In this document: one piece after another, positions 1 to 64,000 of the stretch | Numbering within the stretch: position 1 is the first letter of the stretch | Layout of the letters: every line of letters begins with the position of its first letter | Source of the DNA: Fragilariopsis cylindrus CCMP1102 | Taxonomy: Eukaryota > Bacillariophyta > Bacillariophyceae > Bacillariales > Bacillariaceae | Assembly (NCBI GenBank): GCA_900095095.1 | Contig: FMBT01000337.1 | Span: 236,669-300,668, forward strand | Reading direction: 5' to 3' | DNA: 64,000 nucleotides | Made by a program: the position numbers and the translations under genes | Notes under the pieces: generated by a model | Databases searched by the model: none | Told to the model about the DNA's origin: nothing | What the model saw: only the letters and a program-made list of their open reading frames with translations

Positions 1-240
1 CCTGTTAATAAATTGAATACACAACTGTTAGAGTTGAGTGCCGAAAGTGCTGCCTTAACGGATGTGATGTACTTTTTAGATCGTGGTATGTATATGAATC
101 AAATTGATTGTACGACACATCTGAAAATGATACGTAAGCTTGCCAAAAGACAATTTCTGATTCGAGCACATTTGATTAAAATTAATCAATATACTGTTAG
201 TCAACAGCAGCAACAACAACAACAACAGCAAGTAAATTAA
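1..240 (+). CDS. VPS23: ESCRT-I subunit VPS23/TSG101, C-terminal end (5' part outside window)
   Basis: The frame is open from base 1 and ends at a TAA at 238-240, so only the last 79 codons are seen. The segment ALTDVMYFLDRGM, then IDCTTHLKMIRKLAKRQF and LIRAHLIKI, lines up with the steadiness box of TSG101/Vps23 (human pattern: D-E-A-I-F-Y-L, then ID...FLKHVR.LSRKQF.LRAL). In other eukaryotes this region packs against VPS28 and VPS37 in the ESCRT-I core, which sorts ubiquitinated cargo into multivesicular bodies. A polyglutamine tail of about ten residues follows the steadiness box; most family members end soon after the box, so the tail is an extension. The UEV domain expected at the N-terminus is outside the window. 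The family call is confident despite the short length because the spacing of conserved positions is gap-free. Confidence 0.8.
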   Translation, partial: PVNKLNTQLLELSAESAALTDVMYFLDRGMYMNQIDCTTHLKMIRKLAKRQFLIRAHLIKINQYTVSQQQQQQQQQQVN

Positions 241-1047
241 ATAATATAAGATTAAATTATTAATACCACCAATGTGCTGCAAATTGCTTCCCTTTTTTGT
301 GACTCTTTTTATTCGATAACCTACATGATGATGATTACAACAGGGGTCGTCACCACTACTCGATCGGATTATAAACAGCATTTACATCTAAGTTCCTTCG
401 ATGCTGAGCCTAACTATTTTTCATTACTGAATTTATTCCTTAGTAGCTCTTCCAAACATGCATTGCAGAGTTTTGAATCCTGTTCTGTATTATGTTTCCC
501 AGATTTTCATTGCTCAATGTGGCTGGAATTTTCCGAATTTTTTTCTATTTTTGATAGAAGATTGATTGTTCTTGTGCCTCTATCTGTTGATCTTTCTGAA
601 GCTGGCTAACAATTGAATATGCTCATAAAGAAAAAAAATAGAGGCTAGAATGGATATCTTTTTGTGATAGTAAAAAAGAAACAATGACAATGAAGAGATT
701 TTAAAAAACTTATATTCATTCGTGATTGATTTTGGGATTGAAATTATTTGGGCGGTCATTTTACACATTTCCTTGAGTCACATTTCACATTTCTGATCCG
801 AATCGAATCCCGAAATATTTTAATAAACTTAATGAACAATGAACATCATAAAAATGAAGTTGATGCTTTTGCTTTCGGATTGGTGTGATCGTATTCTGCC
901 GTGACGATTGGTGTGTTATATTTGATTTTGAGTGTTTACAGCATTGTATTTCAGCGTTACTGTCGCCTCCGATGTTCACCCGGTGATCAGTGAATCGAAC
1001 AAGAATTGAATCAAATCGAATCGAATCGAATCGAATCGGAATACAGT
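241..1047. other. Intergenic spacer
   Basis: This is the 3' flank of VPS23 and the 5' flank of the glycosyltransferase gene. Short open frames occur but none resembles a protein. A pentanucleotide repeat, TCGAA units, sits at about 1016-1038, directly upstream of the ATG at 1048. Confidence 0.5.
1010..1038. repeat. TCGAA pentanucleotide microsatellite
   Basis: About four to five TCGAA units, immediately upstream of the glycosyltransferase ATG. Confidence 0.7.
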
Positions 1048-4000
1048 ATGTTCCAAAGAAATCTTCATTCCAAGAAAAAAGCGCTGGAGTCATCCTCGTC
1101 ATCGATTCTATCCTCCGACATCGTCGATAATATTGAGAAAGACAAGAACGCAAATCGATTCAATACGAAGTTGACGAGAATAATAAATCTCCATCGAAGG
1201 TTGCTGCTAAGATTATTTTGTCTTCTGTCCTTTACTTTGGTAACATTAAATCTATGGTATCAGCCTCAGCCCACCCCAAGACGAATACCATGATGCAACA
1301 TATTATATCAGTGCCAACTCTACGGATAACGTCATCATTTCAACGCAACAGCAACGAACGAAGCAACAAAATTTCATCATACAACATGGTTTGAATCAGA
1401 ATCCAATCGCAAACCATGCATGTGACGGATATAGAGGGATATACCATATTGAAAAGGGTGACATCGGTGGGGCGGCTGGAACTGTTTTCTTTCAATTTGT
1501 TATCGGTCAAATTATATGGGCGGAGAAATATAATTTCAAACCTTGGGTGTACCTTAATAACGTTAGTCACATCGTTTATGATCCTATAGTTCACGGAAAT
1601 AATACCGGTGTGAACTTTACGATGCAAAAGGGTACGGAAATTTCATACATTCAACGGCCGATGGGACATAGAAGAGATGCGTATCCAGGACAAACCGTTG
1701 TGAATAATCCTGACAATTTGCGATCTTTTCATTATAATTTTGATGGAAATGGGGTTTGGGATAATTACTTTGAACCTATATCTGATTTTATTCCCGGTGA
1801 TAAATCGTGTCAAGATAAACCCCTAGTTACTATGGACTTATACCAAGTAACACCAGGCGTTCATGGATTTTCTGGTGCACCAAAATGTTGGAGGTACGAA
1901 TATCTTCCAGATTATATAACAAAGCCACATATACCCCTGAATGACTGGTTGGCACCTCAACGTCAATCTGCCCACGATGTATTGAAAAGATATATCCGAT
2001 TTAAGCCTCATATTAAAGCCAAAGCAGAATATGTTAATCCTTCCTGTTCCATCGAGACTAATAATGCATGTCTTGGGATTCATATTCGACATTCTGATAA
2101 GGCCGCTGGTCGACGAATACTTGATACGGATGAATTTTTACCGTACGTGAAAGCCTTTTTAGATGCTGGAGGGAAATGGATATACCTTGCGACAGATTCG
2201 GAGAAAGTTGTTGAACACATCAAAACTACATGGCCAGAGAATGTTCTAAAAGTTATTCGATCAATGGGAGATGACGTGGTTCGTTCAAATGACGAACAGG
2301 CTGTATTTGATATTGGTTCCCATCATCGTACCAATACAGAAATTTTAGTTGAGATCCAAGCTTTATCATATTGTCAATTTATGATTCATGGACTTAGCGC
2401 AGTAACTGAATCCAGTATATGGATCAATATTGATTTGCATTACACATCCGTAAATTTAGAAGATCCTGATCATTCCAACGAAAATGAATTTGGGGATCTG
2501 GTGGGAAAGGTACTGACTGGTGGGAATGCTAGTCAAATTTTGGAGAAAAGAAATTCCATCAATAATAATAATATTAATAATTGGTGGATGCCTAAATCAT
2601 ACGAAGTGCAATTTTCAACGACCACTCTAAATCAAAACCAAAATCAACTGCCGCATACTCAAGCATGTGATGACTCTACGAGTGGCATTCTTCATATATC
2701 GCACGTTGGTACGAATGCAGGTACCGGAGTAGCCTTCTTCACATCTGTTTTGAACCAACTCTTGTACGCAAAGAAAAATAATCTTACGCCATGGATTCAC
2801 TTGAGTAACGAATCGAAATTGATCTACGATGATGAAATCCACGGGGCAGCATCAGGGGGAGTCTCGGTGATTGAAGACATTCAAGATGTATTGATGATTA
2901 CCATGTGGAGAATGACAACATCAACAGCTCATTATTATACCCTGGTCCTGTGGTCGTTGAAAGTAGTAGACAGAAAAAAATATCACACTTCGTGGAAATG
3001 GCATCTGGACAAGCTATTTCCGTGGTGTCTCAGACTTTGTTCCAGAGAGTAAATCTTGTTCTGACAAGCCAGTTCTTTCCATGGATGAAGGTATGGTTTC
3101 TGCTATGAACTCGTGGAGTCCTTGGTCAAGCAAGGCCTGGCAGTATGACGATATTCCGAATGAATTCTGGAATCCGAAGGGTTTGACTTTGAAATCGTGG
3201 CTTGAACCAAGAGGATAAAAGCCAATGATATTGTCAAAAGATATTACAAATTCCAGCCTTTTATTGTTGAACGAGCTCAACAAGTGAACCCTTTCAATTC
3301 AACACCTTGTCTTGCTGTACATTTACTCAATACCGACAAGGAAGGAATACATCGGGAAAAATTTCCCCCCAACAAGTTTCGGGAATACTTCGACGCATTT
3401 GCTCGTGCCGGAGGTAAGCATATTTATATTGCCTCCGATTCAAGTCGTCCATTAGAATACATTATGGAGCATTTCCCATCTAATATACAAAAAATGATTC
3501 GGACTCAGGGTCCGTATGTTGTGCGGTCATCCTGGAAATGGCCTCCTCATATGCTTGAGAATCATCATCGTACCAACTCTGAAGCTCTCGTTGATATATT
3601 GGCGATGTCGAAATGCCAACTTCTATTGCACGGTAATAGTGCAATATCTGAGGCTACAATATACTTGAATTTAAATCTTCACAACAATAGTGTCAATATG
3701 GAAGATCCTGATAGGTTGAGTGTTAAAGAATTTGAAGCCTTGGCTCGACGAGTAGTAGAAATTCCAAGTGATGAGGCAACAACTGTCAATGCAACGAAAC
3801 TTCAACAAAGGTCTACTACAAAAATGAATGCTACAAAGGGTAATCTCCCTCCTCCTCCTGAGAATAATAACGTAGGAATTATTAAGGGGAATCATGATCG
3901 GAAATGTAGAAGAAATGCTATCGTTTATCTAGCACAGAAAAAACACTCTAGTTATGAAAGGGATAGTTATGGAAATTTACTAAAATCATTGGAATTAATG

Positions 4001-5107
4001 AATACAAATTATCTTTCTGTTCACAACCATCAGAATAATACAGATGTAATAATATTCCATACTGATGATTTCAATCAAGACGATATGGATATAATGGAAA
4101 CTAAATTCGGTTCATCTTTTCGAGAAGGACTTTATTTTATCAATCTACAAAATACATCATACTGGCAACGTCCAGTTGGCACCGTAACGACAATCCTTCT
4201 GCTGATTGGTATGCATATCCACTTTTCTCAGAAGGATACCGACAAATGATGCATTGGTATGCCATCGATATATGGCGTTTTTTCAAAGATTACGGAAGGA
4301 ACAACAATTGTTCGTATGAATATATAATGCGTTTTGATGAAGATTCTTTTCTAAGATCAAAATTAGATTATGATATATTTGATTATATGAAAAAGAATGA
4401 CTATATTATGGTTTTCGTCTTTGTTCGTATGAGATGCAAGTAACACAACGGATATGGACAATTTGGACTAAAATGACATCGAAGAAAGGATCACAAGTAC
4501 CACCACCGATACGTGATATTGATTTGAATATGTGTGGTATATACAATAATTTTTTCGTTACAAAATTATCCTTTTTTCAAGATGACAAAGTACAACGTTT
4601 TTTGAAATTAGTTGATCGACAAGGAATGATATACCGGAGACGATTAGGTGATTTAATGATCCATTCTATGGCGGTATATGCATTCTCACCATCTGAAAAG
4701 ATACATCGATTTTTGGACTTTACATACGAGCATAGTACAATTAATACAACAACTGGTTGTGTTATTTGGGGTGGTATCCAAGCTGGATATAATGATCCAA
4801 ATTCAAATAAAACATTAGATAAGTTTTATCAAGAAAAGTATTAGATCATAATTGTGCAACAACAACATCAGCAATAAGAAGTCCTCATAATCCGCCACCA
4901 CTGGCAGTCATCGATACATCTTACTTGATCCAAGATGATTTAAGTCCAACTTATCAACATCATCTTCCATCAGAATATGCTTCTACTACTACTACTACTA
5001 CTACTACTTTGAATAAAAATGAAAATGGGTATGGTAAGAAATTGAAACTAAAAACGATCATGGCTGGTAAAGTTGAATATCCTGGTCAAGGATTGTTAAG
5101 TGGTTAG
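1048..5107 (+). CDS. Giant type II membrane glycosyltransferase: two GT23-like modules plus a GT15-like module (frame broken)
   Basis: The ATG at 1048 opens a short cytosolic part and a single membrane anchor (LLLRLFCLLSFTLVTLNLW, about 1201-1260), as in Golgi enzymes. Module A (about 1420-2500) carries HIRHSDK, a match to the GDP-fucose-binding HxRRTDK motif of alpha-1,6-fucosyltransferases (GT23/FUT8, NodZ), followed by YLATDS and HHRTNTE. Module B (about 2665-3760) repeats the same order (IYIASDS, HHRTNSE, NMEDPD), but its motif reads HLLNTDK, so the arginine is lost. Module C (about 3900-4850) resembles GT15 alpha-1,2-mannosyltransferases (Kre2/Mnt1): YEYIMRFDEDSF, LNMCGIYNNFF, RRLGDLMIHSMAVY. 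A tail runs to the stop ending at 5107. The reading frame is interrupted at about 1275, 2880, 2960, 3000, 3217, 4180, 4400 and 4836; at 4400 and 4836 one missing base in a homopolymer explains the break. Fold assignment of A and B is by motif only. It may be an intact gene with sequence errors or a recent pseudogene. Confidence 0.7.
4980..5007. repeat. CTA/TAC trinucleotide microsatellite in coding sequence
   Basis: About nine ACT units encode a polythreonine run near the glycosyltransferase C-terminus. Confidence 0.8.
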
Positions 5108-5334
5108 TCTATTTTAGGTTTTCAGCAGAATTGTTACTCCTCGCTCAGTAGTCTACCAGTCACTTAATTAAACTGTATAATATCGTCGTTAATTTAATCA
5201 ATTATTTCGGTATTAGCTCTAGCTAGTGTATTGCATATCCTATATTGTTGAGTTTGGCGATCGTCCCATCGCACCTGTGACTACCATTGTCTACCATCGT
5301 CGACTTTTTGATGTGTACAATTGTATTGATTGTA

Positions 5335-6462
5335 TCATTGTGATTGTAATATATCCCATAATTCATCATCTGATTCAAATAATGATTCTATTCCAGGTCG
5401 ATTTAAATATGGATAATCACCAACAAAGCATTCAGCATCAGGGACATATATATCTGACATTGCACTTAAAGATTCAAATGTATCAGATGTACTTAATAAT
5501 ATACCAGCAATTGGCATACCAATTTCTATATTCAAATATTCTTCCTTAAGTCGTGAATGGATTTGTAATTCACGATTTTCATCATCATTTATCTTTATAC
5601 GTATCAAATATGGTATACCTGTTATTTCTTCTAATACATCACGATCATTTTTATAATCTTGAAATTCATTTAAATTATACTCTTCAATTGATGAATTATC
5701 TTCAACAACACATACGTCATCAATCCGTCCTAACAATATTGATCCATATAAACCAGCATTATCACGTTCTTCTCTACGATTATCATTACTCCGAAAATTA
5801 TTAAAGAAATTGTCATCATTCTCATTATCATCAAACATCCATGGATCAACTAATTGTCTTCCACCTAATAATTCCCAATTCCTTTGTCTTGCTTTAAAGT
5901 CTGGTGATAGTATAGCCCAAAATGCAAATAATGAACCAACTACTGTTGCCAAAAAACTACCAACCACAAATGATAGAAAATAGGAAAAAAATATACCAAT
6001 AAAACCAATAATTGATGATTCTAATAATCTATTATATGTTTCACGTTTTGTTTGACCCCAATACGTTGCGTATTGTAATCCACTTGGACTACCAACAACT
6101 AATAATTCGTTTATATCATCTACTGGTAATGGTACTAATGCCATATTTAGACGTGTAGTCGTAGTATACATACTAGGTTCTTGCTGTTGTTGTTGTCGTC
6201 GTTGTTGTCGTTTTCGTTGTTGTTTTTGCAGCTGAAATTTTTGCTGTCGTCGTCGTTGTTTAGGTGCTAATATCATTGATGATGATAATGATGATGATGA
6301 TGATAGTGACGTCGTCCAAGCTGCTGCTATTTGTGCTGTTATTACCAACATTATCATAACATAATAATAACAATAAAAAGCAATATTGTTTCTTCTTCTT
6401 CTTCTTCTTCTTCTTCTCCCTATACAAGCACAGGCTGTATGAACAACCGATGATGGCTTCAT
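5335..6462 (-). CDS. Predicted plastid-targeted membrane protein of unknown function
   Basis: This is a clean 375-codon frame with an ATG at 6460-6462. The N-terminus has an arginine run (encoded by a TTC-type microsatellite on the + strand), a hydrophobic signal segment (YVMIMLVITAQIAAAW) and a possible cleavage site AAA|WTT. Tryptophan at +1 is one of the residues accepted in the diatom ASAFAP plastid motif. A Ser/Gln/Arg-rich transit-like stretch follows. The mature part holds two adjacent membrane segments (SSIIGFIGIFFSYFLSFVV and FLATVVGSLFAFWAIL, around residues 145-185), then a soluble domain with YGSILLGRIDDVCVVE and IEIGMPIAGILLST. I do not recognise the family with certainty; the pattern resembles conserved plastid proteins of unknown function. 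It is tail-to-tail with the glycosyltransferase gene, 227 bases apart. Confidence 0.8.
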   Translation of the reverse strand: MKPSSVVHTACACIGRRRRRRRRRNNIAFYCYYYVMIMLVITAQIAAAWTTSLSSSSSLSSSMILAPKQRRRQQKFQLQKQQRKRQQRRQQQQQEPSMYTTTTRLNMALVPLPVDDINELLVVGSPSGLQYATYWGQTKRETYNRLLESSIIGFIGIFFSYFLSFVVGSFLATVVGSLFAFWAILSPDFKARQRNWELLGGRQLVDPWMFDDNENDDNFFNNFRSNDNRREERDNAGLYGSILLGRIDDVCVVEDNSSIEEYNLNEFQDYKNDRDVLEEITGIPYLIRIKINDDENRELQIHSRLKEEYLNIEIGMPIAGILLSTSDTFESLSAMSDIYVPDAECFVGDYPYLNRPGIESLFESDDELWDILQSQ

Positions 6463-6661
6463 CTTGCTTCTTTTACTGTTTGTACCCTACTTTATTGATT
6501 ACTTCGTTAGAAAATAATGTGTGATTATGTGAAGTGCGAAAGTGTGTAGATTTATTATTTATTCTACTAATTTTACGACAACGAGATGATAAAAAATCTA
6601 TCGTACATCAAATTACTTATAGCCAAAATCCAATTAAATAGTAACAGATTCATTAGAATAA

Positions 6662-6745
6662 GCATTCTTGCCCGAGTTGGTCTAAGGGGTTGCACTTAAG
6701 ATGCACTATACGTCGTATGCGGGGGTTCGAATCCCCCAGAATGCA
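6662..6745 (+). tRNA. trnL-UAA: tRNA-Leu (anticodon TAA)
   Basis: The 84-base sequence folds as a class II tRNA. The acceptor stem pairs GCATTCT (6662-6668) with AGAATGC (6738-6744), with discriminator A at 6745. The T arm is GGGGG-TTCGAAT-CCCCC, the long variable arm forms ATAC-GTC-GTAT, and the anticodon loop CTTAAGA places TAA at positions 34-36. The A-box region (GTTGGTCTAAGGGG) and B box (GGTTCGAATCC) are both present for internal RNA polymerase III initiation. The outermost anticodon-stem pair is mismatched. No intron is seen and CCA is not encoded. Confidence 0.95.
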
Positions 6746-8672
6746 TAATTCTTCTTTTTGTCTATCAGAGACTCTTCTTTTCATTAGGATAGTATTATGA
6801 AGTTTCAACTATTCATTTTGGTAAAGAATTAATTGACTTTAGATGATGCTGATGATTTCTAACTTCTCCTTTGTTTTTTTGTTGTTGTGAAATCGCAAAA
6901 GACATTTCATAGAGAAGTAGAGAATGTGGAAAGTATTGTTGTAGATAAGGAAAGAAAGAGCAATCGAGAGAGATCCAACCCTAACCACCCTGACCCTGGG
7001 CAAATTTGTAGATACTGTTATGATGGGTTACTGCTGCTCATGTTATTGAGATCAAGAACCATATATATAGCCAGATTGCTGCTAAATTAAATATGCGGAC
7101 TAGCATCCTCATCCTTTTGTAGCTTCAACAATGCATGATACATGATGTTGTGCCAGGAGGGTTATTTGCAAAGTGGTTATGAGAATCCATGCATAGTATG
7201 CGAGTGAGTGTCCAAATAATTCAACAAATAGCAGTGCTGACCAGTATTGATCCAACCAAGCTACTACTACTCTAAGAGTGCAAGTAATAGTAAATGCTCA
7301 TAGCCAAATCCAATGGACAAATCCAATGGATAGAATTTAACAACAACAACAACAACACACACAGTAAGTCTACAACAACACACATAGTGAATCACATAGT
7401 AAGTCTATAACAACAGCACACAAAATCAGTCTACAACAACAACATCTTTATGAATACACTACTTTTGACTACTGTTTACTAGTTCTGTTGTTCCTTTTCT
7501 TTCCCCTGTGCTGCCTTCTGGTAACCATATCAGCAGAGACTGTTGTACACAATCATAATAGGCTTTATACAATCATTTCATCAGAAGAGGCTATCACACA
7601 ACGGTTAGTATCAAACTGATGGATTCCATTATCAACACTGCTATAGGTATCATTGTGTATTGGTGTTTGCCAACTCGTTTGTGGCTTATGAATATCTGGA
7701 ATAGATGATTGTATTTCTTTGTATCTTCTAGTAATCTGAATGGTCAAAGATTCTGTTATTGCAGCTGTTTATGATCCTATTTGATGAGAGGTTTCTCCAA
7801 CAAAATCCATAAGTAGAAGATATATAACAGACATAAAGGATTGATGGTACACTTTTCTAACTTGTTATGTATGATACTAAAATAAGTCTAATACAAAGTG
7901 TTTTGTAGATTATCACTGATAACAACAGTAAAACATATGTCTTCATTTGACATCTAGTCACTTCAAGTATTTACTATAATATTGACCGCAGCGGTCCTGC
8001 CTTTGCAGACAGGGCACCGCCATTTGTTCGCTACAGTCCATTTTACTAGTTATCAAACTCACCTCACCCTTGGTAATGTGTGAGTGGTAAGAAAGAAATG
8101 CATATCAATCCAACTGATTCCCTTCTCAAATGGAAAAGTTTTCTTCTATCTCCACTCACCATCAGCTCATCACTCTGAAAGTGATGAGATGGCTCATCTG
8201 GTCTGTTCAAAAATTTGTTGTAAGTTCTATGTGATTATGAGAAGGTAAATTTTACCACGGACTCTCCACTTCTGCTTATTTTAGTAAGTGTTTAACAGTA
8301 GTCTTTATAGTATCATTCCTGAAATTTGCAGTTGCAGCATCTTTTAGGTGATAATTTTTCCTTGGGGTTTTTCGCGCTACTACTACTTGTACTCCACCAA
8401 TCACTTTCATTGCCATGACACATGAAAGTCTTGCCTCTTAGTTCCATTATGTAGATAAGAAAAGCAGCAGCATCAAGAAAAGGTAGCAGTAAAATCCAAT
8501 CAATTTGATGCTAATTTATAGAATTCTTCTACATTGACTGATGCTATTGTTGCTATTGTTGTTGTTATCGTTTGTGTGTTTAACGTATATCTGGCATGTC
8601 TAAAAATAAGAGGGGTGTAGCTTGTATCCGTGATTCACAGTTCACGTTTGAAACAAAATCTCAGGCGACAGC
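6746..8672. other. Long intergenic spacer
   Basis: In 1.9 kb I see no convincing gene. About 7335-7450 contains degenerate repeats built from AAGTCTACAACAAC-like units with CACACA/CACATAG interruptions, and about 7300-7330 holds a repeated CAAATCCAATGGA. Two short palindromes stand out: GACCGC-A-GCGGTC at 7984-7996 and a hairpin with 8-base perfect arms at 8167-8187. Open frames here (for example 6887-7090) look random. Confidence 0.5.
7335..7450. repeat. Degenerate tandem repeat of AAGTCTACAACAAC-like units
   Basis: At least three imperfect copies of an A(A/G)TCTA(C/T)AACAAC unit alternate with CACACA/CACATAGT stretches. It lies in the non-coding spacer downstream of tRNA-Leu. Nothing suggests a function. 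Confidence 0.5.
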
Positions 8673-9587
8673 ATGCTACATTCCTCATTCCGACTTACAA
8701 AAAAGGAAAAAAGAAAAGCCTATGCTACAATATATTTCAAAGGAGCGGTAGTACGACTTACAAGGAGTAGCAAGGTCGTTCATCGAAAAACAAATCTAGC
8801 GGAAGAAATGGACGACAACGAATCTTTGATGCTGCCGTCGAAATTGTATGCTAGTTACAAGGATCGTTCAGAAGAAGAAAATATAGGCGACGTAGATCAT
8901 GAAAGTTTGTTACATGATATTCTCTCATTACTTTCTACTCGAGGAGATATCGTATCTAGTACTAAAGGTGGTAGTTTAGATTTCAACATCATCAACAGCA
9001 ACAACATCAACATCAATAGCAATATCAATAGAATAGCAATAGTAACAACAATAACAAACAGTCCCAACAACACTATGATGAGGATGACATTGTAGCGTAT
9101 TTCATGAAGATCATCACTGAAGATTCGTTACCATCTTCAGTTTTATTCAAATACAAGAATAATAACAAGAACAAGAACAAGAACAATGACAATGACAATA
9201 CCGGCAATGTGATCAAACACGGAGACGGCAAAGATAATGACCTTTATTGGATGAATGGTCTATAGCCTTACGATACATCCATGATTTGCTACCTCATATC
9301 ATCGATACTCCCTTTGAAATTCATTCCATCGCTAGTCAATCTATATTATTTTCGTCGTCGTCGTCCGTCGTCGTCGTCGTCATTGAGAGAAGACTCAACA
9401 GCAACGGCAACATCAGCCTCAACCTCAACTTCAACTTCACACTGGACATTATGTCTACTACTCTGTACAAAATCTTTACAACAATGTCCTTCACCGTTAC
9501 AGAAACGATGGAGAAGATGGCAAAGTCTTGTATGTGAAACGTTACGACTCTTTCAAGACAATTATAATGATCATCTAAACCAGTGCG

Positions 9588-9633
<46 letters not shown>

Positions 9634-11326
9634 GGGTGGCGGTATCGGTGTGATAGTTTCTCTTTGGGTATATCACATCGTACCAGCATGTATTCATGTT
9701 ATAAATCAACTTCCCATCAAGGATTCATATTACGTTGCAATTTTTTCTGGTATGGTAGGAATAACTACTTACGTTTTAGAAAGAATTTTGATGCAAGAAT
9801 TATGCTATACTCACCACAAAAATCTACGTCTATCCACTAACAACGACAGTAGAAAAAGTGATAATGAAAGAGATAATGCTGATCTCGACGGCACCAATAA
9901 TAATAATAATACTACGTCTCAGTTTTCGAATTCATTATCAATTATGTATGATACAATCCAAACAATCAGTACAACATTCTTTAATCGCTTTGATAATATC
10001 TTATGCTCTGGCAACGATGAGTTGACATCATTATGGATGGCTCCTTACTTACGATTGCAACCCAGTATAAAAGAAGATGATGAAGAAGAAGATAATAACA
10101 GTCGAGATAATGATGATGATGACATTAACTTTGTAATATACAAGGATAATATATCATGGTGGATGATTCATCACAACAACAATTGTAATGAACCACAGGA
10201 ACGGATTGCAAATATGGATACTTCTATCAGTGGAGTAGGTCTTGCATTACTTGCGATGAAGGCTTTTCATTATAAGAAACGACCGATGGTGTACCATCCA
10301 AGATATATTTGGATCGTTTGGTTCCCTCATCTTATAGCATTGTTGAAGAAATCATCTGAAAGTTCTTCTTCTCCATCTGTTGTACTATTAGAAAATGAAT
10401 CTATATCGTTTCTTCAATCACTTATTCAGATAATCCCAGAACAATTTCTTGTGTTGGAAGAAGAAAGAAAGATATATGACGAATCAGATGCTTCTTCTTT
10501 AGAACTCTTTCATCTCCTATCGAATCGATTAACAGCTCGAATATCAAAAACAACAACAACAAGCTTAACAGCAACAGAGGAGGAAGATGAAAACGAAGAA
10601 AAGGAGCATTCATCATTTTCATTATCATCATCTACTAATGATGAAGAAGTTGAATTCAAATTGCGTTCCCAGTATATCGTGGGTCTTATCAAGAATCTAC
10701 TGGATCGGTTTACTACAATTAGTCGGGTACAAATTGTTGATAAACTGACACAAAATAATAGTTCTATTCCGCCCGGTCTTCAAGCAAGATTTTTAGATTT
10801 ACTTCGACCAATAATTATATTAATTTCTTCTTCTCAAGAGGATGACGATGATGATGATGATGATGATAACGAAACCGATGATGAGGCATTACGTGTACTA
10901 TTATGGAATCTTCTTATGTCAATTATTAATAATAATTTACTCAAAAAGTACTGGAATAAAACGGAACAAACTTTAATTAATGTGGATGATCTAATCAATT
11001 ATGACGTTGAAATTACAATTGGGGCTATTACTATGATTCAAATGTGGTCATCATCAACAGTCAAGAAGAATGGAAGGAAATTTCTACCAGCTTATGATGA
11101 TGAAGGGAATAATGATCGAAGTAAGTATAATAATAACAATGAAAATAATATCAATATTGGTAACATTGGAGACGAGCTTCAAGGATTCTATAATGTATTG
11201 AAGAAACAACTAAATTACTGGTCAGAAAATAATGATACAAATAGTAATGTGGTGGTCCCCCACCACCACTATCGTCTGTTTCTACTTGATAGTGCTATCA
11301 GTCACACTATAAATACTATCTTTTAG
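8673..11326 (+). CDS. Large unknown low-complexity protein (frame broken in the 5' third)
   Basis: The 3' two thirds (from about 9400 to the TAG at 11324-11326) is one long frame. The 5' part needs several frame changes: about 9050, about 9245 (DEWSIALRYIHDLLPHI lies in another frame) and about 9370. The translation is rich in Asn, Asp and Ser, with a polyserine run encoded by a TCA microsatellite (about 9593-9634) and acidic runs at about 10073-10130 and 10840-10885. Between these are helical, apparently folded segments such as LRSQYIVGLIKNLLDRF and LQARFLDLLRPIIIL. The layout suggests a helical-repeat protein, but I cannot assign a family; glomulin/ALF4-type proteins were considered without firm support. 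The start could be 8673 or the internal ATG at 8808. It converges on RPL11. Confidence 0.6.
9593..9634. repeat. TCA trinucleotide microsatellite inside coding sequence
   Basis: About fourteen TCA units encode a polyserine run in the unknown protein at 8673-11326. Such tracts are length-variable and prone to consensus errors. Confidence 0.85.
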
Positions 11327-11708
11327 AAGTAGACACAGCATAACTTCTTTGCAGAAAGTGGGCGATAGTATAGATATTTGATTTTACAGTAGCCTACCTC
11401 TTTCACTAACTGTTGGATGAAATGATATAAAATTGGTTCACAATAGTTTTGAGGCTTTTTGATTTGTGTTGTAGATAAATGAAGCTATTATGATTATTGT
11501 ATTTGGACTGTAAAACTATAACAAATTAAATTGTTTTATTTAACTCTTTTAAAAAGTGAGATATATAGAAATTTGATTTACCTCTTGCTCGCTGATGAAT
11601 AAAATATAGAGTAGTTGTACATTTGATATGAGATTTTAATTGTATCGAATATAAATGATGTTCATTATAATTATTAACTTTGAATTGCAGTAAAACTATA
11701 GTAACAAC
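11327..11708. other. 3' intergenic region between convergent genes
   Basis: This AT-rich stretch lies between the ends of the unknown gene (+) and RPL11 (-). It should hold the polyadenylation regions of both. No other feature is seen. Confidence 0.4.
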
Positions 11709-12239
11709 TTAAATTGCTTGAGCAAGTACAACACCTTCAAATTTATCTTGGAACCATTTGATGGCATCTTCCTTGGTAATTTTGTGACTGAAACCAATAC
11801 GAGATCTTCGGATCTTTCTCTTAGCGACACGGGCACCCTTTCGTGTTAAGTTCACGAAGAAATCCATACCGTAAATTCCGGTGGTAGGATCGTATTTGAT
11901 ACCTAAATCGATATGTTCGTTAATACCGAATCCAAAGTTACCAGTCTCCGAAAAATTCTTTTGTAACAGTTCATATTCTTTGACCTTTAATCCACGTTCT
12001 AGAATTTCAAGTGCCTTTTCACCACGAACGGTAACATGGACAGCGATCTTTTCATTACGACGGATACCGAAGGAACGTAATGTGTATCGTGCCTTCGAGT
12101 AACATGGTTGTTGACCTGTCAATTGTTCTAACACACGGGCAGCACGGGTTAATCTATCACCAGATTCACCAACACAACAATTCAAGATCAGTTTGTCGAC
12201 CTTGATCTCCTTCATACAATTTTGTTTTGCTTCAGCCAT
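11709..12239 (-). CDS. RPL11: 60S ribosomal protein L11 (uL5)
   Basis: This intact single-exon frame of 176 residues has the usual length of eukaryotic L11. Signature segments are all present: [17 protein letters not shown], then [32 protein letters not shown], the internal [14 protein letters not shown]-like block (here [19 protein letters not shown]), and IYGMDFFV. The protein is part of the central protuberance of the 60S subunit and contacts 5S rRNA with L5. In animals the free protein also inhibits MDM2, which has no counterpart to be inferred here. The ATG at 12237-12239 gives MAEAKQN, a normal start. The neighbouring gene upstream begins at 12894 on the other strand, leaving a 0.65 kb divergent promoter region. 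Confidence 0.97.
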
Positions 12240-12893
12240 TTTGAGATAATTTTCTTGGTGGGGTATATTGTAGGTTGATGATACTGTTGATGATCAATAT
12301 GATGGTGATGCGATTGTTGAAAAATTAATCGCGGGCTGTAACCGTTTTGATGAAACAAAATTTTAAAAAAGAGAGAAATAATCTGCGTATCTCTTAGTAC
12401 TAATTCTACGTGATTAAACTTTAGTAAGAGAGTAGAGTTAGAGGTAGTATATAAAGTAATCATCATACCTATGATACATACGGTACCAAAGTAAAATCAG
12501 ATATTTTCGATCCACTCTGAATGTGCGCGCGGCGAGACTCATTATTGAGCATAATTGAAAATTTGATCACGCAAAATTAATGCTAATTCTCCGTCCGATG
12601 ATTTTTCATCAAAAACAAATTTGTTACCTAACTTAGTACTACTTCGTTGATGCGTTCTCTAAATCGCAGCGTGACGACTCGCCACCGAATAAAAAGAAAA
12701 GGCAAAAGGAGAAGTATCGCTTATTGTAGATGAGACATCAGCCATTAATTGAGAGTTCCTCTTTTTTCCATTTTTAATTTTAAAATCAACACACGCCACG
12801 CCACAAGGCCACAAACAAAAAAGTCATACATTATAAAAATTAAGCACCTCGTCATATTATTACTATCATCTATACAAAATTGATATTGATACC
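12240..12893. promoter_or_regulatory. Divergent upstream region of RPL11 (-) and a membrane-protein gene (+)
   Basis: The 654 bases separate the two start codons. TATAAAA-like (about 12833, ACATTATAAAAATT) and TATATAA-like (about 12449) stretches occur, but core promoter elements cannot be assigned with confidence. No gene is seen. Confidence 0.35.
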
Positions 12894-14890
12894 ATGCTGA
12901 AATCATCCCCATTTGTCGCTATCTTGTTTGCTCTAACAGCATGGGCACTTCTTCCGAATGCTAATACTCACGCACAGAAGGTCGACGATGATCGCACGAG
13001 TGCCATCGAGGACGATTACGAGCAGGAACAGCAGAAAATTGATGATGATCGTCTTGTCACAACGACCTCATCATTATTTGAAATGGTTCTTTACCCTACC
13101 CCGGAAGATTTTAACGCTGTAACAACCATCAACGTACAACAAACGATCAAGAATACGCTCTTACTATCATCTTCTATCACAACAGGTTTTGACTCTCTTG
13201 ATAGTATCGTAATCGATATTCAACGAGTAGAATTGAAGGAAGATTACTATGATGGAATTCTCATTAGCAACAACAATAGTAACAACTCCACGTCCCTCGT
13301 CAAGGCCTCACTTATCGAGTTTGAAGTTACAATGTTTTCGATGACGATGGTCCACAGGATACATCAACATCATCATCATCATCATCAGCATCATCAACGT
13401 CTACTAGACTGCCAACTCAGTTTGCTATGGATAATCTGATCGTAAAAACTTTCTCCCAGCCTTCAACGAAATCTAGTTTTGTTGAATTTTTATCTTTAAC
13501 GGGGGATGCATTACTTATCGGAATTGAAGACATTGATATTAATTTAGTCGGATATTCAAACTGCAATAACAGCGATAATTGTAATGATGATCAAACCAAG
13601 GTCGAATCTACTTATTTGCTGTCAAATATTGACATTATTCTAATAATTGCATCATCATTTATTGTGATCGGTATTATCTGCATCTCTATTACTAATTATA
13701 AGAAACAAGACGATTTTCAACAAATTGGATATAAAGATTCTTTCAACGGAAAAAGAAGGATCGAGGATGATACACCCACTGGAAGCAACAACAACAGCAA
13801 CAACGACAACAGCAAACCTGATGACGAGGATTCGAACCATAATACTACGTTCGAAGAAGGCATGGTTGGATCATTGGGACGAATGCTCCAAGTTGAAGGG
13901 AATATCATCGAAGCTGGCAGCCTCGAGAGTTCTATAGATAGTCAAGCTCTGATGGTATTATCTGCTATGGAAGCAGGTAGCGTTGAAAGTTCTGTAGACG
14001 GTCACACTCAGATCGTTGTAAATACTACAAATTCTCCCGTGATGTCATATGCTTCATCATCTCATCATCATCATCTCGTCAACATCATCCTCTTCCTCTT
14101 CTAGTGGCTCTGGTTCTACATCTTCGAGCTCTTCAAAATCAACCTGTACTTCTTCGTCAGAAGAAAACTCGAGAATGTCGTCAATAAGAGAAGTCTCTAC
14201 TCCTTGTAAGAAGAGGAATATAGCGTAGATTCGAATTCGGTTGGAACTGATCAAGAAGGTCACGACCGTGATGATGAAACTGTTGTATCTACAAATACTT
14301 CGAGTAGTCTCGCTTCTAAGCTTCTACGCCTTTTCGGTGCAGAATCTTCCGACTCAACGAACAAAGCCAATGTTACTCATTCTATTGCATCGGCACCTAC
14401 AATCCTGGAGCAAACCATCTCACGTTCAAAAAGTGAAAGTAAAGCGGGTGATGGGAAATCTACCAAGTCCGCTCGTTCTGCTTCGTCTGAATCGACTGTT
14501 GGTGACAAGAAGAATGATGTTTTGAATAGTTCCACTATGACTGAAACGGATGAGCAAGAATTCCGTACAAGTTGGCTTGAGTCAAAGAGAAAAGCCCTCG
14601 AAGATATTGATGAGGGAAATATTGAAGACGTATTCCGAATCGACGTCGAGCGGGATATTTCCCTAGAAGAGAACCGAACTCTTAGGAATAGTACTACGAC
14701 AAAGTCAGCAACACCATCTGTCTCGGAATGGATGAAGTCGATTCGCGTTGTTGGCTCTGCTTCGGAAACTTTACCATCAGTGGAGCATTCATCGATCGAG
14801 CCCAAGGAGTCATCCCAGCACGGGAAAGAAAACAACTCCATCGATCTTTCACTCGAAGGTTCTTTGGCAACATCACTAGTTGAAGTTTAG
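12894..14890 (+). CDS. Type I membrane protein with Ser/Glu-rich cytosolic tail, unknown function (frame broken)
   Basis: The ATG at 12894 starts a clear signal peptide (VAILFALTAWALLP, then ANTHA). A luminal or extracellular domain of about 200 residues follows, then a single membrane segment (IDIILIIASSFIVIGIICISI, about 13627-13690) and a long tail rich in Ser, Thr, Glu and Asp with repeated GSLESS/GSVESS motifs and polyserine. The tail ends with LEGSLATSLVEV and a TAG at 14888-14890. The frame changes at about 13340 (one T short in a TTTT run gives FFDDDGPQD and the polyserine), about 14060 and about 14190. Together the pieces make one protein of about 660 residues. I recognise only the architecture, not a named family. 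Serine-rich tails suggest phosphorylation, which is inference. Confidence 0.6.
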
Positions 14891-15056
14891 ACGAAGTTTC
14901 TATAGCTTCAAAGAGCATGCTGTTATATTAAATGGCATGGCATCTTATATTCACAATAAAACAATAACGATGGACGAAATGAATTTTCTATATAATAATA
15001 ACAATGATAATAATAATAATATTTGATATTTATTGTACGAACTATTTGAAACTTAT

Positions 15057-16867
15057 TTATTTATTACCATTTTTCCTCCATGCATACGGTATGTTTGTAT
15101 AGTCAGCATTACCATTTTGATCTACGTTACCATCCATGGCTATTTTTAAGGTCTTGGCATCCACAGCGAGACTAAGATTCTTAAGTGTAGTAAGTTCGAC
15201 AAGGCCGGCATTCTTTGCTTTTTCAAAAACTGCCTTAGCTACATTATTTCGTTCATCGCCCGTTGGCATCAAAAAACCCAAAGACCTGATTAGGGTAGAA
15301 TATGTAACACCATCCGCGTTTAACTCGTCATCCATTTCAATTGTCTTGAGTATAGCAAAGGCAATTTTTAAAGATTCTGTCTTTTGGTCAGCAGATCCTT
15401 GACATCTTGCACATGCATCGATCGCAGTATTGTACGTAATAGTCGTAGGACGGAGATGTTCGCTTTTTGTCTTTTTATATTCACCTCTCATTTCCATGAG
15501 TAATTTCAAAACACGTTTTGCCTTCAGTGGATCTCTGGCTCTTGACCAACATTGTATGGCGGCAGTATATGTCCTAGAATTGGGATTCTCTCCACATTTG
15601 GCCATTTCCTTCATGATTGCCTCCACCCGTTGAGGAGATTCCTCCGATTTTGTGCGAGACCATGCAGTAACGAGAGTTGTGTACGTACGGAAGTTAGGCT
15701 TATGACGTTGATTTCCAGTCTTTAAATGTAATTGTTTCAATTCTTCCAGAAGTTGTCCTGCATTTTGGTTGTTTTGTAGGTGGCACAACGCGAATGTACA
15801 TCCATCACGCTTGTATATGTAGCCATGTCTGGTTGCCAATTGGTATCACCAGTTTCATCGAACCGTTTTTTGGTTTCCTGAAGGAGATCGTACGCCTCAG
15901 CAGCACATTTTGCAGCCTGGTCGTATCCTTCCTGATTATTTTGGCTAGTAAATTGAGCAGATTTCCTTGCATATGCGTGCAGAATAGCATTGATAGTTCG
16001 AATCGATGGGGTCACATCATTAGTCTTGCTGTCCTTGCTCAAATTTTCCATATGTCTGTATATTTGTAATACCTTCTCGAGGGAATTGTCTCGATTACTG
16101 TTCGCCCATGCATCGATGAGAAGATTGTACGTATACGTATTTGGTTGGACCGTTTCAGCATCTCGCATTCGTTTTAGTAATCGTTCTACCGCCTCAGGTG
16201 CTTCTGGTACCCGACTTTTACTCCATGCATCCATCACAATATTATATGCCACCAAATCAGGTTCGGGATAGGCAAGTAAGAGAGATGTAGCACGCTTGGC
16301 GGCGTCGAGGGGTGTGTATACCTCGACTGTTAATTTACTATTTTTCGGAGTCTCCGGTAGGGTCTTGCGATTCCTGCGACTTCTCACTAGACTTTGGGTG
16401 CATTGACTCCAGGCATTGAGTGTCGACCGGAAGGAAATTATATCCGGTTGGAGATTTTTGTTATCCTTCTTGGCCTTCCGGACTTCAATCTCCCATAAAT
16501 CTTGACATTCAGCCGCCCGAATAATCACCGGTTCATGAAGTGAACCACATTTTTCCGCCATTTTTTCTAACGTCAAATTGAATTCTTTCAAACTTTTAAA
16601 AGAGGACGGTGCAGCAGATGGTGAAGCTGATTGTTTCAACGGTGACGTCGTGGAACGCAACGACGTCGTTTGTTGAGGGATTATCCCCGAATTATAATTA
16701 TTGCAAGTCCTACTAGTAGTTGTTACCGATGTGGAGGAATGTTGTGACAGGAATGCATCAGTGGTTTCACCACTACATACAAGTAAAATTAATAGACATA
16801 ACATTCCATGACGACTACTACGCCCTATCAGCCGTGGTCCCTGTTGTTCTTTGTCTTGCATCATCAT
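15057..16867 (-). CDS. Plastid-targeted pentatricopeptide repeat (PPR) protein (one frame break)
   Basis: The ATG at 16865-16867 leads into a signal peptide (GMLCLLILLVCSGETTDA) followed by FLSQHSS, an A|F junction of the diatom plastid type. After a low-complexity transit region come PPR motifs of about 35 residues: PDIISFRSTLNAWSQ, PDLVAYNIVMDAWSKS, PNTYTYNLLIDAWANS, PSIRTINAILHAYARK, PDMATYTSVMDVHSR, PNFRTYTTLVTAWSR, PNSRTYTAAIQCWSRA, PTTITYNTAIDACARC and DGVTYSTLIRSLG. PPR proteins bind single-stranded organelle RNA, about one base per repeat, and act in processing, stability or translation. The frame shifts once near 15780, at an AAAA run; joined, the protein is about 600 residues. It is transcribed away from the NYN-domain gene at 17640, another likely RNA-acting protein. 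Confidence 0.88.
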
Positions 16868-17639
16868 TATGTGTAGTTATCTCAAAAAGAATAAAAAATT
16901 GTGTCGTCTTAGATTTGACGATTGAACAGAACCAGTGCAAGTTGTATGATGTTTGATGCGTGAATTAAAATAAAGCTGCTGCTATATTGTCTCTCAAGCA
17001 CAGAAAATTGATCTCTTGTACAGTATATGATTGTTTGTACGATAGCCGATACACCCTGTTTCGAAAGGTGAGTGGAAGGGCGAATATTGGATGATTTGCT
17101 GTGGGTAAGGATGGAATGGATATTCTTGGTGTGTGTCAGTGCTTCTCGCCTTGCATGCAACATACAAAATAAAAATTTGACGAAAATTTTGTTGGTCCTC
17201 GTGGCAGTTTAGTTTCTTATGCGCTTGAAGTTGAAAGTGCGTACCGGTAGCGTGAAATCATAATATTATTGAATTATTATAGGTCCAAGTGAATTTTTGG
17301 CACCTCCTGTCCGTCACCACAGAGCTTTTTGAGACGTGTATCTTTTTCAATTTTGTTTTGATGGCTATTCGTTTATTTACTGTTATTATTATTTGCTTCC
17401 TCGATCAAGAAGTAACTTCTTAGTATCACAGTATTGTTCAATGTCGACTTGAGTTCATTACAATAGAGATGTATTGTTATGGGCGTATTCATTCAAGATA
17501 GAACAATCCAATGCTAATCTAATACAATTCAATCAACACTCCATTTTCCTTTTTGGCAACAGCGAGCAGCAGCACTGACTTCTTTCATCTGCCTTTATTT
17601 GTACACGAAGGCAGAGTGCCATAGCATACCACGCGAAAA
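16868..17639. promoter_or_regulatory. Divergent upstream region shared by PPR (-) and NYN (+) genes
   Basis: The 772 bases between the two ATGs hold no convincing gene. It is the only upstream sequence available to both genes, so at least part of it must serve as a promoter for each. No specific motif is claimed. Confidence 0.4.
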
Positions 17640-19736
17640 ATGATCGGTTTCAGAGGAGATGATTTTGGATACTATTGGAATGGTAGAAATACATTATTAC
17701 TATTGCGAACGATGATAACAATCCTTGCTATTATTGTTCTCGATCTTTGCCAATGTTTTTCGAACAATCAACATCAACTTATTTCTAGATCTTTCTACTC
17801 GTCGTCGACGAATACACATTCATTATATAATACTGCTGTTGGAAGAATACGTTGCAATACCAATACGCACAACAATAAAGGACGACGACGACATCTATCG
17901 TTGAAGGGATTGATCAACCATAATGTCAATGACGCTCTACCATTGCCAACAACACCAAACGTTGTCCCACTAAAGGTAATGCTTTTTGTGGACGGGACTT
18001 GGCTCTATTACAGTATATACGAGCGTGATTATGAACGTGATGTAATAGCACAAAAATTGGGTAAAAATTGGAAAGACGAATCAACACCTGATTGGTCTAG
18101 CTTACCAAGAGTTGCCTGTCAAGCTCTATTGAAAGATCCGAAATCGTCGTGGTCGGCAATCATGCCGGTTGGAAGTAACACAACAACAACAACGTCCCCA
18201 TCAGCAGCAGCAACACCAGCACCACAAACAATACGACCCATCGAGGTATCTCGAGTTATGGTGTACAGTTCTATGCATCGAGATACGAAACAGGATTCAT
18301 TTCGGTATAAAATGTTTTCAGAAATGAGCAAGGCAGGATTTGATATTAATATGATGGAAACTGTGGGGAAGGGAGAAAAATGTGTCGATATTCAATTAGC
18401 GGTGGATATGTTGTATTATGCTACCGTACCAGATGCGTACGATGTGGCACTACTTCTAACAGGTGATCGTGACTTTCTTCCTGCTGTGATTCGATGTCGT
18501 CAAAAAGGTCGACGGATAGGTCTAGTCAGTACAAGATCAGGATCATTAGCATTTGAAGATACACCGAACTTAAAAGACTACGATACAATATTCTTGGAGG
18601 ACTATGTGAACGAATGGATCCGGAAAAAGATTCCCGAAGAGATGCGTAGCAGTAGTAGTAGTAGTAGTAGTAGTTCTACTTCATCTGGAAGAAAAAGATC
18701 ACCACAGGATTCATCATCAGCAGTTACAACTGGGAAAAAGGAATCATCAAAAATATCACCTTATACATTAAATATAGTTATCAAAAACTTTATAGAGAAA
18801 TCGGGAAAGTCTAAAGTTTCATCTCGAGATGTTGGTAGACATTTGAAAGAGCTAACTGTTGATGGAAAAACATTAATCAATGAAATCAAGGCAGTATATG
18901 GTGGACTGTATCAATTTTTGTATCTTTCTGAGATTTACCTCGTTGAGGCAGATTCTAGAAGGCATGCCAAGGCATTTTGGGTATCCTTGAATGGTCGTGG
19001 CGATAGTAGTGATCCGAAACATGAAGACGAACACAGTTTAGATGCGGAAGGGGAGTTGAACGAGGATGAGAAAAAATTCATGAAGTCGTATAAGCAACGA
19101 CCAGAAAAGGATAAGAACGAAGTGTACGAATTTACAATTAAAGATCCCGATCCGGGTTTCGATGTAGTTTCTAATCTTTCCAATGCTACCGATACAATAT
19201 TGGCTCCTATTAATTCTGATGACATGGAATGCAAGTCGTCATCATTGGACTATAGCACACTTACTGTTGTCGAGTTAAAGGCGATATGCCATGAAAAAGG
19301 TCTAAAAGTTGCCGCTAGGAAAAAAATTGATCTAATAGAGCGAATTGAAGAACACAATGCAAGTGAGAAGAAGCACAAACAGGAGGAGGTCAAAATTACG
19401 ATAGGAGATTTGAAGCCTGAAAGGTATCTGGAAATGCTAGTCCTTGAATATCTCCATGCTACAGGAGGTCAAGCGAGCTCAAGGGATGTTGGCCGTTATT
19501 TGGCAGCAAACAAGGCTAGCTATAAAAGGCGTCTTACAGAGGAGCTGAAAGTTCGACCTATATCTGCGCTAGTAGAATTGAAAGAAATCTACGGTAGTCT
19601 GAACATCTTTGTCAAAGAATTTTCATATCTTTATAGTAAGACGATATCTTCAAAGGGTCATGAATTCTATATAGGTATCGACGAGGATTCGGCACAGAAA
19701 CCTCCATCCGTTGAAGGTACGATGGCACGAAGGTGA
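17640..19736 (+). CDS. NYN (PIN-like) nuclease candidate with LOTUS-like and SAP domains and a secretory-type leader
   Basis: This is an intact 698-codon frame. The N-terminus has a hydrophobic leader (LLLLRTMITILAIIVLDLCQC, then FSNNQ), compatible with a signal peptide and possibly with plastid import, although +1 Phe follows Cys rather than Ala. The NYN/LabA-DUF88 domain (about residues 110-300) keeps its acidic residues: VMLFVDGTW, VDIQLAVDMLYYA and LLLTGDRDF. A polyserine run (about 338-350) leads to a LOTUS/OST-HTH-like unit (about 374-436, SSRDVGRHLKEL...YGGLYQFL), a SAP motif (about 535-570, LTVVELKAICHEKGLKV) and a second LOTUS-like unit (about 595-667, SSRDVGRYLAAN...YGSLNIFV). NYN domains are metal-dependent RNA nucleases and LOTUS domains bind RNA or helicases, so RNA cleavage is the likely role. 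Targeting and the LOTUS calls are less certain than NYN. Confidence 0.85.
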   Translation: MIGFRGDDFGYYWNGRNTLLLLRTMITILAIIVLDLCQCFSNNQHQLISRSFYSSSTNTHSLYNTAVGRIRCNTNTHNNKGRRRHLSLKGLINHNVNDALPLPTTPNVVPLKVMLFVDGTWLYYSIYERDYERDVIAQKLGKNWKDESTPDWSSLPRVACQALLKDPKSSWSAIMPVGSNTTTTTSPSAAATPAPQTIRPIEVSRVMVYSSMHRDTKQDSFRYKMFSEMSKAGFDINMMETVGKGEKCVDIQLAVDMLYYATVPDAYDVALLLTGDRDFLPAVIRCRQKGRRIGLVSTRSGSLAFEDTPNLKDYDTIFLEDYVNEWIRKKIPEEMRSSSSSSSSSSTSSGRKRSPQDSSSAVTTGKKESSKISPYTLNIVIKNFIEKSGKSKVSSRDVGRHLKELTVDGKTLINEIKAVYGGLYQFLYLSEIYLVEADSRRHAKAFWVSLNGRGDSSDPKHEDEHSLDAEGELNEDEKKFMKSYKQRPEKDKNEVYEFTIKDPDPGFDVVSNLSNATDTILAPINSDDMECKSSSLDYSTLTVVELKAICHEKGLKVAARKKIDLIERIEEHNASEKKHKQEEVKITIGDLKPERYLEMLVLEYLHATGGQASSRDVGRYLAANKASYKRRLTEELKVRPISALVELKEIYGSLNIFVKEFSYLYSKTISSKGHEFYIGIDEDSAQKPPSVEGTMARR

Positions 19737-19765
19737 CTCGACTGACTCAACTCCAATATGTATTG

Positions 19766-20221
19766 TCAGATTTGGCATTTATCTAATGACTCTCGATACA
19801 CGAGATCAACTTCTTGAGGTGGTGTAGATTGACTGAGAAAATTGATATGAGCCACCAAGAATGGATCCAGATGTACATTGGTAGCAAATGCTATAGGTTG
19901 AGAACACTCATCTTCTGGAGGGTGGTAATGATAATCAACAACCGAGTCCATACTTTCGATCGAATCTTGAAACGAATCGGTAGGTGTACTACTCATGAAA
20001 GAAAATGTATTATTCCCAGTCGGTTGTTGCTCATTGAAGTAGAGCTCGATCGGTGGATCAAAAACCTCTTCCGTTGTCGAAGCGCCGATTTCGACTTCCC
20101 CTCTACGTTCTTGTACTCTGTTCATCTTGTGTGTCAACATGAACCACGTACTGAAATCTTCGTCGTTTCCACCAGAACGTATTTTAAAAAATGGTTCAAA
20201 TCTCTTATCTTTATCATTCAT
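19766..20221 (-). CDS. Small acidic hypothetical protein
   Basis: The 151-codon frame begins with ATG at 20219-20221. The product is acidic and polar with no membrane segment or known motif; FSTWFMLTHKMNRVQERRGE is the only segment that looks structured. It ends 30 bases from the stop of the NYN gene, tail to tail. The opposite strand also carries a long open frame across the same bases, which reads less like a protein. No family is recognised and the gene is uncertain. Confidence 0.4.
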   Translation of the reverse strand: MNDKDKRFEPFFKIRSGGNDEDFSTWFMLTHKMNRVQERRGEVEIGASTTEEVFDPPIELYFNEQQPTGNNTFSFMSSTPTDSFQDSIESMDSVVDYHYHPPEDECSQPIAFATNVHLDPFLVAHINFLSQSTPPQEVDLVYRESLDKCQI

Positions 20222-20767
20222 TCTTTTGCGTCTGTCGGTTTAGAAATGTAACTAGAATTAAAAAATACTGCTGTAGGACCTACGAGACTTTTCATATGCA
20301 CTGCTTGCATTCTTATATCATGCCTATATAAAGCTACATCACACCTCCTTCAAACTTCGTTTAACGACACTCCGGAAATCGATCCCAGGAAAATGTAATT
20401 GGTGTACGAATGGAGTATTTTTTTAGACGTTGGGTGACTGATTGTACTTATTAGTATGGAACATATCGGTAGGATAATTTTAATCCCACGGACGTCCACG
20501 CTGAAATCGCCGAATTGCCGTGGAAAACACATGCATGTTCGGAGAAGTTATTCTAGAAATGATAACAAGGATCAACTATGCCTACATACCTTTAGATTTT
20601 CAACATTGCAAATGGCAGTATGCTTCAATTATCTTATATATAGTACTATACTCAAATGCATAACGCCTGACTGATGTTGTGGTATTTTTCTCTAACTCTA
20701 TTTAAAAAAAACACTATCTATTTCATATAGCTTTTAACCTGCAAATTCTCTTATATATTCACAGAAT
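20222..20767. other. Intergenic spacer
   Basis: No gene is seen in this AT-rich stretch. A TATATAAAG-like element (about 20325) lies upstream of the small hypothetical gene on the other strand; its meaning is unclear. Confidence 0.4.
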
Positions 20768-22328
20768 TCAATAGTTGTAGTTAGTAGTGTATCTAGTAGC
20801 TGCTAGTGTATCTATAGCTGCCCCATTTTGTTTTTTAATGCTAGTAAATCTACAGTACCAATGATGATCGTCGACTACTTTTTCTTGCTCTATTCCCCGA
20901 TTTTTCTTCTCTTTAATTTTTCTCGAATGATCAGATGTATGATCGTATCTTTATCTTTCTTCACTCTATGGGTTCTTTTAGTAGTACCTGCTGTACCTGT
21001 TCCATCATCAACACTACGGGAAGTTTTCTTTTCATCACTACGGGAAGATTTCTTTTTCGATCCCATAGCATAACTTTTTGATTTCCTTGGAGGTGATCTA
21101 TCTCTTGTTGGCGATTTTCACTTTTTTTCCGTCGAGTGGTGGTAGTTGATGATCGCCTTGCATCAAATTCTTCATTATTTGACGAAAATACATCATCGGA
21201 AAGAAACCATCATTATCAACGAAGACATCCTTGTTGTCATTTTTTGTGTTTTTTTATCAAAGTCAGGCCAACCGTTTGAGTCAGTCATACCCCAGTCGAT
21301 ATTTGCACTATTATATTGTTGCTGGTTTTCCGCCTATCCCCGCTGCCACTTTCATTACTACTTCCGGTACCGGAGGTCGCTGTTGTTGATCTACTATTAG
21401 CAGACTTGCTTTTCGATTTTCTTTCTTTAGTAATAGGTGTCGCAGGAGAGGAAACAGAGAAGGGTTCTGTTTGTTTCTTTGTTGGAGAGAGTAAGCTCAT
21501 GTCTTGGTCAATATTTTATTTAAATTTCTGGACGCCTTCCCAAATCCTGTAGACTGTAACTTGTTCATTGCCATTTGATAGTTGAGACGTCTTTGAGCTG
21601 CAGCACCACCAGTACCGGCACTCACCGGTTTGGGAGTCGGAGCCGGAGCCTGACGACGAGACGCAGCCATCGGACGGACTTGACTGAGCATATTTTTCTT
21701 TTTTCCTCCTCCTCCTGCTGCTCCCATTAAGGATCTACCAATCTAGATGTTCTACGAGGTGTTGGACTTGGTATATGTTGTCCTCCTCCTCCTGAACCAA
21801 TATGCCCCCCTCCTTTAATTTCGCGATAATGCTCTTCCTCTGCCACATTTTGCCTAGTCATGACAGTGGGGTAGACATCTCACTAATTACAGAGCATTCA
21901 TCGGAATAACCAGGACCAATCTTAGGAAAATTGTCATCGTCGTCTAAGACATCGTCTAGAGAAGTTGTCAACGACGGTTTTTGTTTCTGTTCTGTTGATT
22001 GTTTTTGTGCAGCTAAGCTTGCTAATGCCATTAGTTGTGGATTTTTGAGCGCCTCTAAGAGTTCTGGTGAATCAGCTTGAGCTTGCTGAAGTTTCTTAAT
22101 GATTTCTAAAATTTGAGCATCACTACTACTTACCGCCGTATCGGAAGACGCTTTCTTCTTGCTGGAAGAAGACGATTTTTTATCTCTACTACCTCTACTA
22201 CCTCTTGATCTCGTAGAAGACATTCTTTTTTGTTCCTCTACCAGTGCATTGCTATCGATACCATCGATGCCTACCACTTGAAGGAGATTAACCAACCCAT
22301 TCATTGCTTCCGTATCTCCACCCGCCAT
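20768..22328 (-). CDS. Low-complexity Ser/Lys/Gly-rich protein, unknown function (multiple frame breaks)
   Basis: The ATG at 22326-22328 gives MAGGDTEAMNGLVNLLQ. The N-terminal part includes Ser/Arg- and Ser/Lys-rich stretches and a helical patch (AQILEIIKKLQQAQADSPE), then DDVLDDDDNFPKIGPGY. Frame changes at about 21875, 21730 and 21500 link further segments: TVMTRQNVAEEEHYREI with a polyglycine stretch, a Pro/Ala-rich part with YQMAMNKLQSTGFGKA, and MSLLSPTKKQTEPFSV. Another change near 21290-21200 gives NGWPDFDKK and DNDGFFPDDVFSS, two repeats of an aromatic/acidic motif, followed by a basic tail (RKSKSYAMGSKKKSS). The C-terminal limit is a guess; 20768 is the stop of the last plausible frame. 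The composition suggests an intrinsically disordered protein. I do not recognise a family. Confidence 0.5.
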
Positions 22329-23768
22329 GATAACGTACGTCTTCGCTGCGTTTTGTCAATGATAAATATCCCAAATTTATATGATATTATTATTTTTGCA
22401 CATTCGCCTCTCTGGCGCTCGGGGAGGTTATCGTTTCTTTTCTTTTTCGTTCAGTTCTCTTCTAGTTCTGTCAATGCGGAGATAGCTGGTACTTTGTTTC
22501 GGCTTGATTGTATATTCACAACTACATCTATGAATACCCCTGTAAGAAACAAAGAATATAATAAATATGGAATGTTGATGGAATGCGAAGTTTAGTACCA
22601 CCCACGATTATGCTACGGTAGTGATGTATGGTATTTTTATTATTAATTAGCTTGACGCCCTACTGGTACTATGACTGGAAACGAGGTTTTGCGCGTTACT
22701 GTTTATACGCACGACTTGATATGATGAACGGCACGATAGTGGGATTGCGAATAATGACCCTTGCGTATTGCTTAGGTACTGTATTGCTTATTTCCATATT
22801 CCATGGCATGTACTGTATGTGTATATAATATTATATTAGTATGACAATAATGTTGTGTTGGAGGCAGTTTTCTGGCTTTGCCTTTCCTTGAACACACTAC
22901 CTTGATATAAAAAAGTGATGGAAAATGAAGGAGCTGCTAATAGTGTATTAGTATTATATTAGTATCATATCATATTAGTATTAGTATTAGTATTATATAA
23001 TTGTTATTTAAGCTACTGCATCCTCCTCCCTATCTTCAAAAGATGGTGAGACAACGGTCAAGTATTAGTATTAGTAGTATCTTCTACAAACATTGTTGTT
23101 GTGATGATCATTCTCAAGAGAAGAAGGAGGAGAATACAATAATCCTGCCTATCGGTTTTGTACCTATCAAGCATTTCTGCTATTTCAACTACTGCTTCTA
23201 TATACTACACTAGGGCATAGTACTACTAATACTACCACATCCATTAATACTACCTCTAAACCACAGATAGAAAAAATTAAAATTGATTTTTCATGGTATC
23301 ATCTTCTTGTCATCAAACTGCCCAAACAAAATAATGCTGACAATTGTAGCAACCAATACTGTCAATCATATCCCTCTAAGAATAAAGTTACATACAATAC
23401 ATTCTCACCTACAGTAATCGTACATCTTTCGAAAGTAAAACATCTACTAGTATCTTAGTTGGGATTACACGCGGAGTCTTTACACGCGGAATCTAATGAG
23501 CTCTTGATTCAATTGATCGCCACAAATAAATATAGTGTTGTTGAGTCACAGCACAGAAAATGCATCCAAGTTCCTTGAACTCACAGAAGATCAAATCCTT
23601 CAACTTTTTCGTAAAAGCTGTTCCAAGGGCCAATTAATTAACACATGACAAGAACTTCGAAACTGTAACAATCAAAAACGACAAACGTGAATTGTAAGAA
23701 AAGATATTATACAACCTATTAATCAACAAAAAGTTTATCAACAATAACAACAACAGGAACAGCAACAA
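22329..23768. other. Intergenic spacer
   Basis: About 1.4 kb without a convincing gene. An ATTAGT-type simple repeat lies at about 22945-22997 and again at 23060-23080. Short open frames (22628-22828, 23001-23213) have no protein-like character. Confidence 0.45.
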
Positions 23769-25419
23769 TGGTCCGGTACAATTTTCTCTTTTTCTATTGA
23801 CGTGCTGTATCACAACAGCGAGTGCTTTCGTTCCATTAGGTGCACACCAACAGCATCAGCATCAAAATGGCGTCGCACCTTTAGCTGTTGGAGCAGTAGC
23901 AGAAATGCCTCCTGCACCATTAACTGCATGGGGCGAAACAATTTCTGATATTCGATCACTTCAACAAGAATATCGTAAAAAAGATTACCAGAATTTGGTC
24001 CAGAAATATCCTGTGCCGATGTGGGTATTGATAGTACTGATAAGGTTGCACAATTAAAATACTTTCAAGAACATGGGATGGAAATTAAACAAAAAATGCA
24101 AGATCATGGTGCAGTTATCTTACGTGGTTTTGATTTAATGAAAGAACAGGATGGATTTCAAGAATTTTATGCCGCGATCGGGATGAAAATTTGTCAAGAT
24201 CCATTGCAATCTGTCGCGGCCCGGCCAACTGCGGATGGACAAAAAGATTCACCTGTGTATGAAGCTGTGAATAAAGAAAGTCGGAAAAACTTTTTTATTG
24301 GTAAGTTATATAAATTTTTTCTTGAGTTTTGAATTTTGAGTTATTTGAAGTTGACAATAACAAAAGTCACTTCTCACTTGAGTCCTTTGAGGAAACAATA
24401 ACAAAAATAATTGAAATAAAATATCTCTAGCTAGGTATAGATAGGAAAGCGAAATGAGAAAAAAGAAAAACACAACTAACTTTGTCTTCTCCCCTCGTGA
24501 ATACAAAAAATATAACAAATATATATATATATATATATATACAGGTATGCATAATGAATTTGTTGGAACACGTTCGCCACGTGCAGCAGCATTTGTTTGT
24601 TTTAAACCAGCAGAAGAGGGTGGTGAATTTTTAATTGCAGATGGACGTAGAATGTTTCGTGATTTAGATACTGATTTAGTGGAAGAATTATATAATCGGA
24701 TATTCGTTATTCTGTGATGGAATTACCATTCTTTGGTTGGATTGATAATATGCCAGAGCCAATCCAGGGTCCATTAATGGGTGGCGTACGTGGTTTAGTC
24801 TCGGCTGCAATTAATGCTAAGTTGATTTTGGTGTTGAAATGTTATGGGGACAATCCGATTACGACAATACTAAAATGTTACAGGCACGTTCTCCAAGACA
24901 ACCACCTATTGTGAAACATCCTGTTTCAGGAGAACCAACATGGTTCTGTAACGTCCATTCTCATTCATCTGTACTTCGTAAAAACCGTGAATCACTGTAA
25001 GTTATATAAAAATACCAAAATCATATCATATCAATCCGTAAAATTAAGAAATATTCTGCAATTTTTATCTTTTTTCGTATACTAACGGTCCATTTTTTTC
25101 ATGTGTTCCATACTTCTTTTTTCATTAACTCTCCTACAGTTACGGAGCTGAACGATTCGAAGATGGTGCATCTCAAATTAATAAATCTGACATGTTTTAT
25201 GGTGATGATGATACTATCAGTGATGAACAATTAAAGCATATGGATGATGTAACATTGAAGAATGTACGATACGTTAAAATGACAGAGGGTGATGTTGTCC
25301 TTTTGGATAACTATAAATGTATGCATGGACGGAATGTATTTGAGGGAACAAGAAAGCATGCAGTTGCCTGGTTTGAAGGGTGGGAAGGAGAAAATGAAAT
25401 GAAAGCACAACAGCAATAA
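23769..25419 (+). CDS. Plastid-targeted TauD/SyrP-type Fe(II)/2-oxoglutarate dioxygenase (two introns, frame broken)
   Basis: The ATG at 23769 begins a short signal peptide; with one extra T in the T run near 23790 it continues LLTCCITTASA|FVPLG, a textbook diatom plastid motif. The catalytic part shows HGAVILRGFD, then MHNEF (metal-binding H-x-E), RSPRAAAFVCFKPAEEGGE and near the end DNYKCMHGRNVFEGTRKH, with the distal His and the 2-oxoglutarate-binding Arg. This is the TauD/TfdA pattern, closest to SyrP-like members; the substrate cannot be inferred. Two introns are clear: 24301-24544 (GTAAGT...ACAG, preserving I-G-M-H) and 24997-25139 (GTAAGT...ACAG, preserving E-S-L-Y-G). Frame changes at about 23790, 24017, 24695 and 24830 break the exons. 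The stop is TAA at 25417-25419. Confidence 0.82.
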
Positions 25420-26041
25420 CAATCTGAACTGTAGTACAAACAACATCTTCTGTGTCGGCCTAAGTAACATACCAGCAAGAGAGTTGAGCCAATATAGAGT
25501 TGAACAATAATGTAACACAGAAGCAAAGAATGAATAACAGTAACGATGATGATGAAAAAGTATTGATTGTTTGTGAATTTCGATTCGATTCGATTCAACG
25601 ATAATAGTCGATATCAGTCAGATTCTATAATTAAATACACGTTTGCAGTCAATTTAACTATATCTTATCTTATTATCTATCAATATTCATATTGAATTGT
25701 TTATGTTCATACTCCCGCCATTTTCTCCTGTTTGCTTGTTTTCCACTTTTTAGCCAATATAATTATAATTTATTGCATCATCATACAACATACAGCATAA
25801 AAACTGCAGGCGATCTAGATTTTTGTCTCACCGATCACGATGCATTGCTATGGTAAAAAAAGAGGTAAAAATGCTATTGATCACATGATACTGGACGGAA
25901 GAGATGCTTTTGTTGAAATAATTTAAGCCTTTCAGAAACAAGTTCCTTACTGTCGAGAGGTCTTGTATTGGGGTGTGTTATTATCTTCTGTTTTCTTCTT
26001 TGTAACGACGAGGAGGAGGATTTTTTTTAGTCAGCGATATT
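25420..26041. other. 3' intergenic region
   Basis: The stretch between two convergent genes has no recognisable feature beyond a CGATT repeat near 25580-25600. Confidence 0.4.
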
Positions 26042-26402
26042 TTAGCTTGTCGTGGAGACTCTGTTAGGATAATAGGGTTGTTGATGTTGAGAGACGGGTC
26101 CTAAACACAGACTGGTGATTCCGTCGAGAATACTAGAAACAACTCTTCCATCACAATGTTGTGCTTGTGAGTCCTCAGAAAAAGTCAACGAAGAATCGTG
26201 ATCATAATATCTTGTTTTTGAAGACGTCGTTGATGATTCTGACTCCTCTGATCTTGTTATACCTTTTTGTTTCGTCGTGATAAGCACGGGGAGAAGGAGA
26301 CTGCTGCCTACTATGAATAGTATTTGAAACTACTTTCGATGGCTTCTTTGATCTGAATTGTGGTTGTTCATTTGGTTTTCGTCTTACTCCTGCAGCAACC
26401 AT
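26042..26402 (-). CDS. Small hypothetical protein (one frame break)
   Basis: The ATG at 26400-26402 gives MVAAGVRRKPNEQPQFRSKK. Near 26263 the frame shifts at a run of A; adding one A joins YHDETKKGITRSEESE into a single protein of about 120 residues ending at 26042. It is basic at the N-terminus and Ser/Glu-rich later, without membrane segments. No family is recognised. The continuity of composition across the break is the main support. Confidence 0.4.
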
Positions 26403-27779
26403 TGTTGGATTATTTCGATGGATTTTGCGTTGATTAGGCAGTGTATTCTTTTGATGATATTACAAATTAATATACTAAGTAATACTATGAGAGAACCGGG
26501 AATTGTCCGATTACTATAATGTAAGTTTAAAGTTTAAAAGTTAAGGTATTAGTAGTGTTTATGTGATGGCATCCGTTGTCTTAACATAAAAGTTGGAGCT
26601 CAACTCGCTCTGCGATAAGTTAAAAACAGATTAAATAGCACAAAAAATTAAAAAACGTAATCGGCGAAAAAAGTGCGATGCGTTGAGTACGTTAGAAAAA
26701 AATATCCTACTGATTAATAGGTCAACAGTAATCACGCTACTACTAATCTTAATGAGAATAGAAGAAGAGGGGGCATGTTTTTATTCTTGGCATAGAATTT
26801 GTTAATACCTACTTTATTATTATCATATATTGCACACAATTGATTCACACCTAGTATTAGTATAGTACTGTAAAGTTTAGTTTAGATATGATGTGTAGTA
26901 GTGTGTAAAGCATTAATTTGTATGGATGCTCATAACATGTTATGTGAGATGCTGAATCTAAATTGTTAGTAAGTATGTATCTACAACAAGTCCATAAAAG
27001 GAGATTAGTAAGCAACTAAAAAATGGAACAATCCCTGTTTATGATGTGCAGATGTGGCAGACATTTTAATTGTAATCCTGACTCGATGAAAAATATATGG
27101 CTGCAACTGTGTGTGATGTGGCATGCATGCTTATGGAAAGTACTGTACGTAATTGGTGTGATATTCAATATGTTGGCCTTTATATAGTCTTTCATTTTGT
27201 AGAAGTACCTAACATACTTAATATTTGTTGTCAACAAACTAGACACTTTTTCAAAGTTATCAGTCAGTCAGTTATAAACTGCCGGAACTTTATCAAAGGA
27301 GGAACCGCAGCATTTTATTTAATAATATATTATTATATATGACATATTTATTTTTATTTTTATTGCTAGTAAGTGTACCAGGAGTAACGTCGGACGTTGT
27401 TAAGCCTATTGAGTTCTTGTAATATCTTATTATTATGCCTGAAACATTAAAAATTGATGAACGAATGAAAAAAATAGGTCAATTTTTTTCGACAAAACTA
27501 TCGGATTCACGAATCTTATTCCGACAACAGCTACAGCCTGGACGGTAGATTCTTACAAGATTCATTAGAGATATATCTACGCATCTCGACTGAACACATG
27601 TGCTGCATAGAGCAATAAAAGTAAGATAGATGATTTCATGCAGTCTGTCATTCCAAAGAAATATCATCTACTTCGTAGGAAAACCTTTTTACTCCTCCAA
27701 AATCTGTTATAAATCACACATCCTGCATTAACATCGGTTCAAAAAGATCACATAGATAATACTCAAACGTCCCGAAATT
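26403..27779. other. Intergenic spacer
   Basis: About 1.4 kb with no convincing gene. Open frames near 27016-27342 overlap on both strands and look random. Confidence 0.45.
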
Positions 27780-29508
27780 ATGAAGCTATCATCCCAATCA
27801 TCTTTGCCTCTACCGTTTCGGCTATTCATGGTACGTGGTACCATCAAATAAAGCGTTGTTGTCAATTGACGATACATTTACATTGTATTGAATTCAATTG
27901 ATTGGATACTTACTACGGCGATATGAAGGGGGAAATATTGATCGTCGCCGTACAATTCATTAGCATGATGACGTACAGTACACTCGTTGTCACTCTTGAT
28001 ATGTTAATTGCGTATTTCTATCTTATCTTCCTTTCTTTTTTCGTTCTCATTCTTAAAATCTCAACCTCGTATTCGACTTTCTTTCACCTGTGTCCTTAGC
28101 GGCCGATCGTAAGCTTGGTAAAAAATCAAAGAAATCAAAGAAGTTGAAGTCAACCATCCCCCCAACCATTATCGAAAAGGTCGAGTGTGGCGATATCCTC
28201 GAAGAAAATGTCTTACTTCTCGAAGACCTCGAATGTGATTGTCAGCGTGGGCCTGGAAGTACCTTCGCTGCTCTAACCCTCGTCGGCCCAGCTATACTAG
28301 ATCTGAACGGTAATACCGTATCCTGTACCGACAGCAGTGGGATACTACCCAGACTGATCTAAGTTCTGTTATCTCGGTTGTGGGCGTGGCGGTATAGTAT
28401 TTAATGGCTTGGTTTCAAATGCGAATTTTGGCATCGTCCTCCAGGGATTGGGCATCATACTGTTGAAGGCGTCGTCGTTTTTGATACTTCCAACGATGGA
28501 CTTCAAGTTAATTCACCCTTCTGCGAAGTCATTGACAATACTCTCTTAACAACGGTCTAGGATTCTACTCAACTGAACAGCTTCTTGCAGAATGCGAAGG
28601 AGATCTTTTCCAATGCGAATTTGTCGAAGACGAGTGCCCGGAAGACTTCGACCCCGAGAATCCAAGCGCCATCCCCTGCTTCAACGGTGATGTAAGTGGG
28701 GATGGAATTGATATCGGAGAAGGCTCTCAGTTTAGTGTCGTCCGTAACAACGTCATCAAGAACTTTGGTGATGATGGTCTCTCGTGTCGTGGTAATATAA
28801 TATCATCATAAAAAATGACGTATCCATCACCGACTTTACTCCTCGCACTAGCAAGAGTGAAGATGGTATTACCACCCGGGGATTTAATAACCAAGTTATC
28901 GATAACATAATTCAGAACACCAACAAGGATGGAATCGATGTCAAGTTCAATGAGGATGACAACGATTGCGACCAGGAATTTACGGGAGGATACAATATCA
29001 TTAGTTTCAACGAAGTCAAGGCACCTATGGATGGTAAAGGGATCAAGATTGTGAGCAACAATAACTTTGTTGTTTTGAACAAGGTAGAATCCGTGCAAAA
29101 TGATGCGGGATTTAATATTGATACGTCTGATTGTGATATCGGTGGAAATCGAAACTACCTCGCTGATAATCAATCGACCGGCAATGCGGAGGCTGGATTC
29201 AAAATCGAGGAGACCAACAATAACGTCTTAGTTCGCAATACAGCCAAGATAACCAAGAGGAAGGTTTCGTCCTGGCAGTAGAAGAAATTAGTGGCGAAAT
29301 ACGTGGACTTGCCAATATTTTGGCTGGTAACAATGCATCTGGTAACGAGGCTGGACGTGATTTCAGGCAGAAGGGCGACGACGCAGTCGCTTGCACTCAA
29401 AATGCCTACATTGGAAATGTAGCTCCTAGTACCGACGAAGATGCTACTAGTACTCCAGCCTGCACTCTTGGAGAACCAATTAATCTACAATTACAGGATA
29501 ATGCGTGA
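27780..29508 (+). CDS. Secreted right-handed parallel beta-helix protein (one intron, frame broken)
   Basis: Exon 1 (27780-27830) begins ATGAAGCTATC and, with one base added in the CC run, reads a clean signal peptide ending IIFASTVSAIH. The intron runs 27831-28099 (GTACGT...TTAG). Exon 2 begins ADRKLGKKSKKSKK and continues VECGDILEENVLLLEDLECD, TLVGPAILDLNGNTVSC and many short N-x-(I/V) strands: VVRNNVIKNFGDDGLSC, QVIDNIIQNTNKDGIDV, YNIISFNEVKAPMDGKGI, NNNVLVRNTA. This periodic pattern is the PbH1/right-handed beta-helix of pectate-lyase-like secreted proteins. No catalytic residues are identifiable, so an adhesive or cell-wall role is as likely as an enzyme. Frame changes occur at about 27795, 28345, 28455, 28550, 28800 and 29245. 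The stop is TGA at 29506-29508. Confidence 0.72.
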
Positions 29509-29940
29509 GAGAGAGAGAGAGAATATAAAAATTAACAGTTAAACTCCTACTCTTGCCTTTGTATTACAACTAATTTGTTTTATAGTTATAGCGTATAGGC
29601 AGTGACCTCGAATAAGCAGGGATGTGACTACTGTATTTTCAACATGGGGGGTAATTTGAGAAAATGAGCGAAAAAAGAATCTTTTCTTTTCTTTTGGCGT
29701 CACATAAAATACCCGCGCTGCGGTAAAATGACGTGCTTTTCGTAACAGATGAATAAGATACACGACTGGTGACTGACTCACTTGACTACTCTCCTTTATA
29801 ATTTTTTGTTACCTACTATTATCGCTAGTACATTATTCGTGTCTGTTGCTACTATTACATCATTTTTACATTGTAGTTTGTTTCACCGACTTACTCCAGA
29901 AATATATTATATAATAGACCCTGTTAGTAAATTTGAAAAA
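29509..29940. other. Intergenic region
   Basis: A short GA microsatellite follows the beta-helix stop codon (about 29507-29521). The rest should hold the promoter of the HIG1 gene. No other feature is seen. Confidence 0.4.
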
Positions 29941-30682
29941 ATGGGAGGCACATTGAGTAGTACAGGAAACATATCATCAGTATCGCGGTGTGATGATGGC
30001 ACCACCACCGTAGCAACACCGCAACTCGACGACGACAAAAACAACAGCCCTGACAGGAACAACGGTCCACCACCGATGAGAAAGGTGTTAACAATCGAAG
30101 AAAAGGTCTGGAACAAGGTATGATATGCATGAAATTTTGTTTTGAATTATCTCCCTTTTCCGTGATCTAATATAATATATTAGAATATACTATGATATAA
30201 TAAATCCAACGTAAATGTTCTGACACGCCATATAACTTACTTATTATTATTCTTTTTCTTCTTCCAAATATAATTATGACAGTTTAAGAAAGAGCCATTG
30301 GTACCTATTGGATGTGCTGCCACTGCCTACTTCTTAGCATCCGGTATTAAATCATTTCAAAATCGTGATCCTCGTCGTGGACAAAAAATGATGCGTCTTC
30401 GTGTGGTGCACAATTTGCAACGTTAGCTATGTTTATGTTTTATGTTGGAATTGATAATATCAATTTTGAAATTGCGTAAGTTTTGAGTTTTTTTGCCAAT
30501 TATTTTTTTTTGTTCTGTTCTGTTTGATTTGATTTGATTTGATTTGTTTGCATTATTATTATCATTATTATCATTTTCGAAATAAGATGTGATATAGAAA
30601 ATAAAGTTCGACAAACAACCCACTTATACCGTGTATATTAAATTACTTTCATGTACTTCTGTTAATTGACGTATCTATCTAT

Positions 30683-30715
<33 letters not shown>

Positions 30716-30824
30716 GGTCAATGATAATAATAATAATAATAATAGACCACAATATCAAAGAACTTTAAAGGAGAGAGAAGAAGAAGAAAAACGGAAGCTC
30801 CAACAGGAAAAAGAATTAAATTAG
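29941..30824 (+). CDS. HIG1-domain protein, Rcf1/HIGD-like mitochondrial respiratory supercomplex factor (two introns, one frame break)
   Basis: Exon 1 (29941-30117) starts MGGTLSSTGN and ends in KVLTIEEKVWNK. The intron 30118-30282 (GTATGA...ACAG) leads to FKKEPLVPIGCAATAYFLASG, the HIG1 signature (KEEPLVPIG C A A T), then KSFQNRDPRRGQKMMRLRVV. One missing G near 30407 restores AQFATLAMFMFYVGID, completing the two membrane helices. A second intron is proposed at 30476-30745 (GTAAGT...ATAG), leaving a charged tail (PQYQRTLKEREEEEKRK) and TAG at 30822-30824; its 3' site is less certain. Family members sit in the mitochondrial inner membrane and help assemble or regulate cytochrome c oxidase and III-IV supercomplexes. 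The protein would be about 150 residues, somewhat longer than yeast-type cores because of the N-terminal extension. Confidence 0.82.
30685..30714. repeat. ATCA tetranucleotide microsatellite
   Basis: About seven ATCA units lie inside the proposed second intron of the HIG1 gene, just before an AAT-rich run and its 3' splice site. Confidence 0.85.
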
Positions 30825-31561
30825 AATTGCACACAATTACTAGTAAATACGTCTATATTATAATTGTATCCTACACTATACCGATGGAAAATACTGTACA
30901 TATTATGCAATAATTAATTTCTTATGATACTGTACAGAAGATTCATTCATGCGTCGTCTCTACATTTGAATATATCATATTCGCATGGATCTTTGTTGTT
31001 GATTGACGGAAAGAAGAGATTATTGATATATTACAATCAGACTCAACTCATGATTATTGAAGAAACTGTGAAGTACATGTAGGATGTTGCGCACAAAGAG
31101 ACAATATTGGTACGAATATAAAACGAAAGCTGTGGACAGCATAATTTTACCTATCTTAAAATGTATATTGAATAGACAAAGGATGATACGTGGTAGGAAC
31201 GAGATAGTCCTAACGATGTTTCCATTTTCGCTCTATCTATGATGTTCAATTTTGCATATCAAACAAGTTTATAAATGCAATACTAAAAATATCTTTAGTA
31301 TTCAATTTTTCCTCAAAACATGACCTGGTCTTATGGATTCATTGTTGATTCCATTTATTGCTACTGCTGTGTGAGAATTTTTGGATTGATCCAAATAAAT
31401 AAATTCCGTCTTAGAGACTCCATCTGTTCAGTAGTTTAGAACAGGAAAAAACAATCAATCCCGACCGTCGATCAACTTATTCGCATTACTATGTTTTTCT
31501 GTAGTAGTTTTACAATCGTACATTACACAGTGGCGCCTTTTTCCTTATTCTTTTTTTTCTC
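30825..31561. other. 3' intergenic region between convergent genes
   Basis: No gene is seen between the HIG1 gene (+) and the RING gene (-). The stretch is AT-rich and without notable repeats. Confidence 0.4.
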
Positions 31562-33546
31562 TTAGCAAACTCCTAATCTACGCCCTTTCGTTATCACGCG
31601 CTGGATAATCTCATCCTTCTCCAAACAATCCGAAATGTCGATTCGCAATTCTCTTGAAATAGCGCGAAGATCTGGGATAGATTTTGTAGTCAAAGGCGAT
31701 AAAGAGCGAAGATAATCTCGTAGATATGGCCGCTCACGATTTCCGGCATACAATATCTTTTCAACCATTTCATTCCCAGTCTTACATTGTGATAAATCGA
31801 TACTAGCCTCAGAAGCCACAACTCGTAGCTGGGAAATACTCCAAGATGAGAACATGAGTGGTGATAGAGCACAGGGGTCTGGACTTCCGGTGACACCAGC
31901 ATCAACTAATATATCAATCATTTCTTCCCTCTCAATACAAAAAGATAAGTCTATCTGCAAATCTTGAGCAAGGGTATGTAAATCATTTATTGTGTAGTGC
32001 TGAAATGTTCCTCGTAGGTCCGTACCTCGATAAAATGACTCAATAGTACTTGATAGGTTTTGTTCTTCGATATCCATTGGCTCACCACCGTATTCCGTCT
32101 CAGATTGTTCGTCAGATCTTCCTCTCGCAGAATCGATAGGAGTTGTTGTGTTTTGTGATTCCGACTCCTGTTCAGGAAGTGTTACGTTTGATTCTGCACT
32201 ATCATCTTCTGTCGTTACAGGTGGTATTTGCGATGCACTTCTCGTTTGATTATATATATTTTCTTCAATCACTTCAGCTTCTGGAAACATGACAATCGGA
32301 GATCCAATTGTTGCCTTGTCCCCTTCAATGTCAAAGGAATCATCTATCACTGTTTCAACTATTATCGTTTCGACTATAACCTTATGCCGTTTACTATTGG
32401 TATCAGGCCCTCTTTCGACATCTGAAGTAAATGACGATTCTGATGGAGATGAGCGTACATCCTCGTTTGACAACGACGACGACGACGACGATGGCAATGT
32501 TGAATTGGTTGTTGTCTTGTTATTACTATCATCGACCACATTAGTAGTACTTTCATGTGGAGGAATGATCGTATCTTCTTCTAATTGAATCAAAACCAGT
32601 CTACCACTATTTTCGAAAATTGAAATCATATCTATTTTTTCCACAACATCTTCACGACGAAAAAACACTCCGGCGTCCTCCATCGTTTTTTTTAGTTCTC
32701 CGACCTTCATACTTTTAAGTTCGTCTATATCATATTCGACAGGTTCTGGTGTTGGTATTATATCAATCCATTCTTCATCGATCAAACTTTGAACCAAATC
32801 TTTCTTTTCTACTGCACCAGATACTGGTCGTCGATACAAGGCAAGGAGAGCTGGAATAGCCATCCTATTTAGTTCGTGCATAGCATATCGTGGTTTTCTC
32901 ATTGCCATTCTCTGTATACGACCAGCCTCGTATAACGGATAATCTGTTGCTAGCTCATAACGGCATACCTGTATATATATTTTCACATCAAATACAAGTA
33001 CAGACATTTGACAAATTAGTTCAGATATATACATTTTTCACTACACAACGAACAATATGCACACACAAACACAGACACAGACAAATTTTACACTTTCATT
33101 AAACTTACCGGACAAGTACAGGAATGATTAGATAACCAATCAACGATACAGCATGAGTGGAAAATATGTGCACAAGGCAATCTTGTAACTTTATCGTCGA
33201 GTTTATTTTCCTCGAAGCAAATACAACATTCTCGATTATTTTCATCTACAAGATCCTCGGGAGCAACCTTAATTGTGGGAAGTTTTCTAATAGCTTTCTG
33301 TGATGCGGGAGGAGCACGTCCACTAGGCGCTGAGGGTGGTGGCGGCGGCGGCGGTGGTTGCTGCTCTTGTTGTGGAACACTCCTCGATGCTGGAGGAGGA
33401 CGTGGTGGACTAGGCAGGTCTTCTTGAGACCGATTTCTTCTTCGGGATTGGCTCCTTCGTTGTCGATTCTGTTCGAAATGCTGTGAAACTCCTTCTGCTG
33501 CGTTATCAATGGCGCTCCGAACATTATTCACTAAGTTAGGAAACAT
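31562..33546 (-). CDS. RING-H2 E3 ubiquitin ligase candidate with C-terminal SAP-like repeats (one intron)
   Basis: Exon 1 (33109-33546) encodes an amphipathic start, a basic stretch, a polyproline linker and most of a RING-H2 finger: CCICFEENKLDDKVTRLPC, AHIFHSCCIVDWL, SCTCP. The intron 32969-33108 (GTAAGT...ACAG) splits the finger; exon 2 supplies VCRYEL, the last zinc ligand. Exon 2 then encodes four related helical units: SMKVGELKKTMEDAGVFFR, YTINDLHTLAQDLQIDLSFC, WSISQLRVVASEASIDLSQC and KSIPDLRAISRELRIDISDC, each followed by an acidic ...E.I/M.ILV.AG helix, a SAP/ARMET-C-like pattern. Between units 1 and 2 lies a long acidic, Ser/Thr-rich disordered segment. The protein is about 614 residues and the frame is intact. 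RING-H2 fingers recruit E2 enzymes; the repeats may bind substrate or nucleic acid, which is inference. Confidence 0.88.
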
Positions 33547-33968
33547 TCTATGTATATCTAAAGTTCAATTGATACAAGGGAGAGACTTCTGTTCTTCTCA
33601 GTTTGTGATTGTGATGTAATAATAATACTGTATATTTTGTATGTAATGCCTAAGAACAATCTAACAAACGATTCAAACAAGTGTCAATAGGCGACGCGAG
33701 AAGAAAAAAAAAACGATTTGAGTTCATTCCCGTGAGTTGGAACCCACGATAATTTCATTTGATTTGCCTTTCGTTGTCCTCTCGAAAACTTGATATTTAT
33801 TTGTTGACACGAAACGAAAACAAAGAAAACTCAAAACAAAACAAAACGTTTACACCAGCAGTAAGAATCATCTCCATCTAGTATTGTACTGCTTTTGCAG
33901 CTTTTGCAGAGTTGTAGAGTTGTAGGGATATACATTGAAACAGAAACAGCTCACACAAAAGTGTAGCC
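33547..33968. promoter_or_regulatory. Divergent upstream region of the RING (-) and HNH-like (+) genes
   Basis: The 422 bases lie between the two start codons. No RNA gene or clear promoter element is identified. Confidence 0.35.
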
Positions 33969-34950
33969 ATGGTCGCTGCCATGGATTCCCAAAATAAGAT
34001 AGAAACGCCTGAGAATGCACTTGCAACGATAGAAGCGAAGATTACGAAGTTCGAAGCGGAAATCGCAACTTCAGAAGCGGATAGTGCAACTGCAAGGGCG
34101 AAAGTCAAACAATCCTGGAATCGATTGGATGCCTTCAAAATTTCCCCTATCGCGTCTGATGAGAGAGAACTGCATATGCACTTGACCGACGTTAAAAGTG
34201 CTCAAGAAATGGTCGAAATTACTCAGAAACAGCCTGCGTACCTTGTCACCGAGATGACTTCACTTAGTAACAAGATGGCTGCACTTAATAGTGTTACTTG
34301 TGCGCTAATTAAGAATACAAAAACTAAGCACTTCGTGTCTGATGCTTTATCCACCACCAATTCCAAGGCAATCTTTACTTTTCAATTCCAGAGCCCCTCA
34401 ACGAAAATGCAGAAAGATCGACCAGGAATATTTCGATGGAAAGTAGCAGGATACTATAAACGTAGAACTGCACTTCCTGGCAGATATCGATGTCAAGTAT
34501 CTGATGAAGTAGGCGACGGTCGGGTTGTCGCAGCTCATCGTCTCCTTGATCATTCCACATATGATGCGCATGTGAAGGAACATTTCGGAGATTGACGATA
34601 TCAATTCTTTTCGAAATACTTTGCTGCTAGCGAAAGGCATTAAAAAGGCATACAAGGAAGGACGAGCCTGTTTTGTAGCTGGCGACGACGACGAAACCTT
34701 CCATTTACAAATCTGGGATGATAAGATTAGAAATGAACCAATATTCAAAGGATCTAACAGAACAATTGGAGATTGCGATGGGAATAAGCTTTCCTTGCCA
34801 CCACTAGTGGATCCACCATACAAACAAGTCCTCTCATATCACGCTCAGGTTTCGTACAAGCACGCCCTTCGTATGGAATGGATATCATCCAATGATACAG
34901 TTCCAAATATCTATTATTCATCGCCTCTAAAAGACAGCATGCTATTATAG
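33969..34950 (+). CDS. HNH-type nuclease-fold protein with N-terminal coiled coil (one frame break)
   Basis: The ATG at 33969 starts an N-terminal helical region (ENALATIEAKITKFEAEIA, a short coiled coil to about residue 60 and another at 70-115). The second half has YRCQVSDEVGDGRVVAAH, then HVKEHFGEIDDINSFRNTL, LLAKGIKKAYKEGRACFV. The order C-x-V-S-x2, VVAAH-, FG--DI---RN-LLL---I--A-- matches the HNH_2 pattern common in fungi and diatoms, with the metal-site His/Asn positions partly visible. The frame shifts at about 34590 (HFGD|IDDINSF). The stop is TAG at 34948-34950; the product would be about 327 residues. Whether it cuts DNA is unknown; many such proteins are uncharacterised and multicopy. 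Confidence 0.65.
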
Positions 34951-34952
34951 TA

Positions 34953-35218
34953 TCATCCCCAAAATCTACGACTTCTGAAATTACTACGAACAGCGCAAAT
35001 CAATAAAATCGCAATGATGACAACGATGGTGATGAGCAATACGGGGAGCTGATCCTCTTCCTTTTCTCTTTCAAAGAGTTCGACAATCCCGGTTGCTGGA
35101 GCATATGGGTCTCCATTGTGATCGAAAACAACGACAGGCTTGATAGATAAAGTCTTTATCGGTGTATAGTTTTTCCATTCCTGGTGTTGGGACAACAAAC
35201 AGCGTATTGAAAATATTA
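34953..35218 (-). pseudogene. C-terminal fragment of a single-pass membrane protein
   Basis: The minus-strand frame reads KTLSIKPVVVFDHNGDPYA, then IVELFEREKEEDQ, a membrane segment (LPVLLITIVVIIAILLICA) and a short basic tail before the stop at 34953. An acceptor-like TTAG precedes GGTAATATTTTC at about 35218. No upstream exon is visible: 0.3 kb further on lies tRNA-Pro. It may be a remnant or the 3' exon of a gene whose 5' part I cannot see. No family is recognised. Confidence 0.35.
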
Positions 35219-35543
35219 CCCTAACAAATATGTACTAATTTTTGTTTAGTCTGCTACTAATGTAACCATAGATTAAGAAACTAAGTAAGATTGTTAACAG
35301 ACAATCACGGTGCGATCTAGAGTAGGAATATAGTATACCAGCCAATCATACATAGCAAATCTAACTGAATCTCCACAGTTAATCCATATTATACTCCATA
35401 CTGAACCCTTCACAATTAATCCATAGCATACTCTACTCCTTACCAACATGGTTTTTATAAATCTTAGTTTCTTTTTAATTTTTTCGCCGAATTACCACGG
35501 GGTGAACACAGTACATCTGAAAAAAAAAATGGTAGCTCCCACA

Positions 35544-35615
35544 GGTCCAATCCGAGAATCGAACTCGGGACCTCCTGCACCCGAAGCAGGAATCATGCCT
35601 CTAGACCAATTGGAC
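35544..35615 (-). tRNA. trnP-CGG: tRNA-Pro (anticodon CGG)
   Basis: On the minus strand the acceptor stem pairs GTCCAAT with ATTGGAC, and the discriminator is C, as is usual for eukaryotic tRNA-Pro. The anticodon arm is CCTGC-TTCGGGT-GCAGG, placing CGG at 34-36. The D arm (TGGTCTAGAGGCATGA) and T arm (CCGAG-TTCGATT-CTCGG) are normal, so both internal promoter boxes are present. Length is 72 bases without an intron. Confidence 0.95.
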
Positions 35616-36069
35616 ACTGAAAACTCTACTTCGAACCGAAAATTACCGTACACCAAAGTCAACTTATGGCTGGACAGCCCAAGCCAGGGGTAATAATTAC
35701 CCCGGCCCAAGCAATATTGATAATGCGTAAGAATGTTGAAGATGGAAGATGGAAGACGATGGACGACAAGAAGCAGTATTTTATTCAAGATTGTTGTACT
35801 GAACAATAAGGAGCTTTTGTGTCTATAGAATAAAAGGAGAAGTAAATTGGGCAAAACCATAGGCTACCATAGCGTAAGGCAAAAGGGTGGCCAGGGGAGG
35901 GGTATCATGTTACAAACACATTCATTCTATTTTTGGGTTGTACTCTTTGAGCTACCAAGCCGATTGCGAGGGTGGAGTGATTCTTCATTCTTCCTGCATC
36001 TTCTTTGAATGAACTGAATTGAGCACAAAGTTCATTAAGATTAAGATTCAGCTCAGCTGTCTTTTAATC
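35616..36069. other. Intergenic spacer
   Basis: This is the 5' flank of tRNA-Pro and of the following low-complexity gene. Nothing else is identified. Confidence 0.4.
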
Positions 36070-37118
36070 ATGTGGGGGAATGAAGGAGAAAATTTACAAC
36101 ATCGGAGACCACATCAGAGACATCGTCCAGCTTATTTAGCTCCATCAGCGGGACATACTGTGCAAATACAACAACAACAACAACAACAACAACATAATTA
36201 TCAACATTATGAAAGGGTGAATGGTAATTGTTCCGCAGACTATAATGATAAATATAATCACAATGATGATGACGATGGCGAGGACGATGGTGAACATCAT
36301 CATTATAATGATAATGATAATCACAATATAACGACTATGACGATTATCATGATATAATAGAAGATTTACGAATACCACTTTTAATTCAGATTCCGAATGA
36401 TGAAAAGTTGCGCTTCCGATTGTTCACCACCTTCTTCAAATGGCTCTGCTGCTGCTGTTACTACTGCTATTACGAACACAATGACTACAGGGGAAAAAAT
36501 ACTTTCTTATTCTCCTTTTATTATTCCATCATTATCACAACCGTGGTCTTTTCAAATCAATCACATCATTTTCGATACAACATGATCCACAATATTCATC
36601 ATCATTATCATTCAAATGCAAACAGAGTAAACTATGCAAGAGGATGACATCAATATATTATATCGTATTAGATTTTTTTTATTAATATTTGTTTGTTTAA
36701 TGGGGTTATTTTTTCATGTAGAAGTTCAAGTTGAAAAACAACAACAGCAACAACAACATGAACATGACCACGAATATGAACACAATAATATATTAGTGGT
36801 GGACGAGGACGAATTATTATTCAACAACAACAACAAAGTAATAGTAACAGTAATAATACCAATGAAGAGTATCATCATTATCATCAAGAGTGTAATCAAC
36901 AGGAGGAGGAGGAGGAGGAGTATGATCATCAGGAAGATTATTATCGGGACTCTTATCATTCGACCGATCTCCTATTACGGCGACCACCACCACCAACATC
37001 ATCATCACTATCAATATCACCACCACCACGATCTATTGATACCACTACCACTACTACCACCGATTATAGTAATCTACGTAATCCCTATTTAATGTTATTA
37101 GGAGATGAGATGGTGTAA
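36070..37118 (+). CDS. Hypothetical low-complexity Gln/His/Asp-rich protein (multiple frame breaks)
   Basis: From the ATG at 36070 the frame gives MWGNEGENLQHRRPHQRHRP, then polyglutamine (CAA repeat, about 36169-36192) and an Asp/Asn/His-rich stretch. Several frame changes would link DIIEDLRIPLLIQIPNDEK, a Ser/Thr-rich part (SDCSPPSSNGSAAAV) and a last frame ending YSNLRNPYLMLLGDEMV at TAA 37116-37118. The codon pattern in these pieces is more protein-like than that of the overlapping frames, which are His- or Ile-rich shadows of the repeats. No domain is recognised. Gene status is uncertain. Confidence 0.35.
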
Positions 37119-37975
37119 ATATAATATAATGTGATAACAATTGCATTGCATTGAAATGCAGTGAAGTAGTGCCTTTAATACTACTACTAGTGTTGCGCTC
37201 ACTGACGGGACGATTGTACTAACAAAAAAAAATATGTTAGTACAATAAGGTAGTATATAGTGATTACAATAATAGTAAAATAATAGAGGAACAGTAAATA
37301 ATGTATATGATAGCAACAATACGATAATAAGAAGTCTTATTTTATCTTACTCTAACCTCATAACATAAACAATAGAGTGACGATGGTTGCAGTATCCTAC
37401 TAGAATGAATGGAATGAAATGAATTTTTATTCTGATAAAAAATAAGATGTGTTGCTTACATCATCTTACACAGCTACTTCAAGTATAGTGGTGTACCAAT
37501 CGTTCGTCCAAATTTTATATCATCTCCTATTATATTACAAACTATACGAACGCCACTACGAGTAATGGTATAGAGTAGTAGTGTCACTCGATTCGAATCG
37601 AATGGCTGCGGTGCCCTTCTCCCGAAAAAAAAGATACTACAAACTAAGCATTTGAAATATTTTGTACACTGTGTAATTAATAAATAAATCAAATCAAATC
37701 AAAAAAGTGAATTAATATTACAGTTCCGTAGAAAGAAGTGTGTATTGAATATTACCCATTTTTTCTTTCTATCTTGTATACAAGCAGTACCGTACAATAC
37801 AAGCAGTGCGGCACTTTTAATAAAAATGCAGATGTTGTTGTTGTTGGTGTTGTCGTGTGTGCGTGTTTTAGTTGTTTGTTGATACCATCACGTTTACGGA
37901 AATTAATACCATTGTCATTGATGAGCTATATTGAATATAGTTAACAACAGCTACTATTTTATTTGTTTTATATTA
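37119..37975. other. Intergenic spacer
   Basis: About 0.86 kb without a convincing gene. It is the 3' flank of the BTB gene, which is on the other strand. Confidence 0.4.
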
Positions 37976-39295
37976 TTATGGATCTTCAGGAACAGGTGAG
38001 GACCCAGTCGCATTTGGAGTGCTTGTTTTGTAAGAACAATCCCCGGTTCTTTGTTTTTTATGAGCAGGACCCTCCGGAATCATATCAGCTGCTGCCTTCA
38101 GAACTGGGATACATAAATGAGGATAATTCTTCATTTCTTCCTCAAAGGTGGTATTGCCGACCACTTGACGTAGATTGGACATAATAAATTCAATACACGC
38201 TCGTGATAATCGTTGTGCGTTGAAATCTTCGGTGCACCATACATTCGGCTACCGTGTGGACGAACATATGATGACGGATTAATTCATGTTCCACCAGACG
38301 TTTGAGGTCACGGAGTAACCATAAATCAGAGAGATGTAATATGGAAAGTAAATCTTCGGTACAAATGGAACGGATTTTTTCAATCCGGTTCGAGTAGATG
38401 AATTCTAACATGTAGGTGATATGTTCCGGAGTAAAATTCGGATCGACCTTGATCGTACATTCTCCTGATTCCTTAAATGCGATTTTGTTCCCCTTATTTT
38501 CGGGATGACGATGATGACGAAGAAGTGGCACCTTTTCGAAAGAGCGCCTTGAAGTATCTGTTCGTGCTGTTAAGATACATTTGTGGGCACGAATTTCCAC
38601 CATTTTCTTCTTCTTGTTGTTGTCGTTGTTGTTGCTACTACTACTATTATTATCTTCGACATCCATTTCTTCACTTTCTTCTGTATCGACAACACTATCA
38701 ATTGGATGAACAACGAAGATGGCATCCATATGCTCATCGTCATCAAGAAGGTCTCTCATATCCCGAAAGAATTCTTCATCGTCTGCCGCTACCTCTGGTG
38801 GTTCTGCCTTTCTACGTTTCCGGACCATTATTGTATCACCTCGTTGCAGTTGTACCGTTTCCGGTGTATCTTCATTTTCCAATGGATTCACAAAGTAGTA
38901 TTCTAAATCATCTTTTCGTAGACCATGATATTTGGCATAATGACGAAATAGAGATGAGAATCGTTGTGTCTTGAGCATAAGACAGGAATAATTCGTCTCA
39001 GCGGTGACCCGACGAATCGTGTTTTCTGAACCACTTAAATATAAATCTTCTTCGGCCTAAAGTAATAATAATAATAGTGATAATAACAACAACAACGTAG
39101 ATGTTAGAAAGTGGTAGTTAATTACGATGATTACAGTATTGATAAAAACGTTCAGATATATTTTTTAAATAATGTAAGATGCATGCGATTTGTATTGTAT
39201 TTGCTCACCTTCACAGTAAACTCAACATGCTCATTCATGTTACTGTTGCTTCCTCCTCCGCCGCCCCCTCCTTGTCTTCCATTGTTATTTGCCAT
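37976..39295 (-). CDS. Ubiquitin-fold (Rad60-SLD-like) plus BTB/POZ protein (one intron, one frame break)
   Basis: Exon 1 (39209-39295) encodes MANNNGRQG with a polyglycine stretch and NEHVEFTVK. The intron 39057-39208 (GTGAGC...TTAG) joins to AEEDLYLSGSENTIRRVT. Residues about 30-110 resemble a SUMO/Rad60-like ubiquitin fold: FSSLFRHYAKYHGLRKDDL, YYFVNPLENEDTPETVQL, RGDTIMV. After an acidic Asp/Ser/Asn linker comes a BTB/POZ core: VEIRAHKCILTART, KVDPNFTPEHITYMLEFIYS, LLSILHLSDLWLLRDLKRL. A frame change near 38215 restores EDFNAQRLSRACIEFIMSNL, a BACK-like continuation, ending at TAA 37976-37978. BTB proteins usually dimerise or recruit cullin-3. A ubiquitin-fold domain on the same chain is uncommon; its assignment rests on pattern only. 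Confidence 0.75.
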
Positions 39296-40123
39296 CGTGT
39301 AATCTATCTTTGTTACTCCCGTCCTATCGTTTAGTTGTGTTAGTAAATAGAATACAGCGAACTTTTATTATTATATTATTTTTTCTTTGAACTCACTCTC
39401 TCTTTGATCATGTCGCATAATTTTATCGTTGTAGCATTTTTTAAATCCTCTGAAAATTTTAAGACTCGAATAGTGCCCGGACCGCGTTGTTTAGTGCACG
39501 CAGTGGTTCTCTTACTGGTTTTTCAGTGTTTTTTTTAAATGTGATTAAACACCCAAGAAGAAGAGTTTGGGGGAGGGGAATCAATCATTAGAAACATTCA
39601 AAAGTCGTTCTTAGGACTAGCATTATTACTGAACAGGTAATGTATTACAGTAGTACTTACGAAGTACAGTATTGGTATGACATATTGTATGTATATATAA
39701 CAAATCTTTTTAAGAGTTTGTATCTAATATAATTTTGATCAAGTTTTAGGGAGTCCTTCTCTTACTTTTGTGGGTCTAGGCTTTTATTTTGTGTATTTGG
39801 TAGTGTGACTCAACCAAATTTTCTCTTTTTTAATTCGTATGGTAGTATGGACAAACAAGAAGAGAAAAGCCTTCCCTCTTAGTCAGGTAGCTGGAACTTT
39901 GTCTCTTCGTATTCAGCAGTTGAACGTTTCCTGCGAGACCAAAACTAAGGACAATGTGTTCGTTAGAGTCGAAGTTGCCGTCCGATTCACGGACAATACG
40001 AGTGCCTGCTGTGGCTGTGTGGACGGCAGGGTCCCTTCGGCTGCCCCCTTGTGGCTGCCGTGAGCTCCACCTGTCCAATTTATTATACAGTACAATCTCA
40101 CTTTAAGCTTTTGACATATTATT
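39296..40123. other. Intergenic region with a GC-richer patch
   Basis: About 39890-40078 is visibly richer in G and C than its flanks and holds open frames on the minus strand, one including [19 protein letters not shown]. It lies just downstream of the LRR gene on the same strand and may be a remnant of a larger insertion. No gene can be supported. Confidence 0.35.
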
Positions 40124-41002
40124 TCACTCGCTTCGACACGCTTTGAAGATCTGTCTGAATGTTTTCGTGGTGTCGAGGGTGATGAGCGTCGGGCAACCCG
40201 CAAGGGCTTTGATCGACTCATCTGTCAACTTCCGGCAGCCAAAAATTCGCAGCGCGCTGAGCTGAGGGAGCGTGGCTACGGCTGTGACGGCCTCATCAGT
40301 AAGCTTTTCGCAGTTTCGGATGTTGAGCGAGGTGAGGGATGGGCAGCCAGCAACGATGGCCTTGATTGATTCGTCGGTAAGGTTCTTGCACCGTGAGACA
40401 TCGAGCGAGGTTAAAGTGCTGCAGCCGCTCCCAATGGCCTTTATCGACTTATCAGTGAGGAATTTGCAGTCTGCGGCATTGAGCGAGGTGAGAGATGGGC
40501 AGTTGGTCCCAACGGCCTTTATCGATTCATCTGTGAGAAGTTTCCCACAGTACGCGACGTTGAGCGATCGAAGCGAGCACGAGGCTATAGCTTTGATAGC
40601 CTCGTCAGTAAGATTCCTGCAGCCTGAGACATTGACCGAGGTGAGCATGCAGCCTGTATTGGCTATGGTCTGCAAAGCCTCATCGGTTAGATTCCCGCAA
40701 CCCGAGACATCAAGCGAGGTTAGCAAGGAGTAGTCGACTATACCAGCGTTGATCGACTCATCAGTGAGTTTCGAGCAGCCAGCGACACTGAGTGAAGTTA
40801 GTGATGTATATCCCGAAAGGATGGCCTTGAACGACTCGTCGGTGAGTAAAGGGCTGTCTGAGACATCGAGCAAGGCGGTGGCGGTTGTGATACCCTTCGA
40901 TCTCTCACCCTCTGCACTACTCGACAACGCCATCCGAACGCTTCCAACAAAGCCAGCGACGGGTCGGGCCACAGCTAAGATCAAGAGACGGCTCAGCTGC
41001 AT
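40124..41002 (-). CDS. Cysteine-containing leucine-rich repeat protein with N-terminal leader
   Basis: The ATG at 41000-41002 gives MQLSRLLILAVARPVAG, a hydrophobic leader followed by FVGSVRMA, a possible but weak plastid junction. Nine LRR units of about 24-26 residues follow, each built on LTDESIKAI--GC--LTSL-VS-C-N, the CC-LRR subtype of F-box/LRR and AMN1-like proteins. No F-box is present, and the repeats are unusually similar to one another. The frame is intact and intronless over 292 codons. Base composition is richer in GC than the surrounding genes, and the repeats on the opposite strand also stay open by chance. Function is probably protein binding; location is uncertain. Confidence 0.8.
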   Translation of the reverse strand: MQLSRLLILAVARPVAGFVGSVRMALSSSAEGERSKGITTATALLDVSDSPLLTDESFKAILSGYTSLTSLSVAGCSKLTDESINAGIVDYSLLTSLDVSGCGNLTDEALQTIANTGCMLTSVNVSGCRNLTDEAIKAIASCSLRSLNVAYCGKLLTDESIKAVGTNCPSLTSLNAADCKFLTDKSIKAIGSGCSTLTSLDVSRCKNLTDESIKAIVAGCPSLTSLNIRNCEKLTDEAVTAVATLPQLSALRIFGCRKLTDESIKALAGCPTLITLDTTKTFRQIFKACRSE

Positions 41003-41691
41003 CAAATGCGATCGGAAACCTAGCTTCCAGGAGAGGGGGGTTTATTAAGTAGAACAAAATACTGCTGTAGAATGATAATGTGATGCAGTTTTTATAAAGT
41101 GTATAATTAACGGCGCTTACCATTTCTTTTTCGCATCAGAACATTGATGAATCATTGATCCAGAGTTTTGAGAACACCGCAGCGTTTGCAGGCGCTAATA
41201 GGGTTTGAAACTTCAATATATCCATGTCTCAATATTTTTGAAACTTTTCCCTTTTTTTGAATTTTAGAGAGAAAAAAAGTGAAATTTCATTTGAGAAGGA
41301 AAGTTTCAGTCAACCACACCTCTCGTGAAACTTCATAGAGGTGTTTATGTTTTTATTGACATTTTTTCTTCTAGAATGACAATACGCAATGATACAGAAT
41401 GAATACATAAAAACCATGATATAAATATGAATTTCAAGTCTGATATTTTCTGTTTCGATAGTTAAGACTCAACTAGTTGCATGTATTAGATATACGGCTG
41501 GCTAGATAGGCAACATCTACTTGAAGTTGGTAATTTAGAATAAAAAAGCACATATGAACATACTGCTTGTATTATCTTCCGTTGGTTTTGTGCTGCTCCT
41601 ATCTCATCTAGCTAGGCATCTGTGATGGACTGTTCTGTAGAAGTTTAATTGACGTCACATAATACCATAAGTTCTAAACAATATATCAAGA
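41003..41691. other. Intergenic region between the LRR gene and the plastid membrane-protein gene
   Basis: No gene is seen. GTGAAACTTCAT-like short repeats occur at about 41205-41340, including a small hairpin, CACCTCT...AGAGGTG, at about 41319-41343. Confidence 0.35.
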
Positions 41692-43231
41692 TTAATAACC
41701 TTCAATCGCCGCAACACAGTCACCAACAGTGGCCGCTCCCGACGCCAACCGTTCTGTGATTTCGGTCACTACCGTGTTCTGGCGCCGTAGTAATAGATCT
41801 GCTTCCGCTAAGGCCCATTTTAACATGGCTTCTTTTTCTTCGGGCCCTTCTTCAAGCCACCACAAATCTTCTTTGTTAATCAAAGTAGACTTTTCAAGTC
41901 TAGATAGGAAACCATCTGCCTCGCGAGGATCAGATTGGACCAACTGAGGGTGTTTCACACTCTCCATAGCCACTGGCGCCATCAACCAAACTAGCATTTT
42001 CATCATACCATTATTTGTCAGCAGGGGATCTAAATCGTTGTCAGCTTGTGAAGACTCTGCTACCATAACTGCTGCCTCTAAAGCATTGGGTTTAAAGGAA
42101 TAGCATGGTAGACCTAGTGTGTAAGCAACAAAAAATGCTGCCGCTTCGCATTCACATTCTCTTTCCGTATCAACTTGTATTAGTCTATTGAAACCCTTAA
42201 CAACAGTACCAGTGAGACTCCCTGATCCCAATCCTAGAGGTAATTCTTTTGGTAATTTATCTCCAACCTGATCTTTTGCAAACGTCTTGGTGCCTAATTT
42301 GATCAGATCATAAAAATTGTCTACAACACCGACGCCAACAATAAGTATCGAAACTAGAGTCGTAAATGGTGTGATCTCATCAATATTAAGGACTCCGACG
42401 GTCCAGCAAAAAACCAAAACAGAGGAAACAGCAAGTGCACTAGTGATTTCGGTTCCTCTTTCATCGGTAGGTATGTCGGGCAAGATAGCTAAACGTTCTC
42501 CTCGGGTTTTTGTTGTCCCATCGGGCACTGAACTCTAGTATTGATAGTAGTTGGTAGTGGAGTGATATCACGTTGTAAATTCCATACTGAGAAATACTGC
42601 CATTTTTGCCGATAAGCTTACCACCTTTGCCATTGTTTTGGAATCTTTTGCAGCAGCTGCTGCCTATAAATACAATTCAACAATATGGATCAGTCGTGTT
42701 AGATTGTGACCAGAATATACGATAAAAATTGTTCCTGCCGAAGAGCAAAATGTGGGCTATGAGCAAAGCATTGGAAGCTTTATAATAGTTATAATACGAA
42801 GTACTTACGTCGACTAAAGCCATCAAAGAACGACTTCCAGCAGATACCTTTCGCAAGTTCATTTCCTCCAAAAGACTTATCGAATCTTGAAGAGCGACGA
42901 TAACTTCATCACCCGAAAGAGATGGCTGGTCCAATATTTTCGCACATAGTCCCGTCAACACAGCATCGTATTGGTCACTCTCGTCTAGTGCAGAAAATGC
43001 GGAAGCTAATTGTGATTGCAACGAATTACCCATCGCCATTAGTCCTTTGCCATTGCCATTGTCGTCTTCGTTGGTCGTCGCAAGCAATTTCACGGTGGAA
43101 CTGAATGGTGTAGACACAGGGATAAGAAAGGCATGACTTTGATTGATGATAGTCGTCATAATTATCATCGTCATGTGGAAGACCAAAGTTGTCGTATTCG
43201 TTGATGATCTCATCATTATGACGTTTTCCAT
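41692..43231 (-). CDS. Predicted plastid membrane protein of unknown function (three exons, intact)
   Basis: Exons 42809-43231, 42622-42663 and 41692-42534 join in phase 0, with introns 42664-42808 (GTAAGT...ATAG) and 42535-42621 (GTAAGC...CTAG), giving 435 residues. The N-terminus MENVIMMRSS and a hydrophobic segment (LVFHMTMIIMTTIINQSHA) lead to FLIPVST, a plastid A|F junction. Two membrane segments lie in exon 3: ALAVSSVLVFCWTVGVL and TTLVSILIVGVGVVDNF. A soluble part with ECECEAAAFFVAYTLGLPCY follows. The middle exon has only 14 codons (AAAAAKDSKTMAKV). I do not recognise the family. Exon phases and the absence of any break make the model strong. Confidence 0.85.
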
Positions 43232-43839
43232 TCAAAAGATACCCTTTGAAAAAGAAGGTAATGGTATGTTGGGAATTGATTCGAGATGATTTCACTGTTG
43301 CCTTCTATTCGGCTACAAGTTCTTCCAATGTATTCGAACTCAACCAGAACTGATTATTTCTCTCGTGCTTATTCCGTACAATTCAATACACTACAATAAT
43401 GGAGATGATACTACTTCAAGTAGCATTTTTCATTTATTTATGTGCTTTTTGTTTTATAATTTCATCGGTTCCAAATGTTCAAATTCAAATTATATCTTAA
43501 GGAAGGTTCGGGGGAATAATCTCGATGGGGGGTTGACTGCCCCTTTTCTTCACAAAAATTTAAAAACTAAACTGGCTCCTGAGAAATCCAAGCTCTTGAC
43601 TCTAGACAAGACAAAGAGTATTGATAGAAAAGGTGACAGTCATATCGTGTTAGGAGAATGTGTCACATCAAAGCTTTTGTAGCTTCATTGTGCTAGAAGT
43701 TTCTTCTTATCGTTTGTTTGCTAACAAGAAGAAGCTTGGAGTGGTAGAATAGAACTTCCTTGAGGAGTTGAAATACTACGAATCTGAATACAATGTAATA
43801 TGATGGACTAGTTTGCTTAACATGTTTACTGAATGCAAT
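43232..43839. other. Intergenic region
   Basis: This lies between the plastid membrane-protein gene start and the end of the SDR gene, both on the minus strand. A plus-strand open frame at 43365-43682 does not look like a protein. Confidence 0.4.
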
Positions 43840-44889
43840 CTATTTCCTTTTACCTATATCTTTCCAAGTTTTAGGATCGTATAAATCTTTTCCCTCTTCC
43901 CATGCTTTAAGTCGTAATGGTCCAGTTTTGGCCAATATTTTTTGAAAAATACCTGGCAAGAATTGATTAATGTAGAGTCCAGATAGATCGGTTGCTCGGC
44001 TATCCAGCTTTCACCATTCCCTTGCATAAGGCTACTATGTAGAGTCTCACGCATCTATCTAATGGCATTTTCATCTTCCGAGTCCTTATGCTTGTTTGTC
44101 TTCGTTGGGACTATCCCCTGTGTGGTCACTTCCTCCAACATAATTGCTGTGGAAGGATGTGTCGACCGTTCCGGGACAAATAAGGCTTATGTCTAACCAC
44201 GTTTTCTCGGTTCTCAGTGTATTGAAATATCCATGCAAGGCATGCTTCGATGCAGCATAGGACGAAGAAAGAGGTAAACCAATGAGTGCACCAACAGACG
44301 ATGTTACTACTAGTTGTTGTCGTCGTCGTCGTCCCTTTTTTTCCTTATTCAAAATACCTTTTTCGAGCAGTATTTGAGAAATTGCAATTGGTGACAATGC
44401 ATTTACTTGGAAAATTTCGGATGTTGCCGACGAAGACGTTGTTTCCGCAGGTTGGAGTTGTCCACGACCTGCATTCAATACTACACAATCAAGATTATCG
44501 TCCCCCAATATCTTCTCCAAGGAAAATATTGCTTTGTGAAATTCATCGTTTGTTGCGGTCATGTCGAAAGGAAGGATTGAAATAATCGATGCCGACGATT
44601 CAGAGCATGAATCCGCGACTATTTGGAGACGTTCAGGTGATCGCCCTGTCAGTATTAAGTTTTTTGCACCATATTTAGAAGCACGAAGAGCTAGCTCTTT
44701 GCCAATTCCACTGGAAGCTCCCGTGATCCATATTGATTTTCCCTGGAAATATTTCCTTAATGTGTCATCGTTCACGAAAAATTTGTCGTATAAATAAAGA
44801 GATGGGTTGGCGTCAAATGATGCTGCGAAAGCTAACGCAAAAGCAGCGGTCCCTACAGCTATCGCATTTCGAACAAACGGTGCAATCAT
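43840..44889 (-). CDS. Short-chain dehydrogenase/reductase, DHRS7-like (frame broken near the 3' end)
   Basis: The ATG at 44887-44889 begins an N-terminal membrane anchor (NAIAVGTAAFALAFAASF). The Rossmann fold follows: SIWITGASSGIGKELALRAS (cofactor motif TGxxxGxG, residues about 55-62), LTGRSPERL, FDMTA, DCVVLNAGRG (NAG), VTSSVGA (catalytic Ser) and SYAASKHAL (YxxxK, about residue 211), then CPGTVDT. This is a classical SDR; the anchor and the PGTVDT region resemble DHRS7-type ER or lipid-droplet enzymes. After EDKQA the frame shifts near 44090; the tail continues MRETLHSSLMQGNGESWIAE and, after another shift near 43980, a helical end with WEEGKDLYDPKTWK before TAG at 43840-43842. The substrate is unknown. 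Confidence 0.87.
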
Positions 44890-45165
44890 AGTATATTTCG
44901 TATTTGTGCGTTAACCTCCTCTACTCTCTATTGGGTGCGAACTGTCTTCTCTCGCAAAAGTCGGGTTCTGGTGCTTCTTTTTTAGAAAAGTGATTGCGTA
45001 GCAGTATGAAGTACCGGTATGTGATGGATTGCTTTGGTGTGGTTGATGCGTTTGTTATTAAAGTATACAATTGTAATCTAAAAAAAAGATACAGCAAACC
45101 TGACGTCCGTCCGCCAACCTATCAAATATCTTTACTAAAATAAATCTAACAGCAGCTGAGTTAGC

Positions 45166-45776
45166 TTAAGGTGGTATCATCAAGATCAGCGCGAATTTTC
45201 GACCCTATTAGCGCGATAACTGTAAATAGCGCGCTTCACTCAAAATAATCAAAGATTGGCATTTTTGCGCGTTGTTTTTCTGTACTTCCTCCGTGCGCGT
45301 TTATCGGTGCACGGAGAAGTACACAGCGCAGTGTGTAGTTTAGCACACAAAATTAAAAATCAGTACAAGAAATTATTTTTGGTCCGCTCTTTCGTACACT
45401 CATACAAGCACCCCTAAGCATCCATTATATGGGAATGATAGAAATCGATAGATCTTTTAATGTAGATTATTCTATGCCCTACTTTGGGTGCTAGTACGAA
45501 ATTGATGTAGATAAACACTTTGAACTATTTGGCAGAAACGGCTAAAACCAACTTTTGGGTTTCAAAAATATACAGCACCTAGTACACGCGCTGAACACCA
45601 ATCAAAGTGGACATAGAAAGGTTCTCGTGAGCAGATGAAGGGGCATATACAGTACAGTAATATAGTTGAAAAGTGACAGAGTAACAGTCCAACCAAATGG
45701 ACACGAATTGTCCATTTCACCGTGCTTTTACGCGTTGTAGCGCGATTTTCGGCGCACGCTGATGATACCACCTTAA
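45166..45776. mobile_element. Non-autonomous TTAA-flanked DNA transposon (piggyBac-type MITE candidate)
   Basis: The 603-base element 45170-45772 begins GGTGGTATCATCA and ends with its exact reverse complement, TGATGATACCACC. It is flanked by TTAA on both sides (45166-45169 and 45773-45776), the target site used by piggyBac-type transposases. Similarity between the ends continues imperfectly inward (CAGCGCGAATTTTCG versus the inverted GCGCCGAAAATCG). The interior has many GCGCG-type subterminal motifs, an imperfect hairpin (GTACTTCCTCCGTGC...GCACGGAGAAGTAC, about 45281-45330) and no open frame of note. It must therefore depend on a transposase elsewhere. The superfamily call rests on TTAA and the inverted ends only. 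Confidence 0.78.
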
Positions 45777-46013
45777 AAGGCCTTTTTGTATTATTCTTTT
45801 TTTTGTTTTAATCAAGAACGCGAGCGAGAGAGGAATCGAGAGAGATAGAGAGTGAGATCGAAAGAGAACAAGAGTAGTGAATAGTAGCGTAGAGAGAGAG
45901 AGAGATCGTAGGAACTGCGAGACGAAGAGAGAGAGAGAGTTTTTGGAAGATAAAAATGCAATAGTCTATGATCCTAGTAATTACACTACTGACAGTGTAA
46001 TAGCTTAGCCATT

Positions 46014-46058
<45 letters not shown>

Positions 46059-46078
46059 TATGTGTGCGATTCGCGAAG
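45777..46078. repeat. GA-rich low-complexity tract and AT microsatellite
   Basis: About 45828-45940 is a GAGA/AGAGAG-rich tract on the plus strand. A perfect AT run occupies 46021-46050, continuing into ACACATAT. Both lie 3' of the beta-oxidation enzyme gene on the minus strand. Confidence 0.8.
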
Positions 46079-48383
46079 TTACAATTTAGATGAAACTTTT
46101 TTTGTTTCTTGAAAAGACCTAGGTTGAAGTATTCTTCCACAGTCAAATCCATCATGACACAACGTTTCAGCAGATCACTGGGAGCATAATAGTCAGTATG
46201 AGGGAATCTTTCGAGAATTCTTGAATCGTCGTAAAAGGTATTTGAGTCCAACTTCATGGTCCGCCCACCACATCGGACCTCCTTTATACACCGGCCAGCC
46301 ATATCCGTAAACATAAACTACGTCAATGTCTGACGGCTCCCTGCAATTCCTTCTTCCAAACATTTGAACCCTTCGTTGACCATCGGGAATAAAGCTCGCT
46401 CCACAATCTGCTGATCCGAACAGGAATCTGACCTCTTTTGGCATATTTGCGAATCAAGTTATCAACCTCCTTACTCGGCAACGATTTACGTCCTCTTCCA
46501 ATCTTCTTGTCATAATCATACCAACCCTTACCCGACTTTTGGCCAAGCCGCTTGAAATCTGATACGATAACATCTGCGACGTCAGGGTATCTAGCTGGTT
46601 TGTTTTTTGAAATAATGTCACCATTAGATACCCAACCTCTTTGTTTTCGGATGTTGTAACCAATGTCTAAACCTGCCATGTCTGCCATTTGGAACGGGCC
46701 TAGAGCTATTCCAAAATTTAAGATAGCTTTGTCGACAGATGACACCGTAGCTACTCCTTCCTCTAGTAGCAATGTAGTTTCTGCACCATATGATATTAAC
46801 AATCTATTTCCGACAAATCCATCACAATTTCCTACGACAACACCAGTCTTTCCAATACGTTTTGTAAGTTGTTGCATCACACAGGTTGTTTCTGTTGAAG
46901 TTGCTGTCCCAACCACAATTTCGACTAATTTCATAACATGCGCAGGAGAGAAAAAATGCCAACCAGCAAAGAGTGGTCGACGAGAAATGGATACGCTTGA
47001 GGCCATTTCATCGATATCTAAAGTGGAAGTATTGCTTAAAAGAATACAACCGGCCGGGGTTATCTTATCCAATGAACTGAAAATCTTCTTCTTGATCTTC
47101 ATATTTTCAATAACAGCTTCAACAACCAATGAACAAGTTGATAGATCTTCAAATCTTTGGGTAGGCTTCAAAGATTTAATCATTCTCTTGGCATTTTCTT
47201 CTGATATTCTACCTCGTTTTACGTACGATTGGATAGTACCCTTTAAAAATACAACACCTTTGTCCAACGATTCTTTATATACATCAACTAAATGCACCGT
47301 GAAGCCTGCTTGAAGAAGAACTAGACATATTCCACTTCCCATAAGTCCGGCTCCTATCACAGCAGCAGTAACAGTTTTGAAAGATTTCTGTAACAACGGA
47401 TGATTATTGTTGTAGTTATTATTTCCAAGAATTCTCTGTGCCTTACGAACAGCGAAGAAGCCATGTCGTCGTGCTATACCTTGACTTCCACGAAGTGTTT
47501 TAAAAAATTGTTCCAACTCGATTGCAGAACCTTCATCAATTGGTAAACGACACGCTTTAACAGCTTCAAGGGCTGCCCATACACCTTCGCCACCCATTTG
47601 CATAGGTGGAAGTTTCTTAGATGCTATTTCAACAATCATCTCTAATTCACTATCCGATTCTTTGATTCTCATCTTTCCAACACGTCGATCATCGAGTGGC
47701 ATAAGTTCAGCCCACTTAGCATACCTCTTTGCACAACCGATTAGTGAATCCTTCTCCTCCGATGATGATGATGCTGCCAAGCCAACAACGTGATCTACTA
47801 AACCGAATTTTTTCGCCTCCTTTGCTCCGATTGATTTTGCAGTTAGAATCATTTCAAGTGCTTTTGGCACTGTGACCAATCTAGGTAATCGTTGTGTCCC
47901 ACCGGCACCGGGGATGACACCTACAAGAACCTCAGGAAGACCAAAATTACCCGTCGTGTCAGAAATACGATAATGACAACTTAAAGCAACCTCCAGACCA
48001 CCACCTAATGCGTTTCCTGAAATAGCTGCAACAACTGGCTTATTACAATTTTCGATCTTTTTTACTAATTCAATCAAAGGAAAGAATGGTCTTCCGTCAT
48101 TTTTATTAATACCCGCCGTCGTTGGTGGTGCTTTACTAACTGATCCAAATTCGGTCAAATCTGCACCTGCCGAAAAATTACTTCTATTCGATGAAGATAA
48201 TCCGCCATATAAAATTACACTTCCAACTGATGAATTACTTTCTGCTTCCTCTAATGCTTCCCAAATCAATTGACGAAGCTTCAAACCGAGAGGATTTAGT
48301 GGATTATTACTACCAACAACGGAAGAAAAGTTTACAACTAATGTTGTTTTACTACTAATGGAAGGTTTGCTGCTGATTACCAT
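46079..48383 (-). CDS. Peroxisomal multifunctional enzyme: enoyl-CoA hydratase / 3-hydroxyacyl-CoA dehydrogenase (frame broken near 3' end)
   Basis: The ATG at 48381-48383 gives MVISSKPSISS. The crotonase domain has FSAGADLTEF, GNALGGGLEVALSCHYRIS, the oxyanion region, and GVIPGAGGTQRLPRL with the hydratase glutamate. The 3-hydroxyacyl-CoA dehydrogenase domain starts VIGAGLMGSGICLVLLQAG (NAD-binding) and has SNTSTLDI, the catalytic His in WHFFSPAHVMKLVEI, and NCDGFVGNRLL. The second dehydrogenase-C domain follows (VYGYGWPVYKGGPM, PSDLLKRCVMMDLTVEEYF). Frame changes at about 46445, 46375 and 46220 break this C-terminal part. One more, at the TTTT run near 46113, changes the ending to ETKKVSSKL-stop (46079-46081), a perfect PTS1 signal. 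The enzyme carries out the second and third steps of peroxisomal fatty-acid beta-oxidation; total length is about 768 residues, as in EHHADH/MFP-2-type plant MFPs. Confidence 0.93.
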
Positions 48384-49019
48384 TTTTTAATTTTTTTATC
48401 ACACAAAAATCAAATCGTTCGTTGAGAAATTGTCCGGTTTTTTTTATCTTGATTGCCAGCGAGTCTATACGATGTTCGATTTATTCGATACTGTACGATA
48501 GATTTGGTTTGTAAGAAAGATAGGTTGTGTTTTTTGTTATTACGTTTTGTTGTCGTCGTGATTGCTTTCTGATTTTCCGCCTACGATGACGACCATGAAG
48601 ATGGCTGACGATAGTTAATTCGGGGGAGGAGTCGTGTTTTTGCTTTTAAATTACGTGAACGTTAAAGGTTGAAAGAATGATCGTTACCCCCTTTAATCGC
48701 CAATACATACCCTCCCCCGAATGAATATCAGTAGATCTCCTTCGACACATACAAAAAATAAATAAAACAATGATAATGATAGTACTGGGACTGTAAGATG
48801 TGATCCCATAAAATCTGTAAATGATTGTCAATAGATGATAACCAAATGCCATCGCTTCTTCTATTACTGGTTCAGCGACAATATTAAGTCAGCCGATACA
48901 TCAAGTATACTCCTATAATCATCATCATCATCATCACAAACCATAACCCAGCCTTCATCGCCATAAGAAATCAGAACCGTTTGACCGGTGCTACTACAAG
49001 TACCACCACTGCTACTAGT
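48384..49019. promoter_or_regulatory. Divergent upstream region of the MFP (-) and Lin0512 (+) genes
   Basis: The 636 bases lie between the two start codons. A TCA run is at about 48919-48937. No gene or specific promoter motif is identified. Confidence 0.35.
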
Positions 49020-49585
49020 ATGACTAAAACGGATTCAAATAGTCAAGACGATCGTGAGAAGTATGACACATCATCATCGTCTGGATCACTTCCTACAAGA
49101 ATAGAGGGAGATCCTCATGTTGAAAATGTATTGTTTGTTGAATGTGGATTCGGAAATGATAGCCACGGTAAGTTTTTTTTGCTGTTCATTGTATTTTATT
49201 GTCTCCTTCATTTTTCGTGATGTATATATATATATTCAATCCAACATTTTGTTTTATCTTATTTTTATATACAGGACAATCATCAACAAAGGCAGCAATT
49301 CGTGCTTGCCGAAATGCAATCGAATTCAATTCAATTCCATCTATGAATCGATTGATACCAAATGGATATGATGGATTGAAATTAGATGTCTTACTTGCTG
49401 TTCCACCTAAATATAAAGATTCATTAGATCTATTACAAGTTCAAGAAGTATTTCCGTATGGTTCGATACGATTTCAAGTTACTGATGGTGGTATGATAGC
49501 ACCTTCAGGAATTGCTATTGAAAAACTTGGTGATACGAATGAAGATATGGTTGTTGTTTGTGTAGCTGTTACCGTTGGTTACTAG
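49020..49585 (+). CDS. Lin0512-family conserved protein (one intron)
   Basis: Exons 49020-49167 and 49275-49585 are joined across an intron 49168-49274 (GTAAGT...ACAG) that preserves SHGQSSTKAA. The core reads VENVLFVECGFGNDSHGQ, TKAAIRACRNAIEFNSIPSM, LDVLLAVPPKY, EVFPYGSIRFQVTDGGMI, APSGIAIEKLGDTNEDMVVV and VAVTVGY. This is the Lin0512 (TIGR02058-type) family found in bacteria, fungi and algae, whose biochemical role is not known to me. The plus-side ATG at 49020 gives a polar 25-residue extension, and an earlier in-frame non-ATG stretch exists. Length about 152 residues is normal for the family plus this extension. The frame is intact. Confidence 0.87.
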
Positions 49586-49866
49586 TCTAGTTCCAGTCTA
49601 ATCTAGTCTATAGATTGATATTTAATTCTAATAATATTAGAATGATAGCCAGCTAAGAACTGAACTGGTTGATTCCCTATCTAGGGAACTGTTCCGGTGG
49701 ATGAAAAAAGAGCCAAGCGACGTCTGTATGCAAAAGGACTGCTTGTAGAATAGACACTAATTTTATTATTTTGATTATTTTAAGCCTCATTTCAGCCACG
49801 GTAGGTATTTTTATTTCTTAGGCTAAGTAATAGTAGGGCCCGATCTGCTCTCTCCAGCTAGTTAGT

Positions 49867-51610
49867 CTAGGCATGTGCAACAATAACAAGATCATCAATC
49901 TTCATCATCATTGATACACATTCCGTTGCTAATTGGATTGCAGAGGTAGAAACCATAAGTGGTTGGACAACATTCAATTCGTACATGTTAGAAACCTTTC
50001 CTTTCTTCACATTTATACCAGCTCCCTTAATACCTTCTGCATGTTGCTTACGAAGTTCTGTAACTACATCGATTGGTTTCATTCCTGCATTCTCAGCAAG
50101 AGTATATGGAATTACTTCCAATGCATCAGCGAATGCTTGAAAGCAATACGCGTCCGTACCTGTTAGTTCCTGTGAATACTTATGCAGTCTCAAGGATGCT
50201 TCTGTTTCAGCAGCCCCACCTCCAGCAATCATAAATCGTTTCTTCACGAAACATCGTACGACACATTGTGCATCATGGAGACTGCGTTCGGCTTCACCTA
50301 GAACAAACTCATTGGACCCCCGCAATAAGACCGTCATTGTTTTACCAAGATTTTGAACACCAGTGAACTTGACAACCTTTGTTGATCCACCCTCCATCAA
50401 TACATCAGAGACATGGTCCGCCATTCCAAGCTTATCTGCTTTCATTTGATCTGGATGAGCAACAGGTTGACATCCAAGAGTTCGACAAATAAATTCAATA
50501 TCGTTTCGGTTAATATCTGTCACAACAAGAATACCCATCTTCGCCAAAAAATGTAACGACAACTCATTGTAGGCATCTCTCAGGATAGATTTTTGGATCA
50601 ATAAAACATTAGCACCAGACTTCTTAATTGCTTTACATTGTCCTAAAATATATTTTCGTTCCTCTCGAAGGATGCGATCCATAGCAGCATAATCGCTCAC
50701 AACTACGCTGTTGTCCATATCTGTTTTAGGTGCTGATAAGCAATATTGAATGAGAGCAATCTTAGCATTTTCCTTACTAGTTGGACCACCCGCCGTTTTA
50801 GTTGCTCCCTTAGTTATTACTAGACCTTGAACTAGTTCGGTATCGTCGACGGTACCACCTAATTGTGTAACAAGTCGAATATCTTTAAGATCAACATTAG
50901 TCGATGTCTCAATGTCATCAACAACACCAAGGACAGAGTCTACCGCAATGGGAGCTAAAAGATCAGAGTTCTTGGCCACAACCTTACTACTCAAACATGT
51001 TTCAACTGCACTCAATAATGATTCTCTATCATTTAATTCAACAGGTATAGCAATTTCTTCTAGAATTTCTACCGCCTTGTCTGCAGCACGAAGAAACGAA
51101 CCTGCAATTCCCATGGGATGAATACCCTTTGCCAATAACGCAGAACATGCATTCAACAATGCACCTGCCAACACAACAACAGTCGTGGTCCCATCTCCCG
51201 CCTCGATGTCTTGTGATTGTGATAGATCGACTAACATCTTAGCAGCAGGATGAAGTACTTTCATTTTACTAAGAATAGTAGCACCATCATTACTGATCAA
51301 AATTTCACCATTTTCCAATTGAAGCAATTTATCCATACCACGTGGCCCAAGTGACGTTCGAACAGCATTTGCTACTGCCTGAAGGAGAAAAAAAAGAAAA
51401 ATTGATTATGGTATTGAATACAAAATAGTTTTAAACGTGAGATACGATCGATTTATACACTGCCGGTTAAAGATGACGACACATAAGTATCTTGCCTGTC
51501 CGTCCAACATAACAAAAAATGCTATTTACCTTGGCTGAAACGATATTCGACGTACGAACATCTTTTCCTTTCGAACGATCTTGGTATATTTCTCCTGTTG
51601 CTCGTCCCAT
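49867..51610 (-). CDS. CCT4: T-complex protein 1 subunit delta (CCT4), cytosolic chaperonin
   Basis: Exon 1 (51530-51610) encodes [20 protein letters not shown] and NIVSAK; the intron 51379-51529 (GTAAAT...TCAG) joins to [20 protein letters not shown]. Group II chaperonin signatures follow: [25 protein letters not shown] (ATP-binding and the catalytic Asp), the apical domain ([20 protein letters not shown]) and [13 protein letters not shown]. The protein is 530 residues, normal for CCT delta, and the frame is intact. The SLGPRGMDK and [21 protein letters not shown] segments favour the delta subunit over other CCT subunits. It works in the eight-subunit TRiC ring folding actin and tubulin. Stop at 49867-49869. 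Confidence 0.95.
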
Positions 51611-52274
51611 GGTTGTTTTAGTTTTCTGCTTTGCTATTCTCTTTTATCGGCAAGGTATTACTATTAGAAAGCTCGTTAGAAATGATGCAATGGCTTAGCG
51701 CTTCGCCCAAGTTTGAGTCAAAAAAGAAATGCTACTGTATTTATCAAAAAAAAGGAGGCAATGAAAAGAGCTAAAGAATGACGAGTCCCGCATCGAAGGC
51801 TCATTACCTAATGAAATTTCAAAAACATATTCAAATTTATACGAAGTATTAGGCCATTAACTACAGTATTGTCTATTATAAGAGCAGCTATATTGAATAT
51901 CTATTGCTTAAGCATACTAATTACTTGATATCTGAAGATTCAAGTTCACCTTAGACCTACCTACTGATAGAAGGGATATCAAGTATAAGATTTCCATTTA
52001 TATACAAAAAAACATGCATTTATTTTCAACACAATGAATTACAATATTATTTCTTCTAAAATTGATCAAGGAAAGAGGTACAATTGTATAGCATATATAA
52101 CTATATTCTTCAACCATATTTCCATTTTTCTTGCTTTTCTTTCCTCCGAATCAATCAAACAAGTTGTTTTGACTTTGACAGCAACGAATGGACTGGATGC
52201 CACGGTGAAATTAGATAGGCTCTTTTTGTCGTGAATTATTACTGTGCGTATATTATATACAATGCAAATATAAT
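51611..52274. other. Intergenic region
   Basis: The CCT4 promoter region and 3' flank of the PP1 gene, both on the minus strand. No gene is seen. Confidence 0.4.
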
Positions 52275-53568
52275 TTATCTACGTCCTGGTGTAGAAGGTC
52301 GACCTGTGCCATATCTTTGCTGAGCAGCACTAGCTGGTTTTAGAATTTGAAAGGAGCACATGAGTGTATCATCGACTGTCATCATTGCCCCCGCATTGTC
52401 GAATTCACCACAGTAGTTCGGCGCTGAAAAAACTGTTACCAATTCGCGTCCAGCAAAGAACTCATAACCATCCTCCACAACCTGGTGGGCCCTAACAACC
52501 AAGTCCAAATCGTGTCGACGAAGGAATTGACGAACAACATCACCACCAAAAGTAAACGATACACCACGATCATTTTCACCCCATCCCTGGTAGGCACAAG
52601 TTACGATAATAAAGTAGAATAATTGCATGTAAGTGTTAGGCGGCTTGTAGAGAGATAGATAGAGATGCCGGAAAAATCAAAAGGAACCGACATCAAGTGA
52701 TGACATTACATAGATATATAACATTTTTTTTCCACATACCGTGATGCTAGGATCTGGATCTGACCAAAGGATGTCACATAGCAAACCCGTATCGGGGACG
52801 TCACAGGGACGAGCAAGATTCGCAATTTGTTCCATTTGTGATAGTTCAGGTGATAGACCACCATGCATACAAATGATTTTATCATCGATGACGGCACAAC
52901 ACGGAAGACAATTAAATGTATTACAGAATTGTTTCCACATTTTTACTGAAAACCGACGACGGCATTCATCATAAAAACCATAAATACGATTAATACCAGC
53001 ACATTCATGATTACCTCGTAGGAGGAAGAAATTTTCTGGATACTTGATTTTGTATGCAAACAATAGGGACACTACTTCCAGAGATTGTTTTCCACGATCA
53101 ACGTAATCTCCTAGAAAAAGATAATTTGCCTGGTATAATATAATATATCACAACAACAGATATAAATATAGGGTGAGGCAGTTGCGAATGGATATTTATC
53201 TTTGGGAATTGTTATACCAAGAAATGAATGAAGGAAAAGCTGACGTTTCAAATCCAACGAAAACAGAAGGAAACACATTTACATGAATAATTTCAATTTC
53301 AATTACACACCTCAGGTGGGAAGCCGCCGTACTCAAATAGTCGTAACAAATCGGTGTATTGTCCATGAACATCTCCACAAATTTTAATTGGTGCACCAAG
53401 TTCTAACAACATTGGCTGATTCATGAAGATTTCACGTGCATGATTACATAAACTAGTAGCATCTTGGACTGACAAATCTACTGGCGTTCCTGGTTTTCGA
53501 TTCCTAGCCCCTAAGAGTTGATCGATCATGCCATCGACCCAATTATCATCTTGATTGTTGGTGCTCAT
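52275..53568 (-). CDS. Serine/threonine protein phosphatase PP1 catalytic subunit (three exons)
   Basis: Exons 53311-53568, 52740-53129 and 52275-52586 join in phase 0 across introns 53130-53310 (GTGTGT...CCAG) and 52587-52739 (GTATGT...CCAG), giving 319 residues. All PPP-family motifs are present: [78 protein letters not shown] and [17 protein letters not shown]. Metal ligands (Asp, His, Asp, Asn, His, His) are conserved. The [11 protein letters not shown] segment and the [13 protein letters not shown] region identify PP1 rather than PP2A or PP4. PP1 acts with many regulatory subunits in mitosis, glycogen and splicing control. The frame is intact. Confidence 0.95.
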
Positions 53569-54788
53569 AATAATATTGTATATATATATATATATTATTT
53601 TATATATATATTGCTACTTTAGTGTTCTTTTTCTCCTTGTTTATATAAACCGTAGAACTATTGGAAGATGCGTAAAAATAGAGAATATTTTCCACACCCT
53701 TATGTAGTATTGAATATTTTATTTTTTTAAGTTGCTTTGACTACCGTACTGTAGTTCGAAAGTCGGAGGAAAGTGAAGAAGAGAGAAATGACCGATGTGT
53801 AAAATTGAAATCGCAAAACAGGGGTGAAGGAAAAGTTCAACAAGATTAAATTAGCGGAGATTGTATTATAAAAAAATAGAGTCCATAGCGTAACCTAAAG
53901 GACAATTTTAAAAACCGTTTTCTCATCATAATTCTTTTTCTTCCCGAATAGTAAAAATCGGAAAAGTAATGTCCGACTGAGTTTTAAATATATTGAGTAC
54001 AGTATATCACAGACAAACTAACACACCTGATAGAACTATTGCAATTGTTATATATATATGAAATAACTTTTGTATACTTGTCTCCCCCTTCAAGTAGTAA
54101 GTAAGACAGGAATCTTTTTTCGACTGTCGTGTCTATTAAAATTTATCTTATTCTTGTCAACAATTGTACCGGCAGTGTGTCTTTTTTTTGTTGTTGCTTT
54201 ACCATCACCGATGATAGTTTCGCGATACTAGCGATGAATACGTGAAAGAGTTTATTGGTGGTTTAGAGAGAGACATGATAAATCATAAAATATTTACCAG
54301 TTTTTAAATTTAATTAGTACGTGGAGCGTTAAAAAATAAATAAAACAATGCCATTGAGTAATTACTGAAACAGTCCTTTTCTGAATTAGGCACGAATCTC
54401 ATTCAAGCTAGCTACAGTACTGCGAGCAGTACACTTCTTTCAAAGAATTGGAACTCCACTCACCAAAGTCTTTCAGACTCATTATTATTTGTTGGGAACA
54501 TGTCACTGGCTTTTCAAGTTGAATATTAATAACCTTGTCACCAATTTTGCGTGTAGTAGCTAGATTCATACAAAGTTTGAATCTCTACCTGTTTATTTGG
54601 TTAAGATTCCAAAATATAAAACAACAAGGAGTAGCTCCATTTTATTGATGATATGGTTAGTTTGCACGAACTATTATCAAAGGCTGATTGATACATCTAT
54701 ATTATATTATCAGTCAGAATAGCCATCCATCAAAAGATTTTTACAGTAAATAATAGTCTCAAATTATTCATTAATTTTAAATACGATT
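53569..54788. other. Intergenic spacer
   Basis: About 1.2 kb, AT-rich. An imperfect TA microsatellite lies at about 53577-53612 directly upstream of the PP1 start codon. No gene is seen. Confidence 0.45.
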
Positions 54789-56990
54789 TTACGTCAAATT
54801 CGACTCCATTATATTTGATTCGCCATCGAGCGCCGCTATCCTTTCCCTTTGCTTTCGACTTTGATAGATATAATAAATCACGCCACTAAATAGAATAGCA
54901 ACAGAAAAAATATTTGAGAAGATGCTGTGTGAACCCGACGCATAGTCTATCCAAACCAACATAAAGTCGTAAAATCCATGGAAGAGAACACCAGGAAGTA
55001 TGATTCTTCCCAGCCTGATTCTTCTATCATTCTCCAAATCTCGTTTACATACCCCGATAGACTGTATGGCCATTGCGATCGGATGGACGGGGAATAAGGA
55101 ACGAGCTAGAAGAATGAATATCCTAGAGACATGGTATATCTTTCCATAAACAAAGACATATACCAAATTTTCACAACAGGAAAACCCCAAACCCACAGCA
55201 ACCATAGACACAGTAATAGCAGCTCCTCGAGACTTAAGGCTTCGATTCTGATCGGGAAAGGAAGTTACAGATGGTTCTTTTTTGACATCACCATTCTTGT
55301 CGAAGCATTTCATAGCCTCCTCAACCTCAACCTTGCTGTAGAAATCGGGATGATCTATCATACGGAAACCAAAATATTTGCATGTTTCTTCTATCAATGC
55401 TGCGAGGATAAAGGAAACGACCAATAGATATAAGGTGTACACTATCGGGTGATCATTGGCATAGGCTTTCAGGAATTTACGGTAATTAACTCCTCCGTAA
55501 TTGACCTGTTGCGCGGACATCCAAGAATTTCCAAATCCTGGCTCAGTAACAAGTTGATACCCGTTATCTTCCACAACTTCTATACCTGATAAAGCCATGC
55601 AGATAGCCATAATCATTCGGACCATTAGACCTAATATTAATTCAAAAAATACAGCAAGCGTCGTGCTGAGACAGAATCCTGCCGCAAAAAACTTGATTAT
55701 AGCATCAATGGATATATCTTTTGTGTGCTTCCAATATACGAAGGCAAGAAGGATGAAAGACTGAAGCAACGTCAAACAAAAAATGATGTAGTTCTTGGGT
55801 CCAAATGTGTGATTCAATCCTTTCGAGAGCAAACTCCAAACAAGTAAGGAGACCAACGCGATAGTGCAATTCTTTATAGTCTGCTTTGAAAATGATGATA
55901 GTCGATTCCACCATAATGAAGTTGGCCTTTCCTTACTATGACGGGCTTCATATATGTTAGGGTAGTATTCCATCATTGGTTGCATAGTAATGTAATCGAT
56001 CCTTAACATACCAGGACTTACAAAATCCTCGATGTCTCTACTTTCTTGCGCGACGCCACAGAACCCGCAACATGTAATGTACATACAGCACAATTTTGCA
56101 CAACATATATTGGTAAAACAATCGAATGCTCTAGTGCAGCATGTGATTTCTTCCTCTGCATCATAATGAAAGTTTGAAGGTCGGTCAGTTTTATAGCAGC
56201 CACAGCAGAATGCATGGGCATTACTTATATCTGAACCTGTTTGACCCATAAGATATTCCTCATCGTCATCGTCATCTGAATCCAATTCATCGTCCGAACC
56301 ATCGTTGCTGTTATTGTTCTTGCGGTTCTTTCGTCGAAAACGTCCTGAACTAAGATTTGTATGCTTTGCCCATAATAGATTCCTTCTTACTTGTCTCCTC
56401 TTCCATGAACCTTTACCACATTGAGTGCAAAAATAGAGTAGACTTACGAGGACGAATCCGTAGCATAACATTTCATTTATCCAAGGATCTGGAATATTAA
56501 ATGCCGTAAAAAATGCCAGCCCAAGTATAAGCGTCGGAAATATCACATGAACGAAAAAACGACGGGATAATCCAGGAGGTTTAATCCCTTGCACCATATA
56601 TCGATTTCGATCAGCTTGCAAGCAACCGAAACACGCTATAGAACAACAGTCGACTCGTTCTTTATCTGTATATCGGTACATATCAGCGATGGACGTATTA
56701 AAACCTCGATAATCACAGTCGTCGTCTTCAGAAGCTTCAGAAGGACGTTCTCGCAATGATCTGAAATTTTTCACTCTATTCGATTCTTTCTCAGATAAAG
56801 AATGATAATTCATTTCAGTACCGGAATCCTCCTTAGTTGATAGTTCAATTTCACTTTCACTACTTGTACCTCTGATACCATCCTTATTGTCGTACTCGAT
56901 GGCATCGGCACTTCTTGTTGACCTCTGACTACTTCGAGTTGCTATTGCTTTCCGAATACCTATCATATTTCGTCGTTCAAGTTGATTCAT
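54789..56990 (-). CDS. PrsW-like intramembrane protease with cysteine-rich N-terminal region
   Basis: This is an intact single exon of 733 codons, ATG at 56988-56990. The N-terminal 110 residues are polar and disordered. Two membrane segments (FFVHVIFPTLILGLAFFTAF and YGFVLVSLLYFC) and a Cys-rich loop (about residues 255-325, FCCGCYKTDRPSNF, CCTRAFDCFTNICCAKLCC) follow. The C-terminal membrane domain has the PrsW motifs: EETCKYFGFRMI (E-E-x-x-K, about residue 530), GLGFSCCENLVYVF (E, about 610), RSLFPVHPIAMAI (H, about 640) and GVLFHGFYDFML (H-x-x-x-D, about 670). In Bacillus, PrsW cleaves the anti-sigma factor RsiW; related membrane proteases in eukaryotes are less studied. Substrate and location here are unknown. 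About ten hydrophobic helices are visible. Confidence 0.85.
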   Translation of the reverse strand: MNQLERRNMIGIRKAIATRSSQRSTRSADAIEYDNKDGIRGTSSESEIELSTKEDSGTEMNYHSLSEKESNRVKNFRSLRERPSEASEDDDCDYRGFNTSIADMYRYTDKERVDCCSIACFGCLQADRNRYMVQGIKPPGLSRRFFVHVIFPTLILGLAFFTAFNIPDPWINEMLCYGFVLVSLLYFCTQCGKGSWKRRQVRRNLLWAKHTNLSSGRFRRKNRKNNNSNDGSDDELDSDDDDDEEYLMGQTGSDISNAHAFCCGCYKTDRPSNFHYDAEEEITCCTRAFDCFTNICCAKLCCMYITCCGFCGVAQESRDIEDFVSPGMLRIDYITMQPMMEYYPNIYEARHSKERPTSLWWNRLSSFSKQTIKNCTIALVSLLVWSLLSKGLNHTFGPKNYIIFCLTLLQSFILLAFVYWKHTKDISIDAIIKFFAAGFCLSTTLAVFFELILGLMVRMIMAICMALSGIEVVEDNGYQLVTEPGFGNSWMSAQQVNYGGVNYRKFLKAYANDHPIVYTLYLLVVSFILAALIEETCKYFGFRMIDHPDFYSKVEVEEAMKCFDKNGDVKKEPSVTSFPDQNRSLKSRGAAITVSMVAVGLGFSCCENLVYVFVYGKIYHVSRIFILLARSLFPVHPIAMAIQSIGVCKRDLENDRRIRLGRIILPGVLFHGFYDFMLVWIDYASGSHSIFSNIFSVAILFSGVIYYIYQSRKQRERIAALDGESNIMESNLT

Positions 56991-57377
56991 CTACAATTTT
57001 ACTGGTGGTGATACCATGTTGTAATGTTCTAATACGACTAGTACTTATCATTCTTGATTGACTACAGTATTGACTATTATTATTTAATTTAAATTTACTA
57101 TCATCGGCCCATCTTCCACAAGCTATCGCTTATATTATGCGCAGGCCAAACAGCGCGCGAGAATGGGGGTCTGGCAATTTTATTTTTTCTAATTAAATTT
57201 TTTAACTTGCCGAGCGAACGTACAGTGGCACAGAAGAGGAGACTGAACACAGAAGCAACACGACAGCGAACCACAACGAAGCAGCAATAATCAGTATCAA
57301 GACCTTTAACAACAACAACAACAAGAACGAGAACAACTCCAAAATAAAGTGACAATCGACAAAAGCTGTACTCCACA
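56991..57377. promoter_or_regulatory. Divergent upstream region of the PrsW-like (-) and retropepsin-like (+) genes
   Basis: The 387 bases lie between the two start codons. AAC-rich repeats at about 57300-57325 precede the ATG at 57378. No gene or clear promoter motif is identified. Confidence 0.35.
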
Positions 57378-57869
57378 ATGGCGTTCCTGATGGTCGACGC
57401 GGATGACGCAGATTTTATGCTCTGCGACGAGGATTTTCCCGACAATTTTGTCCACATGATGCACCCAGATGATGGGAAAATCACAACAGAACCAATCGAG
57501 CCAGAGTTCATTCGGAATAAGCGGCTCGGCCACCACCGCCTCATCTTCCGCACTTCGATGAAGCTCGAAGAGAACAAAAGCCAATGTCAATTCATTTCTT
57601 CGTCCTTTGTTCTTGACACAGGGGCACCCTCTTCCGTATACTTTTCGCCTGGTGCCGCGATGGATAAGCTGGTGGCCTGTAAACGCATCATTGAGGATGG
57701 AGACGTTGTCTACATGGATATCGCTGGCAAGAAATCTGCTGTCAAGGAAACTCCGCACACTCACCGACCAGCAAATATCATCGGCCTACCTCTGCTGGAA
57801 CGTTTCGGTCTCATCCTCCAGCCTGATAAAACTTTCTCCTTTACCCATCATCAATTTAAATTCCTTTGA
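57378..57869 (+). CDS. Stand-alone retropepsin-like aspartic protease candidate
   Basis: The ATG at 57378 begins an intact 163-codon frame. After an acidic N-terminus (DADDADFMLCDEDFPDNF) comes a retropepsin-type core: SSFVLDTGAPSSVYFSP, where DTGA is the flap-active-site signature, and later PANIIGLPLLERFGLI, the hydrophobic-hydrophobic-G that packs behind the active site in this fold (residues about 79-150). The length fits one protease monomer, which would act as a dimer. There are no gag, reverse transcriptase or integrase sequences near it, so it is not part of an intact retroelement; a domesticated or host protease (compare DDI1-type) is possible. The composition is GC-richer than the surroundings. 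Activity is not established. Confidence 0.65.
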   Translation: MAFLMVDADDADFMLCDEDFPDNFVHMMHPDDGKITTEPIEPEFIRNKRLGHHRLIFRTSMKLEENKSQCQFISSSFVLDTGAPSSVYFSPGAAMDKLVACKRIIEDGDVVYMDIAGKKSAVKETPHTHRPANIIGLPLLERFGLILQPDKTFSFTHHQFKFL

Positions 57870-58125
57870 GGGACGCCGACCTATCATATAATTCGAGTTA
57901 ATCGTATGTTAAAAACAAAGTAATTTTACGTTGCTGGTGGTGCTTCATCTTATCCTTGTGAACCATTATCGGTACGTACGTACAAAGTATATGCTGTTAT
58001 TGCGTTTGTAGAAAAAAATGTATCTTGAAGTGTACTTGCTGTAAAGTATTATAGAATATAAGAAGAAACTGCTGTAACTAACTAAACAACTTCTTCCACT
58101 TCACTTTACTATAAATTATTACCAG

Positions 58126-58658
58126 TCATCAGAAGTATATGATATTGATGCAGATGAATGGACTAAAAATTAGCACGATTCGATCATGGATTAGTTTATG
58201 CAAAGGATGGTGTATATGCTATTGGTGGTGAAGTTTCTCATCCACAACAATGTACAGCACCTGAATTGGTACCACCATTATCAGCACAATCTTTAGCGGT
58301 CCAAGATGTTGAATTATTACTCTCTTCATCATCAGATGCAGAACAACAACAAACATGGGAAGCAATCATTGATATACCAGAATTTCGTTTCCGTTTTAGT
58401 GCTGAATATTATCTATCAACAGAAACTATATATGCATTTGGTGGACAAACTTCCTTCAATGACGAATGTAAATGTTTCCCAACTTCTGATGAAGTTACAG
58501 CACTTTCATTGTCTACTAGTAGTAGTCCTGCTACTGCTACTACTACTACCGATACAACTAATGGAGGAGAACCCGTTGACCAAGAAGTAGTTTCCACTGC
58601 ATTGTCTTTGCTATTTTCGTCTTCGATTTGGATTATGATTGTATTCACACTAATGTAG
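58126..58658 (+). pseudogene. Kelch-repeat protein fragment with C-terminal hydrophobic (GPI-like) tail
   Basis: From an acceptor-like CCAG at about 58122 the frame reads SSEVYDIDADEWTK, then after a frame change near 58170 ARFDHGLVYAKDGVYAIGGE, and later ETIYAFGGQTSFND. These are kelch-type strands (VYDIDADEW, YAIGGE, YAFGGQ). The end carries a Ser/Thr-rich linker and a terminal hydrophobic segment (LSLLFSSSIWIMIVFTLM), as in GPI-anchored proteins. No upstream kelch exon is visible: the sequence immediately before belongs to the protease gene. With only about two repeats left, it is most likely a truncated remnant, or the last exon of a gene I cannot reconstruct. Confidence 0.5.
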
Positions 58659-58659
58659 T

Positions 58660-59487
58660 CTCTGACAACGATGTGACGACTTTTATACTAGTACTTGTAT
58701 TGTTGACGTTCCAATTCCATGACGTCGACTTGGAGCTTTGAAGTACAAATCTTACATGTAAAGTTAATGATCAAAAACAATCATCCTCAAAATAATATTA
58801 TGTTGAAGTCTAAGGTTAAAAAGGGATTTTTCTTTTTAATGCTGAACAAAGCGACAAGTTGGATTTTCATATTTAAACTCGTTTGCTACCTAGTGCTAAC
58901 AATTATTCGCTTCAATTTTTAAACTCGTCGATTTCGTCGTTCATTTATGTTACCACTTGCAATCTAAATTCTTTTGCGTCCACATCATTATTTCTTTGAA
59001 GGATTATGATACCATATTTAGTACTTGTATAACTACAGTGAATGAATGAATCCCGGTGGATCACCCGATATATTGTAGTATTAGTTAATGTACTGTACCG
59101 TTGTCTTTCTATTAGAACATCTATCTCATCAGCATCATCGTCAATCAGCTTCATTCCCTATACTGTCACCCACATTTTGAAGGAATAGATGTGGCATGTG
59201 TTTTCGTATCATGGAAAACATATTGCTTGCGCACAGTGATGGATAAATATTTGTACAATATATTCATCATTTACTACTACAATTATAAAAAGATTAGAAA
59301 ACTCATACCTGATCAAGCATTCTCAAGAAGGTTACAAACCTGACTTTGGCAGCGTACTACTGCCGTAGTGCTGCAAGAAGGATATGCAACCACTAAGTAA
59401 ACCATCTGTGGGAGGTTTGAGGAGCTAGCTTCTAGGTATGAGCCCCATTTTATTTAGCTAGCTACTACTGTATATATTATACATTCG
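58660..59487. other. Intergenic spacer
   Basis: About 0.83 kb between the kelch fragment and the monooxygenase gene. No convincing gene is seen. Confidence 0.45.
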
Positions 59488-61146
59488 TTATAATTTTGGT
59501 GTTGCAGCGTCAAGCAAAACTCTCTGTGCAACACCGATAAAGCCCAATGTACGAAAGAATACATCACGGAACTTCGAATAGAATCCATTCACCCCACCTG
59601 TTTCTAAGTACCCTATCAATGCTGACTTAACTGTAATACTTGCTGTTGGAAACCATCTTCTGTTTTCGTATTCCTTCAATAGTACCTTTAAGGATTTTGG
59701 TTGCTGTTCTACCTTTTCATCATCGTTTTCAACAGACCCAGACACAACCGCAGACGACGCTGGAGGAGGAGGAGGAGACCATCGTCCCTGAGCAATGTCG
59801 TTGTTTTCACAGATTTTACTAGCAAGCACATATGCATCTTGTAATGCCTGATTCGCTCCTTGTCCAAGAAAAGGTGGCATCGCATGTGCGGCGTCGCCTG
59901 CCAATACAGCCCAAGTTCCATCATCCGAAAGTTTTTTACTCCAACCCTTTAATGTGAACGGATTATGAAAGTACACACCCAATTCAAAAAATCGACTGGC
60001 ATTTGTTATTGTTGGTCCAAGATCAAAATCGGGTAAATCGCACGATCTAACCTGATTAAGCATATCAGTCTTTCCTTCTTCTAATTCCTTACGAACATCC
60101 TGCGTCCATGCTATATTTTCGTCAGCCGATTCTACATTTTTTTCTTTCTTTTTAAATGGTCCAATGTAGTTATCATCTAATGATATTAAGAATGCACACT
60201 TTGAAGATTTCTTGTTTTTTCCATTCCCATAGACGCTAGAAAGACCATACCCACCATCACCAAAGTATTGAGTCAAGTCGGCGGAGGTCGCATCATCGCC
60301 ACCATCATCTTCTACAGCAAATTTAATTCGAATACCAGAATAGATACCACTATCACCATTTTGGACCTTTCCTGTTTCGATATAGTCTTTTACACTTGAT
60401 TTGATACCGTCACATCCAATAATCAAGTCAAATGGACCAGAGGTAGTTCCATCAGAAAATTTACACATCACACCACCTGTCTCCTTCTTCTCATCATCGT
60501 CATCTTGAGAGGAGGACGGGATTATTATATCTTGTAGTTTCTTGTCGAATTGGACCTTATTGATACAAGAGGACGGTAGATTGTCAACAAGTACATCTTG
60601 GAGTGCTCCTCGCATTATACTATACCACATAACTGTAGCTGTACCATCATCATCGTTCGATACAAGCCCATCTGTGACAGCACCTCCAGCATTTTTAACA
60701 AGATCTTCTATATCAAGTTGTAATAATGTATCAAATGTTGTCGACGATGGATCCTTCCATGCTTTAGCTCTACTTTGTACCTTCTTTGTTGGTATACCAG
60801 CTTCCATAACTTTCTTTTGAAGATCTTCATTTATTTTTCCAAGTGCCGTTAATCCACCATTAAGTTGTATTCCAGCTCCACCATTTTTTGAATAATCAAG
60901 TTCACGTCGGGCATCAAAGATACTTATTTTCATATCATCATCATCATTTGAAAATGAACTTAATGCATGAGCAACACCGAGACCAGCGATTCCTGAACCA
61001 ATAACAGCCACATTTTTTATATGACCTGTTCTTCCTAATGATTGCTTATCTACCACTGATGACGACGAAAGGGATTGGACGACAGTACATAATAGACAAG
61101 AAGTTACAACGATTAGGAGTACTGCTCCTTGCATGTATCTACTCAT
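59488..61146 (-). CDS. FAD-dependent monooxygenase (aromatic-ring hydroxylase / zeaxanthin-epoxidase-like)
   Basis: This intact 552-codon frame starts at ATG 61144-61146. A signal peptide-like leader (GAVLLIVVTSCLLCTVVQS) ends before LSSSSV, a possible plastid-type junction with Leu at +1. The FAD fold follows: VAVIGSGIAGLGVAHALS (GxGxxG, residues about 48-65), a mid-domain DLIIGCDGIKSS (DG motif, about 245) and WAVLAGDAAHAMPPFLGQGA then NQALQDAYVLA (GD motif, about 410-432). This is the flavoprotein monooxygenase class that includes salicylate hydroxylases, kynurenine monooxygenase and zeaxanthin epoxidases. The order of motifs does not choose between them, and no extra FHA domain is present. 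A secretory or plastid location is suggested by the leader only. Confidence 0.85.
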   Translation of the reverse strand: MSRYMQGAVLLIVVTSCLLCTVVQSLSSSSVVDKQSLGRTGHIKNVAVIGSGIAGLGVAHALSSFSNDDDDMKISIFDARRELDYSKNGGAGIQLNGGLTALGKINEDLQKKVMEAGIPTKKVQSRAKAWKDPSSTTFDTLLQLDIEDLVKNAGGAVTDGLVSNDDDGTATVMWYSIMRGALQDVLVDNLPSSCINKVQFDKKLQDIIIPSSSQDDDDEKKETGGVMCKFSDGTTSGPFDLIIGCDGIKSSVKDYIETGKVQNGDSGIYSGIRIKFAVEDDGGDDATSADLTQYFGDGGYGLSSVYGNGKNKKSSKCAFLISLDDNYIGPFKKKEKNVESADENIAWTQDVRKELEEGKTDMLNQVRSCDLPDFDLGPTITNASRFFELGVYFHNPFTLKGWSKKLSDDGTWAVLAGDAAHAMPPFLGQGANQALQDAYVLASKICENNDIAQGRWSPPPPPASSAVVSGSVENDDEKVEQQPKSLKVLLKEYENRRWFPTASITVKSALIGYLETGGVNGFYSKFRDVFFRTLGFIGVAQRVLLDAATPKL

Positions 61147-61815
61147 TGTGCATAGGCCGCGAGTTTGTGTTGTGATTGTATTATGTATGTGTAGTATGTA
61201 AGCGTGTGTAATAGATGTTGTGTGTAGTCAGTAACGATATGTTGTGCAGTAGTCCATTGTCGATATTTTGTTGGGTGTTCATACCATCAACTTGATGGTT
61301 GATGAGTTGTTCGTTGTTCGTCCTGTTAAAAAAGATCCTGCAGAAAAATTGCGCGATAGAAATCCCCGCGCAAAATCGATTGATTCACATTTCCCTAAGA
61401 TTAAAAACGAACCAACGACATATCGACAATGGTGCTCTTCTTTTGAAGTAATAGATATTAACTATAGACTGAATTTAATATTAACACCATCCTCTAAACT
61501 CTTCTATCTTTCGTACTTCTTCTGTGCCTTTTGTGTGTTTTACAAGCTGGCTGCTATGTTCAAATATGCGGCAAAATCGTCGTGCGTGCTTAATGAACGT
61601 AGATATAAACTGGAAAAAAGCTGGTCGACTGAATGCAATCGGTGTCTCTTGAATTTAGCAAAGACTTTTATATGTGACAGTGTTAGTTTATGGTATACAG
61701 TATACAATCAATACAATCTATATGTGTTTTTTGATGTCGATTTTGCATGATTGTTTCTACTCTAAGTTGGCATACATAGTCGTCTACTACCTCTTATTCA
61801 AGTTCAGGTAGACTT
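61147..61815. other. Intergenic region
   Basis: This holds the upstream region of the monooxygenase gene and the 3' flank of cyclin H. A plus-strand open frame (61268-61750) is listed among rejected items. Confidence 0.4.
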
Positions 61816-63114
61816 CTACGATAATTTGGCTCGCTTACTGTCAGCACCTTCCTCTCCCGGTGCGTTCTTTCTTTTTTTCTTTTTCTTCTCCTTTATCCCC
61901 CATGTCCTACATTTCTTGAGCTTCTTATGTATTCCCTTTAGTTTTTGCATATCAACTTTATGACTTGCACAACCATGCTTACCATCTTTCAACTCCAGCA
62001 GTTGAGCACCAATTTCTTGTAACAAGGATCTCATCCGGGATATATCTGCATCTTCGAATCGATGTGACAAATACCCCATTAGATCGATCTGTGGAATGTT
62101 TTCCTTACCTTTCTGTTTTTCGTTTGCTACCATTAATGCTGCCAAACCGATCTGCCCCGGTGTGTACAGTAGAGATATATCACTCACAATAACATCTTTG
62201 AGAATGGATTCGGCAGTGTCATGCATTGGTTTTAAATCTTGACCGATAATTGGCCGGTCACTACCATTCGAAAATTGCACCAAAGACCGCCCCTTTTCCG
62301 ATTTCAAATACGTTCTCAAGTCCTCTGTTATTGCTAAAATTACTTTGTATGGATGGAAGCAAAGAAGCTCAAAATTAATTCCCGACAATAGAATAACTTC
62401 GGCAGGAATTATCTCGGCCGTCGTGACGGGAGATTGCAATTTGTTTGTTCCTTCTTCCAAGTACCCTACATAATTGATATAATTTGTTACAAACAAAGCA
62501 TTTTAAAGGTAAAAACAAAAAAGTTGGTTTTGTGTGAGTTGAGAACGATGTTTTAAATCTATCCGTTCCAGCTCTAACTTTATAACCCTAGATTTTTTCT
62601 TACGAACATCAGTCATGGCATCTTCGACTTTGCTAGCAAGAAATGCAGCGCTAACCATGATAGTTTTGGGGTCGTGAACCATAACAGAATTTGATAGGTA
62701 GAATCTTTTCATCAACAAAGCGGCGGTAGCAGGAATTTTAGACTCTCTCCTTAGCCTTGGAAGCTGTGCCTGGGGTCCAATCAGACTGGGTAATTTTGAC
62801 GTGTAGAAGCTAACAAGCAAAGCCTCCTCTGAAGGAATTAAATAATCATTCAAATCCTCTGTTTGCATCGGTCCTTCCTCTTCCTCGAGAAAGGCATTTT
62901 TCTTCTTCGCAATCTCGAGGCAAAAAACTCTATCAGCGGATCATCGACAGGACTCTTGCCAGAGTTCCATTGTCCTCAGCAGTTTCCTTATTTCGCTTTT
63001 GGATGCTAGAAAGATGTTTTCGAGCAACTCGATTGGCTCGTGTTCGACATAAATCTAAGTCTACTTGAGAGAAGAGCCAGGCTTCAGCTGACTAGAATCG
63101 GCAGGGTCGCACAT
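61816..63114 (-). CDS. CCNH: Cyclin H, CDK-activating kinase / TFIIH subunit (one intron, frame broken in 5' exon)
   Basis: The ATG at 63112-63114 gives MCDPADSSQ; after a frame change near 63085 the segment EAWLFSQVDLDL appears, recalling the W-x-F-S-x-E start of cyclin H, then RTRANRVARKHLSSIQKR. Further shifts at about 62945 and 62920 lead into VFCLEIAKKKNAFLE and EDLNDYLIPSEEALLVSFY. The cyclin box MKRFYLSNSVMVHDPKTIMV with AAFLASKVEDAMTDV is a strong match to cyclin H (KRFYLNNSVM). The intron 62466-62603 (GTAAGA...GTAG) preserves DVRYLEEG. The second cyclin box (LLYTPGQIGLAALMVA) and a basic C-terminus (KKKKKKRKN, AKLS-stop at 61816) follow. Cyclin H pairs with CDK7 and MAT1 in CAK/TFIIH. 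Confidence 0.87.
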
Positions 63115-63875
63115 GTTGTTCTATTTTAAAATCCGTCTCTCTCGCTCGCTCTCTGTGTGTGTGTGTGTTGTGTGTGTGTGTGTGTGTGTGTGTGTGGTGT
63201 GTCTGTCGTATGTACTGATGTTGTTAGAAGTTCGTTTCTCTTTCGTTTTGCGTTTTGCTTGTTCCTCGTTGCGGTTGCTTTGGTGCCAGTGTTCTGTTTG
63301 TTTTGTTTCTGTTTTATTTGTGTAACATGGCCTTATTTCGACCTTGCTTTGCTTTTCTTGTTTTGAAGTTGTTTGCGTCGTCAAATTGCGACTGAATATG
63401 AGTCGAGTCATGAATTCAAGGCGCTGCGATTGACGATGTTCATTCAATTTTTTTTAAATTTTATTAATAAGAAAAGATTTGCCTTGGAGTTTAGCATTCT
63501 TGTGAGTGCACAAATACAATTCATTGTAATTCCTTTTGCCAACATTGGCGTACCTTGCGTTATCTAATTTACTACCTCCATCACCTGAACTTTTTTTACT
63601 TCTGCTAATACCGTCCCAAAAATAGAACTTCGAATCGTTTACAGACTATCTATCTACTAGGATCCGAAATATACACGAAGAACAAACGATCGTCAACCAA
63701 CCACGTCCACAAAAATGAAGTTGTCGGATATATTGATATCTGGATGTTGTGTGTCGAAGCTGTATCTGCATCACTTCTACCTTGTCTTCTACCAGTCAGC
63801 GTCATCCAACAAATAATGGCTTCCCTACCTATTCCGTTCCATCTACACCAAGAAACAGTCAAGTTTACATTAAGA
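63115..63875. other. Divergent upstream region of cyclin H (-) and an unknown gene (+), with a GT microsatellite
   Basis: A GT-rich microsatellite occupies about 63155-63205. The rest is T-rich with no convincing gene. A short open frame upstream of 63876 (ATG at about 63714) could be a leader ORF but is not supported. Confidence 0.4.
63155..63205. repeat. GT dinucleotide microsatellite
   Basis: An interrupted GT run (two stretches separated by a TTG or GGTG). The open frames on both strands across it are products of the repeat. Confidence 0.85.
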
Positions 63876-64000
63876 TGATATTGTCAGAAAATAATAATAA
63901 CGAAGCTCCACACCCACCCGACTACTCACCAAGAATCAACGAACAACTTGAAGTGGATTTGATGGAATCACAACGAAGGGTTATGTTATATGAAAAGGAA
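63876..64000 (+). CDS. Start of an unknown gene (runs off the window)
   Basis: The ATG at 63876 opens MILSENNNNEAPHPPDYSPR, continuing to the window edge without a stop. It is polar, with an acidic helix at the end (VDLMESQRRVMLYEKE). About 41 codons are too few to assign a family. It faces away from cyclin H. Confidence 0.4.

Follow-up and report, generated by a model that had tools for sequence, protein, structure and literature searches.

A gene close to the start of a 64,000-nucleotide stretch of the genome of the diatom Fragilariopsis cylindrus CCMP1102 (contig FMBT01000337.1; this whole stretch is called the window) carries two tandem modules, A and B, related to family GT23 glycosyltransferases, followed by a module of family GT15. 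On balance, it is read as a single gene whose product, a type II membrane protein of the Golgi some 1,357 residues long, would have three modules in the lumen and place mannose and fucose on one glycan. The GT23 and GT15 families were already known, and what appears new is their probable joining on one chain; a search of open-licence papers returned no description of this GT23-GT15 fusion.

The limits and motifs given for the gene in an earlier note on this DNA were found where it had put them (Table 1): the start is the earliest ATG to follow an in-frame stop, by ORF translation, the last codon is TAG, and YLATDS, IYIASDS, HHRTNTE, HHRTNSE and IYNNFF all occur in the frame translations. The note had also described three modules on one chain, and the modules are indeed present in the order A, B, GT15, but they are split over several frames rather than lying in a single open one. 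Within the window, the coding path has to switch frame seven times, near 1273, 2905, 2990, 3210, 4180, 4411 and 4838, of which the note made no mention; module B is broken at the second to fourth of these sites and the GT15 module at the last three. The anchor that it had proposed has a counterpart in an N-terminal hydrophobic stretch at about 1201-1257 (best 19-residue hydropathy 1.86, residues 52-70), although the break near 1273 would have to be an error for this putative type II anchor to be joined to the modules. The first part of the GT15 module, to about 4200, is assigned by position, the Pfam match spanning the second part only.

Table 1. Parts of the three-module gene and neighbouring features, in window coordinates
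Feature	Position	Strand	Basis or remark
Start codon, ATG	1048	+	ORF translation
N-terminal part, putative type II signal anchor	1048-1272	+	open frame f0; hydropathy
Module A, GT23-like	1415-2524	+	profile matches, residues; frame f1 open 1250-3049
HIRHSDK in module A	2081-2101	+	alignment, motif position
ATD in module A	2189-2197	+	alignment, motif position
Conserved Ser codon in module A	2396	+	alignment, motif position
A-B linker, Asn-rich	2525-2659	+	open in f1, both contigs
Module B, degenerate GT23-like copy	2660-3763	+	profile matches, alignment
HLLNTDK in module B	3320-3340	+
B-GT15 linker	3764-3892	+	open in f1
GT15 (Kre2/Mnt1/Ktr4-like) module	3893-4841	+	PF01793; PDB Ktr4, Kre2
RFDEDSF in GT15 module	4330-4350	+
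C-terminal tail	4842-5107	+	open f1; codon score
Stop codon, TAG	5105-5107	+
375-residue frame just downstream of gene	5335-6462	-	no Pfam match
tRNA-Leu (taa)	6662-6745	+
Frame with NYN and SAP domains	17625-19733
tRNA-Pro (cgg)	35544-35615	-

Modules A and B are alike far above chance, with 138 of 360 aligned positions identical (38.3%), and module A as query finds the second half of module B both in a second contig, C574 (E 1.3e-47), and in the contig of the window (E 8.3e-41). These matches support an origin by duplication, as the earlier note had proposed. Searching the genome assembly (67.9 Mb, 818 contigs) with module A returned, besides the three-module gene, one single-module paralogue of A type (L022:3605-5350, contigs C711 and C760). 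The paralogue is a single open frame of 581 residues with an N-terminal hydrophobic stretch, judged by eye, and is identical to module A at 149 of 367 aligned positions.

GT23 transferases are inverting enzymes of the GT-B type, and modules A and B are supported, at the profile level, as their remote relatives. Direct searches are weak. In Pfam, module A reaches 14.9 bits (E 0.012) with FUT8_N_cat, below the cut-off of 27.6 bits, and NodZ (cut-off 28.3 bits) is not listed; module B is unmatched and the paralogue has no relevant match. PHROGs and NCBIfam, searched with module A and the paralogue, gave nothing over cut-off, and a PDB search with either one alone gave no fucosyltransferase. A scan of the diatom's own genome with FUT8_N_cat gave zero matches, as did its controls, and is uninformative; a single-sequence structure model (mean pLDDT 36.2) is too poor for the fold of module A. 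The link to GT23 runs through relatives, a bacterial protein and proteins from viral contigs.

The bacterial relative was found by tblastn (E 1e-20) in a Longimicrobiales MAG (L026:4890-7019), and passes the Pfam cut-offs for both FUT8_N_cat (3.4e-10) and NodZ (1.9e-8), with no GT15 match. It shares with the diatom gene a tandem of GT23-like modules of which the second is degenerate, but the residues lost in its second module are other ones (K to G, D to N and S to A), and the diatom modules are longer by about 45-50 residues within their first half. Among 395 genomes of its phylum, a match was found in its own genome only, and tblastn of the bacterial protein gave one plasmid record and zero phage records. 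In a tree of five rows, the two bacterial modules pair at 100/100 and stand apart from the three diatom modules (A, B and the paralogue), which branch in no settled order; the bacterial second module is a long branch of odd composition. Because the two bacterial modules join each other, the bacterial and diatom duplications are likely, though not firmly, separate events. The bacterial tandem adjoins frames that, on a reading of their translations, resemble an ABC-type polysaccharide exporter.

Viral scans with the diatom-only alignment of three rows (A1: module A, paralogue and module B) and with P0001 gave no match; alignments A2 and A4 gave 5 and 43 loci. GT23-like proteins are encoded in 43 IMG/VR loci (L042-L084), some on contigs that are nearly alike, and the frames read have 264-280 codons, one being cut at a contig end. 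Two of the viral proteins were scanned with FUT8_N_cat; one passes at 29.2 bits (E 5e-7) and the other falls short at 25.8 bits (E 6e-6). Both also match GT11 at 19.2 bits, below the cut-off, so that membership in a wider fucosyltransferase group is possible.

Comparison of profiles brings these proteins and the diatom modules together. With the A1 profile, FUT8 is the only fucosyltransferase matched in the PDB (E 0.013). A second alignment, A6, has zero diatom rows and is made of 14 viral rows, a selection from those 43 loci, and a plasmid protein annotated as NodZ; it matches NodZ (5.1e-16) and FUT8 (1.6e-12) in the PDB, and A1 by hhalign at 99.5% (E 3.4e-23). Circularity is thereby lessened, with some selection left, since the viral rows were found with alignments that hold module A. 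A 29-row non-diatom profile matches module A at 3.9e-31, module B in the joined reading at 1.3e-23 and the paralogue at 2e-15 (search space 177,635), and matches the unbroken window piece 3206-4246, which contains part of module B, at 2.5e-19. None of 3,000 shuffles came under E 100 with this profile, nor did any of the 84 other window ORFs (86 were kept, six overlapping the gene, and two of the six hold A and B). The GT23-like character that the earlier note gave to both modules is thus upheld by profile comparison, although the direct Pfam match stays under the cut-off.

The donor-site residues of FUT8 are given as His363, Arg365, Asp368, Lys369 and Ser469 (PMC11468063, part of the text). 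In the 31-row alignment used for residue counts (A5), the first His is present in all 31 rows, the Arg in 30, the Asp in 28, the Lys in 15 (13 others have His) and a distal Ser in 30. Module A has the H, R, D and K at alignment positions 224, 226, 229 and 230, aligned with the HVRRTDK of FUT8, and the paralogue too carries HIRH. NodZ, FUT8 and brown-algal GT23 proteins have in common with module A both H-x-R-x-x-D-K and ATD, although the second Arg of the FUT8 motif is His in module A. The conserved Ser of module A lies in the expected region and would pair with Ser469, short of which the printed FUT8 alignments stop. Unlike NodZ and FUT8, the diatom modules stand in tandem, are fused to GT15 and are too distant for the Pfam cut-offs.

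At the aligned family positions, module B still has the His, the first and second Asp, the Lys and the Ser, but it carries Leu at position 226, and given that the Arg is lost in B alone of the 31 rows, module B is probably not catalytic. What had been described as two GT23-like domains would then be one enzyme and one degenerate copy. That all three modules are catalytic, with B active through an altered donor site and the chain having three activities, seems quite unlikely: the residues kept in B and its identity to A argue for such an activity, but the Arg that only B lacks corresponds to a residue listed for the FUT8 donor site, Arg365 (PMC11468063, part of the text).

The GT15 module of the earlier note is confirmed by direct matches. 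The joined reading matches PF01793 with E 2.7e-16 and 60.3 bits (cut-off 25) over profile positions 152-324 of 325, and the unbroken piece 4434-4841 alone does so with E 6.2e-13 and 49.3 bits. Matches in the PDB comprise three distinct sequences: Ktr4p at 3.5e-14, Kre2p (1s4n) at 6.7e-13 and, at 2.1e-9, another Ktr4 that is putative. Two motifs set the module apart from Ktr4p and Kre2p, with DED aligned to EPN/EPD and NFF to NFE. The Glu of NFE, the proposed nucleophile of Kre2p, is lost, and Phe stands instead. The position of the metal-binding Glu is Asp, and the His aligned to His-411 of Ktr4p is kept, by positions counted by hand. In Ktr4p the metal is bound by Glu-262 and His-411 (PMC4546622, part of the text), and with Asp for the former and the latter kept, a metal site in the diatom module is plausible. 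The module is like Kre2, Mnt1 and Ktr4 in its PF01793 match over cut-off, a putative type II anchor and a His that aligns with the metal-binding one of Ktr4p, but differs in ending a long chain after two other modules and in its DED and NFF motifs. Among the best candidates scored, this locus, present in two contigs, is the sole GT15 locus that the genome search returned. One study, as far as its available text goes, reports no GT15 from the green and red algae that it surveyed (PMC3797821), and a table in another, available in part, gives for each of two genomes a count of 5 for GT15 and 16 for GT23 (PMC6260743).

The reading of one chain depends on the frame breaks being consensus errors. 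The locus occurs again on contig C574, which is 99.5% identical over window positions 1-7764, and the two contigs read side by side have nine break sites in total. Five are common to both (near 1273, 2990, 4180, 4411 and 4838); those at 2905 and 3210 occur in the window only, and C574, intact at these two of the window's seven sites, is broken at two others (window 3090 and 4004). At each of the four private sites, the broken contig is one base short of the other, and a single missing base would account for eight of the nine sites. The exception is 1273, where there is a one-base difference between the contigs and either missing or extra bases would fit. Over window 1-7764, the contigs differ by 14 one-base indels, one of 3 bases and one of 18 bases, but clear single substitutions number just two, beside a short end that does not match, and such indels occur outside the gene as well. 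The flanks of contigs C608 and C574 have 24 substitutions in 10,575, 37 in 4,489 and 57 in 2,867 aligned bases, with 36, 15 and 16 gap openings in the same three alignments. As the flanks carry substitutions too, C608 and C574 may represent two haplotypes and not a single sequence that was assembled in duplicate.

In codon usage, scored after training on eight long frames from other parts of the window, the frame of the path scores best from 1276 to about 5100, with scores near or below zero in some path windows near breaks. In the N-terminal part, f0 equals f2 up to about 1125 and f2 is slightly better from 1126 to 1350.

If the breaks were real, the gene would be a pseudogene and the three-module protein would not be made in this strain. 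The five shared sites fit such decay, as does a module B already without a key residue, and the intact paralogue shows that not every gene in the assembly is broken. This reading is nonetheless considered unlikely, given the four sites at which the other contig is intact, the fit of nearly all breaks to one missing base, a path that crosses no in-frame stop and has the best codon usage after 1276, and contigs that differ chiefly by small indels, also outside the gene. Consensus errors are favoured over decay, short of proof, and the five shared breaks are the weak point, implying either that the errors are systematic or that the gene is truly broken. A programmed frameshift was rejected because the sites are too many and four of them private, and an intron at the break near 1273 because there is, by eye, too little room.

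A tandem array of two or three separate genes or transcripts is judged highly improbable. An A-type module does stand alone in this genome, and the yeast GT15 enzymes are stand-alone (PMC4546622, part of the text), but both linkers share an open frame with the modules on either side, f1 being open over 1250-3049 and the frame being open again over 3206-4246; f1 is also the best-scoring codon frame in both linkers, and the path has no stop between modules. A single chain is thus the likely product.

In the proposed enzyme, module A would be an active-looking GT23-like transferase using GDP-fucose, and module B, its tandem copy without the donor-site Arg, most likely a non-catalytic partner that helps to bind the acceptor, in folding or in contacts within a dimer. 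The last module would be a GT15-type, metal-dependent transferase using GDP-mannose, and the chain would probably transfer both sugars, mannose and fucose, onto one Golgi glycan, with either of them first. What is seen directly is which modules there are, how they are ordered and related, that B has lost its Arg and that the frame is open across both linkers; beyond this, the proposal predicts an intact chain in the cell, a Golgi site, the donors, the activity, the order of transfer and the product, for which the earlier note had suggested a cell-wall or frustule-coat glycan. A two-site enzyme on one glycan, with B passive, is suggested because both putative donors are GDP-sugars of one pathway and a large fused Golgi enzyme is known from a diatom. 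The Man II/GnT II of Phaeodactylum is likewise a fused type II Golgi glycan enzyme, of 1453 aa (PMC12507850, part of the text), but its activities differ, being those of a mannosidase and a GlcNAc transferase. GDP-fucose is probably made in this diatom, since the genome carries probable pieces of GDP-mannose 4,6-dehydratase, which score 285, 231 and 41 bits in two contigs each, none reaching the cut-off of 415 alone; in the control for this search, related enzymes match in 14 of 14 genomes. That a second, dead copy is useful is suggested by the degenerate second module both here and in the bacterial tandem, whose duplication looks separate.

In a 2024 survey, GT23 went undetected in the diatoms screened, whose genomes each had about 3 members of GT10; the paper describes fucose-containing diatom polysaccharides that are reported by antibodies and assays and whose structure is not settled (PMC11468063, part of the text). 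Fucosyltransferases for N-glycans are known in Phaeodactylum, according to titles referenced in PMC12507850 (part of the text). More tentatively, and with considerable doubt, the two-activity Golgi enzyme, with its fucosyl and mannosyl sites and the dead GT23 copy holding the acceptor, could build the repeat unit of a fucose-containing coat polysaccharide and so fill the reported GT23 gap of diatoms. If module A is a fucosyltransferase, the gene and its paralogue are testable candidates missed by standard HMM cut-offs, and the fusion points to mannose as a possible partner sugar. The arrangement may help to explain how diatoms build coat sugars.

The genome has 27 silicon transporter matches, of diatom type (best E 1.1e-226), some of which were compared as a control for assembly errors. 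Those on contigs C600 and C639 are 85.6% identical over 1,275 bases, and the frame is split in both; those on C401 and C648 are 91.3% identical, and their open frames are long, at 715 and 694 codons. Since C600 and C639 carry paralogues and not copies, this control is no more than suggestive. Two silicon transporter genes (L033 and L034) have split, overlapping frames, perhaps from further assembly indels.

What the first reader, a model, noticed from the sequence alone, without database searches (positions are those of the whole stretch)
1048..5107. Three-module glycosyltransferase: two GT23-like domains and a GT15-like domain on one chain
Modules A and B share order and motifs (HIRHSDK versus HLLNTDK, YLATDS versus IYIASDS, HHRTNTE versus HHRTNSE) and so look like an internal duplication. 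They are followed by a GT15-type mannosyltransferase core with RFDEDSF and IYNNFF. Combining fucosyltransferase-like and alpha-1,2-mannosyltransferase-like modules behind one Golgi anchor would be a novel architecture, perhaps making a compound cell-wall or frustule-coat glycan. The fold of modules A and B is inferred from motifs.
Basis: partly seen in the sequence, partly recalled or inferred. Interest (0 to 1): 0.75.

Follow-up and report, generated by a model that had tools for sequence, protein, structure and literature searches.

The report
Three-enzyme sugar-transferase chain of diatoms
This gene, from what is likely a diatom genome (broken by frame changes in this assembly, intact in close relatives), is for one long protein in which two copies of a module resembling fucose-attaching enzymes are joined to a module of the mannose-attaching GT15 family; it is predicted to sit in the Golgi and would likely build a secreted sugar coat with fucose and mannose, which matters because a 2024 survey reported none of this fucose-attaching family in diatoms.

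The parts
1048..5107 (+). whole gene, ATG to stop, interrupted by seven frame changes in this assembly
   Evidence: ends match the intact 1352-aa relative P0001
1201..1257 (+). single predicted membrane anchor near the N-terminus (type II arrangement)
   Evidence: best 19-residue hydropathy 1.86; 47 of 63 scored three-module chains have such a segment
1412..2494 (+). module A, GT23-like
   Evidence: P0001 121-481; FUT8 profile and fold matches of relatives
2081..2101 (+). HIRHSDK, equivalent of FUT8 H363-K369 donor motif
2495..2650 (+). A-B linker, inside one open frame (1250-3049)
2651..3736 (+). module B, GT23-like, faster changing; three frame changes fall inside it
   Evidence: P0001 534-896; fold match to FUT8 in the P0005 model
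3320..3340 (+). HLLNTDK, donor motif of B with Leu where FUT8 has R365
3737..3892 (+). B-C linker, inside one open frame (3206-4246)
3893..4826 (+). module C, GT15 (Pfam PF01793)
   Evidence: piece 4401-4841: 49.8 bits, cut-off 25; P0001: 64 bits; fold match of the P0005 model to Ktr4/Kre2p
4330..4350 (+). RFDEDSF, equivalent of the Kre2p R245/E247/D249 region
4719..4733 (+). FTYEH, His equivalent to the metal ligand H388 of Kre2p
4838..5104 (+). conserved C-terminal tail ending ...KVEYPGQGLLSG

Best explanation
It is one polypeptide that strings two GT23-like modules (A, B) and one GT15 module (C) behind a predicted Golgi membrane anchor, and it would likely act as a two-donor enzyme in which A adds fucose from GDP-fucose and C adds mannose from GDP-mannose to the same secreted glycan. 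Shown: order, fold matches of models, conservation, the kept donor-site residues of A and C, the kinship of A and B, and the faster change of B. Inferred: Golgi location, the actual donor sugars, and that handing on the acceptor is eased because the active sites share one chain. B is inferred to hold or space the acceptor rather than to be a second active enzyme, at least in this genome, where its donor arginine is replaced by leucine. The product is inferred to be extracellular mucilage or frustule-coat polysaccharide; both sugars are reported in diatom EPS, which is assembled in the Golgi (PMC5932028, passages).
Against: FUT8's catalytic base E373 has no acidic counterpart in A (0 of 74 with D/E at K369+1 to +6; Arg at +4 in 74 of 74), and the D453 position is Glu in 71 of 74 A modules, so A may use another base, another GDP-sugar, or have changed function. 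In C the E329 position is Phe, and H323 and W325 are Gly and Tyr, in 60 of 60. B keeps all four donor residues in 52 of 78, which argues against B being inert everywhere. Fucan in diatoms is itself doubted in PMC11468063, and its reports concern Chaetoceros and Thalassiosira, which I recall as centric diatoms, whereas the named hosts of this chain are pennate. The window's copy is broken in frame, and five of seven breaks fall at the same protein place in the second contig copy. Inter-module arrangement is unsure (pTM 0.59).
Confidence: 0.5

Rival explanations
1. All three modules are active and the chain is a polymerase that alternates sugars, like animal LARGE or EXT co-polymerases (recalled), making a fucomannan-type backbone.
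For: B keeps all four donor residues in 52 of 78 chains and D at the D453 position in 76 of 78; A and B are kept together in 82 three-module and 16 two-module proteins of the 101.
Against: In the window's lineage B has Leu for R365, and 9 of 78 B modules lack that Arg; B changes faster than A.
Confidence: 0.2
2. A and B have the fucosyltransferase fold but do another job: another GDP-sugar, or carbohydrate binding, with C the only catalyst or the only GDP-mannose user.
For: No acidic counterpart of the base E373 in A, D453 position Glu in 71 of 74 A modules, R366 replaced by His or Gln in 73 of 74 A modules and by Asn in 59 of 78 B modules.
Against: H363/R365/D368/K369/D409 kept in 74 of 74 A modules and 79 of 79 single-module relatives, more than binding alone would seem to need.
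Confidence: 0.2
3. In this particular genome the gene is decaying; the intact relatives are functional but this copy is not.
For: Seven frame changes, five at the same protein place in both contig copies. Other genes of the assembly fare better: three HSP70 matches span about 580 of 599 positions without a stop, and 3 of 35 HSP70 match rows hold an in-frame stop; the single-module paralogue is open over 583 codons in both its copies.
Against: Seven of the window's eight pieces are 96-100% identical to P0001; the eighth scores 65% in tblastn because that row runs past the frame change. All eight are stop-free. 13 of 14 frame changes in the two copies go one step the same way, as base losses in a long-read consensus would, and the copies differ by 2 mismatches but 15 gaps over 7716 columns. 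The lost B arginine is shared with intact P0001.
Confidence: 0.1
4. Two or three neighbouring genes were joined by the reader.
For: Frame changes in the window; single-module and two-module relatives exist.
Against: Both linkers lie in single open frames in both contig copies; 82 of 101 relatives, including an MMETSP ORF marked complete and proteins of named diatoms, are one chain.
Confidence: 0.02

Closest known systems
FUT8, animal core alpha-1,6-fucosyltransferase (CAZy GT23)
   Same: Fold of A and B; HxR..DK donor motif, Y-L-A-T-D motif, acidic residue at the D453 position
   Different: No acidic counterpart of the E373 base in A; R366 is His or Gln in 73 of 74 A modules and Asn in 59 of 78 B modules; duplicated and fused to a GT15 module
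Brown algal GT23 candidates for fucan synthesis (PMC11468063, passages)
   Same: Stramenopile, distant from FUT8, donor residues H363/R365/D368/K369 reported conserved
   Different: A figure legend there calls Lys369 and E373 conserved, whereas A lacks E373; the paper says no GT23 was detected in diatoms; no sequence comparison with the brown algal proteins was made here
NodZ (bacterial fucosyltransferase, GT23)
   Different: Single module, weak sequence match (E 0.05)
Kre2p/Mnt1p and Ktr4 mannosyltransferases (GT15)
   Different: E247 is Asp, E329 is Phe, H323 is Gly, W325 is Tyr in 60 of 60; stands behind two other modules
LARGE1 and EXT proteins, Golgi chains with two transferase modules (recalled)
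   Same: Several transferase modules behind one anchor
   Different: Other families; the diatom modules are predicted to use GDP-sugars; three modules

Membership tests
GT15 (for module C) | Pfam PF01793 above curated cut-off | tested here: met
   49.8 bits for window piece 4401-4841, 64 bits for P0001, cut-off 25; window piece 4105-4440 alone 14.4 bits
GT15 (for module C) | GT-A fold of Kre2p/Ktr4 | tested here: met
GT15 (for module C) | Mn ligands E247 and H388 (Kre2p numbering, by my count; CaMnt1 Glu236/His377 in PMC11077754) | tested here: met
   Asp replaces Glu in 60 of 60, His kept in 60 of 60; met with a Glu-to-Asp change
GT15 (for module C) | Glu at position 329 | tested here: not met
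   Phe in 60 of 60. Not treated as defining: a nucleophile role for E329 is recalled only, and PMC11077754 (passages) favours an SNi-like mechanism for Mnt1
GT15 (for module C) | alpha-mannosyl transfer from GDP-mannose | not testable with these tools
   needs an enzyme assay
GT23 (for modules A and B) | FUT8-type fold | tested here: met
GT23 (for modules A and B) | significant profile match to GT23 proteins | tested here: met
   A1 profile vs FUT8 E 2e-7, best stretch in module A; A3 profile of single modules vs FUT8 E 3.6e-8. No separate profile of B was run against the PDB
GT23 (for modules A and B) | Pfam FUT8_N_cat above curated cut-off (27.6 bits) | tested here: inconclusive
   window 13.6 bits; of 7 relatives 5 matched at 14.8-26.6 bits and 2 not at all; 12 of 52 single-module relatives matched at E 0.01 or better; precomputed PF19745.6 is listed for 17 of 101 relatives
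GT23 (for modules A and B) | donor residues H363, R365, D368, K369 | tested here: met
   A 74 of 74; B 52 of 78, and window B lacks R365: met for A, not for B of the window
GT23 (for modules A and B) | catalytic base E373 | tested here: not met
   0 of 74 A modules have D/E at K369+1 to +6; 28 of 74 scored B and 47 of 79 single modules do. E373 as base: PMC12930516 (passages). No model coordinates were at hand to look for it in space
GT23 (for modules A and B) | S469 | tested here: inconclusive
   the profile aligns the conserved Ser with S468 and ends there; the next, conserved Ala would face S469 (my count)
GT23 (for modules A and B) | alpha-1,6-fucosyl transfer | not testable with these tools
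   needs an enzyme assay
O-fucosyltransferases GT65/GT68 and plant GT37 | closest fold | tested here: inconclusive
   lower Z than FUT8: POFUT2 14.9, POFUT1 13.7, AtFUT1 13.0 versus 18.5; same fold group

The most novel reading that the evidence does not exclude
A single Golgi polypeptide that is a three-site assembly line for a fucomannan: the missing fucosyltransferase of pennate diatom fucose-rich polysaccharide, in which a duplicated GT23-type enzyme with a new catalytic base works in cis with a GT15 mannosyltransferase of new acceptor specificity.
Probability: 0.3. Interest if true: 0.82.

Novelty: new variant of a known kind. Interest (0 to 1): 0.62.

Why it matters
Diatom 'fucan' is discussed as a polymer that carries carbon down during blooms (title in the reference list of PMC11468063), yet its synthases are unknown and the same paper doubts its exact nature: it detected no GT23 in the diatom genomes it screened and an average of three GT10. 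Here is a conserved, testable set of GT23-like proteins whose named sources are diatoms, probably missed because most score under the Pfam cut-off, and many of them physically fused to a GT15 mannosyltransferase. That gives named genes to express or knock out.

Tried and rejected
Separate genes: rejected because both linkers lie in single open frames and 82 of 101 relatives are single chains. True FUT8 in this genome: the Pfam FUT8 search of the whole genome found nothing at E 0.001, but its controls were silent too, so it does not show absence. Filing A and B as GT23: not done because E373 was tested and not met. S469: I first counted the Ser column as S469, then withdrew that after counting residues in the alignment. 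PDB profile search of A1 also listed S100-A9 chains at E 0.12-0.43 on a short stretch, taken as chance. DUF7164 touched C of one relative at 15.8 bits, under its 27-bit cut-off. Literature: ten searches ran (59 and 62 for mechanism). I saw listings, and passages of nine papers; none of what I saw describes the three-module chain, other listed papers were not opened, and only open-licence PMC papers are held. PMC12507850 (passages) says that GT23 genes are predicted in microalgae of different phyla (Mocsai et al. 2025), diatoms not named in the passage. Inter-module geometry was not interpreted (pTM 0.59).

Full report
What is there. The window lies at positions 236669-300668 of contig C608 of a 67.9-Mb, 818-contig genome. 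Named relatives are diatoms; the family Bacillariaceae is my inference. Window 1048-5107 (+) encodes a chain whose closest relative, P0001, is 97% identical over the full query, 1352 residues, with the same first and last residues. In the window the frame changes seven times relative to P0001, leaving eight overlapping stop-free pieces. A second copy on contig C574 is 99.75% identical over 7716 alignment columns, with 2 mismatches and 15 gaps, and also shows seven frame changes: five at the same protein place as in the window, two private to each copy. Thirteen of the fourteen go one step in the same direction, which suits base losses in a long-read consensus. Against this, other genes of the assembly fare better: three HSP70 matches span about 580 of 599 positions without a stop and 3 of 35 HSP70 rows hold a stop, and the single-module paralogue is open over 583 codons on contigs C711 and C760. 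Decay of this copy is therefore not excluded. Either way the junctions are sound: the A-B linker and the B-C linker each lie in one open frame in both copies.

Distribution. Of the 195 proteins of the first two searches 83 carry A, B and C in order, 22 A-B only, 83 a single A-type module (some with other parts in front), 7 other orders. Of the 101 of the first search, 82 are A-B-C and 16 A-B. Names given by sources include Nitzschia inconspicua, Seminavis robusta, Mayamaea pseudoterrestris, Fistulifera solaris, Cylindrotheca fusiformis and Amphora coffeaeformis; P0005 is labelled Psemu1, which I recall as Pseudo-nitzschia multiseries. P0023 is an MMETSP ORF marked complete. Where sources give a function it is mostly a mannosyltransferase (one says ribonuclease HI), so A and B have gone unnamed. 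In this genome the GT15 profile finds only this locus and its C574 copy at E 0.001, a lower bound.

Evolution. In a quick tree of 93 modules (SH-aLRT only, root not inferred) all 31 B modules lie on one side of a starred branch and the 62 A-type and single modules on the other; the 19 A modules of three-module chains form one starred group with those of 8 of the 12 two-module proteins. A and B therefore parted once, long ago. Some two-module proteins sit inside the three-module group, which suggests later loss of C. Over 60 full chains mean pairwise identity is 0.60 for A, 0.46 for B and 0.61 for C; A exceeds B in 1739 of 1770 pairs and C exceeds B in 1770 of 1770.

Active sites. Scored were modules over 300 residues: 74 of the 78 A and all 78 B modules of plain three-module chains, and 79 of 83 single modules. 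FUT8 residues H363, R365, D368, K369 and D409 have equivalents in 74 of 74 A modules and 79 of 79 single modules; B has all of H/R/D/K in 52 of 78, and the window's B has Leu for R365 like P0001, one of 9 of 78 without that Arg. PMC11468063 (passages) uses H363, R365, D368, K369 and S469 to argue that brown algal GT23s are genuine fucosyltransferases; I could not settle S469. The base of FUT8, Glu373 (PMC12930516, passages), has no acidic counterpart in A: 0 of 74 have D or E in the six residues after K369, and Arg stands at +4 in 74 of 74. The D453 position is Glu in 71 of 74 A modules but Asp in 76 of 78 B and 77 of 79 single modules. For C, 60 aligned chains with all modules over 250 residues were scored: the equivalents of Kre2p Y220, R245, N327, R358, D361 and H388 are kept and E247 is Asp in 60 of 60, while H323, W325, S326, E329 and A362 are Gly, Tyr, Asn, Phe and Leu in 60 of 60. 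PMC11077754 (passages) assigns the matching Mnt1 residues: metal Glu236 and His377, donor Arg234, Asp350, Asn316 and Tyr209 (kept, Glu as Asp), donor Ser315 and Ala351 (changed), acceptor His312 and Trp314 (changed), acceptor Arg347 (kept). So C looks like a GDP-mannose enzyme with another acceptor.

How it most likely works. One hydrophobic segment near the N-terminus (47 of 63 scored chains; the 63 are those of 78 that begin with Met and have 40 or more residues before A) predicts a type II Golgi anchor with all modules in the lumen. A would use GDP-fucose, C GDP-mannose, B would hold or space the acceptor. The genome has a piece matching GDP-mannose 4,6-dehydratase (275.9 bits over about half the model; the whole-protein cut-off of 415 is not reached by this piece) and two GT10 matches. 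Diatom EPS is assembled in the Golgi and contains mannose and fucose (PMC5932028, passages). All of this paragraph beyond the counts is inference.

Novelty. PMC11468063 states that no GT23 was detected in the diatom genomes screened and an average of three GT10; it also doubts whether diatom fucans are what antibodies suggest, and the reports it cites concern Chaetoceros and Thalassiosira. PMC12507850 (passages) says GT23 genes are predicted in microalgae of different phyla, diatoms not named there. PMC6536626 (passages) lists three GT10 fucosyltransferases in Phaeodactylum. My searches listed no paper that I could see to describe the fused chain, in an open-licence library only and mostly from listings. 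The modules are of known kinds; the duplicated GT23-like plus GT15 chain is a new variant.

Noticed in passing
P0148, P0137: A-type module behind another domain; in P0148 Pfam O-FucT matches the front part (28.5 bits, cut-off 31.5), suggesting a second kind of fucosyltransferase fusion.
   Followed up: partly
P0104, P0100: Two A-type modules in tandem; in the tree they lie among the single modules, so apart from the A/B split.
   Followed up: partly
P0052 and P0091 (Mayamaea pseudoterrestris, tags 730700 and 730800): A three-module and a two-module protein with consecutive tags and the same longest contig length: probably neighbours.
   Followed up: no
L003 (C574:65500-75400); also C711/C760, C221/C498, C355/C679: Several loci appear twice almost identically, so the assembly seems to keep duplicate contigs or haplotypes.
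   Followed up: partly
window 1-240; L003 about 770-2383: Upstream neighbour looks by eye like a UEV/TSG101 (Vps23)-type protein; no profile was run.
   Followed up: no
window 49870-51336 (-), 46326-48383 (-), 54792-56990 (-): Pfam matches to Cpn60/TCP-1, to enoyl-CoA hydratase plus 3-hydroxyacyl-CoA dehydrogenase, and to a PrsW-type protease.
   Followed up: no
window 4838-5104: Conserved tail (L.TI.AG.VE.P..G.LSG) after the GT15 core with no assigned role.
   Followed up: partly
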